A DNA stretch of 64,000 nucleotides, taken from the NCBI RefSeq assembly GCF_009649955.1, contig NZ_CP045875.1, positions 2,922,001 to 2,986,000 on the forward strand. The letters run 5' to 3'. How positions within the stretch are numbered: the first letter of the stretch is position 1; the number at the start of each line of letters is the position of its first letter. Source of the stretch: Heliorestis convoluta (GTDB lineage: Bacteria; Bacillota; Desulfitobacteriia; Heliobacteriales; Heliobacteriaceae). Both the position numbers and the translations under genes were made by a program. Below, piece after piece: positions 1-64,000 of the stretch. A model generated the notes under the pieces. The model worked only from the letters and a program-made list of their open reading frames with translations, was not told the origin of the DNA and did not search any database.

Positions 1-839
1 CTTCCTATCCATTTGAAGGTATCTCTCATATGAATCCCTGTGCCTTCCCCCAGACCCGTGGCCATATAGCCGAATACAGATTCTATATCGGGTATATTGG
101 GCGATGTTTGTACCCAGGAGAGGCCTGTGTCTTGATAGATCATATTGCGATTATAGCCTTCCATGGCGATTACGGTAATCGTAGCGTTGATATTTCTATT
201 AAAGAAAAGTGCCATTTCACCGACTGTCATGCCATGAGCTTTCGGTATATTGTCGATACCGACAAATGATTTGTAAAGATCTTCAAGAACAGGACCCTCT
301 ACATGAATGCCACCGACTGGGTTGGGACGATCCAGTATAATAACAGGCTTGTCGTATTTCTGTGCAGCCACCATGACGTTATGTAAGGTTGATATGTACG
401 TATAGGTCCTTGCCCCGATGTCTTGTATATCAAAAAGTAGCACATCTACATTTCGCAACATATCTTCGGTCGGCATTCGAGTGCTGCCATAGAGGCTGTA
501 GACAGGTATCTTTAGCTTAGGATGATCGTAAGACTTTACATGTTCGCCTGCTTTTGCTACACCATCAATGCCATGTTCCGGTGCATAAAGGGCTACCAAT
601 TGAACAGTTAGATCCTTCGCCAGCACGTCAATGGTGCTCACGCCCTGACGGTTGACACCACTTTGGTTGGTAACAAGACCTACTTTTTTTCCTGCGATTA
701 GATGGTGGTACTTCTCCATCAACACTTCATTGCCAAGCTTAAATTGCTGCGCTGCTTCACTGATTCCGGATGGAGAGAAAGTATGAAGTGGTAGAAGAAG
801 CAAAGCTATCAAGATCAGGCTGAGCCATCTTTTTTTCAT
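1..839 (-). CDS. namZ: NamZ-type exo-beta-N-acetylmuramidase (DUF1343), 3' part outside the window
   Basis: An open frame runs from ATG at 839 to the window edge, giving about 279 N-terminal residues. The first ~28 residues look like a signal peptide: a KKR start, a leucine-rich core and a small-residue end. Typical DUF1343 motifs follow in order: GLVTNQSGVNRQG near residue 52, ALYAPEHGIDG, a FDIQDIGARTYTYISTL block and DRPNPVGG. The family includes Bacillus subtilis NamZ (YbbC), which removes MurNAc from the non-reducing end of peptidoglycan fragments during cell-wall recycling. AAAGGGG lies ahead of the start. The gene follows the argG terminator, so it is probably a separate transcription unit. 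The family call is firm; enzymatic activity is inferred. Confidence 0.85.
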   Translation of the reverse strand, partial: MKKRWLSLILIALLLLPLHTFSPSGISEAAQQFKLGNEVLMEKYHHLIAGKKVGLVTNQSGVNRQGVSTIDVLAKDLTVQLVALYAPEHGIDGVAKAGEHVKSYDHPKLKIPVYSLYGSTRMPTEDMLRNVDVLLFDIQDIGARTYTYISTLHNVMVAAQKYDKPVIILDRPNPVGGIHVEGPVLEDLYKSFVGIDNIPKAHGMTVGEMALFFNRNINATITVIAMEGYNRNMIYQDTGLSWVQTSPNIPDIESVFGYMATGLGEGTGIHMRDTFKWIG

Positions 840-912
840 CGCCTTTCCCCTTTCTTTTAGTTTTTTTGATAGTACACTATAAGAATTCGTAAGGATAGTT
901 GCTCTTTTGGAC

Positions 913-938
913 AAAAAAGCCCACCTATAGAGGTGGGT
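913..938 (-). terminator. Rho-independent terminator of the arginine operon
   Basis: On the minus strand a 7-bp perfect stem (AGGTGGG with its complement CCCACCT, 920-926 with 931-937) and a 4-nt loop are followed by a run of six T. It lies about 30 nt after the argG stop codon and separates the arg operon from namZ. Confidence 0.9.
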
Positions 939-967
939 TTACACAAATACTGTAAAAGAGGCAGACT

Positions 968-2176
968 TTAGCGCAAGCCTGCTTTTTGCTCCATAAGAGC
1001 CCGGACTTTGAGTGGCAGACCGAAGAGATTGATAAATCCTTCTGCATCTTTTTGGTTATAGACTTCATCGCGACCAAAGGTTGAGAGCTCTTCATCATAG
1101 AGAGAGTACGGCGATTTGGCACCGGCCGGTGTGCAACTTCCTTTATAAAGTTTCATGCGCACCTTTCCAGTAACCGTTTCTTGTGTTTTATCGACGAAAG
1201 CGTCTAAGGCTTCTCGAAGGGGATGATACCATACACCGTCGTATACCAACTCTGCATAACGAAGAGCTAGGATTTCTTTGTAGTGCATGGTTGCTCGATC
1301 AAGGCAGAGATACTCTAGTTCACGGTGCGCATTGTAAAGAATGGTACCGCCCGGTGTTTCATAGACACCGCGAGATTTCATACCGACGAGGCGATTTTCT
1401 GCGATGTCAATAATACCAACACCATGCGCGGCTGCTATTTCATTCAGCTTTTCCAGTAAAGCTACAGGTCCTAGTGCTTGCCCATTTACTTTGACTGGAA
1501 TTCCTTTTTCGAAATCAATTTCTACATATTCCGGCTGATCAGGTGCTTTTTCTGGCGGCACACAGATCAGATACAGATCATTTTGGGGTTCATTCCAAGG
1601 ATCTTCTAAGTCGCCACCTTCGTGACTTAGGTGCCATAAGTTCCGGTCCATGGAGTAGGGGCGCTTTTTCGTAACGGGAACGGGAATATTGCGCGCTTTG
1701 GCATAATCGATAGCATCTTCGCGGGAGCGAATATCCCATTCTCTCCAGGGTGCGATGATTTCTAGCTCTGGCGCCAACGCTTTTACAGTTAATTCAAAAC
1801 GAACTTGATCGTTGCCTTTGCCAGTGGCCCCGTGGGCAATGGCCACAGCGCCTTCTTGACGAGCAATCTCTACCAATCTTTTGGCAATGAGAGGGCGGGC
1901 AAAAGAAGTACCTAGGAGGTATTTTTTCTCATAGACAGCACCGGCTTTTAAGGTTGGCCAGATAAAGTCAGTAATAAATTCTTCTTTCACATCTTCAATA
2001 TAGATTTTGCTTGCACCACTTTGAATGGCTTTTTCATTCAGTGGCTCTAGCTCTTCCCCTTGTCCTAAATCAGCGGCCATGGCAATAACCTCATAGCCAT
2101 AGTTTTCTTTTAACCAGGGAATGATGATGGAGGTGTCTAAGCCCCCTGAGTAAGCCAGTACAACTTTCTTTGACAC
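968..2176 (-). CDS. argG: Argininosuccinate synthase
   Basis: A 402-residue protein that joins citrulline and aspartate using ATP to give argininosuccinate, the seventh step of arginine synthesis. The N-terminal nucleotide-binding loop AYSGGLDTS is at residues 8-16. [13 protein letters not shown] and [19 protein letters not shown], both typical of the family, follow. The likely start is GTG at 2176 because AAAGGAG sits 8 nt upstream; the frame is open up to 2263, but that extension overlaps argF and resembles nothing. It is the last gene of the operon, 28 nt after argF. The argininosuccinate lyase gene argH, often next in related operons, is absent here. Confidence 0.97.
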
Positions 2177-2204
2177 GAAAGCAGGCTCCTTTCCGTTCTT
2201 TCGA

Positions 2205-3170
2205 TTACATGGTGGCAGCCATGATGGCTTTTTGAGCGTGTAGGCGGTTCTCAGCTTGATCAAAAACGGCAGACTGAGGGCCTTCCATCACTTCATGGGT
2301 AATCTCTTCGCCTCGATGGGCTGGTAAGCAATGCAAAACCATGGCTTCTTTGTGCGCCACTTGTAGTATCGATTCATTAATCTGATACCCTTGAAAAGCT
2401 TTTATTCTTTTGGCTGTTTCTTCTTCTTGTCCCATCGATGCCCAGACATCGGTGTAGAGTACGTCAGCTCCACGAGCTGCTTCTACAGGATCATGAAGGA
2501 GTGTGATTTTTCCTCCATTTTTCTGAGCGTCTTCTGTGGCTAAGCGAACAATTTCTTGATCAGGACCGTATCCTTCTGGCGTGCAGATGACCACATCCAT
2601 GCCTGTGATGGCACCACCGAACATGATTTCGTGGGCCATGTTGTTGCCATCGCCAATGTAGGTGAACTTAAGTCCTTCTGTTCGACCTTTGTATTCTACG
2701 ATCGTGAGCAAATCAGCCAGCACTTGACAAGGATGAAGTAGATCGGTTAACCCATTGATAACAGGTACTTCTGCATACTGGGCCAGATCGACAACGTCCT
2801 GGTGTGCAAAAGTGCGAATCATGATTCCATCGACATAACGAGAAAGGACACGAGCCGTATCGCGAATCGGCTCTCCTCGTCCAATCTGAATATCTTGTCC
2901 GCTCAGAAATAGTGCATGTCCACCCAACTGATACATGCCCACTTCAAAGGAAACACGAGTTCGTGTCGATGATTTGGTAAAAATCATGCCTAAGGTTTTA
3001 CCTTCTAGCAAAGAATGGGGCTTTCCTGCTTTTTGCAAGGCTTTAAGTTGTCGGGCAAGAGCTAGCAGCTCTTCGATCTCTTGACGACGATAGTCATGCA
3101 AAGACAGGAAGTCACGACCTCGTAGCGTGTCTGTTACGTTGACTAGGTTCTTCTGATTGGATACATTCAT
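2205..3170 (-). CDS. argF: Ornithine carbamoyltransferase
   Basis: A 321-residue cytosolic transferase that makes citrulline from ornithine and carbamoyl phosphate. The carbamoyl-phosphate site STRTR is at residues 68-72. HPCQ (in [15 protein letters not shown]), the ornithine-loop DVWASMGQE and the catalytic-cysteine region [10 protein letters not shown] appear in the expected order, so it is an ornithine rather than an aspartate enzyme. ATG at 3170 is preferred because GAGAGGAGG precedes it; upstream in-frame codons encode an unrelated Arg-rich stretch. It lies 26 nt after carB, which supplies its carbamoyl phosphate. Confidence 0.97.
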
Positions 3171-3196
3171 GTGGCAGCCTCCTCTCGCTCTTGCTC

Positions 3197-6100
3197 TTAA
3201 GATTTCATAATTTTTGCGACTTTTTCTTGCCATTTTGCCGAATTGGTATTTTGATAGCGAGCCATAGAGAAATGTTGAGGCCCCTGGCCTTCTTTAAGCA
3301 TGGCAATCGTTTCTAGCATAGCACCGGCTGTATCTAGAGAAGTCAGGCAAGGTACGCGATATTCAGAAGCTTGTCTACGAATTCGAAAGCCTGGACGCCC
3401 CGCTACCTTACCACGAGTCGGCGTATTGATAATCAAGGAAATGGCGCCATCTTTGATCTGATCCAGGAGGGGTTGAATGGCATACCCTTCAATGTCAACG
3501 GCTGAAACAGCCACGCCGGCATTGCGTAAAGCTTCTGCTGTCTGTTTGGTTGCAATAATTGCAAAGCCTAGTTCGGCGTAACGGCGTGCGAGATAAACTG
3601 CTTCTTCTTTATCTCTTTCTGCGACAGACAGAAGGAGTGTACCACCGGTAGGAATCTTCATTCCCATTCCGATCATGGCTTTATAAAGAGCGGAAGAAAG
3701 GTCAAAGTCTACACCCATGACTTCGCCTGTCGATTTCATTTCAGGGCCTAAAGAAATATCGACGTCTGTTAGTTTCTCAAAAGAAAAGACGGGTGCTTTG
3801 ACGATTTTGTAAGATGTTTCTGGCCACAAACCGGCTTCAAAACCAAGCTCTTTTAACTTTTTGCCAAGCATAACTTCAATGGCTACTTTGACCATCGGTA
3901 CAGCTGTTACTTTGGACAAGATAGGAACGGTCCGGGAGGCGCGAGGGTTTACTTCTAAGACGTAGACTTTGCCTTTTTCAACGACATATTGAATGTTGAG
4001 CAAGCCGACAACGCCGAGCGCTTTGGCGATGCGCATTGTATAGTCAACGATGGTATCTCTTTCTTCTGCTGTTAAAGTTTTGTGGGGATACACAGCCATG
4101 GAATCACCAGAATGGACACCGGCCCGCTCAATATGTTCCATTATGCCAGGAATAATTGTTTCTTCTCCATCGCTAATTGCATCGACTTCCACTTCTTTGC
4201 CTCGAATGTATTTGTCGATCAGGATGGGGTGTTTGGGACTGATGAGTACAGCCTTTTCCATGTACGATTCAAGGTCTTCTACGTTTTCTACCACTTCCAT
4301 AGCTCGACCGCCAATGACATAGCTAGGACGTACAAGAACAGGGAAACCCAATTCCTGGGCTATTTTTTTCGCTTCTTCTGCTTTCGTAGCTGTCATGCCT
4401 TCTGATTGCGGAATTTGCAGGCTTTTTAGCAATTGTTCAAATTTTTTGCGATCTTCAGCGAGATCGATGCCTTCTAAAGGTGTACCTAAAATCGTAACAC
4501 CATGTTCATGCAATCCTGCTGCTAAGTTAATCGCCGTCTGTCCACCAAACTGAACGACCACGCCTTTGGGCTTTTCTTTATCTACAATGTTCAGTACATC
4601 TTCTAAGGCCAGTGGTTCGAAGAATAGTTTGTCTGATGTATCAAAATCTGTTGAAACGGTCTCGGGATTGTTGTTAATAATAATCGATTCAAGACCTTTA
4701 TCTTTTAAAGCCCAAGCCGCGTGGACGGAGCAATAGTCAAATTCAATACCCTGTCCTATTCGAATGGGCCCCGATCCTAGAACGATTACTTTTTCGCCTG
4801 TTGTTTCTTTCACTTCATCTTCTGCTTCATAAGCCGAGTAATAGTAGGGCGTATGAGATTCAAATTCTGCAGCGCAAGTGTCTACCATCTTATAGACTGG
4901 AATAATGTTATAAGATTTGCGTAGATCCCGTACTTTTTGCGTTGATTGGCCTGCGATTTTAGCAATTTGGTAATCTGAAAAACCGAAAACTTTGGCTTTT
5001 CGTAAGGTCTCCTCTGACAAAGGCCACTGTTCCAGCTCTTTTTCTTGATCGACAAGTCCTTTAATTTTTACCAAAAACCAGGGATCGATTTGGGAGTTCT
5101 GATGGATTTCTCGAACTGTCCAATCACGACGGAAGGCTTCTGCAATGGCAAAAAGTCGCTCATCATCAGCTCCTGTGATCTTGTCTTCCAATTCCATCTC
5201 TGTCCAAGTGGCTGCACCGGGATAGCGCAGGCCATAGACGCCAATTTCTAAAGAGCGTACTGCTTTTTGCAAGGCGCCTTCAAAGGTGCGATCAATGGAC
5301 ATGACTTCGCCTGTTGCTTTCATCTGTGTCGTGAGGCGTCGATCGGCCGTAACGAATTTGTCAAAAGGCCATCTCGGAATTTTGAAGACAACATAATCTA
5401 AAGCTGGCTCGAAGCAAGCACTTGTTTTTTGTGTAACAGGGTTTTTGATCTCATCAAGGGTAAGGCCAATGGCGATTTTGGCGGCCATTTTAGCAATGGG
5501 GTAGCCTGTTGCTTTCGAAGCTAGGGCTGATGAGCGACTTACGCGAGGGTTCACTTCGATAACGATGTACTGGTTGCTCTTGGGGTTAAGGGCATATTGA
5601 ACGTTACAACCGCCTTCTACTTTCAAAGCACGAATGATTTTTAAGGAAGCGGAGCGGAGCATTTGGTATTCTTTGTCTGTTAAGGTTTGGGAAGGGGCCA
5701 CAACAATAGAGTCACCTGTATGTACGCCTACAGGATCAAAATTTTCCATGTTACAGATGGTGATGCAGTTGTCGGCACCGTCTCGCATGACTTCATACTC
5801 AATCTCTTTCCAGCCTGCCACACTCTGCTCTAAAAGAACCTGACCTATCATGGACTTTTTCAAACCGAGATCGCAAATGGTACGTAATTCTGTTTCATTG
5901 TGGGCGATGCCGCCACCAGTGCCTCCTAGCGTATAGGCAGGTCGAATGATCAGGGGATAACCCGTCTTGTCAGCAAAAGCTACAGCTTGATCGAGGGTAG
6001 AGACGATATCAGATAGCGGAATCGGTTCGCCGATCTCTAACATGGTTTTCTTAAAAAGCTCTCGGTCTTCTGCTTTTTTGATCGTTTCTAAGTTCGTGCC

Positions 6101-6448
6101 AAGCAAGCGAACGTTATATTTCTCCAGAACACCTGCTTCTGCGAGTGCGACAGCTAAGTTTAAACCTGTTTGACCACCTAAAGTAGGCAATAAACCATCA
6201 GGACGCTCCTGATCGATGATACGCGTCAAGGTAGGAACATCTAAAGGCTCGATATATACATGATCTGCCATGTTGGCATCGGTCATGATAGTTGCAGGGT
6301 TAGAGTTTACTAAAACTACTTCGAGCCCTTCTTCTTTTAAGGCCTTGCAGGCTTGTGTACCAGCATAGTCAAACTCGGCAGCTTGACCAATGATGATCGG
6401 TCCAGAACCAATGACCAGGACTTTTTGTAATTTTTGATCTTTTGGCAA
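3197..6448 (-). CDS. carB: Carbamoyl-phosphate synthase large chain
   Basis: A 1083-residue protein with two homologous ATP-grasp halves. The first begins [20 protein letters not shown] near residue 9 and the second [20 protein letters not shown] near residue 560. A C-terminal methylglyoxal-synthase-like allosteric domain (residues ~930-1083) follows. The halves phosphorylate bicarbonate and carbamate to make carbamoyl phosphate. Translation probably starts at TTG 6448, preceded by GAGGAGG. The position between carA and argF suggests an arginine-dedicated synthase. A second, pyrimidine-linked pair may exist elsewhere, which cannot be judged here. Confidence 0.97.
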
Positions 6449-6462
6449 GGCCAGTTCCTCCT

Positions 6463-7674
6463 CTATTTCGCCTTTGCTTCCATGTTGGCAATAAATTCAT
6501 CAAAAAGAAAGGCTGTGTCTTCAGGACCCGGAGCCGCTTCCGGGTGATACTGCACAGAGTAGACAGGTAAATGGCGATGACGCAGTCCTTCTACGGTGCC
6601 ATCATTGACATTGCGATGACTTACTTCAACAAACTCGGGCAAAGACTCTTCTTGAATGGAGTAGCCGTGATTTTGTGACGTAATATAGACGCGACCCGTT
6701 CTCAAATCCTGTACAGGATGGTTACCACCACGGTGGCCAAATTTCATCTTATACGTATCACCACCGAAGGCCAGTGAGAGCAATTGATGGCCTAAGCAGA
6801 TACCAAAAATTGGTATGTTCTTCTGGGGCTCTAAAAAATTCTTGATCACCTCAATGGCTGCCGTAGCATCTTTGGGATTGCCAGGACCATTGCTTAAAAA
6901 GATGCCTTGCGGTGAAGCTGCTTGAATTTCTTCTACTTTCGTGTGAGCGGGGAAAACCATGAGCTGCAGATCAAGACTCTTTAACATGCGCAAAATGTTT
7001 TCCTTGATTCCTAAATCAATGACGGCCACACGAAAGCCTTCGCCGGGAATCACATAAGATTGCGGTGTGGTAACTTTTTCAATCAGGTGTGGACCGGAGA
7101 CAAGGTGCTGAGAAAGTTTTTGCAGATGGACTTTCCAGGTCTGATACGCTTCGTTAGGGACCAGATCCCGAATCTCATCCATCGTCATGATGGCACCACA
7201 ATGTTTCGCTGCGATGGCTTCGCCTTCCCAGACTTTTTCTTCAGGGCCTCCCATTAAAATGGCGCCTCGCAAAGCCCCACATTGGCGTATGCGGCGCGTC
7301 AAAGCCCTGGTATCGATGCCTTCTAGACCTGGAATGCCCTGTTGCGCTAGGTAGTGCTCAATCGTTTTTTCAGAGCGATAGTGGGAAGGTCGTGCACAAG
7401 CTTCACGAACCAAAAAGCCACGCACTTGAGGCTTTACCGACTCTACATCATTGGCATTGACGCCATAGTTCCCGATGAGAGGATAGGTCATGGTTACAAT
7501 CTGACCGCAGTAAGAGGGGTCCGTTAGTATTTCTTGGTATCCTGTCATCGCCGTGTTAAATACGACTTCGCCTGTAACATTGGCCTGACAACCAAAAGAG
7601 CGACCTTTCATAATGGTGCCGTCTTCTAGAAGCAGGTATGCGTTTTTGGTACGAGTCTCCTTTTTTGTACTCAT
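6463..7674 (-). CDS. carA: Carbamoyl-phosphate synthase small chain
   Basis: The glutamine amidotransferase subunit of about 403 residues, which feeds ammonia from glutamine to CarB. The N-terminal domain carries [20 protein letters not shown]. The class I amidotransferase domain has the nucleophile cysteine in [16 protein letters not shown] and the His-Glu pair in [13 protein letters not shown]. The start is ambiguous: ATG 7674 has AAGGGTG upstream, while GTG 7683 would overlap the argD stop as GTGA. Either choice implies translational coupling to argD. It lies 14 nt before carB. Confidence 0.96.
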
Positions 7675-7679
7675 TTTCT

Positions 7680-8882
7680 TCACCCTTTTCCTGCTTCTGT
7701 TAAGACTTCATCTAGAATCGTTATGGCTTGGTCTATATCCTGACTTTGAATCGTCAGGGGTGGCAAAAAGCGTAAAACATTGCCAGCGGTGCAGTTGATA
7801 ATTAGACCTTTCTGCAAGCAAGAAGAGACAATCGATGCACCTTCTCGATTCAATTGGCAAGCTAGCATAAGGCCAAGACCTCGTACTTCCACAATCATAG
7901 AATGGCGAGTTGCTAACTTTTTTAATTCTTCTTGAAAATAAGCACCCATGGTCTGGCAGTGCTTAACTAGACCATCTTGTAGCAACACTTCCATGACAGC
8001 CAATGCCGCTGCCGTCACCAAGGGGTTACCGCCGAAGGTAGAAGCATGATCGCCGGGGGAAAAAGCGTCTGCTACTTCATCGGATGCTAGTAAAGCGCCG
8101 ATAGGAGTGCCTCCTCCAAGCGCTTTAGCCAAGGTCATAATATGTGGTTTTAGTCCGTAGTTTTCGTATGCAAAGAGCTTTCCAGTTCTCCCCATACCGC
8201 TTTGCACTTCATCAACAATGAGAAGTACATCTTTCTCTTTTACGAGTTGGGCTAGGCCTTCCCAATAGGAGCGTTCTGCTACGTTAACGCCACCTTCGCC
8301 TTGCACAGGCTCAATCATAATGGCGCAAGTTTGTGGCCCCATGACTTTTTGTAAGGCTTCTAAGTCGCCAAAGGGTGCATAGCGAAAGCCTGCAGGCAGG
8401 GGTGCAAAGCCTTCCTGATATTTTGGCTGTCCTGTAGCGGTTAGGGCTGCTAAGGTTCTCCCATGAAAAGAATGTTCCATGGTGATGATTTCATATTTTT
8501 CTTCGCCCCATCTTTTTTTGGCATATTTGCGAGCCAGTTTGATGGCGCCTTCGTTTGCTTCTGCACCGGAGTTACAGAAGAAAACTTTGTCAGCAAAAGA
8601 GTTTTCTACTAGCATTTGGGCCAGCTTATTCTGTGGCTCAATCCAATAAAGGTTGGAGACATGCAGTAGCTTGGCAGCTTGTTCTTGAATGGCTTTTACG
8701 ACCTTAGGATGGCAGTGTCCTACAGAGTTAACAGCCAGTCCTGACAGAAAGTCCAAGTATTCTTTTCCGTCTCCATCCCACACGCGAGCGCCTAGCCCAC
8801 GCACCAGGGCAATGGGCAGTCGTCCGTAGGTGTTCATAACATAGTGACGACCTTGTTCGACTTGCTCTTGATTGGTCATCAT
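7680..8882 (-). CDS. argD: Acetylornithine aminotransferase
   Basis: A 400-residue class III PLP aminotransferase that converts N-acetylglutamate semialdehyde to N-acetylornithine. Visible features are FLSGLAVNSVGHCHP near residue 45, FCNSGAEANEGAIKLARKY, the PLP aspartate in LLIVDEVQSGMGRTG and the Schiff-base lysine in MTLAKALGGGTPIGA. Length and motifs match ArgD rather than ornithine or GABA aminotransferases. The operon context supports this, since it lies between argB and carA. AAAGGGGCG precedes the ATG pair at 8882. Confidence 0.95.
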   Translation of the reverse strand: MMTNQEQVEQGRHYVMNTYGRLPIALVRGLGARVWDGDGKEYLDFLSGLAVNSVGHCHPKVVKAIQEQAAKLLHVSNLYWIEPQNKLAQMLVENSFADKVFFCNSGAEANEGAIKLARKYAKKRWGEEKYEIITMEHSFHGRTLAALTATGQPKYQEGFAPLPAGFRYAPFGDLEALQKVMGPQTCAIMIEPVQGEGGVNVAERSYWEGLAQLVKEKDVLLIVDEVQSGMGRTGKLFAYENYGLKPHIMTLAKALGGGTPIGALLASDEVADAFSPGDHASTFGGNPLVTAAALAVMEVLLQDGLVKHCQTMGAYFQEELKKLATRHSMIVEVRGLGLMLACQLNREGASIVSSCLQKGLIINCTAGNVLRFLPPLTIQSQDIDQAITILDEVLTEAGKG

Positions 8883-8906
8883 AGACCAGACGCCCCTTTC
8901 ATTTAT

Positions 8907-9794
8907 CTACTTAACAACCATCGTCCCGATACCCTGATCGGTAAACACTTCTAATAGCAGTGAGTGCGGGATTCGACCATCGATTATATGTGTCGTACCT
9001 ACACCGCCTTGCAAGGCTTGTACACAGCAGCGAACTTTTGGAATCATGCCTCCACTGAGAATGCCTTCTTCCATCAAGGGCTCTACTTGATTGATTTGCA
9101 AAGAGGAAATAAGGCTATCAGGATCGTTTCGATCCCGTAAAATGCCTTCTACATCGGTCAATAACACCAACTTGTCAGCGCCTAAGGCCTGGGCAATCTC
9201 TCCAGCTGCCGTATCAGCATTGATGTTATAGGCTTCTCCCCCTTCACCAGCACCAATGGGCGCAATAACGGGTATATAGCCTTGTTCTATGAGACCTCGA
9301 ATGAGATCAGGATTGATTTTGACGACATCGCCCACATAGCCGATATCGGTAGGAATTCGTTCGCCGGCTTCATTTTTTACGACTTCAAAGCGTTTTTTCG
9401 CTTTGATTAAACCTCCATCTTTCCCGCACAAGCCGACAGCTTTACCACCTTGCCGTTGCAATCTCGCCACAATTTCTTTGTTCACTTTGCCGGCTAAGAC
9501 CATTTCGACCAGTTCCATGGTTGCTTCATCGGTGACGCGCAACCCTTGGATAAAGGTAGATTGCAAGCCGACTCTCTGAAGCATGCTATTGATCTCAGGA
9601 CCGCCTCCATGAACGATAACAGGGTTGATCCCAACATATTTCATTAATACAACGTCTTTGATTACTGCTTCTTTGAGGTCATCGTTCAGCATGGCTGCAC
9701 CGCCGTATTTGATTACGACAGTCTTTCCTGCAAACTTTTTTATGTAAGGCAGGGCTTCTACGAGAATCCCTGCTTTTTCGAGCGCACTGTTCAA
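8907..9794 (-). CDS. argB: Acetylglutamate kinase
   Basis: An amino-acid kinase of about 295 residues that phosphorylates N-acetylglutamate. It has the phosphate-binding [11 protein letters not shown], the substrate loop IVHGGGPEI and the ATP-site region [12 protein letters not shown]. An N-terminal helix before TVVIKYGG is present, as in the arginine-inhibited hexameric type, so feedback inhibition is plausible (inference). TTG at 9794 is favoured because AAGGGAG lies 8 nt upstream. An alternative ATG at 9827 would overlap argJ by 20 nt. Confidence 0.95.
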
Positions 9795-9807
9795 GCCTTC
9801 ATCTCCC

Positions 9808-11016
9808 TTAGGTTCTGTAGTCAGCATTGATTTTTACATAGTCATAGGTTAAATCACAGCCCCAAGCCCGTGCTTCGGAGCAACCATTTTTTAGATCGGC
9901 TGTGATGATGATTTCTTTCTGGGCAAGAATCTTCGATGCTTCTTCTTCTGAAAAGTCAAGAGCTTCTCCATTGCTGGCTGTCTGAATCGTTCCAAGGTAA
10001 ATATCAACCTGGCCAGGGTCAAATTGGGCGCCTGAATAGCCTATGGCGCATAAGATACGGCCCCAGTTGGCATCAGCACCAAAAATGGCTGACTTGAACA
10101 AGCTAGAGCTGATGACGGTGCGAGCTGCTTTTTGAGCATCTTCTTCTGTGGCCGCACCTTTGACGCGCATTTCTACCAACTTGGTAGCACCTTCTCCATC
10201 TCGAGCAATCGCTTTGGCCAAATGAATGGATAAGGCAATGAGCGCTTCTTCAAAAGCATCATACAAAGGTCCTTCTTCTACGATGGCAGGTGCATTGGCC
10301 ATGCCATTGGCCAGTACTAATGCCATGTCGTTGGTAGAGGTGTCACCGTCTACAGAAATCATATTATAGGAAAGCTTTGTTGCTCTTTGCAATGCTTTTT
10401 GGAGCAAGGGTTCCGCGATTTTTGCGTCAGTCGTATAAAAAGCAAGCATGGTAGCCATATTGGGGTGAATCATACCAGAGCCTTTGGCCATAGCCCCAAT
10501 GGTAATAGTTTGATCAGCCACAACGATTTCTACTTTACCTGTTTTTGCAACCAGATCCGTTGTCATAATCGCCTGTGCTGCTTTGTATCCGCCATCTTTT
10601 GATAAAGCTTTGGCCAGTGCTTCGATTCCTGCTTGAATGCGGTCCATGGGCATCTGTTGACCAATAACGCCGGTAGAAGACACAACCACTTCTTCTGCTT
10701 GTAATTCTAAAGCTTGGGCTGTCGTAGTCGCCATCAATCGGGCATTATCTAATCCTTGCTGGCCTGTACAAGCGTTGGCATTGCCAGCGTTTACGACGAC
10801 GGCTCGTACAGGCCCCTTTGAAAGATGATCTTTTGTTACTTGCAAAGGGGCTGCCTGAACTTTGTTGGTTGTATAAACAGCAGCAGCTGTGCAAGGCTTC
10901 TCGCTGAGTATTAAAGACATATCGAGCCGGCCTGCTTTTTTGATAGCTGCTTCCACACCAGCTGCTTGAAAGCCCACGGGTGATGTTACATTTCCTTCTT
11001 GAACAATCGGGTTCAT
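9808..11016 (-). CDS. argJ: Bifunctional glutamate N-acetyltransferase / ornithine acetyltransferase
   Basis: A protein of 402 residues. ArgJ moves the acetyl group from N-acetylornithine to glutamate, so it runs the cyclic acetyl-recycling pathway; there is no argA or argE nearby. The self-cleavage site is visible in [13 protein letters not shown], where the threonine after Ala becomes the N-terminal nucleophile of the beta chain. [18 protein letters not shown] follows as expected. ATG 11016 has AGGAGAAAGCG upstream; an in-frame extension to 11061 would overlap argC and is rejected. Confidence 0.97.
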
Positions 11017-11051
11017 CGCTTTCTCCTGCCTTATTTGCTTTTCTTGTTGAT

Positions 11052-12107
11052 TTACGGCCAAATCCCTGGTCTGTCAATGCCCTCTGTCTCTGGCAGGTCA
11101 AAGAGTAGATTCATATTCTGAATCGCTTGACCAGCAGCACCTTTTACGAGGTTATCTATGGCTGTCGTAACAATAAGGCGCTTTGTTCTTTCATCAATGG
11201 TTAGACCGATAAAGACATAATTGGAACCGTAGCACCATTTCGTCTCTGGCCACTGATTCTCTTCTGTAATATGAATAAAGGGTTCTCCCCCATAAAAGTC
11301 TTTATAAATTTGCCGCACTTCAGTGGCTGTAATAGAAAGATTCTCTTGCAAGTCACAATAAATCGTAGCTAAGATGCCTCGTGTCATCGGCATAAGGTGT
11401 GGCGTAAAAGAAAGAGTTATGTCTTCTGGTGCAAGACCGAGCAAGGCGGCTGCTTCTTGTTCTATTTCCGGTGTATGGCGATGGGTTGCCACACCGTAGG
11501 CTTTCACGTTCTCGTTCACTTCTCCGTACAAAGAGCCTAACTTCGCACTTCGACCAGCACCGGAAATGCCTGATTTGGCATCTATAATAATTTTTTGAGG
11601 ATTGACGAGTTTATTTTTCAAAAGCGGTGCCAGCCCCAGAATTGAAGCCGTGGGATAGCAACCTGGATTGGCTACGATGACGCTTTTTCGAATCTTATCT
11701 CGATTGAGCTCCGGTAAACCATAAACAGCTTGTCCTAATAGTTCTGGTGCCTCGTGCTTTGTCTTATACCAGCTTTCATAGGTCTGAACTTGTCGAAACC
11801 GGAAATCGGCGCCTAGATCGATAACTTTTTTGCCCTGGCGATAGGCTTCCTGCGCCCAGGGAACAGATAAACCATGAGGTAGCGCAAGAAAAACGGCATC
11901 TACATCCGCCATGAGAGCTTCTACATTTTGCGCCTGACAAGTCAGACCGACGTGGTCTGTTAAGCTAGGATATACTTTTTCATAGGGCTGATCGACATAA
12001 CTTTGTGATGTTAGGGCTACAATTTCTACTTCTCGATGATGACTGAGAAGGCGCACCAGCTCAGCACCTGTATAGCCTGTTGATCCTACAATTGCAACTC
12101 GAATCAT
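11052..12107 (-). CDS. argC: N-acetyl-gamma-glutamyl-phosphate reductase
   Basis: The first gene of the arginine operon, 351 residues. It reduces N-acetylglutamyl phosphate with NADPH. The N-terminal dinucleotide fold shows VAIVGSTGYTGAELVRLL. The catalytic cysteine is in VANPGCYPTASILGLAPL, and the HRHTPEIEQE segment matches the family. GAGGAGG 9 nt upstream fixes the ATG at 12107. Its promoter and probable ArgR operator lie 50-80 nt upstream. Confidence 0.97.
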   Translation of the reverse strand: MIRVAIVGSTGYTGAELVRLLSHHREVEIVALTSQSYVDQPYEKVYPSLTDHVGLTCQAQNVEALMADVDAVFLALPHGLSVPWAQEAYRQGKKVIDLGADFRFRQVQTYESWYKTKHEAPELLGQAVYGLPELNRDKIRKSVIVANPGCYPTASILGLAPLLKNKLVNPQKIIIDAKSGISGAGRSAKLGSLYGEVNENVKAYGVATHRHTPEIEQEAAALLGLAPEDITLSFTPHLMPMTRGILATIYCDLQENLSITATEVRQIYKDFYGGEPFIHITEENQWPETKWCYGSNYVFIGLTIDERTKRLIVTTAIDNLVKGAAGQAIQNMNLLFDLPETEGIDRPGIWP

Positions 12108-12156
12108 CGATTGTCGCCTCCTCATTTTTTAGCGTGCACAAAATACATTGGGTATA

Positions 12157-12185
12157 ATTATACAGCCCTAAGAATATTCATTCAA
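12157..12185 (-). promoter_or_regulatory. argC promoter with overlapping ARG-box-like operator
   Basis: On the minus strand TTGAAT (12180-12185), a 17-bp spacer and TATAAT (12157-12162, within TGTATAAT) form a sigma-A promoter. The sequence TGAATGAATATTCT (12171-12184) overlaps the -35 element. It matches 9 of the 10 defined positions of the ARG-box core TGAAT-N4-ATTCA. ArgR/AhrC binding here would block the polymerase when arginine is high. Promoter elements are seen; the regulator is inferred. Confidence 0.7.
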
Positions 12186-12395
12186 GATTTTTCATGAAAA
12201 GATAGATAGAAGATTAAAGAAAGATTCCCTTGATGATCTTTTCTGCAATCTTGTCCCATACTCTTTCGCAAGCTCTTACATAATGTCGAAATAAGCAGAA
12301 ATAATAAACTCGAGTAAAAAACGATGGAGGTGAAACAATCGCCCTTACGCTTCCCGAAGCATTGAAAAATCCAATAAAAGGAAGGGTTTTTGTAA

Positions 12396-13802
12396 ATGCC
12401 AGAGTTGACGATTTTACATTGGATCTATCTACTCGTTGTACTTTGGGTTATCGGTTCCATGATCCTGCGTCGTGATGTTGTGCTTCCTTGTATCGTCGGT
12501 ATCTTTCTCATTGGTTGGGTTTTTGCAGAGTTTCAGTTAGTGGGCGCAGCCCAGACTGTCTTCCGAGCCCTAGAAACAGCTGGTACAGAGCTTTTTGACA
12601 TCATGCTCGTAATCGCGCTCATGGTCTCTATGTTGAAGGCCCTTCAAAGTATCGGCTCCGATGTTCTAATGGTCGCTCCTGCGAAGCGGTTTATGAAAAA
12701 ACCAACTGTTGCCTTCATAACACTAGCTAGCGTTATGTACATTGCTGCAACTTTCTTCTGGCCGACACCTGCCGTTGCGCTTGTAGGTACCATCTTGATT
12801 CCTGTTGCCATCAGCGCTGGACTAGCGCCCATGGCAGCTGCAATGGCTTTGAACTTAGCAGGTCATGGTATGGCTCTTTCTGGTGACGTTGTCTTACAAG
12901 GTGCACCAGCCATTACGGCAAGAGCAGCTGACGTAGACGTAGCCCAAATATTTACGATTGCTTGGTTCTTTGCTCTTATTACTGGTTTGATCGCTCTTAC
13001 AGTTGCTTACTTCACACTTCGCAGACGCAATGAGTTGGAAGCGAGTCCCGATGAAGCGAAGAAAAACGAGTTGCTAAAAGCAGCAGCAGAAGCACCAAAA
13101 CCAACAGGCGTATCAAAGTTTTTTGCTGCCGCCGTTCCAGCTATTTTCTTTTTGATCATCATCGTGATGATTCGTTCAAACTTAAACCCCGATATTCCTG
13201 ATATCAAGGGTGGAGGCGCCACCTCATTGTTAGGTGGTACAGCTGCTTTCTTCCTTCTCGCAGCTAGCTTAGGTGGTCACGGCAGTGCGGCACTTGAAAA
13301 AGTCGTCGGGTTCTTGCGGGAAGGGTTCCTCTTTTCGATCAAAATCTTTGCCGCTGTTATTCCGATTGCTGGCTTCTTCTTCTTAGGTGCACCAGGTCTT
13401 GCACCTGCTATTTTAGGAGAAGGTGCTCCCGGTTTTATGTTTGACCTTGGTACGGCTCTAGCCAACGTCTTGCCCCTGGGTACAATACCACTTGCTTTTG
13501 GTATAGTTCTTATTGGCATTATGACAGGCTTAGATGGATCTGGTTTCTCAGGCTTACCTCTTGTCGGTTCTCTCGCTAACGCCTTAGGCGGTCCTGCTGG
13601 CGTCGATGTAGCTACGCTCGCTGCTTTGGGACAAGTTGCTGCCATCTGGACTGGTGGTGGTACCTTAACGGCTTGGGCCTTCGGTGTTGTCGCTGATGCA
13701 GGGATTGCGGGTGTCAGTCCCATCGAGTTGGTGAGGCGAAACTTTGCTTGTGTTGGTGCCGGTCTTTTTGTAACCACCATTGTGGCTATATTAATTATGT
13801 AA
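12396..13802 (+). CDS. Multi-spanning membrane transporter of unknown substrate
   Basis: The only plus-strand gene recognised: 468 residues with about a dozen hydrophobic segments. The N-terminus is membrane-embedded (HWIYLLVVLWVIGSMI). A charged cytoplasmic loop lies near residues 205-240 (RRRNELEASPDEAKKNE). Glycine-rich re-entrant-like stretches include MALNLAGHGMALSGDVVLQG and ILIGIMTGLDGSGFSGLPL. This layout resembles transporters of the ion-transporter superfamily (GntP/DcuC/CitM-like), but I do not recognise the specific family. AAGGAAGGG precedes the ATG. It is divergent from argC across 288 bp and ends on its own terminator, so it is a one-gene unit. A link to arginine or organic-anion transport would be a guess. 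Confidence 0.75.
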   Translation: MPELTILHWIYLLVVLWVIGSMILRRDVVLPCIVGIFLIGWVFAEFQLVGAAQTVFRALETAGTELFDIMLVIALMVSMLKALQSIGSDVLMVAPAKRFMKKPTVAFITLASVMYIAATFFWPTPAVALVGTILIPVAISAGLAPMAAAMALNLAGHGMALSGDVVLQGAPAITARAADVDVAQIFTIAWFFALITGLIALTVAYFTLRRRNELEASPDEAKKNELLKAAAEAPKPTGVSKFFAAAVPAIFFLIIIVMIRSNLNPDIPDIKGGGATSLLGGTAAFFLLAASLGGHGSAALEKVVGFLREGFLFSIKIFAAVIPIAGFFFLGAPGLAPAILGEGAPGFMFDLGTALANVLPLGTIPLAFGIVLIGIMTGLDGSGFSGLPLVGSLANALGGPAGVDVATLAALGQVAAIWTGGGTLTAWAFGVVADAGIAGVSPIELVRRNFACVGAGLFVTTIVAILIM

Positions 13803-13828
13803 GGAGGGGCCATTACCCTCCTTTTTTC
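13801..13828 (+). terminator. Rho-independent terminator of the transporter gene
   Basis: AAGGAGGG (13801-13808) pairs with CCCTCCTT (13816-13823) and is followed by a T run. It overlaps the stop codon of the plus-strand transporter. Confidence 0.9.
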
Positions 13829-13853
13829 TCAATTATATAGGTAGAAAAAGTCG

Positions 13854-13884
13854 AAAAAAGCGTGATTGCTTATCACGCTTTTTT
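13854..13884. terminator. Bidirectional terminator between the convergent transporter and SLH genes
   Basis: A perfect 13-bp inverted repeat (13854-13866 with 13872-13884) has A6 on one side and T6 on the other. It can therefore end transcription from both the plus-strand transporter and the minus-strand SLH gene, whose stop is 7 nt away. Confidence 0.9.
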
Positions 13885-13890
13885 TCTTAT

Positions 13891-14901
13891 TTACGATGAT
13901 TCTTCCATTTTGTAAATCTTCCAGTCACCGTTTTGTTTTCGTAAATAGTAGTAAACTTCTTCCGTAATGGTACCACTTTCTTCAAATCCTGGCCCTTGTA
14001 GCGTTATACCATAGCTATAGCTGTATAGTACTTTTGCTGTCAGAGTGCTTTGTTCAAGTACTTTTGCTTCTTGCTTAATAGGGTCAATCAAGAACCTTGC
14101 CTGGGTAGATTCTGCCTGTTTCTTAAGCTCTTGTCCTTGAAAGAGTGTGGTCTGACGAGCAAGACCTACAGTATGCCTTACTGACTGAAGCAAAGAATAG
14201 TCTTGACGGTTTATTTCTTCAATTCCAGCATTTTCAAAAGCAAAAACAACATCGAGTAGCTCCTTTTGATCGGATAAGAAATGAGGGCTTTCTAGGTTAT
14301 CAAGGGTTTTAATGAGTACAGTTGCTGCTTCTGCTCGTGTTGCTTGTTGCTGGGGATAAAATAGACCGTCCTGATAACCACTTACAAGGCCCGCTTGTAC
14401 AGCATGGACAATCGGCTCTTCCATCCACGATCCTACAGGAACATCGGGAAAAGATCGTCTCTGCCCTGATAGAACGAGGCTTTCACCAGCTGCTCGACGT
14501 ACCATTGTTACCATTTCAGCTCGGCTTACAGGTCTGTGTGGAGAAAAGTTGCCTCTTTCATCACCTTGTACAATGCCTGCTGCTTTCGCTGCACCTGCAA
14601 CAGCGTAAAACCAATCGCTAGATTGAACATCAGGAAAAGTTACGGCAGAGTTTCCTATAGGTAGGTCAAAGGTTTTAACAACAAGAGTTAAAAACTCAGC
14701 TCTCGTAATGAGTCCATTCGGTCGAAAAGTACCGTCCGGATAGCCTTGTGTAATGTCCATATCCACAAATTCTTGAATCGTGTTCTCTGCCCAGTGACCC
14801 TTATGATCAGAGAATCCAACACTGCTTTGTGCCATAGCTTGTCCCGGAAGGAAGAAAAAAAGGCAGAGGACAAGCCATAACCAGGTTTTACTTTTTGCCA
14901 T
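13891..14901 (-). CDS. Exported protein with three SLH domains and a C-terminal NTF2-like region
   Basis: A 336-residue protein. A signal peptide (residues 1-24, ending AMA) is followed by three S-layer-homology repeats at about 29-75, 88-140 and 148-200. Each has a TRAE-like motif: ITRAEFL, VSRAEMV, ATRAEAA. SLH trios bind pyruvylated secondary cell-wall polymer and anchor proteins to the envelope. The C-terminal third (about 215-336) has no SLH character. It ends in YYYLRKQNGDWKIYKMEES, a pattern common in SnoaL/NTF2-like domains with a solvent-exposed pocket; that assignment is tentative. GAGGGG lies before ATG 14901. Confidence 0.85.
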   Translation of the reverse strand: MAKSKTWLWLVLCLFFFLPGQAMAQSSVGFSDHKGHWAENTIQEFVDMDITQGYPDGTFRPNGLITRAEFLTLVVKTFDLPIGNSAVTFPDVQSSDWFYAVAGAAKAAGIVQGDERGNFSPHRPVSRAEMVTMVRRAAGESLVLSGQRRSFPDVPVGSWMEEPIVHAVQAGLVSGYQDGLFYPQQQATRAEAATVLIKTLDNLESPHFLSDQKELLDVVFAFENAGIEEINRQDYSLLQSVRHTVGLARQTTLFQGQELKKQAESTQARFLIDPIKQEAKVLEQSTLTAKVLYSYSYGITLQGPGFEESGTITEEVYYYLRKQNGDWKIYKMEESS

Positions 14902-14988
14902 TTTGACACCCCTCGACCTAATATACTAATATCCTACCAGAATCAACGCTACCAAATCTATAGGGAATCCTTTACTTTTTCTCTACTA

Positions 14989-15747
14989 TTATGGTCTTTC
15001 CATGAAAAAAGTCTTTTTCTCTGGCGCTGCCTTTCCTTCTAGAAAACGAAGAATACCTGCCGTAATTCCTAAGGCTATCTGTTTTTGATGATTTTCTGTT
15101 CCTAGAAGCGCTTCTTCTGCAGGATTGGATAAAAATCCAATCTCTGTCATTACAGCTGGACAGTGGGATGTTCGTAACACAAAGTAATCTTCTGCTTTGG
15201 CTTGCCGTTTGTCTTTGTTTCCAATTCTTCGTGTTAATTCATTCTGGATATGTAGGGCCAATCTTCTGCCCTCTTCTGATCCAGGTTGGTAAAAAGTTTG
15301 ATGGCCTGACCATCTTGGTGAAGGAAAGCTGTTGCAGTGAATTGATATATAAGCGTCTGCATTGGCCGCTCTTGCTTTTTCTACGCGCTTCGTCAATTCT
15401 GCTCTTTGACTCCATCGTCCTGTAACAAGATTGTTATCGTCTTCTCGTGTCATGACAACGGTAACACCGTATTCTTCTAGATATTGTGCCACTCTTTTTG
15501 CAACTTGTAAGTTAATATCTTTTTCTAAAGTACCTTGCTTGCCTTTTGCCCCACCGTCTTGCCCACCGTGACCTGCATCAAGGACCACTACTTTTCCTTT
15601 AACAGCTTCACTGATTGCTTCTATAGCTTGTTCATTGCCACGATGGTACCACTGATAAGAACCAAAAAAGATGGCAAAAACAATAAAAGTGGTCACTGCT
15701 ATCATAAGAAGCCTTTTAACTCGCCCAATGATCAATATAACAGACAT
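14989..15747 (-). CDS. cwlD: N-acetylmuramoyl-L-alanine amidase CwlD
   Basis: A protein of 252 residues with an N-terminal membrane anchor (about 15-33) and an Amidase_3 zinc domain. Zinc and catalytic residues are visible in VLDAGHGGQDGG (His), GTLEKDINL (Glu), YISIHCNSF (His) and VMTEIGFLSNPAEE (Glu). CwlD strips the peptide from MurNAc in the forespore cortex, making the muramic-delta-lactam that germination enzymes recognise. Its presence implies spore formation. ATG 15747 has GGGAGG 7 nt upstream. Confidence 0.9.
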   Translation of the reverse strand: MSVILIIGRVKRLLMIAVTTFIVFAIFFGSYQWYHRGNEQAIEAISEAVKGKVVVLDAGHGGQDGGAKGKQGTLEKDINLQVAKRVAQYLEEYGVTVVMTREDDNNLVTGRWSQRAELTKRVEKARAANADAYISIHCNSFPSPRWSGHQTFYQPGSEEGRRLALHIQNELTRRIGNKDKRQAKAEDYFVLRTSHCPAVMTEIGFLSNPAEEALLGTENHQKQIALGITAGILRFLEGKAAPEKKTFFMERP

Positions 15748-15800
15748 GCGCACGCCTCCCCTCTCCCAAAAATTTATGCGCCGGGGAAAAGCGGCAAAAC

Positions 15801-15836
15801 AAAAAAGCGCCGAACTTTTACAGTTCGACGCTTTTT
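15801..15836 (-). terminator. Rho-independent terminator of groESL
   Basis: A stem with one C/A mismatch (15802-15815 with 15823-15836) is followed on the minus strand by a T run. It lies 16 nt after the groEL stop codon. Confidence 0.9.
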
Positions 15837-15851
15837 CGCTGTAGCCACTGG

Positions 15852-17495
<1,644 letters not shown>

Positions 17496-17511
17496 TTACC
17501 TCCTTCTGATT

Positions 17512-17796
17512 TTACAGTACAGCCAGAATGTCCCGCTCGTTGAGGATTAGATACTCTGTACCTTCCAACTTTACTTCTGTACCAGAGTATTTGCTGTAAA
17601 TAACACGGTCGCCTACAGCAACTTCTATGGCAGCTCTTTCACCGTTTTCAAGCAGACGACCTGCACCAACGGCAACGATTTCTCCTTGCTGAGGCTTTTC
17701 TTTGGCTGTGTCAGGCATAATGATGCCGCTTGCCGTTTTTTCTTCTGCTTCTAAAGGCTTCACGACAACACGATCAGCGAGAGGCTTGATGTTCAT
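17512..17796 (-). CDS. groES: Co-chaperonin GroES (Hsp10)
   Basis: A 94-residue lid protein that caps Gro[16 protein letters not shown] at the N-terminus and [18 protein letters not shown] near residues 64-81 are characteristic. The mobile loop around residues 18-33 carries [11 protein letters not shown], which binds the GroEL apical domain. It is the first gene of the groESL operon, with the CIRCE operator 56 nt upstream. Confidence 0.99.
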
Positions 17797-17852
17797 ACGG
17801 AAAGGAACCCTCCTTACAGAATATGTTTATTATAGAGTTTGCATTTTTATTG

Positions 17853-17879
17853 TTAGCACTCAGGTTAGGCGAGTGCTAA
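17853..17879 (-). promoter_or_regulatory. CIRCE operator (HrcA-binding site) of groESL
   Basis: TTAGCACTC (17853-17861), a 9-bp spacer and GAGTGCTAA (17871-17879) match the CIRCE consensus without mismatch. The site lies just downstream of the groES -10 element, so HrcA would repress transcription at its start. hrcA itself is not in the window. Confidence 0.97.
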
Positions 17880-17891
17880 CACACAGTTATT

Positions 17892-17920
17892 ATAATAGGG
17901 AGCGCTTACCAAGGATGCAA
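17892..17920 (-). promoter_or_regulatory. Sigma-A promoter of groESL
   Basis: On the minus strand TTGCAT (17915-17920), a 17-bp spacer and TATTAT (17892-17897) form the promoter directly upstream of CIRCE. The rest of the 336-bp gap between groES and the MCP gene (about 17921-18057) shows no gene or clear signal. Confidence 0.7.
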
Positions 17921-18057
17921 ACTCCTTCTCCGCCTATATGGCGAAATTAGCTCCCGAAAATAAATATTTCCCTCTTTTTTTACCAATATACACCTCCGTG
18001 AAATTTTTTTTGAGGAAACAAGAAAAAATTGTAACAAACAGGAAGTTGTTAAATTAT

Positions 18058-18100
18058 AGAAAAGGAAAGCGTAAACGTTTTAATTCGTTTACGCTTTCCT
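18058..18100 (-). terminator. Terminator after the first MCP gene
   Basis: A perfect 15-bp inverted repeat (18063-18077 with 18086-18100) is followed on the minus strand by TTTTCT. It lies 33 nt after the MCP stop codon. Confidence 0.85.
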
Positions 18101-18132
18101 AATGAAAAAGTATGGGAAAAGGCGAACGGTCT

Positions 18133-19719
18133 TTATATCGTGAACTTCTTCGCTGCTTCTTGTAGTTCCATTGCTTGGTTGGCCGAAGCTTCCGTGGCGC
18201 CCGCTGTTTCCTCGGCTGCTGCCGATGTTTCTTCCGTTATAGCGGCTACGCTCTGGACAGCATTAGATGATTCCTCCGATAATGCTGCTTGTTCCTCGGC
18301 AGCGGCGGCAATTTCTGTGACTTCACGATTTGTCTCGGTCACTTGAGTTTGTATCTCTTCAAAAGCTTCTCCAGCTTGTTGTACTAACATTCGTCCATCA
18401 CCAGCTGACTGTACTGCTTTCTCCGTAATAGACTGGATATTTTTAATTAACAAAGCAATTTCTTTGGTTGCTCCACTAGAACGTTCTGCCAATTTACGTA
18501 CCTCTTCGGCTACAACAGCAAAACCTTTTCCAGCGTCACCGGCTCTTGCTGCTTCAATGGCTGCATTGAGTGCGAGAAGATTGGTCTGAGAAGCAATATC
18601 GTCAATCATTTCCACAATTTCACCAATCTTTTCTGAGTTCTCTCCTAGCTTCGTAACATGAGATGCAACCTCATCCATGCCTTCGATCGTTTTTAGAATC
18701 GTTGTACCGCCTTCTTGTGTTGTATTGCTAGCTCGCTCAGATGCTAAGGCTGCTTTTTCTGATGATTGTGCCATTTGGTTGGCTGCATTGGCCATTTCTG
18801 ATAAAAGTGTTGACAAAGCCTGCACTTGATCCGCTTGTGATTGTGCCCCGGCTGCCATTTCTTCTGCAGAAGCTGAGATCTGTTGACTTGTTGCAGCCAC
18901 TGTTTGAGAACCTTCTTGAACTTGTCTAACGAAATTTTGTAATTGCTCCATCATTTGATTAAATGATTGGGTTAGGCTTCCTGTCTCATCGGTAGACAAA
19001 AGGATTCCCTTGCCTGTTAAGTCACCTTTTTTTGCTTGAGCCATTAATGTCTCCAACTGTTGAATTGGTTGAACAATTATTCTGGAGATATAGAGACCTA
19101 AAAAGACACTAAAGACAATTGCAAAGATTGTAATTCCTACTATGATTAGAAAAGCTCTTTCGAAAGCCTGGGCCGATGTTACTTGAAGTTCTTCTGCTAC
19201 CGATGCATTAAAAGCGGCTAATTCTTGTAGTACTACATTGGCCCGCTCAATATGTGGCGTTGCTACTTCATCATAGTAACGCTGTGCTTCCTCTTGTTGA
19301 CCTCGAAGGGCCATTGTGATAATTCTTTCTTCTTCTCTTTGGTATGTAGCCAGCGCATCTTTCAATCTTGGTATGCGCTCACTTTCATAGGCCAGTAAAA
19401 AGGTTTGTTCAAAACTTCTAATGATTTGATGTATTTGCTCCTTTTCTTGCTCAATGGTTTGAACAATTGCCTGGCTTTCCATCGATCCCTGTGCATCAAA
19501 AAGCTGTTCCATCTCTAGTTCAATCGTTTTTAATGACGTAAGTGCTTCATTAAGTTCTTTAACAGGCACAAGACGATCAAAGTACATCTCTTGGGCACTG
19601 TTATTCATCTGGGTCATATAGTAATAACCAGTATAGCCTATGGCTGCTAATGAGATTGCTGCTAATAATATTAAAAACAACAATTTTTGAGCAATCCTCA
19701 TATTGCGAATCCAGCGCAT
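18133..19719 (-). CDS. Methyl-accepting chemotaxis protein (4-helix-bundle sensor)
   Basis: A 528-residue transmembrane chemoreceptor. It has TM1 at about residues 12-34 and an extracytoplasmic helical sensor of about 150 residues (4HB_MCP type). TM2 is at about 190-212, a HAMP segment at about 213-265, then a long MCP signalling coiled coil to the C-terminus. The hairpin tip that contacts CheA/CheW is [20 protein letters not shown]. No C-terminal CheR-docking pentapeptide is present. ATG 19719 has AAGGGG upstream; an in-frame start at 19770 lacks a ribosome site. The ligand cannot be inferred. It is separated from the next MCP gene by a terminator, so it may have its own promoter. Confidence 0.93.
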
Positions 19720-19756
19720 CGTTAGCACCCCTTTTTTTACCTTCCTATGGTTGTTT

Positions 19757-19801
19757 GAAAAAATAAGCATAAATCGCTATACTTTTCGATTTATGCTTAT
19801 T
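19757..19801 (-). terminator. Terminator between the two MCP genes
   Basis: A perfect 15-bp inverted repeat (19762-19776 with 19787-19801) is followed on the minus strand by a T run. It lies 34 nt after the upstream MCP gene and would end the cheA-STAS-MCP transcript. Confidence 0.88.
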
Positions 19802-19835
19802 AAAAAGCTACCAAAGAAGACTTATTTTGATTTAA

Positions 19836-21422
19836 TTATACTTTGTATTTCGTTGCTGCTTCTTGTAATTCTGTAGCCAGATGGGACATGGACTGAATCG
19901 CTCCAGCCATTTCTTCTACTCCGGCCGACGTTTCTTCGGCAATGGCAGCTACACTCTGAACAGCTTTGGTTGCTTGATCAGAAGTTGCAGCTTGCTCTTC
20001 TGCAGCAGCAGCGATTTCATTCACCTCTCCTGCTGTTTGCCTCACTTGATCTTGAATGGTGTTAAAAGCTTCACCAGCTTTCTGTGTATATTCTCTCCCT
20101 GACTTCACAGCGTCTACTGCTTTATCCGTATCTGCTTGAATTCCTTTAATCAGTGTGGCGATTTCTTTCGTTGCCATACCAGAACGCTCTGCGAGCTTGC
20201 GTACTTCGTCAGCGACAACGGCAAAACCTTTTCCTGCATCACCAGCACGGGCTGCTTCAATGGCTGCATTCAAAGCCAGTAAGTTGGTCTGGGAGGCAAT
20301 GTCATCAATCATTTCTACAATTTCTCCGATTTTTTCCGAGCTTCGTCCTAAGTTCATAACGTTATTCGACACATTATCCATTCCGGACACCGTTTTATCT
20401 ATGATGGAGGCGCCTTCTACCGTTGAAGCAGTCGTGCTATCGGAAGCAAGGGCTGCTTTCTGTGCGGATTGGGCTACTTGATTGGCTGCTCCAGCCATAT
20501 CGGTCATCATCGTAGAGATGCTTTGTGCTTCTTCAGCCTGTGCTTGCGATCCACTGGCCATTTGTTCTGATGATGCAGAAAGCTGTTGACTAGAAGCAGC
20601 TACGGCTTCGGCACCTTCTTGAACTTTTTTGACAAACTGTCGTAAATTGATGACCATAACATGGATAGAGCGGGATAGTGAAGATAATTCGTCATCACCT
20701 TCGGTATGTTGTGCATTTTCCGTTAGATCGCCTTTTGAAATTTTAGTTGCTATTTTTTCAAGATCTTCTAAGGGGCGTGCGATAGTACGTGAAACGTAGT
20801 ACCCCAATCCAAAGGATATAAGAGCACCTGCAGCAATAATCAGTATCATTGTATTCCGAGTAGAATTGTATAGTGTATCGGTATGCGCTTTTGCTTCTCC
20901 GGCCAGGCGCACTTGTAGTAGAATTAGGTTTTCCAAGCTCTCATCCAGTGTTAAGGCTATATTACGGGCTTGACCTGCTATTTGCGTCGCCCCTTGCACG
21001 TTGCCATTTAAGCTTTCTTGTATACTTCTATCAACAATGGGCGTATATTCTCGAAGAGCTGCTTCTATGTCATTAAGCAATCTTTGCTCTTCAGCCTCTA
21101 AGTTGCTTTCTTTATAAAGCGCTAAGTTCGCCCCTAATTCTGTAAGATAATTTTGACCCCTTTGTCTCCAGATGTCTTTCTCTTCTACCGTAGTGGCTAA
21201 GTAATGATTGTAAATGGTAACTCGATAGGCTTGTAAGTTCGCTTTAACTTCTCCTAAATAACGTGTTGGGTGCAGACTTTCTTCATACATGATATCAATT
21301 TCTTCATTTAGAACTTGTAGATTATACATTCCGAAGATACCAATCGATATCAAGACAATTGTAGAAAAAAGAATTACAAGCAAGATACGGCTACCTACTT
21401 TAATTTTTAAAAATCGCTTCAT
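19836..21422 (-). CDS. Methyl-accepting chemotaxis protein (second copy)
   Basis: Also 528 residues and built like its neighbour: TM1 at about 12-34, a helical sensor domain, TM2 at about 190-210, HAMP, and an MCP signalling domain. The hairpin tip is identical to the neighbour's, while the sensor halves differ strongly (this one carries [22 protein letters not shown]-like content near residues 36-57). The pair looks like a duplication whose sensors diverged. It follows the STAS gene by 45 nt and probably belongs to the cheA operon. Confidence 0.93.
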
Positions 21423-21467
21423 GAAATCACTTCCTTTCTAATTGCTTTGGTTCTTTTGGGATATATG

Positions 21468-21812
21468 CTATTTGCTTTCCTGGTAAAAATAAGCGACTGC
21501 TTTTTCTTCGTTCTCTACAATAGTAATTACTTTGTGAAGCCTTATCATCTCTAATACGGTACGAACGTTATCGGAAATATTACAAAGAACTATGTCACCT
21601 TTCTTTTCTTTATATTTTTTATAGATTTGAATAAGGTATCCAATAGCCTCACTGGTAATGAAGCTAACACCAAGATTTATAATCAACCTATCATTTTCTT
21701 CCGGCAACTTTTGAAAGGCCAATTTTAATTTTTGTGCATTCGCTGCTCCAATGCTGCCATAAAAACGAAGTACCGTTATACCTTCTTTTTCTTTCATTTC
21801 GAAGTCCAGCAA
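21468..21812 (-). CDS. STAS-domain protein (anti-sigma-factor antagonist type)
   Basis: A single 114-residue STAS domain: MKEKEGITVLRFYGSIGAAN forms the first strands. RLIINLGVSFITSEAIGYL holds the conserved phosphorylatable serine position (Ser54), and a C-terminal helix follows. Such proteins switch partners when a kinase phosphorylates that serine. No partner RsbW-like kinase is encoded here. Start is TTG 21812 with GGGGGAGG upstream, 17 nt after the cheA stop, so it is co-transcribed with cheA and the adjacent MCP gene. Confidence 0.85.
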   Translation of the reverse strand: MLDFEMKEKEGITVLRFYGSIGAANAQKLKLAFQKLPEENDRLIINLGVSFITSEAIGYLIQIYKKYKEKKGDIVLCNISDNVRTVLEMIRLHKVITIVENEEKAVAYFYQESK

Positions 21813-21829
21813 AGCTGTCCTCCCCCTTT

Positions 21830-23872
21830 TTATTCACTACTTCTTTGTGCTAAGCAATGGGCAAATAAAGTGGATATATTGATAATTAAGGATACTCGAC
21901 CATCACCCAGTATAGTTGCCCCTGCAAATAGATCCATTTTTAGCCAGGGTGCATTCACTGATTTGATAACGATTTCTCTCTGACCGAGCAATTCATCTAC
22001 TTCAAGACCCAATCTTTGCTCTGCTAAACCGACCATTACGATAGACCTGTATTTTCTTTTTGGCTTATCAGCCTGTTCTTCTATCTTCAATACTTCTTTT
22101 ATAGTCTTAATGGGAACAATGTTGCCACGGACGGTAAATACTTCTTTGCCACCAATAGAATCGATTTCATGATCTTTTAGCTGAAAACTTTCTAAGACAT
22201 TATCAAGAGGAACGATGAATTTTTCTCCTTCTGCTGAAACAAGAAGTCCTTGAATAATAGCAAGCGTAATTGGCAATTGAATGGTAAAAGTACTGCCTTG
22301 GTCTTTTTCTGATTGCACGTCTATCATGCCATTGAGAGACATAATATTTCTCTTTACCACGTCCATCCCGACGCCTCGACCTGATACATCAGTAACTTTT
22401 TGGGCTGTGCTTAATCCTGCTGAGAAAAGGAGTTGGTAGATCTCTTGCTTAGAGAGTTCTTGTCCTTCTTCCACTAAGTTCAAGCGCTTTGCTTTCTCTA
22501 GTACTTTTGTTTCGTCGATACCATTGCCATCATCGGCTACTTTGATTAAGATCCGACTTCCTTCATGACTGGCTGATAAGATAATCGTTCCTTCTGGTGG
22601 CTTACCCTTTTTTATTCTTTCTTCTGGTGACTCAATGCCGTGATCGAGGGCATTTCGTAAAAGATGCATTAGCGGTTCGCCAATTAAGTCAACCATGGAC
22701 TTATCAAGCTCTGTGTCCTGCCCTTCTACTACGAGGTTAATCTTTTTATGAACTTTTCTAGCTAAATCACGGACCAACCTGGGAAAGCGATTGAATACCG
22801 TTCCAATCGGGACCATGCGTGTTTTCATCAATCCGTCTTGTAGCTGACTGGTCAGTCTGGCTAAGTGATGCGTTTCTTCGGACATATCCGTTCCCAAGTT
22901 GCTATTACCATGTTGTTCTAGATAACTCTCATGGATGCGAGCAAAACGGGTCTGACTGATCAACAGTTCACCGATTAAATTCATCAAATGATCAAGTCTA
23001 GAAGCTTCTACTTTAATTAATTCTGTACCTTTTTCGCTGCTTTTTTCTACGGTTCTTGTAACTGCTTTTTCGGATCGTTCCACAGCCAAGGGCGCCGATA
23101 TGGGCGATTCCTCAAGATTTTCTGTCTTCGTCTCGCTGTGTTCTTGATCAGACAATGCTTTCATAACAATATCTTTTATATCAGTTACGTTGATAACTCT
23201 GTAGATTTCTTCTACGGTCCCTTTCTGCCAGTCAAAGAAGACGTGAAAACTACTAATATTCTGTTCACACATTTCCAGCTCGTCCTGAGAAGGATAGCTT
23301 TCTAAAACCTCACCAAATTCACTTAAGTTATTCAGGATTAAAAAAGCTCGAACCGCCTTCATCATACAGTCACTTTGAAAGATTACTTCAATCTCTCTCG
23401 CTGTAGGCGAAAAAGCATATTTTTCCCGAATCTTATTCAGTTCTTCTTCCGAATTGCCCTTTTTTACTTCTTTTGTACCTGTCAGCCTTGGATCAACACA
23501 AGCTTCTTCCAGTTGTTTCACGAGAGCTTCTGCTTTTTCGGAATCAACTTCTTGCGATTGAAAAAGAATCGCCTGGATAAAATCAAGGGCGCCAAATATA
23601 GCATCAATGCCTCTAGCGTCAAGAGCAAGCTGACCATCACGAACTTTTCCCAATAAATCTTCAATGTTATGGGTAATGTTCGCTACAACTTGAAAGCCAA
23701 CAGAAGCACTGGCTCCTTTTAACGAATGGGCTGCCCGAAACATTTGATGAATTGTCTCTTCATCAGATGTTCCTGATTCAATGGCTAGCAAATCTCTTGA
23801 CATCAACTCAAGTTGTTCTTTCGCTTCAGAGTAGAATAAATCAAGATATTCATCCATAAAGCTTTTGTCCAT
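21830..23872 (-). CDS. cheA: Chemotaxis histidine kinase CheA
   Basis: A 680-residue kinase with the full CheA order. The Hpt domain carries the phospho-accepting His49 in RAAHSLKGASAS. A P2-like response-regulator-binding domain spans about 150-250. The dimerisation helices carry ASRLDHLMNLIGELLISQ. The ATP domain has LLRNALDHGIESPEER (N box), ADDGNGID (G1) and SGRGVGMDVVKRNI (G2). A CheW-like domain spans about 540-675. ATG 23872 is preceded by AAAGGAGG. No cheW, cheY, cheR or cheB lies nearby, so this kinase must use partners encoded elsewhere, or it serves a dedicated array with the two adjacent MCPs. Confidence 0.95.
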   Translation of the reverse strand: MDKSFMDEYLDLFYSEAKEQLELMSRDLLAIESGTSDEETIHQMFRAAHSLKGASASVGFQVVANITHNIEDLLGKVRDGQLALDARGIDAIFGALDFIQAILFQSQEVDSEKAEALVKQLEEACVDPRLTGTKEVKKGNSEEELNKIREKYAFSPTAREIEVIFQSDCMMKAVRAFLILNNLSEFGEVLESYPSQDELEMCEQNISSFHVFFDWQKGTVEEIYRVINVTDIKDIVMKALSDQEHSETKTENLEESPISAPLAVERSEKAVTRTVEKSSEKGTELIKVEASRLDHLMNLIGELLISQTRFARIHESYLEQHGNSNLGTDMSEETHHLARLTSQLQDGLMKTRMVPIGTVFNRFPRLVRDLARKVHKKINLVVEGQDTELDKSMVDLIGEPLMHLLRNALDHGIESPEERIKKGKPPEGTIILSASHEGSRILIKVADDGNGIDETKVLEKAKRLNLVEEGQELSKQEIYQLLFSAGLSTAQKVTDVSGRGVGMDVVKRNIMSLNGMIDVQSEKDQGSTFTIQLPITLAIIQGLLVSAEGEKFIVPLDNVLESFQLKDHEIDSIGGKEVFTVRGNIVPIKTIKEVLKIEEQADKPKRKYRSIVMVGLAEQRLGLEVDELLGQREIVIKSVNAPWLKMDLFAGATILGDGRVSLIINISTLFAHCLAQRSSE

Positions 23873-23942
23873 AGCCTTTACGCCTCCTTTCAAAAAAGAT
23901 GGATGCCTTCATTCATTTTTATCTACACATAAGCACTCTTTA

Positions 23943-23996
23943 ACTCTATCGTAGAGTCTTTACTAGGATACTTAAGTATTGTTCTCCATGGAACAA
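23943..23996. repeat. Three consecutive short palindromes upstream of cheA
   Basis: ACTCTA-TCG-TAGAGT (23943-23957), ATACTTAAGTAT (23968-23979) and TTGTTC-N6-GAACAA (23979-23996) stand in a row 70-125 bp before cheA. None has a T run that would make it a terminator. They could be binding sites for dimeric regulators or an RNA-level fold; function unknown. Confidence 0.5.
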
Positions 23997-24072
23997 TCTT
24001 TTTCCTCTTCGCTTTTATATAGATTGTTTATATTTAGAGTGGTACTTTCTTCATAGTTTGTAAGATTGCTTT

Positions 24073-24113
24073 AATAAAAAAGAGAAACCCATAATAACCA
24101 TGGGTTTCTCTTT
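24073..24113 (-). terminator. Rho-independent terminator of the long ribosomal operon
   Basis: A perfect 13-bp stem (24079-24091 with 24101-24113) has a following T run on the minus strand. It lies about 30 nt after rpsI and ends the transcript that starts upstream of rpsJ. Confidence 0.93.
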
Positions 24114-24141
24114 GTTGCTGCCAGTTCCAATGTAATTCTCT

Positions 24142-24534
24142 TTAGCGCTTGGAGAATTGAGGAGCACGGCGAGCTGCTTTGAGTCCGTATTTTTTTCTTT
24201 CTTTCATGCGTGGATCACGCGTTAAGAATCCTGCTCTTTTGAGGGCAGGGCGCAGTCCACTGTCTGCTTTCAACAATGCTCTGGCAATGCCCAAACGAAT
24301 GGCGCCCGCTTGACCTGTTGTGCCACCGCCATGGACGTTACACAGAACATCAAAGCGACCTTCTGTCTTCGTCAGATCGAGAGGTTGACTCACGATCATT
24401 TCTAAAGTCTTCTTACCGAAGTATTCTGTTAAAGAACGATTGTTTACTAGGAACTTGCCATCACCAGGTACGAGTCGAACACGAGCAACCGACTTTTTCC
24501 GGCGACCTGTTCCAAGATATTGTACTTGAGCCAC
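24142..24534 (-). CDS. rpsI: 30S ribosomal protein uS9
   Basis: A 130-residue small-subunit head protein. [19 protein letters not shown] begins the globular part. The long basic tail ends in [17 protein letters not shown], whose final Ser-Lys-Arg reaches the P-site tRNA. It follows rplM by 19 nt, the standard pair, and is the last gene of the S10-to-rpsI operon. Confidence 0.99.
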
Positions 24535-24553
24535 TGTCTACGACCTCCCTTCC

Positions 24554-24988
24554 CTACTCACCGAAGTTCCAAACTTCTGGCTTTTGAGCCTCATGGGGAT
24601 GCTCTCCGCCTTTATACACTTTTAACTTGCGATACATTTGTGCGCCCAGACGATTCTTTGGCAACATGCCTTTGATAGCCTTTTCCATAGCTCGTTCTGG
24701 ACGATTCTGCATCAATGTACCATAGCTAACTAGCTTCATGCCGCCTGGATAGCGTGAGTGATGATAGTACATTTTCTGGCTTAACTTTTTCCCTGTTAAG
24801 ACAGCTTGTTCTGCATTGATAACAATGACATGGTCACCCGTGTCAACGTGGGGTGTAAAGATAGTCTTATGCTTGCCGCGTAACAGTCGAGCGGCTTCGG
24901 ATGCGACTCGTCCAAGAGGCTTTCCAGCCGCATCAATGACGTACCATTTTCGTTCAACTTCATTGGTCTTCGCCATGAAGGTGCTCAT
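24554..24988 (-). CDS. rplM: 50S ribosomal protein uL13
   Basis: A 144-residue early-assembly protein of the large subunit. The sequence [19 protein letters not shown] at residues 12-30 and [18 protein letters not shown] are family hallmarks. ATG 24988 is chosen because AAGGAGGG lies 6 nt upstream; the frame extends further but without homology. It is preceded by a 134-nt leader after truA that contains a small hairpin. Confidence 0.98.
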
Positions 24989-25017
24989 TCTATTCCCTCC
25001 TTGGGAGTCTTTGTTGT

Positions 25018-25037
25018 CCACCCACTGTGCCGGGTGT
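25018..25037 (-). promoter_or_regulatory. Hairpin in the rplM 5' leader, possible L13 leader element
   Basis: CACCC (25019-25023) can pair with GGGTG (25032-25036) about 30 nt before the rplM start. Firmicutes often carry an autoregulatory L13 leader at this site. I cannot match its consensus by eye, so the function is only suggested by position. Confidence 0.3.
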
Positions 25038-25122
25038 ATCAACATAAAAACAAAATATATAAAGCTCCAGAGAACTTGGGGCTAGTAAGCGCTCTGAAAA
25101 AGCTCACCACAATATTTTATGA

Positions 25123-25896
25123 CTATTTAAAAGGAAAGTCAAGCTCATTGTACCAAACTTTTAGTAAACATAATCCTTGTGGTGGTGCTGTTGTGCCAGC
25201 TCGACTTCGCTCTTTCCTTTGAATGATTTCTTTTATCTGAGTAGGATCTATCTTCCCTTTGCCTACATCAATCAATGTACCTGCTATGATACGGACCATA
25301 TTATAGAGAAAGCCGTTACCAACGATATCAAGATGAATAAGGCCTTCTTCTGTCTTCGTAAGTTCACAGTGCCATATGGTGCGTACAAAATCCTTGACGG
25401 AAGATCCTGCTGCACAAAAAGCAGAAAAGTCATAGGTGCCCACAAAAGCCTGGGCCCCTTCGCTCATAGCTTCTAGATCTAAGGCAGGAAAGACTTGATA
25501 GCTATACTGACGATGAAAAGGCGACGGAATGGCATGATTATAGATGCTATAACGATATTGTTTACCTAGAGCTTGAAAGCGTGAATGAAAATCAGCGGAG
25601 ACGGTTTCTGCTTTGAGAACAGCAATATCTTTTGGCAGCAGAGCGTTCATAGCTAGATGAAATTTCTCATCCGGTATTTTTGATGTAGTTGCAAAGTCTA
25701 TAACTTGTCCCCGAGCATGGACACCAGCATCCGTACGTCCTGCACAAGTAATTTTTGTTTCTTCACCTGTTAGTGTTTTAATGGCTTGATGGAGCTCATC
25801 TTGGATGGTCGGCAAAGCAGGGTTGTCTTGTGTCTGAAAGCCATGATAATGAGTCCCGTCATAAGCTACGATAAAAGAAACTCGACGTTTGTTCAT
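25123..25896 (-). CDS. truA: tRNA pseudouridine(38-40) synthase TruA
   Basis: A 257-residue enzyme that isomerises uridines 38-40 in tRNA anticodon arms. FIVAYDGTHYHGFQTQ opens the domain, and the catalytic aspartate is in CAGRTDAGVHARGQVIDF. GNGFLYNMVRIIAGTLIDVG follows. ATG 25896 has GGAG upstream, whereas the in-frame extension to 25980 is hydrophobic and non-homologous. It sits directly between rplQ and rplM; the ecfA/ecfT transporter genes often found at this spot in Firmicutes are missing. Confidence 0.97.
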   Translation of the reverse strand: MNKRRVSFIVAYDGTHYHGFQTQDNPALPTIQDELHQAIKTLTGEETKITCAGRTDAGVHARGQVIDFATTSKIPDEKFHLAMNALLPKDIAVLKAETVSADFHSRFQALGKQYRYSIYNHAIPSPFHRQYSYQVFPALDLEAMSEGAQAFVGTYDFSAFCAAGSSVKDFVRTIWHCELTKTEEGLIHLDIVGNGFLYNMVRIIAGTLIDVGKGKIDPTQIKEIIQRKERSRAGTTAPPQGLCLLKVWYNELDFPFK

Positions 25897-26035
25897 GTAT
25901 GATATCTCCATCGGAGGGTCAGGATAAACGAAAGCAAAGGACTTGTAGGGTTTGACAAAAGGAAAGCCAGGAAACGGCACCCATAGAAAGGGCTCTGCTC
26001 CTGACCTGACGCTTTCGTATTGTTCTTTTTAACGA

Positions 26036-26374
26036 TTATACCAGTTCTACGATGCACATGGGCGCTGCGTCACCACGACGATATCCAGCTTTCATCAATC
26101 GAGTATAACCGCCTTGTCGAGTTGCATACTTCGGAGCAATCTCGGTAAAAAGTTGAGTTACGACAGTCTCTTCTTCCAAATAAGCAAGAGCTTGACGTCT
26201 AGCGTGAAGGTCTCCACGTTTTCCAAGAGTAATCATTTTCTCGGCGATACGACGCAACTCTTTTCCTTTTGGCTCTGTCGTAGTGACTTTGCCGTGCTTC
26301 AGAAGAGAAGTTACAATATTGCGCAGCATGGCACGACGATGACCTGTATGACGAGAAAACTTACGATATGCCAT
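26036..26374 (-). CDS. rplQ: 50S ribosomal protein bL17
   Basis: A 112-residue large-subunit protein near the peptide exit tunnel. The N-terminus [20 protein letters not shown] is diagnostic, as is the end [20 protein letters not shown]. The bacterial core without an added C-terminal domain is present. It follows rpoA by 32 nt in the alpha operon. Confidence 0.99.
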
Positions 26375-26406
26375 TTAATTCCCTCCTTTGCGGCAGGGTA
26401 CCATTA

Positions 26407-27363
26407 TCAATCATCAGATTTGCGTAATGAGAGACCCAGGCTAGTCAATTTTATGTCCACTTCTTCAAGAGACTTACGACCTAAGTTCCGCACTTTGATC
26501 ATGTCTTCTTCTGTTTTCATCGTCAAGTCTCGCACAGTATTAATACCTGCTCGCTTCAGACAGTTAAAAGAACGGACAGAAAGATCCAATTCTTCGATGG
26601 TCATATCAAGAATTTTATCCTGTGGACGTTCTTCTTTTTCGACCATGATGTTCCCGGTACTTTCATCATCAGGGTTTTCTGTGAGACCGACAAAAAGCTT
26701 CAGATGTTCGATCATGATTTTTGCAGATAAGCTTGTCGCTTCTTCTGGACTCAGGCTACCATTGGTCCACACTTCTAGTATCAACCGATCGTAGTCTGTA
26801 ATTTGACCAACTCGTGTATCTTCCACGCGGAAATTAACTTTTCTCACAGGAGCAAAGTTCGCATCCACAGGAATGACACCGATAACATGTTCCGACTTTT
26901 TATGTTTGACAGCCGAAACATAGCCTCTACCTTTTTCCACTGTAATCTCCATAAAAAAGCGAGCTCCTTTAGAGAGCGTGGCAATCGGTAGTTCTGGGTT
27001 AAGAATTTCAACTTCAGAATTAAGTTGGATATCAGCTGCTGTAACTACGCCTTCTTCTTCTGCTTCAATGCGTAGAACTTGTGGTTCATCGCTATGCATT
27101 TTCAAAGAAAGAAGCTTTAGGTTCAAAATGATATCCGTTGTGTCCTCTACGACTCCGGGGATAGTGGAGAACTCATGAAGAACCCCATCGATCTTTACCG
27201 AAGTAACGGCAGCCCCAGGCAAGGAGGACAATAGGATTCGCCGTAGCGAATTGCCCAGGGTTACGCCGTAACCGCGCTCCAGGGGCTCCACAACAAATTT
27301 TCCGTATGTGGCATCCTCGCTGCTAGCGACACATTCTATCTTCGGCTTTTCGATTTCCAGCAT
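26407..27363 (-). CDS. rpoA: RNA polymerase alpha subunit
   Basis: A 318-residue subunit. The N-terminal assembly domain (to about residue 230) carries [20 protein letters not shown], the dimerisation motif. A short acidic linker follows. The C-terminal domain ([17 protein letters not shown]... near residue 255) binds UP elements and activators. Spacing to the upstream rpsD is 53 nt, and GGGAGGG lies ahead of the ATG. Confidence 0.99.
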
Positions 27364-27416
27364 CTACTGCTGAACCCTCCCTTGGCAATAAATCGGATGA
27401 ACTTCGAGTTTACCGT

Positions 27417-28043
27417 TTACCGGGAGTACAATTCTACAATGAGGTGCTCTTGTACATTGGTGTCAATGTCTTCCCGGTTGGGCAAAGCAAGGACCCGGCC
27501 GGACAAGGTGTTGACATCAAGTTCTAACCAAGCTGGAGCTGATTTTTGCCCAAGCGCAGCTAGAATTTCTTGGAAGATAGGGCTGTCTTTGCTCTTCTCT
27601 TTAAGTTGTATAACATCTCCAACACGAAGTTGGATCGATGCGATATTGGCCTTTTTACCGTTTAAGGTAAAGTGGTTGTGTAGTACCAATTGACGAGCTT
27701 CGTTGCGAGAACGGGCAAAGCCAAGACGGTAAACGATATTATCAAAGCGACGTTCTAAAAGGCGTAACAAGTTTTCACCAGTAATACCTTTTTGACGTTC
27801 TGCTTTATCAAAGTAGTTGCTAAAGGGACGCTCTAGTACGCCGTAAATACGACGAAGCTTTTGCTTTTCGCGGAGCTGCACACCGTACTCAGAAACCTTT
27901 TTGCGACCTTGACCATGCTGGCCTGGTGCATAGGTCCGGCGATCGACGGCGCACTTACCGGTATAACAACGCTCACCTTTTAGGTATAGTTTAGTCCCTT
28001 CACGTCTACAAAGTCGACATACAGGACCGTTATAACGAGCCAT
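27417..28043 (-). CDS. rpsD: 30S ribosomal protein uS4
   Basis: A 208-residue primary 16S-binding protein. [16 protein letters not shown] and [11 protein letters not shown] contain four cysteines in C-x2-C / C-x5-C style pairs, the zinc-type N-terminal region of many Firmicutes uS4. The S4 RNA-binding fold follows in [20 protein letters not shown]. It is positioned between rpsK and rpoA as in the classic alpha operon. Confidence 0.99.
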
Positions 28044-28072
28044 TCAGCGAATGCACCTCCTGTTTTATCAGA

Positions 28073-28462
28073 TTATACGCGACGGCGCTTAGGTGGCCGG
28101 CATCCATTGTGAGGGATTGGTGTGACATCTTTAATCATGTTCACTTCTAATCCGGCAGCTTGTAAAGAACGGATAGCCGCTTCACGTCCCGCACCAGGTC
28201 CCTTTACTAAGCATTCTACTTCACGCAAACCATGCTCCATTGCTTCTTTGGCAGCTTTTTCTGCAGCCATTTGAGCAGCAAAGGGGGTTGATTTACGAGA
28301 GCCTTTAAAGCCTAGAACGCCAGCAGAAGCCCAAGAAAGGGTTGCACCTGTTAGGTCTGTGATGGTAACAATCGTATTGTTAAAGGTTGAGCGGATGTGT
28401 GCGATACCGCGATCAACTTGTTTGCGTTCTTTACGTTTAGTGCGTGTTACACGACGTGCCAT
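28073..28462 (-). CDS. rpsK: 30S ribosomal protein uS11
   Basis: A 129-residue platform protein near the Shine-Dalgarno helix. [38 protein letters not shown] and the C-terminal [18 protein letters not shown] are all conserved. It is coupled with rpsM (18 nt) and rpsD (29 nt). Confidence 0.99.
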
Positions 28463-28480
28463 TGCTCAATATCCCCCCCT

Positions 28481-28852
28481 TTACTTCTTCTTCTTACCTG
28501 CTACTGTCCGAGCTGGACCTTTGCGTGTACGTGCGTTGGTCTTCGTGCGCTGTCCGCGTACAGGAAGGCCACGACGATGGCGTAGGCCGCGATAGCAACC
28601 GATTTCCATCATCCGTTTAATATTAAGTGACACTACCCGACGGAGATCGCCTTCTACAGTAAGGCTTTTGTCAATATATTCTCTGATTCGAGCCACTTCG
28701 TCATCAGTAAGATCCCTAGTTCTGGTGTCAGCGTTAACCTCTGCACCTTTTAGAATCTCAATGGCGGTCTGGCGTCCAATCCCATAAATATAAGTCAATG
28801 CGATCTCAATCCGCTTATCACGGGGTAGGTCGACACCGGCGATACGTGCCAT
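28481..28852 (-). CDS. rpsM: 30S ribosomal protein uS13
   Basis: A 123-residue head protein that bridges to the large subunit. [20 protein letters not shown] and [12 protein letters not shown] begin it. The basic tail [19 protein letters not shown] contacts the P-site tRNA. It is the first uS gene after rpmJ in the alpha operon order. Confidence 0.99.
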
Positions 28853-28876
28853 ATAGGGAAATGCACCTCCCGCTAA

Positions 28877-28990
28877 TTAACCTTGTTTTTGCTTGTGCTT
28901 CGGATTCTCGCAAATGATCATAACTTTACCTTTTCGGCGAATGATCTTGCATTTATCACAAATGGGCTTTACTGAAGCTCTTACCTTCAT
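28877..28990 (-). CDS. rpmJ: 50S ribosomal protein bL36 (zinc-binding form)
   Basis: A 37-residue protein: [19 protein letters not shown], then a short basic stretch, then [12 protein letters not shown]. The C-x2-C, C and H residues form the zinc site of the C-plus form of bL36. It sits between infA and rpsM, its standard place. GGAGGG lies upstream of ATG 28990. Confidence 0.98.
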
Positions 28991-29024
28991 GTGGAATCCC
29001 TCCTTGGGGGGACAATGATTATTC

Positions 29025-29243
29025 CTATTTAAATCGATAGGTAATCCGTCCACGAGTTAGATCATAGGGAGAAAGCTCTACTGTCACCCGATCCCCCGGG
29101 AGGATACGAATAAAATTCATGCGAATTTTGCCTGATACATGGGCTAGAACTTTATGCCCGTTATCAAGCTCAACTGTAAACATAGCATTTGGCAAGGGTT
29201 CAATGACTCGACCCTCTACCTCAATCACGTCCGTTTTGGACAT
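29025..29243 (-). CDS. infA: Translation initiation factor IF-1
   Basis: A 72-residue S1/OB-fold protein that covers the A site during initiation. [39 protein letters not shown] and the end RGRITYRFK match the full family length. It lies between the KOW-domain gene and rpmJ. Confidence 0.99.
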
Positions 29244-29260
29244 TTGGAATTCCAGCCTCC

Positions 29261-29557
29261 TTAATTTGACGAACCAAGCTCAAGGGTCTCCAACATCCGT
29301 TGGACTGCACTGGCGGCCTGGGCGTTTGTAGGAGTTTTGCCCTTATGGAGCATTTCACCAATCTCTTCAGCCACAGAATCGATAAGCAGTAGGTGCTTAA
29401 GTTTCTTTTTCTTTGGATTCTCTACTTTACGGTAGAGTCCATCTGCAATTAAAACGTGCTTTTGATCAAGAGCTTTTAGCACCAAAAAGTACCGATTCCC
29501 ATCTCTGCCAGATATAGAGCGGACCAATTGTCCAAGGACAACCTCAGTCGCTTCCAT
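29261..29557 (-). CDS. KOW-domain RNA-binding protein (eL14-like)
   Basis: A 98-residue protein found at this position, between map and infA, in many Clostridia. [20 protein letters not shown] is the KOW segment, like the start of archaeal/eukaryotic ribosomal eL14. A basic stretch [12 protein letters not shown] follows. A ribosome- or RNA-associated role is likely but unproven. ATG 29557 uses the sequence GGAGGG that also contains the map stop codon, so the two are translationally coupled. Confidence 0.9.
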
Positions 29558-29561
29558 AGAG

Positions 29562-30317
29562 CTACCCTCCATTGGAGCGGGTGAGAATTTCCGGCCCCTT
29601 CTCAGTGATGGCGATGGTGTGCTCGAAATGGGCTGACGGTTTTAAGTCTTTTGTAACAACCGTCCACTGGTCTTCCTTGGTTTCTACCTCCCAGGTTCCG
29701 ACATTTACCATAGGTTCGATGGCCAGTGTCATCCCTTCTTGTAGTCGGGGTCCACGACCTGCCGGTCCAAAGTTGGGGATCTGTGGTTCTTCGTGCATCT
29801 TCTTGCCAATACCATGACCAACATATTGTCTTACAACAGAAAACTGATTGTCTTCAACATGTTTTTGAATTGCATTCGAAATGTCGAACAAACGATTCCC
29901 AACTCGACTTTTTTCGATTCCTATATCCAATGCCTCGCGGGTAACATCGATGAGTTTTTGCAACTCCTCATCGATTTCACCAACTGGTAAGGTAATTGCT
30001 GCATCTCCATGGTAATCATTTACAACTGCGCCGACATCAATACTAATAATATCACCATTTTCAAGTCGGCGTATACCAGGAATGCCGTGGACGACTTGCT
30101 CATTGATGGAAGCACAAATGGTTGCAGGAAAACCTTGATACCCTTTAAAAGCTGGCTTAGCACCCTGGGATCGAATGTAGTCTTCTGCGATTTCGTCAAG
30201 CTCTGCTGTGCTGACGCCCGGTGCCACTGCCTTTTCCATCTCCCGATGAGTTTCGGCCACGATCCGCCCTGCATCTCTCATGTAGTTGAGTTCACGGGCG
30301 GTTTTAAGAATGATCAT
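29562..30317 (-). CDS. map: Type I methionine aminopeptidase
   Basis: A 251-residue enzyme that removes the initiator methionine. The metal ligands are seen in [19 protein letters not shown] (two Asp), [16 protein letters not shown] (His), [10 protein letters not shown] (Glu) and FEHTIAIT (Glu-His region). The lack of an N-terminal zinc finger makes it type Ia. It begins immediately after the adk stop codon. Confidence 0.99.
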
Positions 30318-30983
<666 letters not shown>

Positions 30984-31083
30984 TCACAGTTGGGCAGTCC
31001 ATAAAGCGGTATTTGTTGGGACGTCATAAAATCATAGTAGTAGTGGTTCGAGGACATGCCCTTTTTTTATCGTTTTTCTAGAC

Positions 31084-32352
31084 TTATTTCATAAAGCCCT
31101 GATAGTGGCGCATGAGTAAGTTGGATTCAATTTGCTTCATAGTGTCGAGAGCCACACCAACGACAATCAGTAGAGCTGTACCTCCAAAATAGATATTACT
31201 AATTCCTGTTGCCATAATAACAAAAACAGGCATTAGTGATATCACAGCCAAGAACATACCGCCGACAAGTGTAATTCGCGACATGACTTTGGTAATGTAG
31301 TCGGCTGTTGGTTTTCCAGGTCTTAATCCTGGAATGAAACCGCCGTACTTCTTCATGTTGTCTGCTACATCGACTGGATTGAAAGTAATTGCTGTATAGA
31401 AGTAGGTGAAAAAGATAATCAAAAAGATATAGAAAAGGCTGTGTAAAAAGGAACCAAAGTTAAAGTAGTTTGCAAACCATGCTCCCAGCACAGAATCTGG
31501 GAAAAAAGCTGCTATGGTTGTTGGGAATGCGAGAATGGAGGAGGCGAAGATGACAGGAATTACACCTGCTTGATTCACCTTGAGGGGAATATGAGTGCTT
31601 TGTCCGCCATAGACGCGACGTCCTACAACACGCTTTGCATAGTTAACAGGGATTCTTCTTTGGCCTTCATTGATGTATACAATCCCGGCAATTGCGATAA
31701 CAGCGATGATAATGAAGAATGTAGCACCAAGGATATTCGCTGTACCAACTTGTATATACTCATACAATGTAACCAGACCGGATGGTAAGGCAGAAACGAT
31801 ACCGGCAAAGATAATCAAAGAGATACCATTGCCAATTCCTTTTTCTGTAATCCTCTCACCGATCCACATTAAGAAAGCCGTGCCTGCTGTTAAAGTTACT
31901 GCGATTAATAGATAGTTCCAAATTGTAGGGTTAATAACGGCTCCCTTCAAGCCATAGGACAAGCCTATTGCTTGAATAAAGGCCAGCACAATCGTGAAAT
32001 AGCGGGTGTATTCGGTGATTTTTTTCCGACCTTCTGCTCCTTCTTTGGCTAACTGCTCCAATCTAGGAACAACAACTGTTAGAAGTTGCATAATAATCGA
32101 GGCGTTAATGTAAGGGGTAATACTCATGGCAAAAACTGAGAAGTTTCTAAAAGAACCTCCAGAAATTACATCAAAAAAGCCAAAAAGTGCACCCGTTGCT
32201 AACAGATCCTCGATTACCTGCCGATTAATGCCGGGAACAGGAATGTGGGCGCCTATACGGAAAACTAGAAACATGAGCAAGGTGAAAAGTATTTTATGAC
32301 GCAATTCCGTTGCTTTCCAGGCGTTCTGCAGGGTGCCCACAACAGTGGACAT
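31084..32352 (-). CDS. secY: Protein translocase subunit SecY
   Basis: A 422-residue inner-membrane channel with ten hydrophobic segments. HIPVPGINR in the first periplasmic stretch, TRYFTIVLAFIQAIGLSYG and the cytoplasmic VGRRVYGGQSTHIPLKVN loop are typical. The end RHYQGFMK is the usual C-terminus. It starts 2 nt after the rplO stop codon and so depends on rplO translation. Confidence 0.99.
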   Translation of the reverse strand: MSTVVGTLQNAWKATELRHKILFTLLMFLVFRIGAHIPVPGINRQVIEDLLATGALFGFFDVISGGSFRNFSVFAMSITPYINASIIMQLLTVVVPRLEQLAKEGAEGRKKITEYTRYFTIVLAFIQAIGLSYGLKGAVINPTIWNYLLIAVTLTAGTAFLMWIGERITEKGIGNGISLIIFAGIVSALPSGLVTLYEYIQVGTANILGATFFIIIAVIAIAGIVYINEGQRRIPVNYAKRVVGRRVYGGQSTHIPLKVNQAGVIPVIFASSILAFPTTIAAFFPDSVLGAWFANYFNFGSFLHSLFYIFLIIFFTYFYTAITFNPVDVADNMKKYGGFIPGLRPGKPTADYITKVMSRITLVGGMFLAVISLMPVFVIMATGISNIYFGGTALLIVVGVALDTMKQIESNLLMRHYQGFMK

Positions 32353-32354
32353 GC

Positions 32355-32797
32355 TTACATCACCTCTACTTGGCCGCCGGCCGCTTTGACTTTTTCCGCA
32401 GCTGCTTCACTTACACCGTGAAGTTTGATCGTCAAAGCTTTGTCGATTTCACCATTAGCCAAAAGTTTGACCCCATCGTTGATTTTTTTAATAATTCTTT
32501 CCTTGATCAGCAGTTCCGGGGTTACAACGGTACCTGCCTCAAAAGGAGCTAAGTCTATAATGTTAATGACTGTATAAACTTTTTTAAAGGGGGCGTTGCT
32601 GAACCCACGTTTGGGAAGCCGTCTTTGAAGCGGTTGTTGACCTCCTTCAAAACCAGGACGTACACCACCGCCGGAGCGTGCTTTTTGCCCTTTATGGCCT
32701 CTGCCAGACGTTTTTCCTAGACCAGAACCAATTCCTTGCCTTTGCGGGTAGGCTTTTGTCTTGATCCAGGAGCCGGCTTGAGTTCATGGATTTGCAA
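32355..32797 (-). CDS. rplO: 50S ribosomal protein uL15, interrupted by a one-base frameshift
   Basis: The start is TTG 32797 with AAGGAGG upstream, coding [20 protein letters not shown]. That frame meets TAG soon after, whereas the rest of uL15 ([17 protein letters not shown] onward, ending GGQVEVM) lies in another frame to the stop at 32355. The span is 443 nt, one short of 148 codons. The break is at about 32735-32743, within AAAGGCAAGG on the minus strand, where a base is expected after AAAGG. Gene order (rpmD-rplO-secY) is normal. A sequencing or assembly deletion is more likely than a real null, since the protein is near-essential. Confidence 0.9.
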
Positions 32798-32816
32798 TGA
32801 TTACACCTCCTTCTTG

Positions 32817-33005
32817 TTAGGCTTCCAACTCTTCCACGGCAACAAGGTGTGATACTGTTTTGATCATGCCGCGAATTGCTGGTGTATCGTTATGAACGAC
32901 TGATTGGTTGAGTTTTTTTAGTCCTAGGGTGGCCACTGTGAGCTTTTGGTTTTTTGGGTAACCAATGGCGCTTTTCACCCAGGTAATCTTTAACTTGATG
33001 GCCAT
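32817..33005 (-). CDS. rpmD: 50S ribosomal protein uL30
   Basis: A 62-residue large-subunit protein. [20 protein letters not shown] and [21 protein letters not shown] match the compact bacterial form. It sits between rpsE and rplO in the spc operon. Confidence 0.98.
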
Positions 33006-33017
33006 AGGTTAACCCTC

Positions 33018-33518
33018 CTAACCAATAATCTCTTCAAGCTTTTTGCCGCGCAGTCTAGCAACATCTTCTGCACGCTTTAGACTCTTTAAGCCTTCTATGG
33101 TAGCGCGTACCATATTGTTCGCATTGTTAGAGCCTAAAGACTTCGTTAAGATATCAGAAATTCCAGCAAGCTCTAGTACTGCACGAACAGGGCCGCCAGC
33201 AATAACTCCGGTACCTTTTGCAGCTGGTTTCAGCAATACTTTACCAGCGCCGAACCTACCGAGTGTCTCATGGGGAATAGTTGTTCCGACCATGGGCACT
33301 TGAATCAAGTTCTTTTTCGCATCTTCTACGCCTTTGCGAATGGCTTCCGGTACTTCGCCAGCTTTTCCGAGACCAAAGCCTACATGACCGTTTCCGTCAC
33401 CTACAACCACCAGGGCACTGAAGGAGAAACGGCGTCCACCTTTGACAACTTTGGCGACACGGTTGATATAGACAACCTTTTCTTGTAACTCCAGACCACT
33501 CGCGTCTATTCTTGCCAC
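33018..33518 (-). CDS. rpsE: 30S ribosomal protein uS5
   Basis: A 166-residue protein involved in decoding accuracy and mRNA unwinding. [20 protein letters not shown] and [20 protein letters not shown] form the double-stranded RNA-binding fold, and the S5 C-terminal fold follows. GTG 33518 is chosen because AAAGGAGGG lies 6 nt upstream; the longer in-frame extension to 33665 covers the rplR 3' end. Confidence 0.98.
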
Positions 33519-33543
33519 TTTTTTCCCTCCTTTATGCGAGAGC

Positions 33544-33912
33544 TTAAAATTGAAGCCCCGCTTCCCGGGCAGCTGATGCCAAGGCAGCAACGCGGCCATG
33601 ATAAATGTATCCGCCTCTATCAAATACGACTTTGTCGATGCCTTTTTCCAGCGCTTTTTTGGCAATCAGTGTACCAACTTGCTTGGCGCCTTCAATATTT
33701 CCACCAGAAGCATTCTGGTCTTTAATATCTGCATCTAGACTAGAGGCAGCAACCAAGGTCTCGCCCGTTACATCATTGATGACTTGAGCGTAAATATGAT
33801 TTAAGCTGCGGAATACAGAGAGGCGAGGCCTCGCTTCCACACCTTTAAGATTTTTACGGACACGCAGATGCTTTCTTTTCCGTACTTTATTGCGGTCCTC
33901 TTTTTTGATCAT
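33544..33912 (-). CDS. rplR: 50S ribosomal protein uL18
   Basis: A 122-residue 5S rRNA-binding protein. [20 protein letters not shown] and [19 protein letters not shown] begin the conserved core, and [17 protein letters not shown] ends it. It sits between rplF and rpsE. Confidence 0.99.
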
Positions 33913-33944
33913 TGCGGGTTCACTCCCTTCAACCTCGGTCAGGC

Positions 33945-34496
33945 TTACTTCTTGCCTTTCTTACCGCCAGTCTTACCAACTTTGCGACGAATCACTTCGC
34001 CTTCATACTTGATACCTTTGCCTTTGTATGGCTCAGGCTCCCGTACTTTGCGTATATTGGCAGCGAGAGCGCCCACTCTTTCTTTATCAATGCCTTTTAC
34101 AGTGATTTTGGTTGGAGCAGGCACTTCAACTTCTAAGCCTTCTTCTGGCTCAAATTCAACTGGATGGCTAAATCCCACGGTAAGAACAAGTTTCTTTCCT
34201 TGCTTCGCAGCCCTGTAACCAACACCTACGAGCTCCAGGTTTTTGCTGAAGCCATTGGTCACGCCTTCTACCATGTTGGCGATCAAGGTGCGGCTCAAGC
34301 CGTGGAGGCTTCGATGGAGCTTTTGGTCACTAGGACGGGAAACATGGACCACATTGTCTTCAACGTTGACAACGATGTCGCTGTGTAATTCCCGGCTCAA
34401 CCGGCCTTTCGGGCCGTTGACCGTGACCACATTCCCGTCAACGGTTACTTCCACCCCGGCTGGGATTGCCACGGGCTTCTTGCCGATCCGTGACAT
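33945..34496 (-). CDS. rplF: 50S ribosomal protein uL6
   Basis: A 183-residue protein near the factor-binding site. [20 protein letters not shown] and the C-terminal [20 protein letters not shown] are diagnostic; the lysine-glycine-rich end is [17 protein letters not shown] 34496 has GGAGGTG 5 nt upstream; the ATG two codons earlier has no better site. Confidence 0.99.
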
Positions 34497-34539
34497 GGTC
34501 ACACCTCCTGCTTTTCAGTTTTACATATATTCCCTTGTA

Positions 34540-34932
34540 TTACCAGATGTAGCAAAGTACTTCTCCGCCAAGACCAGCTTGACGAGCTGCTTTGTCTGAC
34601 ATAAGTCCTTGGGAAGTGGAGATTACTGCAACTCCCAAACCACTTAATACTTTGGGAATCTCATCTTTTTTAGCATAAACTCGAAGACCAGGCTTTGAAA
34701 TACGCTTAATGCCTGTAATAACTTTTTCACGGTTTGGTCCGAATTTCAAGTAAATTCGAAGTACACCTTGCTTATTGTCTTCGATATATTCTACATCCTT
34801 AATGAAGCCTTCATTTTTGAAAATCTCAGCAATGCCACGTTTAACTTTGGATGCTGGGATTTCTAATTTGTCATGATAGGCCATGTTGGCATTTCGGATG
34901 CGAGTCAAAAAATCCGCAATTGGATCGGTCAT
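34540..34932 (-). CDS. rpsH: 30S ribosomal protein uS8
   Basis: A 130-residue 16S central-domain protein. [20 protein letters not shown] and the C-terminal [20 protein letters not shown] are complete. The start could also be the ATG two codons upstream. It follows the zinc-type rpsN gene. Confidence 0.98.
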
Positions 34933-34965
34933 GACCATCCTGGGTTCTACCCCCTTCCCTGTATC

Positions 34966-35151
34966 TTACCAACTCGCTTTTGTTACGCCAGGGATTTCCC
35001 CTTTGTAAGCCAGTTCGCGGAAGCAGATCCGGCACATCCCAAATTTACGCATATACGCGTGTGGGCGTCCGCAAATTTTGCAACGGTTGTATTCACGGAC
35101 ACGAAACTTGGAAGTCCTTTGTTGTTTTACTTTCATGGACGTCTTGGCCAC
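34966..35151 (-). CDS. rpsN: 30S ribosomal protein uS14, short zinc type
   Basis: A 61-residue zinc-ribbon form. [20 protein letters not shown] carries the C-x2-C...C-x2-C zinc site, and the end [12 protein letters not shown] is usual. This is the small type Z protein of Firmicutes spc operons, not the long zinc-free form. Confidence 0.99.
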
Positions 35152-35171
35152 GTGGTTCCCTCCATTATCGA

Positions 35172-35714
35172 TTATTCGGAGCGGAATGGCATACCCATGA
35201 GCTTCAGCAGTTCGCGGGCTTCTTCGTCAGTTTTCGCTGTTGTTACGAAGGTAATATCCATCCCGCGCAGGCGGTCGATCTTATCGTAATCGATCTCCGG
35301 AAAAATCAATTGCTCTTTCAGGCCTAAGGTGTAGTTACCTCTGCCATCAAAAGACTTCGGGCTTACTCCCCGGAAGTCACGGACGCGGGGCAGCGCCAGG
35401 TTAACAAGCTTGTCACAAAAATCGTACATGCGCTCTCCACGCAATGTTACTTTGCAACCAATTTTCATGCCTTCACGAAGCTTAAAACCAGCAATTGACT
35501 TTTTAGCTGTTGTTACAATGGGCTTTTGACCTGTAATGAGGGTCAGATCGCCTACTGCAGCATCAAGTGCTTTGGGGTTTTGAACAGCTTCACCGAGACC
35601 CATGTTAACAATAACTTTCTCCAGCTTAGGAATTTCCATAACGCTTTTGTAGTTAAACTTCTGCATCATAGCTGGAGCTACTTCATTTAGAAATTTTTCT
35701 TTTAGTCGGGCCAA
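35172..35714 (-). CDS. rplE: 50S ribosomal protein uL5
   Basis: A 180-residue 5S rRNA-binding protein at the central protuberance. [39 protein letters not shown] and [20 protein letters not shown] are conserved. Spacing of about 24 nt to rplX and 20 nt to rpsN is normal for the operon. Confidence 0.99.
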
Positions 35715-35738
35715 TCTGCTGACCTCCTCTCTCGAGGG

Positions 35739-36068
35739 TTACTTATCAAATACTTCTCCACATTTGCGACAGATGCGCACTTTTTTGCCATCGTCTTTGA
35801 ATTTTTTACCGATCCGAACTGGTCTTGCGCATTTATTGCAGTAAATCATTACGTTCGATGCATCGATAGGAGATTCTTTCTCCATAATCCCACCTTGGGG
35901 CATTGCCTTCGTGGGCTTCGTGTGACGCTTGACAATGTTCACCTTTTCAACAACCACTCTGTTCTTGTCACGAATCACTTCGATAACTTTGCCTTTTGCG
36001 CCAGCATCTTTACCCGTGACAACTTGAACAGTATCACCTTTTTTGACGTGAACTTTCGGGTTGGCCAT
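35739..36068 (-). CDS. rplX: 50S ribosomal protein uL24
   Basis: A 109-residue assembly initiator near the tunnel exit. The KOW segment HVKKGDTVQVVTGKDAGAKG is near the start. CNKCARPVRIGKKF and RICRKCGEVF give a four-cysteine C-terminal ribbon. ATG 36068 has GGAGGTG upstream. Confidence 0.98.
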   Translation of the reverse strand: MANPKVHVKKGDTVQVVTGKDAGAKGKVIEVIRDKNRVVVEKVNIVKRHTKPTKAMPQGGIMEKESPIDASNVMIYCNKCARPVRIGKKFKDDGKKVRICRKCGEVFDK

Positions 36069-36087
36069 AGGTGCTTTCACCTCCACC

Positions 36088-36456
36088 CTACAGTACTTCT
36101 GGGGCTAGTGATACGATTTTCATAAAATCGCGATCTCGAAGTTCCCGAGCTACGGGCCCGAAAATACGAGTGCCCCGTGGGTTTTTTTGTTCGTTAATGA
36201 TGACTGCAGCGTTTTCGCTAAAACGGATGTAGGAACCGTCTTTGCGCTTAATGGACTTGCGGGTACGCACTACAACGGCTTTCACCACATCGCCTTTTTT
36301 TACAACGCCGCCAGGAGCCGCTTCTTTTACAGAGGCTACAATAATGTCGCCAACTGATGCGTATCTCCGTAAAGATCCACCCAACACACGGATACACAAA
36401 AGCTCTTTGGCTCCCGTGTTGTCACCGACTTTGAGTCGTGTCTCTTGTTGGATCAC
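36088..36456 (-). CDS. rplN: 50S ribosomal protein uL14
   Basis: A 122-residue intersubunit-face protein. [20 protein letters not shown] and the central [20 protein letters not shown] are unmistakable. It ends [14 protein letters not shown]. It lies between rpsQ and rplX. Confidence 0.99.
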
Positions 36457-36483
36457 GGGATATACCTCCTATCCTGGGGGAAA

Positions 36484-36747
36484 TTAGACGATGACAGCTT
36501 TCTCAACGATTTTGACAACACGCCAGCGCTTGTCTTTGGAGATGGGTCGAGTTTCCATGATCTCGACAACATCACCCATGTTGCAGCTATTGTTCTCATC
36601 GTGAGCCTTGAATTTTTTCGTTCTAAGTACAGTCTTTCTGTATAGAGGGTGTTGCACCCGATCCTGTACAGCAATTACGACCGTTTTATCCATTTTGTTA
36701 CTGACAACTTTGCCAGTAATTACTTTGCGTTCAGCTCTTTCTGACAC
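36484..36747 (-). CDS. rpsQ: 30S ribosomal protein uS17
   Basis: An 87-residue OB-fold 16S-binding protein. [20 protein letters not shown] and the loop [20 protein letters not shown] match the family. It follows rpmC by about 27 nt. Confidence 0.99.
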
Positions 36748-36774
36748 GATTTATACCTCCTTGCCGGCCCGGAC

Positions 36775-36978
36775 TTATGCCTTTTGGGCTTCCAGTTCTC
36801 GTTGACGGAGGACAGTCTGAGTACGGGCAATGTTCGTACGAACTTCCCGAATCCGCATTGGATTCTCTAACTGTTGGGTAGCTAGTTGAAAGCGAAGGCG
36901 GAAGAGTTCGTCTTTGAAGTCGTTGAGTTTTTTACGTAATTCTTCCGTGCTCAGATCACGTAGTTCTTTAGCTTTCAT
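36775..36978 (-). CDS. rpmC: 50S ribosomal protein uL29
   Basis: A 67-residue helical-hairpin protein at the tunnel exit, close to the SRP and trigger-factor site. [20 protein letters not shown] and [18 protein letters not shown] define it. ATG 36978 overlaps the rplP stop by 11 nt, so the two are translationally coupled. Confidence 0.98.
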
Positions 36979-37402
36979 TGGCTTCACCACCCACTTCCTC
37001 GCGTTTTACAAACTTGCATTTGATGGGCAGTTTGTGCATGGCCAAACGCATGGCCTCACGGGCTACCTCTTCAGGTACACCAGCTAGTTCAAACATAACG
37101 CGGCCAGGTTTTACGACAGCTACCCAGTATTCTAATGAACCTTTACCAGAACCCATTCGAGTCTCTGCTGGCTTTGCTGTGATAGGCTTGTCGGGGAAAA
37201 TTTTGATCCATACCTTACCGCCCCGCTTAATGTAACGGGTCATGGCGATACGAGCTGATTCAATCTGACGGCTGGTAATCCAAGCTGGTTCCAGTGCTTG
37301 CAAGCCATACTCACCAAAAGCAACTGTGTTACCTCTTTTGGACTTGCCTTTCATTCTGCCACGATGGACTCTACGCCATTTCACTCTTTTTGGCAATAGC
37401 AT
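36968..37402 (-). CDS. rplP: 50S ribosomal protein uL16
   Basis: A 144-residue protein lining the A-site tRNA path. [20 protein letters not shown] and [20 protein letters not shown] are conserved, as is [20 protein letters not shown]. It lies 3 nt after rpsC. Confidence 0.99.
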
Positions 37403-37405
37403 GGG

Positions 37406-38149
37406 TTATTTCCCTCCTTCCGCAGCAACGGGTCCGCGACGCTCTCCTCGCGGGCGACGCTCGCCTCTATCACGGCGTTCAGGGCGCTGTTCGGACTCCT
37501 TGGTATCTGTCTGCGGCACAGCCCCAGGCAATACCTCTCCCTTGTAAATCCATACTTTTACGCCAATAACACCATAGGTCGTATGCGCTTCTGCGAATCC
37601 ATAGTCAATATCTGCACGCAATGTGTGCAAAGGTACTTTGCCTTCGTTATACCATTCTGTACGTGCAATTTCAGCGCCACCGAGACGACCTGATACCATG
37701 ATTTTGATGCCTTCTGCACCCAATCTCATGGTGCGGCCAACTGATTGCTTCATGGCACGACGGAAGGATATTCTTTTCTCAAGTTGAACAGCTACGTTCT
37801 CTGCAACGAGTTGTGCATCTAGCTCCGGCTTCTTGACTTCGCTGATGTTAACATTCACAGCACGTCCTGTCATTTTTTCCAGCTCTTTGCGCAGATTTTC
37901 AACTTCTGCACCACCGCGGCCAATGACGATTCCAGGCTTCGCTGTGTGAATGGTCACTTTTACCCGATTTGCAGCTCTTTCGATTTCAACTCTTGAAATG
38001 CCAGCTACATAGAGTTTCTTCTTGATGAACTTACGAATTTTAAGGTCTTCATGAAGGAGCTCAACATAGTTCTTGTCTGCAAACCATTTTGCATCCCAGT
38101 CCTTGATGACTCCAATTCGGAATCCCTTCGGATGGACCTTCTGACCCAC
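37406..38149 (-). CDS. rpsC: 30S ribosomal protein uS3 with charged C-terminal tail
   Basis: A 247-residue mRNA-entry-channel protein. The KH domain shows [20 protein letters not shown], and the C-terminal core ends at [12 protein letters not shown] near residue 213. A tail of about 33 residues rich in Arg, Glu and Gly follows ([18 protein letters not shown]), longer than in E. coli. It is likely disordered and RNA-facing. Confidence 0.98.
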
Positions 38150-38152
38150 AGG

Positions 38153-38569
38153 TTATCCCTCCTTTGTCTCGGCAATTGCCGCTACTTTTGCCTTATCTGC
38201 TCCTTTTTTAGGAGCCTTTGTTTTTTCTGGTTTCTCTGCAACTACAACTGTAATATGAGATGTCCGTTTGCGAATCACATCAGCCCGACCCATTGCACGA
38301 GGCTTAATGCGCTTAATGCTTGGGCCTTGGTCAACATAGCAGGCGTGTACAATTAGATTGCTAACTTCCATTTCATAGTTGTGTTCCGCATTGGCGATAG
38401 CAGACTTTAATACTTTTTCCACGTCTACTGCGCTTTTTACAGGCGTAAACTTTAGTATCGCCAATGCATCAGCGACCGCCTTCCCACGAATAAGGTCAAT
38501 TACTCGTCGAACCTTTCGGGGAGAGGTACGGACGTACTTGGCCACCGCTTGTGCTGTTTTGACTTCCAT
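38153..38569 (-). CDS. rplV: 50S ribosomal protein uL22 with lysine/alanine tail
   Basis: A 138-residue tunnel-lining protein. The core (residues 1-112) has [20 protein letters not shown] and the beta-hairpin with [20 protein letters not shown]. The last ~26 residues ([19 protein letters not shown]) form a Lys/Ala extension often seen in this class. It lies 3 nt before rpsC. Confidence 0.98.
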
Positions 38570-38597
38570 TGGCCTTTTCCTCCTCTACCGATGGTTA

Positions 38598-38879
38598 CTA
38601 ACGTAGTCGGCTCGATTTTTCTGAGCCTGCATGACCTTTATAGGTGCGAGTTGGGGCAAATTCCCCTAACTTATGTCCAACCATATCTTCCGTCACATAC
38701 ACAGGAATGTGCTTCCGTCCGTCATGGACTGCAAAAGTATGACCGACGAATTGTGGAAAGATGGTGGAACGGCGAGACCAGGTCTTAATTACTTTTTTCT
38801 CGCCTTTTTGGGTCATTTCTTCAACCTTTTTGAAAAGGCTACTTTCAACGTAAGGTCCTTTTTTAAGGGAACGGGCCAT
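38598..38879 (-). CDS. rpsS: 30S ribosomal protein uS19
   Basis: A 93-residue head protein. [20 protein letters not shown] and [20 protein letters not shown] are diagnostic, and the end [19 protein letters not shown] is complete. It lies between rplB and rplV. Confidence 0.99.
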
Positions 38880-38905
38880 GCGCGATCCTCCCTTCTTTCT
38901 AGTCG

Positions 38906-39736
38906 CTACTTACGGTTACGACGCTTGACAATAAGCTTGTCGGAAGCTTTTTTACGACGAGTCTTGCCACCAATGGCCACTTTACCCCATGGAGTAACAG
39001 GTGCTTTGCGACCAATTGGGGAGCGACCTTCACCACCACCGTGTGGGTGATCGTTGGGGTTCATGACGACACCGCGTACAGTGGGTCGAATTCCCAACCA
39101 GCGTTTCCGGCCGGCTTTACCGATGGTGATATTCTCGTGTTCGAGATGACCAATCTGCCCAATGGTAGCGCGGCATGTAATGTGTACTTTACGCATTTCG
39201 CCGGAGGGCAAGCGCAATGTAGCATAGTTGCCTTCTTTCGCCATTAACTGAGCTGATGTTCCTGCAGAACGACAGAGTTGTCCGCCTTTTCCAGGACGCA
39301 TCTCAATGTTATGCAATACTGTACCTACGGGAATGTTGATGATCGGCAATGCATTCCCTGTCTTAATATCTGCTTCAGCACCGGAAACAATGACGTCTCC
39401 AACTTTGAGGCCATTGGGTGCTAAGATGTAACGCTTTTCTCCATCTAAATAATGAAGCAGTGCGATACGGGCGCTGCGGTTGGGATCGTATTCAATTGCG
39501 GCGACTTTAGCGGGAACACTATCTTTGTTGCGCTTGAAATCGATAATACGATACATGCGCTTATGTCCGCCGCCTCTGTGCCGAACCGTCAGCTTACCCT
39601 GGTTGTTACGACCTGCTTTTCTCGTCAGCGGTGCAACAAGTGACTTTTCAGGCTCACTTTTTGTGATTTCTGAAAAGCTCGCTACGGTCATTTGACGTCG
39701 ACCGGGCGAGGTAGGCTTAAACTTTTTTACAGCCAT
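38906..39736 (-). CDS. rplB: 50S ribosomal protein uL2
   Basis: A 276-residue core protein needed for subunit joining and peptidyl transfer. [20 protein letters not shown] is near residue 42. The conserved [18 protein letters not shown], which carries the functionally important histidine, is near residue 221. It is full length and sits 31 nt after rplW. Confidence 0.99.
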
Positions 39737-39767
39737 TGCGTTTCACTCCTTCTGGTCCGACCAGGGA

Positions 39768-40055
39768 TTATACGCCTTCGAATATTTCGATTTTATCGCC
39801 ATCTCTTAATTTCACGATGGCTTTTTTCTTATCCGATGTACGTCCTACGTATTTGCCCATGCGCTTCTTTTTGCCTTTAACGTTCAGAGTCCAAACATCA
39901 AGGACTTTTACTTTGAAAAGCTGCTCAACTGCATGCTTGATTTCAATTTTGTTGGCCGCAGGGTTCACGACGAAGGTGAACTTGTTCTCAGCTGTCAGAT
40001 CCATCGATTTTTCTGTGATGACGGGTTTGATCAGCACGTCGTATGGATTGCGCAT
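39768..40055 (-). CDS. rplW: 50S ribosomal protein uL23
   Basis: A 95-residue protein that docks trigger factor and SRP at the tunnel exit. [20 protein letters not shown] and [20 protein letters not shown] are conserved. Its ATG shares one base with the rplD stop codon (TAATG). Confidence 0.99.
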
Positions 40056-40678
40056 TAGGCGAACACCTCCTCAACCTTGGCCACTGCATCTTTGGTGATG
40101 ACCAGTTTGTCATGCTTCAGGATGTCATAAACATTAATACTTACAGCATCAACTGGCTTCACACCAGGAATGTTGCGAGCTGACTTGAAAATATTTTCAT
40201 CATTTACAGCTGTAACGATTAAAGCTTTACGGTCAGCTTGTAGTTTATCTAAAACACCAGCCATTGCTTTTGTCTTAGGAGCTTCCATCGCCAGTGTGTC
40301 GACTACAACGATGTTGCCTTCTAGTACTTTGCTTGATAAGGCTGATTTGAGAGCAAGACGGCGAACTTTTTTAGGGAGTGTAATTTTGTAGTCGCGAGGT
40401 TGCGGTCCAAAGGTGATGGCACCACCGCGCCACAATGGAGAGCGAATGGTACCAGCTCTTGCACGGCCTGTACCTTTTTGTCTCCAAGGCTTTTTCCCAC
40501 CCCCGGAGACTTCGCCACGTTTTTTAACTTTATGAGTGCCTCGACGCCAGGAGGCCAATTGAGCTACTACAGCTTGATGAAGTACAGATTCATTGGGCTC
40601 GATGCCAAAGATTTCTTCTTTGAGCTCAATCTCACCAACTTGACTGCCTTCCATGTTGTATACCGCTACTTTCGGCAT
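40055..40678 (-). CDS. rplD: 50S ribosomal protein uL4
   Basis: A 207-residue protein whose loop lines the exit tunnel. The loop is visible as [20 protein letters not shown] with [13 protein letters not shown] after it. In enterobacteria uL4 regulates the S10 operon; no such leader could be identified here. Confidence 0.99.
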
Positions 40679-40705
40679 TGTGTATCCTCCTTTCTCCGGG
40701 GGTTA

Positions 40706-41338
40706 TTAATTCGCTTTTACTGCATTTTTGATAATCAGTAAAGTCTTTTTAGGTCCTGGTACAGCACCTTTGATTAAGAGAAGATTGCGCTCACTATCGA
40801 CAGAAACAACAGTGAGGTTCTGTACCGTAACACGTTCGCCGCCCATGCGACCTGGCATTTTGCGACCTTTAAATATTCTAGCTGGTCCTTTTGCACCGGC
40901 AGAACCAGGACGACGATGATATTTTGAACCGTGCTTCATCGGTCCGCGATGGAAGTTGTGTCTTTTGATTCCACCAGCAAAACCTTTACCTTTAGAGGTT
41001 CCAACAACGTCAATCACATCACCTGGTGCAAAGATATCAGCTTTCAGCTCTTGTCCTACTTGATAGTCGCCAGGGTTTTCTACTTTGAATTCGCGCAAAT
41101 GGCGAAGAAGTTTTACGCCGGCTTTTTTCAAGTGTCCTTTTTTCGGTTTGTTCACGAGTTTTTCACGAACATCACCGTAGCCTACTTGTATGGCTTCATA
41201 TCCATCGTTTTCGACTGTTTTCTTTTGAACTACGATACAAGGCCCTGCTTCTACTACTGTAACAGGAACGAGCTCGCCGTTATCGCCAAAAACCTGAGTC
41301 ATACCAATCTTTTTGCCTAGAAGTCCTTTGCGTAGCAC
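40706..41338 (-). CDS. rplC: 50S ribosomal protein uL3
   Basis: A 210-residue protein that reaches the peptidyl-transferase centre. [20 protein letters not shown] begins it. [20 protein letters not shown] and [15 protein letters not shown] follow, with the conserved Gln-methylation region near residue 150. It lies 30 nt after rpsJ. Confidence 0.99.
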
Positions 41339-41368
41339 CTACTACACCTCCCATCTCTAGAAAAACTT

Positions 41369-41677
41369 TTACAGTTTGATCTCAATATCGACACCCGCTG
41401 GCAAGTCTAAACGCATGAGAGCGTCTACCGTCTTCGGGTTGGGCTCTAAAATGTCGATGAGACGCTTATGGGTGCGCATTTCGAACTGTTCGCGGGAATC
41501 TTTGTTGACATGAGGAGAACGTAGGATGGTAAAGATGCTCTTCTCAGTCGGCAGTGGAATGGGACCCGATACAGAGGCACCCGTCCGCTTGGCAGTATCC
41601 ACGATTTTTTCGGAAGACTGATCAAGAATGCGATGATCAAAAGCCTTTAGCCGAATACGAATTTTTTGTTTACCCAT
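41369..41677 (-). CDS. rpsJ: 30S ribosomal protein uS10
   Basis: A 102-residue protein that is also the NusE antitermination partner of Nus[21 protein letters not shown] and [20 protein letters not shown] are complete. It is the first gene of the S10 operon, with about 170 nt of leader downstream of its promoter. Confidence 0.99.
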
Positions 41678-41847
41678 TGTAGGTAGTTCCCTCCTTTTAA
41701 TCGCCCGATTGATTACGGACCTTCTCCACGAAAATTACCCCAACAACGCCCTCGGGTGTGTCCTGAAAAGACTGTAAAAAATGTGCCCTCCAGAGAGTCT
41801 TGTCAGGCAACCTTTCGCTTCATCGCAAATCCAACCCACGATATGTA

Positions 41848-41876
41848 AGTCTATCACTTTCGGCCTTTAATTGCAA
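41848..41876 (-). promoter_or_regulatory. Sigma-A promoter of the S10 ribosomal operon
   Basis: On the minus strand TTGCAA (41871-41876), a 17-bp spacer and TAGACT (41848-41853) lie about 170 nt ahead of rpsJ. The site is just downstream of the tuf hairpin. No other good promoter was seen in this 289-bp gap. Confidence 0.75.
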
Positions 41877-41918
41877 GAGCAAAATCAATATTTGTGTATT
41901 TTTTTCTGTTTTTCTTTT

Positions 41919-41956
41919 AATAAGACCGGGCTACCCTTTGGTAACCCGGTCTTATT
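41919..41956 (-). terminator. Hairpin after tuf, probable weak terminator
   Basis: A 17-bp stem with one mismatch (41919-41935 with 41940-41956) starts 11 nt after the tuf stop codon. On the minus strand the stem is followed by ATTAAAAG, not a T run, so read-through into the S10 operon is plausible. Confidence 0.6.
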
Positions 41957-41966
41957 GCGTTATCGA

Positions 41967-43169
41967 TTACACGATAACTTTCGTTACAACACCAGCACCG
42001 ACTGTACGGCCGCCTTCGCGAATCGCAAAGCGCAGTCCTTCTTCGATAGCAATGGTTTTGTGTAGTTCAATGATCATTTTAATGTTATCGCCAGGCATGC
42101 ACATTTCAACACCGTCTGGGAGTTGAATGAAACCTGTTACGTCTGTTGTACGGAAGTAGAACTGAGGACGATATCCGTTAAAGAACGGAGTATGACGTCC
42201 ACCTTCTTCTTTAGAGAGAACGTAAACTTCTGACTCAAACTTAGTGTGAGGCTTGATGGTGCCAGGCTTAGCCAAAACTTGACCGCGCTCAATGTCCTTA
42301 CGCTCAACACCACGTAGCAGAGCACCGATGTTGTCACCAGCTTGCGCTTGGTCAAGAAGCTTACGGAACATCTCTACACCTGTGCAAACAGTTTTGCGAG
42401 TCTCTTCAGCGAGACCAACAATTTCAATTTCGTCGCCTACTTTAACAATACCACGCTCTACACGACCCGTAGCAACTGTACCACGACCGGTAATGGTGAA
42501 AACGTCTTCTACAGGCATCAAGAAAGGCTTGTCAATGTCACGCTCTGGAGTCGGGATGTACGAATCTACTTGATCCATAAGAGCCCAGATCTTTCCGCAC
42601 CATTCGCAGCTGCGCTCAGCACAACCACACTCAAGTGCTTTTAGGCCAGAACCTGCTACTACAGGAATGTCATCACCAGGGAACTCATAGGAAGAAAGAA
42701 GTTCGCGAACTTCCATTTCTACTAGCTCCATCAGTTCTTCGTCATCCACCATATCAGCCTTGTTGAGCCATACTACGATGTAAGGAACGCCAACCTGACG
42801 TGCTAAGAGGATGTGTTCACGCGTCTGAGGCATTGGACCATCAGCAGCGGAACATACAAGAATCGCGCCGTCCATCTGGGCAGCACCGGTGATCATGTTT
42901 TTGATGTAGTCAGCGTGACCTGGGCAGTCAACGTGAGCATAGTGACGAGTCTCTGTCTCATACTCAACGTGCGCTGTGTTAATGGTAATACCACGCTCAC
43001 GCTCTTCTGGTGCTGCATCGATTTCGTCGTATTTCTTAAATTCCGCACCGCCAGATTTGGAGAGTGTTAAGGTGATAGCAGCGGTAGTTGTAGTTTTACC
43101 GTGGTCAACGTGACCAATTGTACCAATGTTTACGTGAGGCTTTTTGCGCTCAAATTTGGCTTTTGCCAT
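41967..43169 (-). CDS. tuf: Elongation factor Tu with a four-cysteine segment
   Basis: A 400-residue GTPase that delivers aminoacyl-tRNA. It has G1 GHVDHGKT (19-26), DCPGH (81-85) and the NKAD guanine motif (136-139). Domains 2 and 3 end in [10 protein letters not shown]. Near the end of the G domain, residues 181-191 read [11 protein letters not shown], four cysteines where most EF-Tu have an acidic, cysteine-free helix. Similar inserts occur in some Clostridia; metal binding is untested. It is the last gene of the str operon. Confidence 0.99.
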
Positions 43170-43247
43170 TGTATTCTCATCCTACCTTTCCAGGAAATGT
43201 TAGGTGGCTTGGCCACCATCTATAGGGCGAAGACCGTTCGTGACGGT

Positions 43248-45326
43248 TTAGCCTTGCCGCTTAGCCATAATTCCTTCTGCAATGTTTTTGGGTACTTCTT
43301 CGTAATGATCAAATTGCATTACATATTGGCCTCGACCTTGCGTGCGAGAACGCAAGTCTGTGGCATACCCAAACATTTCAGAAAGAGGCACGAAACCACG
43401 GACCACCTGTGAGTTGCCACGGGCTTCCATACCTTCAATGCGTCCCCGACGTGAGTTCATGTCACCAATGACATCACCCATGTATTCTTCAGGAACAACA
43501 ACTTCAACCTTCATTACAGGCTCAAGTAACACAGGGTTACATTTTTTTGCGGCTTCTTTAAACGCCATAGAACCTGCAATTTTAAAGGCCATTTCAGAGG
43601 AGTCAACATCGTGATAAGAACCATCAACGAGGGTGACTTTAATATCTAATGTTGGGTATCCAGCTAAGATACCATTTTGCATGGCTTCGCGAATACCATT
43701 ATCTACAGCAGGGATGTATTCTCTTGGAATAACACCACCGACAATTTTGTTAACAAATTCGTAGCCAGCGCCACCGGATTCTAGTGGTTCCATCTCAATG
43801 ACACAATGACCGTATTGACCACGACCACCGGACTGACGAACAAACTTACCTTCCACCTTGGCTTTGCCACGAATTGTTTCTTTATAGGCAACTTGAGGAC
43901 GACCTACATTGGCATCGACTTTAAACTCTCGTTGCATCCGGTCTACGATGATCTCCAAGTGGAGCTCACCCATACCAGAAATAATGGTCTGCCCTGTCTC
44001 TTGATCTGTATGCATGCGGAAAGTCGGATCTTCTTCTGAGAGACGCTGTAAAGCCACGCTCATTTTATCCTGGTCCGCTTTTGTTTTTGGTTCAATCGCT
44101 ACAGAGATAACAGGCTCAGGGAATTGCATAGACTCTAAGATAATGGGGCTTTTTTCATCACAAAGAGTATCGCCTGTTGTTGTATCTTTCAGACCTACAG
44201 CCGCCGCAATATCACCTGTGTAAACCTGGGCAATCTCTTCGCGGTGGTTGGCGTGCATCTGCAAAATACGTCCAATGCGCTCTTTTTTGCCTTTTGTAGA
44301 GTTGAATACATAAGAGCCCGAGCCTAGAACACCGGAGTACACTCTGAAGAAGGCCAATTTACCTACATATGGGTCAGCCATAATCTTAAAGGCCAGTGCT
44401 GAGAAGGGCTGCTTATCATCGCTTTCACGCAGATCCTCGTCACCTGTATCAGGATTAACACCTTTGATAGCAGGCACGTCTGTAGGTGCTGGCATGTATT
44501 CAACAACAGAGTCCAACAAAGACTGTACGCCTTTATTCTTAAATGAAGAGCCACAGATAACTGGAATCATCTTAACTCCGATGGTTCCACGGCGTATGCC
44601 ATCACGAATTTCTGCTTCTGTAAGTTCTTCGCCTTCGAGGTACTTCATCATCAGATCTTCGTCTGTTTCTGCAACAGCTTCTAAAAGCTTTTCCCTATAC
44701 TCATTGGCCAGTTCAAGAAGATCTTCTGGAATTTCTGTTACGTCACTGGTCTTGCCAAGATCATCTACATAGACCATGGCCTTCATGGTGACTAAGTCAA
44801 TAATTCCTTTGAATTGATCTTCTGAACCAATGGGAATCTGCAAGGGAACTGGATTGGCACCTAATCTGTCCTTAATCATGGAAACGCCACGGAAGAAGTC
44901 TGCCCCGACTCGATCCATTTTGTTAATATATGCAATTCTTGGTACACCATATTTATCGGCTTGCCGCCACACTGTCTCAGATTGAGGCTCTACGCCACCG
45001 ACTGAGCAAAAGACAGCAACAGCCCCGTCTAACACCCGCAGGGAACGTTCTACTTCCACTGTGAAGTCCACGTGCCCGGGTGTGTCAATGATGTTAATAC
45101 GATGCCCACGCCATTGACATGTTGTTGCAGCCGAAGTAATGGTGATTCCGCGCTCTTGCTCCTGAACCATCCAGTCCATTGTGGCCGCACCATCGTGAAC
45201 TTCACCTAACTTATGAACACGACCGGTGTAGAAGAGGATACGTTCTGTTGTTGTCGTTTTTCCAGCATCAATATGAGCCATGATACCGATATTACGAGTC
45301 TTCTCTAATGGAAACTGTCTCGACAC
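43248..45326 (-). CDS. fusA: Elongation factor G
   Basis: A 692-residue translocase. The G domain shows [38 protein letters not shown] and [10 protein letters not shown]. Domain IV with [16 protein letters not shown] and the C-terminal domain V are complete. The sequence matches the canonical EF-G rather than EF-G2 or a tetracycline-protection protein. It lies between rpsG and tuf. Confidence 0.99.
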
Positions 45327-45375
45327 GCTCGTTCCCCCTTTCTAAGCTATTGTGGGGCATAGGTTTTTTTCAAGA

Positions 45376-45846
45376 CTACCAACGATAATGAGCAAAAGCT
45401 TTGTTAGCTTCGGCCATTTTGTGAGTGTCTTCTTTTTTCTTAACAGAAGCACCTACATTGTTCGATGCATCGATGATTTCACCAGCAAGCTTATCTTCCA
45501 TGCTTTTACCAGAGCGTTCGCGTGCATAGCGAATGAGCCAACGGATACCGAGAGTTTGTCGACGATCAGGGCGAACTTCAATCGGCACTTGATAGTTAGC
45601 ACCACCAACACGACGAGCTTTTACTTCAAGTAAAGGCATGACATTCTTCATGGCTGCTTCTAAGACTTCCATGGGGTTTTTGCTGGTCTTTTCTTGTACC
45701 TGTTCAAAAGCCCCGTAGACGATTTGATCGGCAATGCTCTTTTTCCCGTCCAACATGATCTGGTTGGTCAATTTGGTTACCAACTTGGATTTATATATTG
45801 GATCAGGGAGAACATCCCGCTTTGGGATTGAACCACGACGTGGCAT
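45376..45846 (-). CDS. rpsG: 30S ribosomal protein uS7
   Basis: A 156-residue head-assembly protein. [20 protein letters not shown] and the mRNA-exit region [20 protein letters not shown] are conserved. It lies between rpsL and fusA. Confidence 0.99.
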
Positions 45847-45872
45847 TCTTTTCCCCCCTTACAATGTACTAA

Positions 45873-46268
45873 TTACCTTTTCGCTGCAGCTGCGCCTTTT
45901 TTAGGACGCTTGGTACCATATTTTGAACGACCTTGGTTACGGTTCTGAGTACCTGCTGTATCTAAGGCGCCTCTCACGATGTGATAACGCACACCAGGAA
46001 GGTCTTTTACACGACCACCCCGCACTAGAACGACAGAGTGTTCTTGGAGGTTGTGCCCGATACCGGGGATATAAGCAGTAACTTCAACCCCGTTAGTTAG
46101 ACGAACCCTAGCCACCTTACGCAGAGCAGAGTTAGGTTTTTTCGGTGTCGTTGTATAGACCCGCGTGCAAACGCCTCTTTTCTGAGGACACTCTTTTAAC
46201 GCCGGAGCCATAGATTTTTCTACGAGTTTCTTTCTACCCTTGCGAACCAATTGACTAATTGTTGGCAT
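45873..46268 (-). CDS. rpsL: 30S ribosomal protein uS12
   Basis: A 131-residue decoding-centre protein. [19 protein letters not shown] and the two loops around [20 protein letters not shown] and [17 protein letters not shown] hold the residues where streptomycin resistance arises; the wild-type lysine pattern is present. ATG 46268 has GGAGGTG upstream. Confidence 0.99.
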
Positions 46269-46343
46269 GAACATCCACCTCCTTCCCGGTATTCTTCAGC
46301 TTCCTTACAACTCATCCATGCGTATCCTTATCCGAGGAACGTA

Positions 46344-46595
46344 CTAGTCTTCCAGTATGGCCGCCGAAGCTGAACCTACCTTGATTCCACAGGCCAAACC
46401 AAGGGCCTCCATGGTATCGATTTGAATGACAGGTACCGCTTTTTCCTCACATTTTTTCATTAAAGGGTTTATGACGTGAGGGTCAGCATCCTGAGCCACA
46501 TAGACAACTTCTACTTGACCCTTTTCAACAGCCTTCAGGGTTTGCTTGGTTCCCACCGTCCTCTGGCGAGCTGTTTTCAAGCGTTCTAAAGGCAT
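46344..46595 (-). CDS. ybxF: L7Ae-family ribosomal protein (YbxF-like)
   Basis: An 83-residue protein of the L7Ae/eL8 fold. QTLKAVEKGQVEVVYVAQDA, DPHVINPLMKKCEEKAVPVI and ALGLACGIKVGSASAAI match YbxF, which binds K-turn RNA. Its place just before rpsL is normal in Firmicutes. It is the first gene after the str promoter. Confidence 0.95.
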   Translation of the reverse strand: MPLERLKTARQRTVGTKQTLKAVEKGQVEVVYVAQDADPHVINPLMKKCEEKAVPVIQIDTMEALGLACGIKVGSASAAILED

Positions 46596-46629
46596 CGGTA
46601 TCCTCCTTTAACGAATCACACACTTTACA

Positions 46630-46658
46630 ATCGTATCACTTATTAACTACAATGTCAA
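46630..46658 (-). promoter_or_regulatory. Promoter of the str operon
   Basis: On the minus strand TTGACA (46653-46658), a 17-bp spacer and TACGAT (46630-46635) form a near-consensus sigma-A promoter 35 nt upstream of the L7Ae gene. It separates the str operon from rpoC. Confidence 0.85.
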
Positions 46659-46670
46659 CAATATGTCTTA

Positions 46671-46707
46671 TTTCCTCTGCGAAGTTCTGATGACTTCGCA
46701 GAGGAAA
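46671..46707 (-). terminator. Hairpin after rpoC, possible terminator without T run
   Basis: A 15-bp perfect inverted repeat (TTTCCTCTGCGAAGT and its complement) begins about 20 nt after the rpoC stop. On the minus strand it is followed by AAATAAGAC; the T run lies on the plus side. It may act as an RNA end-stabiliser or a weak terminator. Confidence 0.5.
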
Positions 46708-46724
46708 TTTTTTGGGGTGCTTTT

Positions 46725-50308
<3,584 letters not shown>

Positions 50309-50361
50309 TCATTCTGATGCCCCCTTTTGCTTTGCGATTGTAAAAAGCCAAGACGTGACCT

Positions 50362-53300
50362 TTAATCATCCAGTTCATCTTCTACTTCTTCAAGCGTGGC
50401 TATTACACCCTCATCTTCCTCGTTCTCGTCTCCATCCTCTTCTCCCTCGCCACCTTGTTCTTCTGACGCTTCTGCTTTACTCGGCCCTCTACGCTTCTCT
50501 TCACCTTGAATGTCAATTCCTAGCTCTTTGGCCGTTTCTGCTACATCTTCATCAACTTCTTTGATCTCGATCTCTTGTTCGTCTTCTGAAAGAATTTTGA
50601 CATCGAGTCCAAGGCTTTGTAGTTCTTTTATCAATACTTTGAAGGACTCAGGCACACCAGGCTCAGGGATATTCTCACCTTTTACGATTGCTTCATAAGT
50701 TTTAACACGTCCGACGACATCGTCTGATTTAACCGTTAAGATTTCTTGAAGTGTATATGCAGCACCATAGGCCTCGAGAGCCCAGACTTCCATCTCTCCA
50801 AAACGTTGACCACCAAACTGGGCTTTACCTCCGAGTGGTTGTTGTGTAACGAGAGAGTATGGACCAGTAGAGCGTGCGTGAATTTTGTCATCTACAAGAT
50901 GCGCTAGCTTCAAGACATACATATAGCCTACCGTAATCGGGTTATCAAAAGGTTCCCCTGATCTTCCATCATAGAGGACTGTCTTCCCAAGAGGTACACC
51001 TGCAATAATGTGGGGATTTTCTTCGTTCGTTTCTTCCCCTGTATAGTGGATCGTTTTGCGTAAGGACTCGGTACGCTTATCAGACATGGCCATCTTTCCG
51101 AATTCAGGGATTCCAGCTTTTTTAAGGAATTCAAAGATGTCATCTTCTGTAGCACCATCGAAAACAGGGGTCGCTACATGAATGCCTCTTTTCCCTGTTA
51201 CTTCTTCTTGTTCTGTTAAGAAGCCTGGATCCATATATTTGGAAGCTAAGCCCAAGTGGCACTCTAGCACCTGTCCAATGTTCATCCGTGAAGGTACACC
51301 TAGCGGGTTTAATACAATTTCAACAGGTGTGCCATCGGGTAAGAACGGCATATCTTCTTCGGCCATGATGCGCGAGATAACACCTTTGTTCCCGTGTCGA
51401 CCGGCCATTTTATCGCCTTCTGAAATCTTTCGTTTCTGAGCGATGTAGACTCGAACGAGTTGGTTGACACCCGGTGGCAACTCATCGCCATTTTCTCTAG
51501 AAAAGACTTTAACATCGACGATTTTACCAGCTTCCCCGTGAGGAACACGTAAGGATGTATCTCTTACTTCACGAGCCTTTTCTCCAAATATAGCTCGTAA
51601 TAGTCGCTCTTCTGCTGTTAGCTCTGTTTCACCCTTGGGTGTAACTTTTCCGACAAGTATATCTCCTGGTCTCACTTCTGCACCGACTCGAATGATCCCG
51701 CGATCATCTAGATCTTTGAGAACTTCGTCGCCTACGTTAGGAATGTCACGGGTGATTTCTTCGGGGCCTAGCTTTGTATCCCGAGAATCACATTCATATT
51801 CTTCTATGTGAATGGACGTAAAGTAATCTTCTTTAACGAGTTTCTCATTAACCAAGATAGCATCTTCATAGTTGTAACCTTCCCAGGTCATGAAGGCGAC
51901 TAAGATATTGCGCCCTAAAGCAAGTTCACCTTGATCTGTGGAAGGACCATCAGCAATGATTTCTCCTGCCTTAACACGCTGCCCTTGTCGACAGATCGGC
52001 TTTTGATTGATGCAGGTGCCCTGGTTCGATCGTAAAAACTTAAGCAGTTTATGATGTTCTGTCGTACCATCGTCACAGCGGAGTGTAATCTCATCAGCTG
52101 TAACTCTTTCAACAACGCCGCTTTGCTTGGCAATAATTACGACACCAGAATCTCGTGCCGCTTTGTATTCCATTCCTGTACCTACAAAAGGCGCATCGGT
52201 TCTTAAAAGAGGCACAGCTTGTCGCTGCATGTTGGCGCCCATAAGTGCTCGGTTCGCATCATCGTGTTCTAAGAAAGGAATCAAGGCTGTTGCAATAGAG
52301 ACAACTTGCTTTGGAGAAACATCCATATAATCAACATGTTCCACTGGCACCACAAGAATTTCGTGACCATGGCGAGCGTTCACCTTGGCTTGTGTAAAGC
52401 GACCTTCTTCATCTAAGGGGGCGTTGGCTTGCGCGACAATGTATCTATCTTCTTCATCGGCGGTGAGATAGTCAATTTGTCCTGTAACAACGCCTTTTTC
52501 CTTATCAACTTTTCGATAGGGAGTTTCAATGAAACCAAACTCGTTAATGCGAGCAAATGTTGAAAGCGAACCAATCAATCCAATGTTAGGACCTTCTGGT
52601 GTTTCAATAGGACACATGCGCCCATAGTGAGAATGGTGAACATCTCGAACTTCAAAGCCTGCCCTTTCTCGAGAGAGACCACCTGGTCCTAATGCAGAAA
52701 GGCGACGTTTGTGCGTTAATTCTGCCAGTGGGTTCGTCTGGTCCATAAACTGCGAAAGCTGTGACGAACCAAAGAATTCTTTTATGGCTGCTACAACAGG
52801 TCTTATATTGATTAAGACTTGAGGTGTAATTACTTCTACATCTTGAATCGTCATCCGCTCACGAACGACTCTCTCCATACGGGAAAGTCCAATTCTAAAT
52901 TGATTCTGCAAGAGTTCTCCCACAGAACGGAGGCGTCGGTTGCCAAGATGATCGATATCATCAGGATGGCCTTCGCCTTGCATCAATTTGAGCAGTTGCA
53001 TTACCGTAGCAATAATGTCTTCTTTGGTGAGATGTCGAATATCTCTATCAACGGAAAGGCCCAATCTTTTATTAACTTTGTAACGGCCCACTTTCGCTAG
53101 ATCATAACGCTTCGCATCAAAGAAAAGCGTCTCCATTAACGTGCGAGCGCTGTCTACAGTCGGTGGTTCACCTGGCCTTAAGCGTTTGTAAATCTCAACA
53201 AGGGCTTCTTCTGTGCTTTCTGTGTTGTCTCGCTCCATCGTAATGCCGATTCTTTCATCGCCATCAAATAGCTCAAGAACTTGTGCATTGTTAGAGTACC

Positions 53301-53895
53301 CCAATGCACGAACAAGCACCGTGGCAGGAAGCTTTCTTGTTCTATCAATACGAACAAATATGTTGTCATTCGCATCTGTCTCAAACTCTAACCAAGCACC
53401 ACGATTCGGAATAATGGTAACACCAAAAACTTTTTTACCACTGGGCGGGTCAATTTGTTCACTATAATAAACACCAGGTGATCGAACTAACTGACTGACA
53501 ATAACTCTCTCGGCTCCATTAATAATAAAGGTGCCTTTTTCCGTCATCAGCGGGAAGTCGCCCATGAAGACTTCCTGCTCTTTCACTTCACCTGTTTCCT
53601 TGTTAATTAGACGTACTTTAACTCGTAAAGGTGCGGCATAAGTAACGTCCCGCTCTTTACAGTCTTCAACGTTATATTTCGGTTCCCCCAAGGTATAATC
53701 AATAAACTCCAAAATTAAGTTTCCTGTAAAGTCTTGAATGGGTGAGATATCATGAAACATCTCTCGCAAACCCTCTTCAAGAAACCACCGATAGGAGTTC
53801 TGCTGGATCTCTATCAGGTTGGGCATGTCCATAACTTCCTGGATGCGGGCAAAACTCCAGCGTTGCCGTGACCCACATTGCACAGGATATACCAT
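50362..53895 (-). CDS. rpoB: RNA polymerase beta subunit with acidic C-terminal tail
   Basis: A 1177-residue catalytic subunit. The rifampicin pocket region [20 protein letters not shown] and [19 protein letters not shown] shows the wild-type sensitive pattern. [20 protein letters not shown] and the switch region near [19 protein letters not shown] are intact. The last ~45 residues are strongly acidic ([12 protein letters not shown]), beyond the usual core end. ATG 53895 has AGAGGTG 7 nt upstream. Confidence 0.99.
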
Positions 53896-54161
53896 CCGTC
53901 TTCACCTCTTACTATGTGATGAACAAAAACAAAAGAAACACCAATGAGAGGGTCGTGCCTAGCCATCCTACCCCCTTGCTGCATTGGGTTTCTTTATCTA
54001 TAACGTAACGGCAAAAGGCTCCCTCCCCGGCGAGTCCTAAAGTATATACCCTTTGGTTCCCCTTCGTGTGATGGTATATTTCCCCATATTCACTCATTTT
54101 ATACCAGGACCTTTGCTCGTATGAAGTTCTCATTGATACAATAAAAATGAGAACAATCGCA
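53896..54161 (-). promoter_or_regulatory. Long 5' leader of rpoB
   Basis: The stretch between the rpoB start and the expected transcription start at about 54162 is ~266 nt without a convincing gene. I recognise no known riboswitch or ribosomal-leader consensus in it, but its length suggests post-initiation control. An 88-codon open frame here is discussed under rejected items. Confidence 0.4.
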
Positions 54162-54168
54162 ATATGTA

Positions 54169-54197
54169 ATGCTAGCATAGTTGCCCTTCTTTGTCAA
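54169..54197 (-). promoter_or_regulatory. Promoter of rpoBC
   Basis: On the minus strand TTGACA (54192-54197), a 17-bp spacer and TAGCAT (54169-54174) lie just downstream of the rplL terminator. rpoBC can therefore be transcribed apart from rplJL. Confidence 0.85.
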
Positions 54198-54227
54198 TAG
54201 GTCACAGAGCTTCCATAGAAAAAATAA

Positions 54228-54258
54228 GAAAAAACAGGGCGTTTTTTCACTGCCCTGT
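54228..54258 (-). terminator. Terminator or attenuator after rplL
   Basis: A 7-bp GC-rich stem (54234-54240 with 54252-54258) is followed on the minus strand by T6-7. It lies 36 nt after the rplL stop codon. In many bacteria partial read-through here sets the ratio of ribosomal protein to RNA polymerase. Confidence 0.88.
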
Positions 54259-54293
54259 CTTTTCTTATCTTTGATATGCCTGCTTATCCGAAC

Positions 54294-54668
54294 TTACTTA
54301 ACTTCTACAGTAGCACCTGCATCAGTAAGTTTTGTTTTGATAGCTTCAGCTTCGTCTTTGCTGACTTTCTCTTTAACGGCTTTAGGAGCGTTGTCAACAA
54401 GCTCTTTCGCTTCTTTCAGGCCTAGACCTGTGATCTCACGAACAACTTTGATAACGTTTACTTTTTTGTCGCCAGCCGCAGTTAAAACTACGTCAAACTC
54501 AGTTTTTTCTTCTGCAGCAGGAGCAGCAGCGCCAGCAGGCATAGCAGCCATAGCAACAGGTGCAGCTGCGCTTACGCCAAACTCTTCTTCAAAAGCTTTA
54601 ACCAATTCCGCTAACTCAAGAACGGTCAGACCTTTGACCGATTCAATAATTTCAGCAATCTTACTCAT
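54294..54668 (-). CDS. rplL: 50S ribosomal protein bL12
   Basis: A 124-residue stalk protein. The N-terminal dimerisation helices end near residue 33. An alanine-rich hinge ([12 protein letters not shown]) follows, then the C-terminal factor-binding domain with [20 protein letters not shown]. It follows rplJ by 48 nt. Confidence 0.99.
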
Positions 54669-54716
54669 GTAAGTAATCCCCCATCAATTTTATTAATTTC
54701 TTGTAAGTATTTTCGA

Positions 54717-55247
54717 TTAAGCACTTTCTTTCTGTTTACGCAGATCTTCCAGCGCGTAACCAAGCTTGCGAATGGGTCCTTGAAGTACATTGGCCATGCC
54801 AACGAGCGGACCTTGCATACCAGCGAGAACTTGCGCCAAAAGAACTTCTTTTGGTGGCAAGTCAGCAAGAGCTTTCACACCATCAGCATCAATCACTTTG
54901 CCGTCTACGACGCCCACTTTGATTGAAAGTGCGATGTTCTTTTTCTCTTTAATAAAGTCAGAGAGAATTTTTGCAGGCGCAACTGGGTCTCCAAAGCTAA
55001 AAGCAATGGCTGTAGGACCTTCTAGATAAGGATCGAGTCCTTCAATGCCTACTTCATTGGCTGCAATTCTGGTCAAAGTGTTTTTGCATACTTTGAACTC
55101 TACGCCAGCTTCTCTGAACTTACTGCGAAGTTCTGTCGCGTCTTTAACGGTCAGGCCTCTGAAGTCAGCAAACACACAAGATTTCGATTGCTCGAACTTC
55201 TCTTTAATCTCAGAAACAACCTGAGCTTTTTGATTAAGGTTTTGCAT
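54717..55247 (-). CDS. rplJ: 50S ribosomal protein uL10
   Basis: A 176-residue stalk base protein that holds bL12 dimers. CVFADFRGLTVKDATELRSK and FKVCKNTLTRIAANEVGIE form the rRNA-binding domain. The C-terminal helix that carries bL12 ends ALEDLRKQKESA. Its mRNA is preceded by an L10 leader. Confidence 0.99.
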   Translation of the reverse strand: MQNLNQKAQVVSEIKEKFEQSKSCVFADFRGLTVKDATELRSKFREAGVEFKVCKNTLTRIAANEVGIEGLDPYLEGPTAIAFSFGDPVAPAKILSDFIKEKKNIALSIKVGVVDGKVIDADGVKALADLPPKEVLLAQVLAGMQGPLVGMANVLQGPIRKLGYALEDLRKQKESA

Positions 55248-55273
55248 ACGGGTTCTTTCACCCCCCTTTTTTC

Positions 55274-55445
55274 GAAAAACAAAGAGCCTCTACCGTATTA
55301 AACAGCAGAGGCTCACTCAGCACAAAGCAGACGCATGGAAATAAAGAGTGCACTACTCTTTTCTAAATCTATCTCCATTCATCCACCTCGGCAGGCGCTG
55401 AAGCCTTAAGCCGTAATCACATACGGCACCTGCTGTCTACAGCGG
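55274..55445 (-). ncRNA. Ribosomal protein L10 leader with transcription attenuator
   Basis: The rplA-rplJ gap of 265 nt holds, on the minus strand, the pattern of the L10 leader. CTGTAGACAGCAGGTGCC pairs around a multi-branch region with GCGCCTGCCGAGGTGG, and an A-rich linker follows. The leader ends in a terminator hairpin (55284-55291 with 55307-55314) followed by TTTGTTTTT. Binding of the uL10-bL12 complex in such leaders favours termination, giving feedback on rplJL. This fits the Rfam L10_leader architecture by eye; a covariance-model search would settle it. Confidence 0.85.
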
Positions 55446-55512
55446 GGTTCTTCAATTTTAAAAGCATACAATCTATATAATAGCACAGTCGCCGCTTTAT
55501 GTCAACGACTAT

Positions 55513-56223
55513 CTATTGTTGAACCTGTACAGCATGAGGTTTCAGAGGATTCACAGGAACCCCTGGGCTCATGGTAGAGGATAAGGTGATACTCTTAAGA
55601 TACTGCCCTTTCGAAGAAGCCGGCTTGGCTTTCAGCAGAGCATCCAATAGAGTCTGGTAATTTTCAGCTAGTTTCTGCTCTTCGAAGGAAGCTTTCCCAA
55701 TGGGTGCGTGAATAATACCTGTTTTATCAACACGATACTCAATCTTACCAGCTTTAACTTCCTGTACGGCACGAGCAACGTCAAAGGTAACGGTGCCTGT
55801 TTTGGGGTTGGGCATAAGTCCTTTAGGACCTAATAGGCGACCCAACTTACCGACAGTCCCCATCATATCCGGCGTAGCGACGGCAACGTCAAAGTTAAAC
55901 CATCCACCTTGAATCTTTTGAACGAGATCATCAGCACCAACGTAATCAGCGCCTGCTGCTTCTGCTTCTTTCACTTTTTCGCCCTTGGCAAATACAATAA
56001 CGCGTTGTGTCTTACCGATACCATGAGGCAAAACAACAGCGCCACGAATCATTTGATCAGCATGACGGGGATCAACGCCCAGTCGAAAAGCGACTTCGAC
56101 AGTTTCATCAAATTTGGCTGTGGCCATTTTTTTGACCAGTTCTACAGCCTCATTGACTTCCAATGGCTCATCTTTATTAATGAGCTTTGCATTTTCTTGG
56201 TATTTTTTACCTTGCTTTGGCAT
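55513..56223 (-). CDS. rplA: 50S ribosomal protein uL1
   Basis: A 236-residue L1-stalk protein. [20 protein letters not shown] and [20 protein letters not shown] are diagnostic, and the end matches [19 protein letters not shown]. It is the last gene before the L10 attenuator in the transcript from rpmG. Confidence 0.99.
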
Positions 56224-56287
56224 GTTTATCCTCCTTGTGGTTTTTACGGAAGCATCCGCTTCCTCCCACGCAATGAAATATCCTAAC

Positions 56288-56716
56288 TTACGCTTCTACG
56301 ATTTCAATGCCCATGCTTCGAGCAGTGCCTTCAATCATGCGCATGGCTGCTTCTACGCTTGCTGCATTAAGATCTTTCATTTTCATTTCTGCAATTTCTT
56401 GCACTTTTGCACGACTTACTTTGCCGACTTTTTTGGTATTCGGCGTGCCGGAAGCCGTCTCAATGCCTGCTGCTTTTTTCAAAAGAACTGCAGCAGGAGG
56501 TGTCTTGGTTACAAATGTAAAAGAACGATCTTCATAAATCGTAATCTCAACTGGAATGACCAAGCCTGCTTGAGCTGCTGTCGCTTCGTTGTACTGCTTA
56601 CAGAAAGCCATAATGTTGACACCATGCTGACCCAGTGCAGGACCAACTGGAGGTGCCGGATTCGCTTTACCTGCAGGACATTGCAATTTGACTACAGCAA
56701 CGACTTTTTTTGCCAC
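56288..56716 (-). CDS. rplK: 50S ribosomal protein uL11
   Basis: A 142-residue factor-binding-centre protein. [20 protein letters not shown] and [14 protein letters not shown] are the thiostrepton-site proline helix. The C-terminal RNA-binding domain carries [15 protein letters not shown] 56716 is chosen because AAGGAGGTG lies upstream; the in-frame extension to 56776 is not homologous. Confidence 0.98.
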
Positions 56717-56790
56717 GGTGTATGCCACCTCCTTGCCATAGTGTAGTGCAAACAGACTTCGCCATTGCAAACCCAAAAAAGAATTATGGC

Positions 56791-57318
56791 TTACGACATT
56801 TTCTCAACTTGGGAGAAGTCAAGTTCTACCGGTGTTTCTCGTCCAAACATGGATACCATTACTTTGAGTTTGCCTTTCTCAGGCTGGATCTCTTCTATGA
56901 TACCAATGAAGTTCTCGAAAGGACCGGAAGTAACTCGTACGTTTTGCTTTAGCTCAAAGTCGTGTTTGGCACGGGCTTCATCAATGCCCATTGTCTTGAG
57001 AATGTAGCTTACTTCTCCTGGTTGTAAAGGAACAGGTTTGGCACCGGTGCCTACAAAACCAGTTACGCCTGGTGTATTGCGCACGACATACCAAGAGTCG
57101 TCCGTCATGACCATCTCAACAAGAACATATCCGGGAAAAACTTTACGCTTGGTAACTTTCCTTTTCCCATTCTTGACTTCGACTTCATCTTCCATGGGGA
57201 CCATGATTCTGAAAATCTTATCGCCCATGTTCATCGACTCGACACGACGTTCCAGGTTCGCCTTGACCTTATTCTCATATCCAGAATAGGTGTGAATTAC
57301 ATACCATTGTTTTTCCAT
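56791..57318 (-). CDS. nusG: Transcription termination/antitermination factor NusG
   Basis: A 175-residue processivity factor that bridges polymerase and ribosome. The NGN domain begins [20 protein letters not shown], with [20 protein letters not shown] inside. The C-terminal KOW domain is [20 protein letters not shown]. It follows secE by 2 nt. Confidence 0.99.
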
Positions 57319-57320
57319 GA

Positions 57321-57605
57321 TTACCCAATCAACATCCGTAAAACTCGACCAATTGCCTCATCAACTAAGAATATCATGAAGCCAACGATTGCAACAGCAG
57401 CGACAACAACACCGCTGTAGGTGATCACCTCTTGCCTTGTGGGCCAGTGAACTTTTTTCAATTCACTTGCTACACCACGAGCAAAACCTTGTGCTCGTCC
57501 CATTCTTCCTGCAGAAGGAGCTTTGGCTTCAGATTTCTTGGCTGCTTCTTTGGCCGGGGCGGACTTTACCGTGCTATCTTTCTTTTTTTCTTCGCCCACT
57601 GGCAT
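57321..57605 (-). CDS. secE: Preprotein translocase subunit SecE
   Basis: A protein of about 94 residues. A charged, lysine-rich N-terminus (EEKKKDSTVKSAPAKEAAKK) is followed by the conserved amphipathic ELKKVHWPTRQEVITYSGVV and one C-terminal membrane span. ATG 57605 has AAGGAAGGG just upstream; the frame extends to 57698, but that region resembles nothing. Confidence 0.93.
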   Translation of the reverse strand: MPVGEEKKKDSTVKSAPAKEAAKKSEAKAPSAGRMGRAQGFARGVASELKKVHWPTRQEVITYSGVVVAAVAIVGFMIFLVDEAIGRVLRMLIG

Positions 57606-57658
57606 TCCCTTCCTTAGCGATCCTGACCGGAAAGGCTTCATTGATGCCCAAAAACTCG

Positions 57659-57808
57659 CTACTTGGTCTCTTTGTGGACCGTCTGAGTCTTGCACCAACG
57701 GCAGTACTTCTTCATTTCTAAACGGTCTGGATCATTTTTTTTGTTCTTATTGGTCGTATAATTTCGACGCTTGCACTCTGTGCAGGCCAAGGTTACACCT
57801 ACGCGCAC
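57659..57808 (-). CDS. rpmG: 50S ribosomal protein bL33 (zinc-binding form)
   Basis: A 49-residue protein from GTG 57808 with GGGAGGTG upstream. It starts [20 protein letters not shown] and has CTEC and CRWC, the four-cysteine zinc ribbon. It is the first gene of the rpmG-secE-nusG-rplKA transcript. Confidence 0.97.
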
Positions 57809-57832
57809 GTCCACACCTCCCATGTTCCATTG

Positions 57833-57856
57833 ACAAAACCACCCTACAGGGTGGTC
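57833..57856 (-). terminator. Terminator in the sigH-rpmG gap
   Basis: On the minus strand ACCACCC-TGTA-GGGTGGT is followed by TTTTGT. It lies between the rpmG promoter (57880-57908) and the rpmG start, so it may act as an attenuator for rpmG or as a late stop for sigH. Confidence 0.7.
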
Positions 57857-57879
57857 CGATTTTGCCCATTACCTTCACT

Positions 57880-57908
57880 ACTTTAGCATAAGCAAATCGG
57901 GAAGTCAA
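57880..57908 (-). promoter_or_regulatory. Promoter of the rpmG-secE-nusG-rplKA operon
   Basis: On the minus strand TTGACT (57903-57908), a 17-bp spacer and TAAAGT (57880-57885). It lies about 72 nt before the rpmG start, with a terminator-like hairpin in between. Confidence 0.8.
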
Positions 57909-58019
57909 CAACGTCCCCGGGTGGTTTGTAAAGTTTCCTTATGCAAGCGAAGATGATAGGTTCAGTTTACCCCTACATAAGGAAGTTTATCCATTTTTGT
58001 TCTATCAAAACAGTTGCAA

Positions 58020-58751
58020 TTATCCTTTACCAGTCGATGCATCTTTCGCCAAGGTCCTAACGTCGCGGCTGCCCTTCTCTTTTGCGCCGTTCGATGCATT
58101 CATGCGTTCTTCATCACGATTCTCTAAGTATTTCTCTAGCTTCCTTTTTACTCGTTGCAAAGCATTGTCAATCGACTTTACGTGACGCTTTAGTTCGATT
58201 GCAATCTCTTGATAGGATTTTCCTTCTAAGTACGACATGAGCACTTTCCACTCTAGAGAGCTCAAGATCTCGCCCATCTTTTCTTCAATATCGTCAAACT
58301 CTTCTCTGCTTATGATCAATTCTTCTGGGTCTGTAATCTTCGTACCCGAAATTACATCAAGAAGAGTTCGATCAGAGTCTTCGTCATAAATAGGTTTGTT
58401 CAGTGACACGTAAGAGTTAAGCGGTATATGTTTTTGGCGAGTAGCTGTCTTAATGGCTGTAATGATCTGGCGTGTGATGCAAAGCTCAGCAAAAGCTCTA
58501 AAAGACGATAACTTATCACCCCGAAAGTCTCGGATGGCCTTGTAAAGACCGATCATGCCTTCCTGGATAATATCTTCGCGATCAGCACCGATCAAAAAGT
58601 AAGAACGTGCTTTTGCTCTTACAAAGTTCTTATACTTGTTGATAAGATACTCCAGCGCATCTTCGTCGCCCTCTTTTGCTCGTTCTACAATTTCTTCATC
58701 CATGAGCTGTTCTAGATCGTCCAGAAATTCTCTCTGGGCATTCACACTCAC
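58020..58751 (-). CDS. sigH: RNA polymerase sigma-H factor
   Basis: A sigma-70-family factor of about 243 residues that starts sporulation and stationary-phase genes. Region 2 shows GADREDIIQEGMIGLYKAIR with FRAFAELCITRQIITAIKTA. Region 4 shows LEWKVLMSYLEGKSYQEIAI and a helix-turn-helix KRHVKSIDNALQRVKRKLEK. The last 30 residues add a charged tail. The start is uncertain: GTG 58751 follows GGGGGCG, and upstream in-frame codons reach 58814. It is preceded by its own promoter. Confidence 0.93.
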   Translation of the reverse strand: MSVNAQREFLDDLEQLMDEEIVERAKEGDEDALEYLINKYKNFVRAKARSYFLIGADREDIIQEGMIGLYKAIRDFRGDKLSSFRAFAELCITRQIITAIKTATRQKHIPLNSYVSLNKPIYDEDSDRTLLDVISGTKITDPEELIISREEFDDIEEKMGEILSSLEWKVLMSYLEGKSYQEIAIELKRHVKSIDNALQRVKRKLEKYLENRDEERMNASNGAKEKGSRDVRTLAKDASTGKG

Positions 58752-58861
58752 GCCTATCGCCCCCACCACAAGAGTTTCCCCACAAAAATATGCCCGATCC
58801 GTGTGAAGCCTCAAAGCTAAACGCCTGTCAGGTTCAGGCGGGTTGTCCTCAGAATAACATC

Positions 58862-58891
58862 ATTATACCTGAATCTCTTTTTCACAGTCAA
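58862..58891 (-). promoter_or_regulatory. Promoter of sigH
   Basis: On the minus strand TTGACT (58886-58891), an 18-bp spacer and a perfect TATAAT (58862-58867). It overlaps the region between yacP and sigH and gives sigH a separate transcript. Confidence 0.8.
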
Positions 58892-58929
58892 GGCTAGACA
58901 TTGTAGCCATTGCAAAGTGTCTCTTAATT

Positions 58930-59436
58930 TTACCATTTTTCTCTACGCATTCGTTCTAATCTCCGTCGAATATCTTCACTTAATCTTCCATCCAGGTGGT
59001 TTTCTTCTACGGGAGGGCGGTAATGTTTTTTTCTATCTTTGGATGCTACTTTCACTTGGTGATATAGTTCCCTAACAGTGACTCTGCAGGCACCTCGCCC
59101 CAATGCCATCGATTGTTCCACTGCATCTCCCGTAGCAACCCAAACATTTCTACGGCTTGCATACCGACCGAGAAGCCTTTCAATATACCTGTCTGCTGTT
59201 TCGTCTTCTTTGGTGTAAACGACTTTGAGACCAGATACTTTTTCAATCCTCTCTAACCCACCTTTTACCAGGTGGGCATCAAAGACGATAAGGACTTCAA
59301 GACCTTGTAAAGCTCCATATTCAGCCAGTAAATCTATCAGCTTTTCTCTAGCATGCTCAAAGCTTTGCCCTTTCAGCTCTATTAGATCTGGCCAGGCATT
59401 GAGCACGTTGTAACCATCAACGATGAGAATGTCTTG
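58930..59436 (-). CDS. yacP: NYN-domain endoribonuclease YacP (Rae1-like)
   Basis: A 168-residue PIN-like nuclease. QDILIVDGYNVLNAWPDL opens with the metal-binding aspartate. LIVFDAHLV, TKEDETADRYIERLLG and VWVATGDAVEQS supply further acidic residues. In B. subtilis the homologue Rae1 cuts mRNA in the ribosomal A site. ATG 59436 overlaps the rlmB stop by 20 nt. Confidence 0.9.
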   Translation of the reverse strand, partial: QDILIVDGYNVLNAWPDLIELKGQSFEHAREKLIDLLAEYGALQGLEVLIVFDAHLVKGGLERIEKVSGLKVVYTKEDETADRYIERLLGRYASRRNVWVATGDAVEQSMALGRGACRVTVRELYHQVKVASKDRKKHYRPPVEENHLDGRLSEDIRRRLERMRREKW

Positions 59437-60280
59437 CATCGGTAAGTTCACTCTGCAAAGCCTGACTTCCCTGGTGAATTCGCATTCTTTCGTACATCAA
59501 CAAGGCGCCTGCTACGGAGGCATTTAAAGATTGTACTTTCCCGTTCATAGGAATGGTCACGAGAAAATCGCACTTGCTCTGTAGTAGCCGCGATATGCCT
59601 TTTCCTTCACTACCAACGATAAGACCTAAGGGTCCACTAAAATCTTGTTGGTAATAAGGTTTTTCTCCCTCTACAACACTTCCAATCATCCAGAGACCTT
59701 CTTTTTTCAGCTCTTCTACAGCCATGACTAAGTTGGTAACTCTAGCAATAAGCATATGCTCGGTAGCTCCAGCTGCGGCTTTCGCTACTGTACTCGTAAT
59801 GCCCACACCTCTTCGCTTAGGCAAAATGACACCATGAACACCGGCGCATTCTGCTGTACGCAAAAGAGCTCCTACATTATGGGGATCTTCTAAGCCGTCT
59901 AGAATCAATACAAAGGGAGCTTCTCCTTTGGCTCTGGCTTGATCTAGTATTTCAGAAATGTCGACATACGAAATAGAAGCAACGTAAGCCATTACACCTT
60001 GGTGGTTTCGTGTATCGGCTTGTATATCAAGAGCATTGCGATCCACTTCTATAATTGGTATGGACTGTTCTTTCGCAAGGGCTACAATTTCACGAATCGA
60101 ACCCTCTCGTGCCCCTTTGGCAATGATAAGTTTGTTGATAGAACGATTTCCTTTTAGGGCTTCTAGGACAGGTTGACGACCTACAAGTAGATCTTCTCTT
60201 TGCTCTTGCTCCTGCTTCGATGACTGTGACAAACGAGGTGAACGAGGCGAGTTTGTCGAACGCTTTTTTCCTTTCATCAT
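59417..60280 (-). CDS. rlmB: 23S rRNA (guanosine-2'-O-)-methyltransferase RlmB/TrmH family
   Basis: A 287-residue SPOUT methyltransferase. A basic leader (1-30) is followed by LLVGRQPVLEALKGNRSINK. The knot motifs are LDGLEDPHNVGALLRTAECA, VGSEGKGISRLLQSKCD and IPMNGKVQSLNASVAGALLM. RlmB usually modifies G2251; the exact target is inferred. It lies 124 nt downstream of thyX, and the gap shows no clear signal. Confidence 0.93.
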   Translation of the reverse strand: MMKGKKRSTNSPRSPRLSQSSKQEQEQREDLLVGRQPVLEALKGNRSINKLIIAKGAREGSIREIVALAKEQSIPIIEVDRNALDIQADTRNHQGVMAYVASISYVDISEILDQARAKGEAPFVLILDGLEDPHNVGALLRTAECAGVHGVILPKRRGVGITSTVAKAAAGATEHMLIARVTNLVMAVEELKKEGLWMIGSVVEGEKPYYQQDFSGPLGLIVGSEGKGISRLLQSKCDFLVTIPMNGKVQSLNASVAGALLMYERMRIHQGSQALQSELTDARHSHR

Positions 60281-60404
60281 AGACTACTGCGCTCCATTTC
60301 TGTTTTTCTTTATTTTTGCCATTAAACCCGTCAATTGACCCTTAGAAAAAGCCAGTCCAAGTATATTGTATGGCGTCTACACTATTTAGTTCTATACATG
60401 CTTC

Positions 60405-61748
60405 TTAGCTTTTAGAGCTATTCGTCAGAAACATTTCTCTCACTTTTAACTGTTGACCACAGGAAAGTTTTCCTTCTCTACAGGTACCGTGTACACAAGT
60501 CGGAAGGGACTTCTCGTAAAGTACATTTGATAATGTACGCAAAATATTAAGTTTTTTTATCGCTAACTCTCTTATCTCCCATTGAGCATTCATGCAAGTC
60601 CTATCTGCCAACATAGAAATATCCATTCTCGCATTGGTTGAGATAATTAGCTTTATTTGATCGCAATTTAATAGAAAAGAAAATGCTTTTTCATAGCCTT
60701 CTTCATTCGCGATTTCTGCTCGAAATTCCTTAATCTCATCTACCAGTTCTACAAACTCCTGATAAAACTTCGAATTGACAATACTTTCGGGGATTTTCAC
60801 CTTCCTTTCTTTTTCTTGTATCAGTATTGAAAAGTCTTCTCGATGATTTTGTGAAAGCCTATGCCTTAGCTGTTGATGATACGTTACAAGACTACACATC
60901 ATACCAAAAGTTGTTCTCGCCTGCTCTGCTATGCTTTCATGTCCATAACCTAGTACCCTCTCAACTACACCTCTCGCTTTTTGAGGAGCACCTGGACCCC
61001 AAAGAGCTATTTGTTGTGAAGGTGTTCCTTTTAAGGTGCTTGCTAAAGCACCGAGACCTACTTTCATCTCAATATCACGAAAGTGGTTTAGAAGAACAAC
61101 GCCACTGAGATCGTTGATTTTATCCAGGTCTTCCTTGTAGAAACTTTCTACTATAGTGCGGTTATATTCGTTATCCTTCCCTTGGGGTAATAACATTATC
61201 AGATTCGCAGGAAGCCGTAATAGTAGTTCCTCTCGTAATTCTTTGAAGATTGTTGCGTATTTTTTATCATTGATCAGGCAAAAAAGATCTACTATCTTAT
61301 CACCAGACATAGCTACACATAGGTTCGTAAAGGTAGATAAGGGCAATATATACCTTGCATCTTCAATAGGAATTCCGTAGAGATAATTCTCAACTCTTGG
61401 TCTTCCTCTAAAAGAGCTATCTTTTAATTGGGTCATTCTCTCATACAGTTGAAATGCTCTCGTGGTCAAATCAAGAGCTTGGTTATTTTTTGCACTATCG
61501 TTAAGTTTAGGGAGGCTATAAGAGTTTATGTTCATTGTAACATATCTTTGACTTTGTTGTACGTAGGAATCTTTAAGCTCACATAGTAATGTACTTTGAA
61601 TCCGATTAATACCCTCAAGTACAAAAGAAATGTTTACAGTTTTTAAAATGTGCTTCAATGACGACTCGTCAATATTTACTATTTGGTTGCCTTCAATCCA
61701 TCGAGCCACCTTCTCCAAACCCGTTGATTCGAAATTAGATATTTTCAA
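60405..61748 (-). CDS. thyX: Double-length ThyX-like flavin-dependent thymidylate synthase
   Basis: A 447-residue protein, twice the usual ThyX length of about 220-250. The N-half (about 1-215) keeps S61-YVQ-QSQRY (65-69) and EDARYILP (129-136), but CEL (56-58) stands where RHR is expected. The C-half (about 225-447) keeps GHESIAEQA (269-277), RHR (295-297), STNAR (370-374) and NAQWEIR (387-393), but lacks the serine and SQRY part. The RHR-x7-S signature is thus split between halves. A C-x4-C-x6-C motif ends the protein (418, 423, 430). The position between mrnC and rlmB is the normal thyX place in Clostridia. TTG 61748 has GGGAGG upstream. Activity on dUMP is inferred. Confidence 0.85.
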   Translation of the reverse strand: MKISNFESTGLEKVARWIEGNQIVNIDESSLKHILKTVNISFVLEGINRIQSTLLCELKDSYVQQSQRYVTMNINSYSLPKLNDSAKNNQALDLTTRAFQLYERMTQLKDSSFRGRPRVENYLYGIPIEDARYILPLSTFTNLCVAMSGDKIVDLFCLINDKKYATIFKELREELLLRLPANLIMLLPQGKDNEYNRTIVESFYKEDLDKINDLSGVVLLNHFRDIEMKVGLGALASTLKGTPSQQIALWGPGAPQKARGVVERVLGYGHESIAEQARTTFGMMCSLVTYHQQLRHRLSQNHREDFSILIQEKERKVKIPESIVNSKFYQEFVELVDEIKEFRAEIANEEGYEKAFSFLLNCDQIKLIISTNARMDISMLADRTCMNAQWEIRELAIKKLNILRTLSNVLYEKSLPTCVHGTCREGKLSCGQQLKVREMFLTNSSKS

Positions 61749-61875
61749 TAGTAGTCCTCCCGCCTATAAAGCACTTTGGATATTTTCTCCAAGTATAGTT
61801 GGGTTATCCCCGCTATTTACTTTTTTCTTGAGAAACTTATTTTCTTGTTCAAGTCCTTGTCATGTCAATATGCTT

Positions 61876-61932
61876 AAAAAGAAGACGGAAGAGATAGCAC
61901 TATGTCGCATATCTCTTCTTCGTCTTAAAAAA
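61876..61932 (-). terminator. Imperfect hairpin after mrnC
   Basis: On the minus strand an AAGACGAAGAAGAGATA arm pairs imperfectly with TATCTCTTCCGTCTT and is followed by CTTTTT. It probably ends the cysE-cysS-mrnC transcript. The rest of the 280-bp gap before thyX is AT-rich with no gene. Confidence 0.65.
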
Positions 61933-62028
61933 CTATTCCTTTTGCTGTTCCATGTATCTAAAACCTTTGTAGCAATATATAACATTCATGGTACTTCTTT
62001 GACTACTTTACTCTATAATGTCGTCAGT

Positions 62029-62469
62029 TTAACAATCAACTGAAACTTCTTTCTTCGTTGCATGGCCGCTTCTTGCATCTAACCAGCTCTTCAGATAAGG
62101 TTCGAGAAGCATCAATCGCTCTGGGCTTTGTAAAGACCAGTATCCAACGAGACATTCAAAACCTGTAGCAAGTCGGTACGTTTGTACGTCTGTCGATTTG
62201 GGGCACTTCCCAGAGTCAGCATTTCTGCCTCGGCGAACCCATTCGAGCTCTTCTTCATCCAATTGTCCTTCTAACCAGCGAAGAAGTTGCAATTGTGCTG
62301 GCGCTTTTACAAGCTCTACAGCCAGTCGATGCAGCTTTTGCACTTTCAATATACCTGATTGAATCAAAAATTTCCTTACCTGCAGCTCGTAAACAGCATC
62401 ACCCAGATAAGCAAGGGCAAGAGGCGAAGGCAGTTCTGCAGGCCTACGCTTTATTACGCTCTCGGTCAT
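62029..62469 (-). CDS. mrnC: Mini-ribonuclease III
   Basis: A 146-residue RNase III-like enzyme without a double-stranded-RNA-binding domain, which matures 23S rRNA ends in Firmicutes. SPLALAYLGDAVYELQVRKF holds the catalytic acidic residues. RRGRNADSGKCPKSTDVQTY and ATGFECLVGYW follow. ATG 62469 overlaps the cysS stop as ATGA, so it is coupled. Confidence 0.93.
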   Translation of the reverse strand: MTESVIKRRPAELPSPLALAYLGDAVYELQVRKFLIQSGILKVQKLHRLAVELVKAPAQLQLLRWLEGQLDEEELEWVRRGRNADSGKCPKSTDVQTYRLATGFECLVGYWSLQSPERLMLLEPYLKSWLDARSGHATKKEVSVDC

Positions 62470-63920
62470 TTTTTCTTCCAACGCGTTCCTTGGGCAGTAT
62501 CTTCGATTAGGATGCCCAACTGATCTAAACCTTGACGAATCTGATCGGCTGTTGCCCAATCTTTCTTTTTTCTTGCTTCTGCACGGATGGCGATGATAAG
62601 TTGCAACAATCCATCAACGACGCCTTCTTGGTCTTCATTCTTCACTGATTCAAACTGCAAGCCAAAGACAGTTGTGAAACTATCAAAGGTTTCTTTGACT
62701 TCTTGCAGCAATGCGCGGACTTCTGCACTGGTAAAAGAAATGTTCTGATGTAATAAACTATTCGTTTCACGAGCGAGATCGAAGAGGAGAGAAAGCGCAA
62801 GGGCCGTGTTAAAGTCATCGTTCATTGCTTCATAGAAGCCATCTTTTGTTTTTTGTAGCTGCTCTTTGAGAGCATGAATTTGCGGTAAAGACTCGCTTTC
62901 AACAGGTTCTTTCTCTAACTTTTGATCCAACTTCTCTTGTAGCAGTTGTCTGCTTGTGCGCAAACGTTCTAAGCCTTTCCGAGCTGCTTCTAGCTTGCTA
63001 TCATCGAAATCTAAGGGACTTCGGTAATGCGTCGAAAGAAGGTAAAATCGAATGACTTCTCCTGAAAATTTCTCTAGAATCTGTCGTAGCGTAAAAAAGT
63101 TCCCGAGTGACTTCGACATTTTTTCTTGATTAATTGTTATAAAGCCATTGTGAATCCAATATTTAGCCATCGGTCCAGAGCCTATGCAAGCTTCTGATTG
63201 GGCAATTTCGTTTTCGTGATGAGGAAAGATAAGATCTTGTCCTCCACCATGAATATCAAATTGTTCACCTAAGTATTTTAAGGCCATGGCAGAGCACTCA
63301 ATATGCCATCCTGGTCGTCCCGGCCCCCAGGGACTATCCCAGGCTGGCTCTCCTTTTTTAGCTGCTTTCCAGAGGGCAAAGTCCATGGCATGTTTTTTTC
63401 GGTTATCTACTTCTACTCGAGCTCCGGCTTGTAAGTCTTCCAGGGTTCGCCCTGATAAGCGACCATAGCTTTCAAAAGCGGGAATGTGAAAGTAGACATC
63501 GCCATCCACTTCGTAAGCATGACCGCCTTGAATCAGCTTTTCTATCATTTCGATAATTTCTGGTAAGTGATCGCTCACTTTCGGATGTTTGCTCGCCTTT
63601 TTAATGTTAAGGGCACTTGCATCTTTGTAGTATTCTTCGATAAAGCGAGCGGAAAGAACCAAGGGATCTTCTCCCAGCTCTTTCGCGCGATTGATAATTT
63701 TGTCATCTACGTCAGTAAAGTTTTGAATATAGGTAACTTCATAGCCTATAAACTCTAAATATCGACGTATTGTATCAAATACAACAAAGGGTCTGGCGTT
63801 TCCTAGATGAATATAATCATAGGTTGTCGGTCCGCAAACATAAATACGCACTTGCCCTGCTTTATACGGAACAAACGTCTCTTTTTTCTGATGTAGACTG
63901 TTGTATACTCTGAGACTCAC
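62466..63920 (-). CDS. cysS: Cysteinyl-tRNA synthetase
   Basis: A 484-residue class I synthetase. The HIGH-like signature is in IHLGNARPF, and the zinc cysteine is in VCGPTTYDY. HIECSAMALKYLGEQFDIHG and KMSKSLGNFFTLRQ (the KMSKS motif) follow. GTG 63920 with GGAGGGT upstream is chosen. The start lies inside the end of the upstream cysE-like frame. Confidence 0.98.
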   Translation of the reverse strand: MSLRVYNSLHQKKETFVPYKAGQVRIYVCGPTTYDYIHLGNARPFVVFDTIRRYLEFIGYEVTYIQNFTDVDDKIINRAKELGEDPLVLSARFIEEYYKDASALNIKKASKHPKVSDHLPEIIEMIEKLIQGGHAYEVDGDVYFHIPAFESYGRLSGRTLEDLQAGARVEVDNRKKHAMDFALWKAAKKGEPAWDSPWGPGRPGWHIECSAMALKYLGEQFDIHGGGQDLIFPHHENEIAQSEACIGSGPMAKYWIHNGFITINQEKMSKSLGNFFTLRQILEKFSGEVIRFYLLSTHYRSPLDFDDSKLEAARKGLERLRTSRQLLQEKLDQKLEKEPVESESLPQIHALKEQLQKTKDGFYEAMNDDFNTALALSLLFDLARETNSLLHQNISFTSAEVRALLQEVKETFDSFTTVFGLQFESVKNEDQEGVVDGLLQLIIAIRAEARKKKDWATADQIRQGLDQLGILIEDTAQGTRWKKK

Positions 63921-64000
63921 TTTCTTTACCCTCCAGTTCCACAATCCGTTCTTCTAACTGGGTGATCTTGCGTTGTAAGCATAAGATCATCTCAGCCATT
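63862..64000 (-). CDS. cysE: C-terminal end of a probable serine acetyltransferase
   Basis: A partial frame runs from the window edge to TAA at 63862. It codes AEMILCLQRKITQLEERIVE and a polar tail, 46 codons in all. A closing coiled coil like this, reached just before cysS, is typical of clostridial CysE, and cysE-cysS is a common gene pair. Only the tail is visible, so the assignment rests on position and the coil pattern. It overlaps cysS by 59 nt. Confidence 0.6.
   Translation of the reverse strand, partial: MAEMILCLQRKITQLEERIVELEGKESESQSIQQSTSEKRDVCSV

Follow-up and report, generated by a model that had tools for sequence, protein, structure and literature searches.

ThyX, the flavin-dependent thymidylate synthase, is an essential enzyme and a drug target. 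Its four composite sites are difficult to study, since a mutation always affects every subunit. In the site of the canonical homotetrameric enzyme (PF02511, TIGR02170; T. maritima TM0449, M. tuberculosis ThyX), as described for M. tuberculosis, subunit A gives R95-H96-R97 and R199, subunit B gives S71 and R190, and subunit C gives R87, S105, R107 and the lid residue Y108 (PMC6514825). The independent structure of PolB, in which F79, R82, H83, R86 and R193 come from one monomer and E94', S96', R98' and R166' from another (PMC5003785), agrees with that of M. tuberculosis; R166' (= R147) thereby joins the C group, and H83 (= position 75) the A group. Residue numbers of the ThyX family follow Thermotoga maritima, corrected for a 12-residue tag; in this numbering, S88, R90 and Y91 are important in ThyX catalysis and R174 in dUMP activation.

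In the alpha-prime-2 form of the archaeal tRNA-splicing endonuclease, catalysis is assigned to one repeat, and the other has a structural role. This enzyme, in which a homotetramer gave way to a dimer of fused, subfunctionalised halves (PMC6379350), is the nearest analogy in logic to the double ThyX of Heliorestis convoluta considered here, although its fold is unrelated to ThyX and each site of the double ThyX would be built from both halves. Domain duplication in ThyX of Chloroflexi was reported by Valas and Bourne (2009), who called it uncharacterised (PMC3224940); the duplication is common to both proteins, but the active-site split is not described there. In the open-licence literature, a tandem or two-domain ThyX was found only in that paper, and no description of the complementary split of double ThyX was found; a separate model for double ThyX is absent from NCBIfam. 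Canonical ThyX shares with the double protein the fold, the same active-site set, distributed over both halves in the latter, and, in many relatives, the gene slot. The double ThyX differs from it as a fused duplicate, with part of the site missing from each half and two sites, not four, predicted per assembly.

Double thyX gene and its chromosomal position

The window (the whole stretch of 64,000 nucleotides that was analysed) contains an open reading frame for the double ThyX, with the sequence GGGAGGA six bases upstream of its start codon. The features of the gene are as follows:

60405..61748, minus strand: double ThyX gene, 447 aa, TTG start, two Thy1 domains
61134..61748, minus strand: N-half, residues 1-205, keeping the dUMP/catalytic loop and lacking the GHxS helix, RHR, NAR and R174 (hhalign and AlphaFold2)
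60408..61109, minus strand: C-half, residues 214-447, keeping the FAD-binding and R174 side and lacking SxRY and R147 (Thy1 match, hhalign)
61602..61604, minus strand: R49, equivalent to T. maritima 70 and M. tuberculosis R87, dUMP contact, N-half only
61575..61583, minus strand: CEL, residues 56-58, where RHR is expected (N-half)
61542..61553, minus strand: S66-Q-R68-Y69, equivalent to S88, R90 and Y91 (N-half), invariant in alignment A1 of relatives
61341..61364, minus strand: EDARYILP, residues 129-136, R132 being equivalent to R147 (N-half)
60933..60944, minus strand: GHES, residues 269-272, equivalent to H53 and S55 (C-half)
60858..60866, minus strand: R295-H296-R297, equivalent to R78-H79-R80 (C-half)
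60627..60635, minus strand: N372-A-R374, equivalent to N163 and R165 (C-half)
60600..60602, minus strand: R383, equivalent to R174, the dUMP-activating arginine (C-half)
60570..60590, minus strand: NAQWEIR, residues 387-393, including Q180 (C-half)

The gene order around the double thyX is cysS-mrnC-[thyX]-rlmB-yacP-sigH, with the following neighbours:

62029..63944, minus strand: cysS and mrnC, upstream neighbours; they mark the slot that thyX usually occupies in clostridia
58020..60280, minus strand: downstream neighbours rlmB, yacP and sigH of the clostridial thyX slot

The same slot holds ordinary ThyX in relatives, among them one of the same genus. Since that species (G001) encodes its ordinary single ThyX there (L117, 7035-7724), a replacement of one form by the other has taken place within the genus. 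The double gene is located elsewhere in G005 and G007, two relatives from the same family. An ordinary ribosomal protein L10 leader (RF00557, 53.1 bits) was also found in the window, at 55271-55460, preceding rplJ on the minus strand.

Two matches of Pfam Thy1 (PF02511), each above the cut-off, were found in the protein (125.4 bits against a gathering score of 24.8); the score for the NCBIfam equivalog TIGR02170 is 75 bits, below the cut-off of 87.9. The per-half alignment to Thy1 called for in the original prediction thus placed both halves above the cut-off, and neither contains a complete motif. The signature RHRx7S is not complete in either domain: the C-half alone has RHR, and the N-half alone has S..RY. 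The N-half reads CELKDSYVQQSQRYV at the place of RHRIASYSQQSQRYV in ordinary ThyX, with the x7 spacing between CEL and S66 preserved, and the C-half reads RHRLSQNHREDF. The motif assignments proposed from the sequence were all recovered: QSQRY at 65-69 with CEL in place of RHR, and EDARYILP, in the N-half; RHR at 295-297 without SxRY, GHES, NAR and NAQWEIR in the C-half. Counted over the two halves, all catalytic residues of ThyX are present in one chain. Motif-based annotation would wrongly label such proteins as broken.

The ThyX fold was recognised by sequence in the C-half and by modelling in the N-half. The AlphaFold2 model of the N-half alone, from an alignment of 47 sequences, had a pLDDT of 89.1 and a pTM of 0.78; it matched ThyX structures with Z up to 13.4 and an rmsd of 2.9 over 171 residues (first unrelated protein, 5.4), in agreement with Foldseek, although the alignment included single ThyX sequences, which lean the model to the ThyX fold, so that this match is not independent of homology. 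A full-chain monomer model from six sequences was discarded (pLDDT 48), and a mixed alignment with type III doubles (see below) was dropped, as it put the type III N-half on the C-half of the window protein.

Division of active-site residues between the halves

Each half was aligned with 38 ordinary ThyX by profile-profile comparison (hhalign). Among the positions at least 95% conserved in these proteins, 13 are kept in the N-half only, 18 in the C-half only and three in both. Residues R70, S83, Q86, S88, R90, Y91, Y133, E144, D145 and R147 are represented only in the N-half, and H53, S55, E58, H74, Q75, R78, R80, R165, R174 and Q180 only in the C-half, which also keeps H79. The retained half alternates along the chain: H53 and S55 (C-half), R70 (N-half), Q75 and R78-R80 (C-half), S83-Y91 and Y133-R147 (N-half), R165, R174 and Q180 (C-half). 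Loss of a single contiguous segment cannot account for such a partition, and neither segment loss nor a domain swap would yield this order.

Set against the published subunit roles, the partition is consistent throughout: every named family-conserved residue of groups A and B is found in the C-half, and every one of group C in the N-half. A label test with four A and five C residues gave 1 in 126, a value that is descriptive only, adjacent residues being non-independent. Since RHR/R174 and SxRY/R147 of one site lie on different subunits in the crystal structures, the loss is complementary and does not represent decay.

The double ThyX is very probably a working flavin-dependent thymidylate synthase that originated from a duplicated and fused ThyX and forms a two-chain pseudo-tetramer; its assembly, number of sites and activity we infer. 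An ancestral ThyX would have been duplicated and fused, after which active-site residues would have been lost complementarily. Two chains would form a ThyX-like pseudo-tetramer of two N-domains and two C-domains. In an ordinary tetramer, RHR and R174 of each site come from subunit A; B contributes the serine of GHxS and the arginine of NAR, and C contributes R70, SxRY and R147. In the double ThyX, the C-domains would supply the A and B roles and the N-domains the C role. Each dimer would thus contain two complete sites, the other two positions being dead. The pseudo-heterodimer suggested in the original prediction, with sites built from both halves, fits the published assignments (PMC6514825, PMC5003785), the assembly being a predicted one.

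It could be supposed that the C-half alone is catalytic, the N-half being a structural scaffold with relic motifs, given that the C-half matches single ThyX better (E 7e-35) than the N-half does (Prob 99, E 5.5e-18). This is highly improbable, as S88, R90, Y91 and R147 are absent from the C-half, while the N-half keeps exactly these residues, invariant down to 50% identity. A change of substrate, in which the fused protein would act as a ThyX-like methylase on UMP or another nucleotide, has a parallel in PolB, which shows that relatives of ThyX can use UMP (PMC5003785); since the two halves together supply the conserved dUMP contacts, and no other source of dTMP was found in the genome, it is extremely unlikely.

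A fused thymidylate synthase with complementary halves would be a clear case of complementary degeneration within a metabolic enzyme. Each subunit role would be tied to one half and could therefore be mutated alone, and the double ThyX indicates that two sites should suffice.

Thymidylate supply and conservation

The genome is represented by one complete contig of 3,218,981 bases (98% completeness). The search for a second thyX or a thyA that had been proposed was carried out, and thyA, a second thyX or other Thy1 gene, and thymidine kinase of PF00265 are all absent from this complete single-contig genome. A cell without thyA, another thyX and thymidine kinase needs this gene for dTMP, barring a salvage kinase of another family. 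As indirect evidence on the synthesis of dTMP from dUMP, CH2-THF, NADPH and FAD, no other source of dTMP was found in the genome. The bacterium seems to make thymidine by means of the fused double ThyX, neither half of which should work alone.

Double ThyX of any type was found in 27 genomes, and ThyA is missing from 26 of them; the remaining one, G099, has a weak partial match. Thy1 was found in 332 of 398 sampled genomes of the phylum. As absence of ThyA is common in a phylum where ThyX prevails, this absence shows the need for the gene and not an unusual association.

Double ThyX of the window's type (type I) was found in ten of the 398 sampled genomes. Full-length relatives, 50-64% identical to the window protein, belong to the same family and class, to Orenia, Halanaerobacter and clostridial MAGs. 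The motifs QQSQRYV, EDxRYILP, RHR and NAQWEIR, as well as N372, R374 and R383, are invariant in the 14 full-length or partial sequences of alignment A1, and the division of residues between the halves was seen in 16 full or partial relatives; in view of this invariance at 50-64% identity, the split is due neither to chance nor to sequencing error. Both halves are under purifying selection, with dN/dS in close pairs of 0.11-0.21 for N-halves and 0.05-0.12 for C-halves.

These data bear on the loss of activity named as an alternative in the original prediction, namely, that the protein is a degenerate ThyX with another role and no thymidylate synthase activity. The absence of a full motif from each half and the TIGR02170 score are consistent with it, and the atypical ThyX of Corynebacterium glutamicum, described as not required for thymidylate (3fnn, 3ge9), is a precedent. 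However, the complete genome offers no other candidate thymidylate synthase, neither ThyX nor ThyA, and no thymidine kinase (PF00265), and the catalytic residues of the protein are invariant in opposite halves under strong purifying selection, which makes degeneration very unlikely.

A group II intron that encodes a reverse transcriptase (RF02004 at 6748-6937, RF00029 at 9259-9354) interrupts the type I double thyX of the genome G232 (L115, 6245-10273) at EDAR|YILP, beside the codon of the catalytic arginine. The only thyX of G232 would need splicing of the intron; a thymidine kinase is present in this genome.

Other double ThyX proteins

Duplicated ThyX is widespread and comes in several forms. 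Three further groups of double ThyX were found in a survey:

Type II: G236, G182, G394, G140, G099 and phage MT835736
Type III: G305, G143, G261, G067, G415 and most of the IMG/VR contigs L205-L216
Type IV: G375, G213, G379 and, by its motifs, jumbo phage Tunturi_5

Types II-IV resemble type I in that the N-half has SxRY and R147 and the C-half has RHR; in some type III C-halves only RH is present, the third residue being different. R174 is present in every C-half profile and is lost from N-halves of type II, less clearly in types III and IV. The N-half of types II-IV has H53 and S55 (T or S in type II), which type I has in the C-half. If the Chloroflexi ThyX is of type III, it differs from the window protein in this respect.

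In terms of the 222 tetramer, types II-IV would correspond to subunits B and C paired as N-halves, and type I to A and B as C-halves; either pairing would give two complete sites per dimer. It is rather probable that duplicated ThyX settled into complementary halves along two symmetry axes of the same tetramer; the resulting obligate pseudo-heterotetramer, with two sites, would exist in two geometries and may stem from independent duplications. In the tree of halves, all N-halves group together (87), as do the C-halves of types I and II (88); with very long branches and the bias of shared motif loss, this tree is compatible with one or several duplications. In plasmid records only single ThyX, and no double one, was found.

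In Tunturiibacter phage Tunturi_5 (PP885688.1; L217, 1869-3425), a double ThyX of 518 aa with the same motif split adjoins the gene of dCMP deaminase. The product of the latter supplies dUMP. In the type III double ThyX of IMG/VR contigs L213 and L216 (826 and 897 aa), intein-like inserts occur in the GHS/SVAEH motif or close to it, as seen directly in the sequence of L216. Among single ThyX, a small intein-like insert is located between RHR and SQRY in L105, and proteins of 320-400 aa with in-frame inserts within the Thy1 domain were found in L071 (G096), L073 (G231), L074 (G204), L072 (G437) and L088 (G268); in several of these, the inserts are located between RHR and SxRY or just after and are possible inteins.
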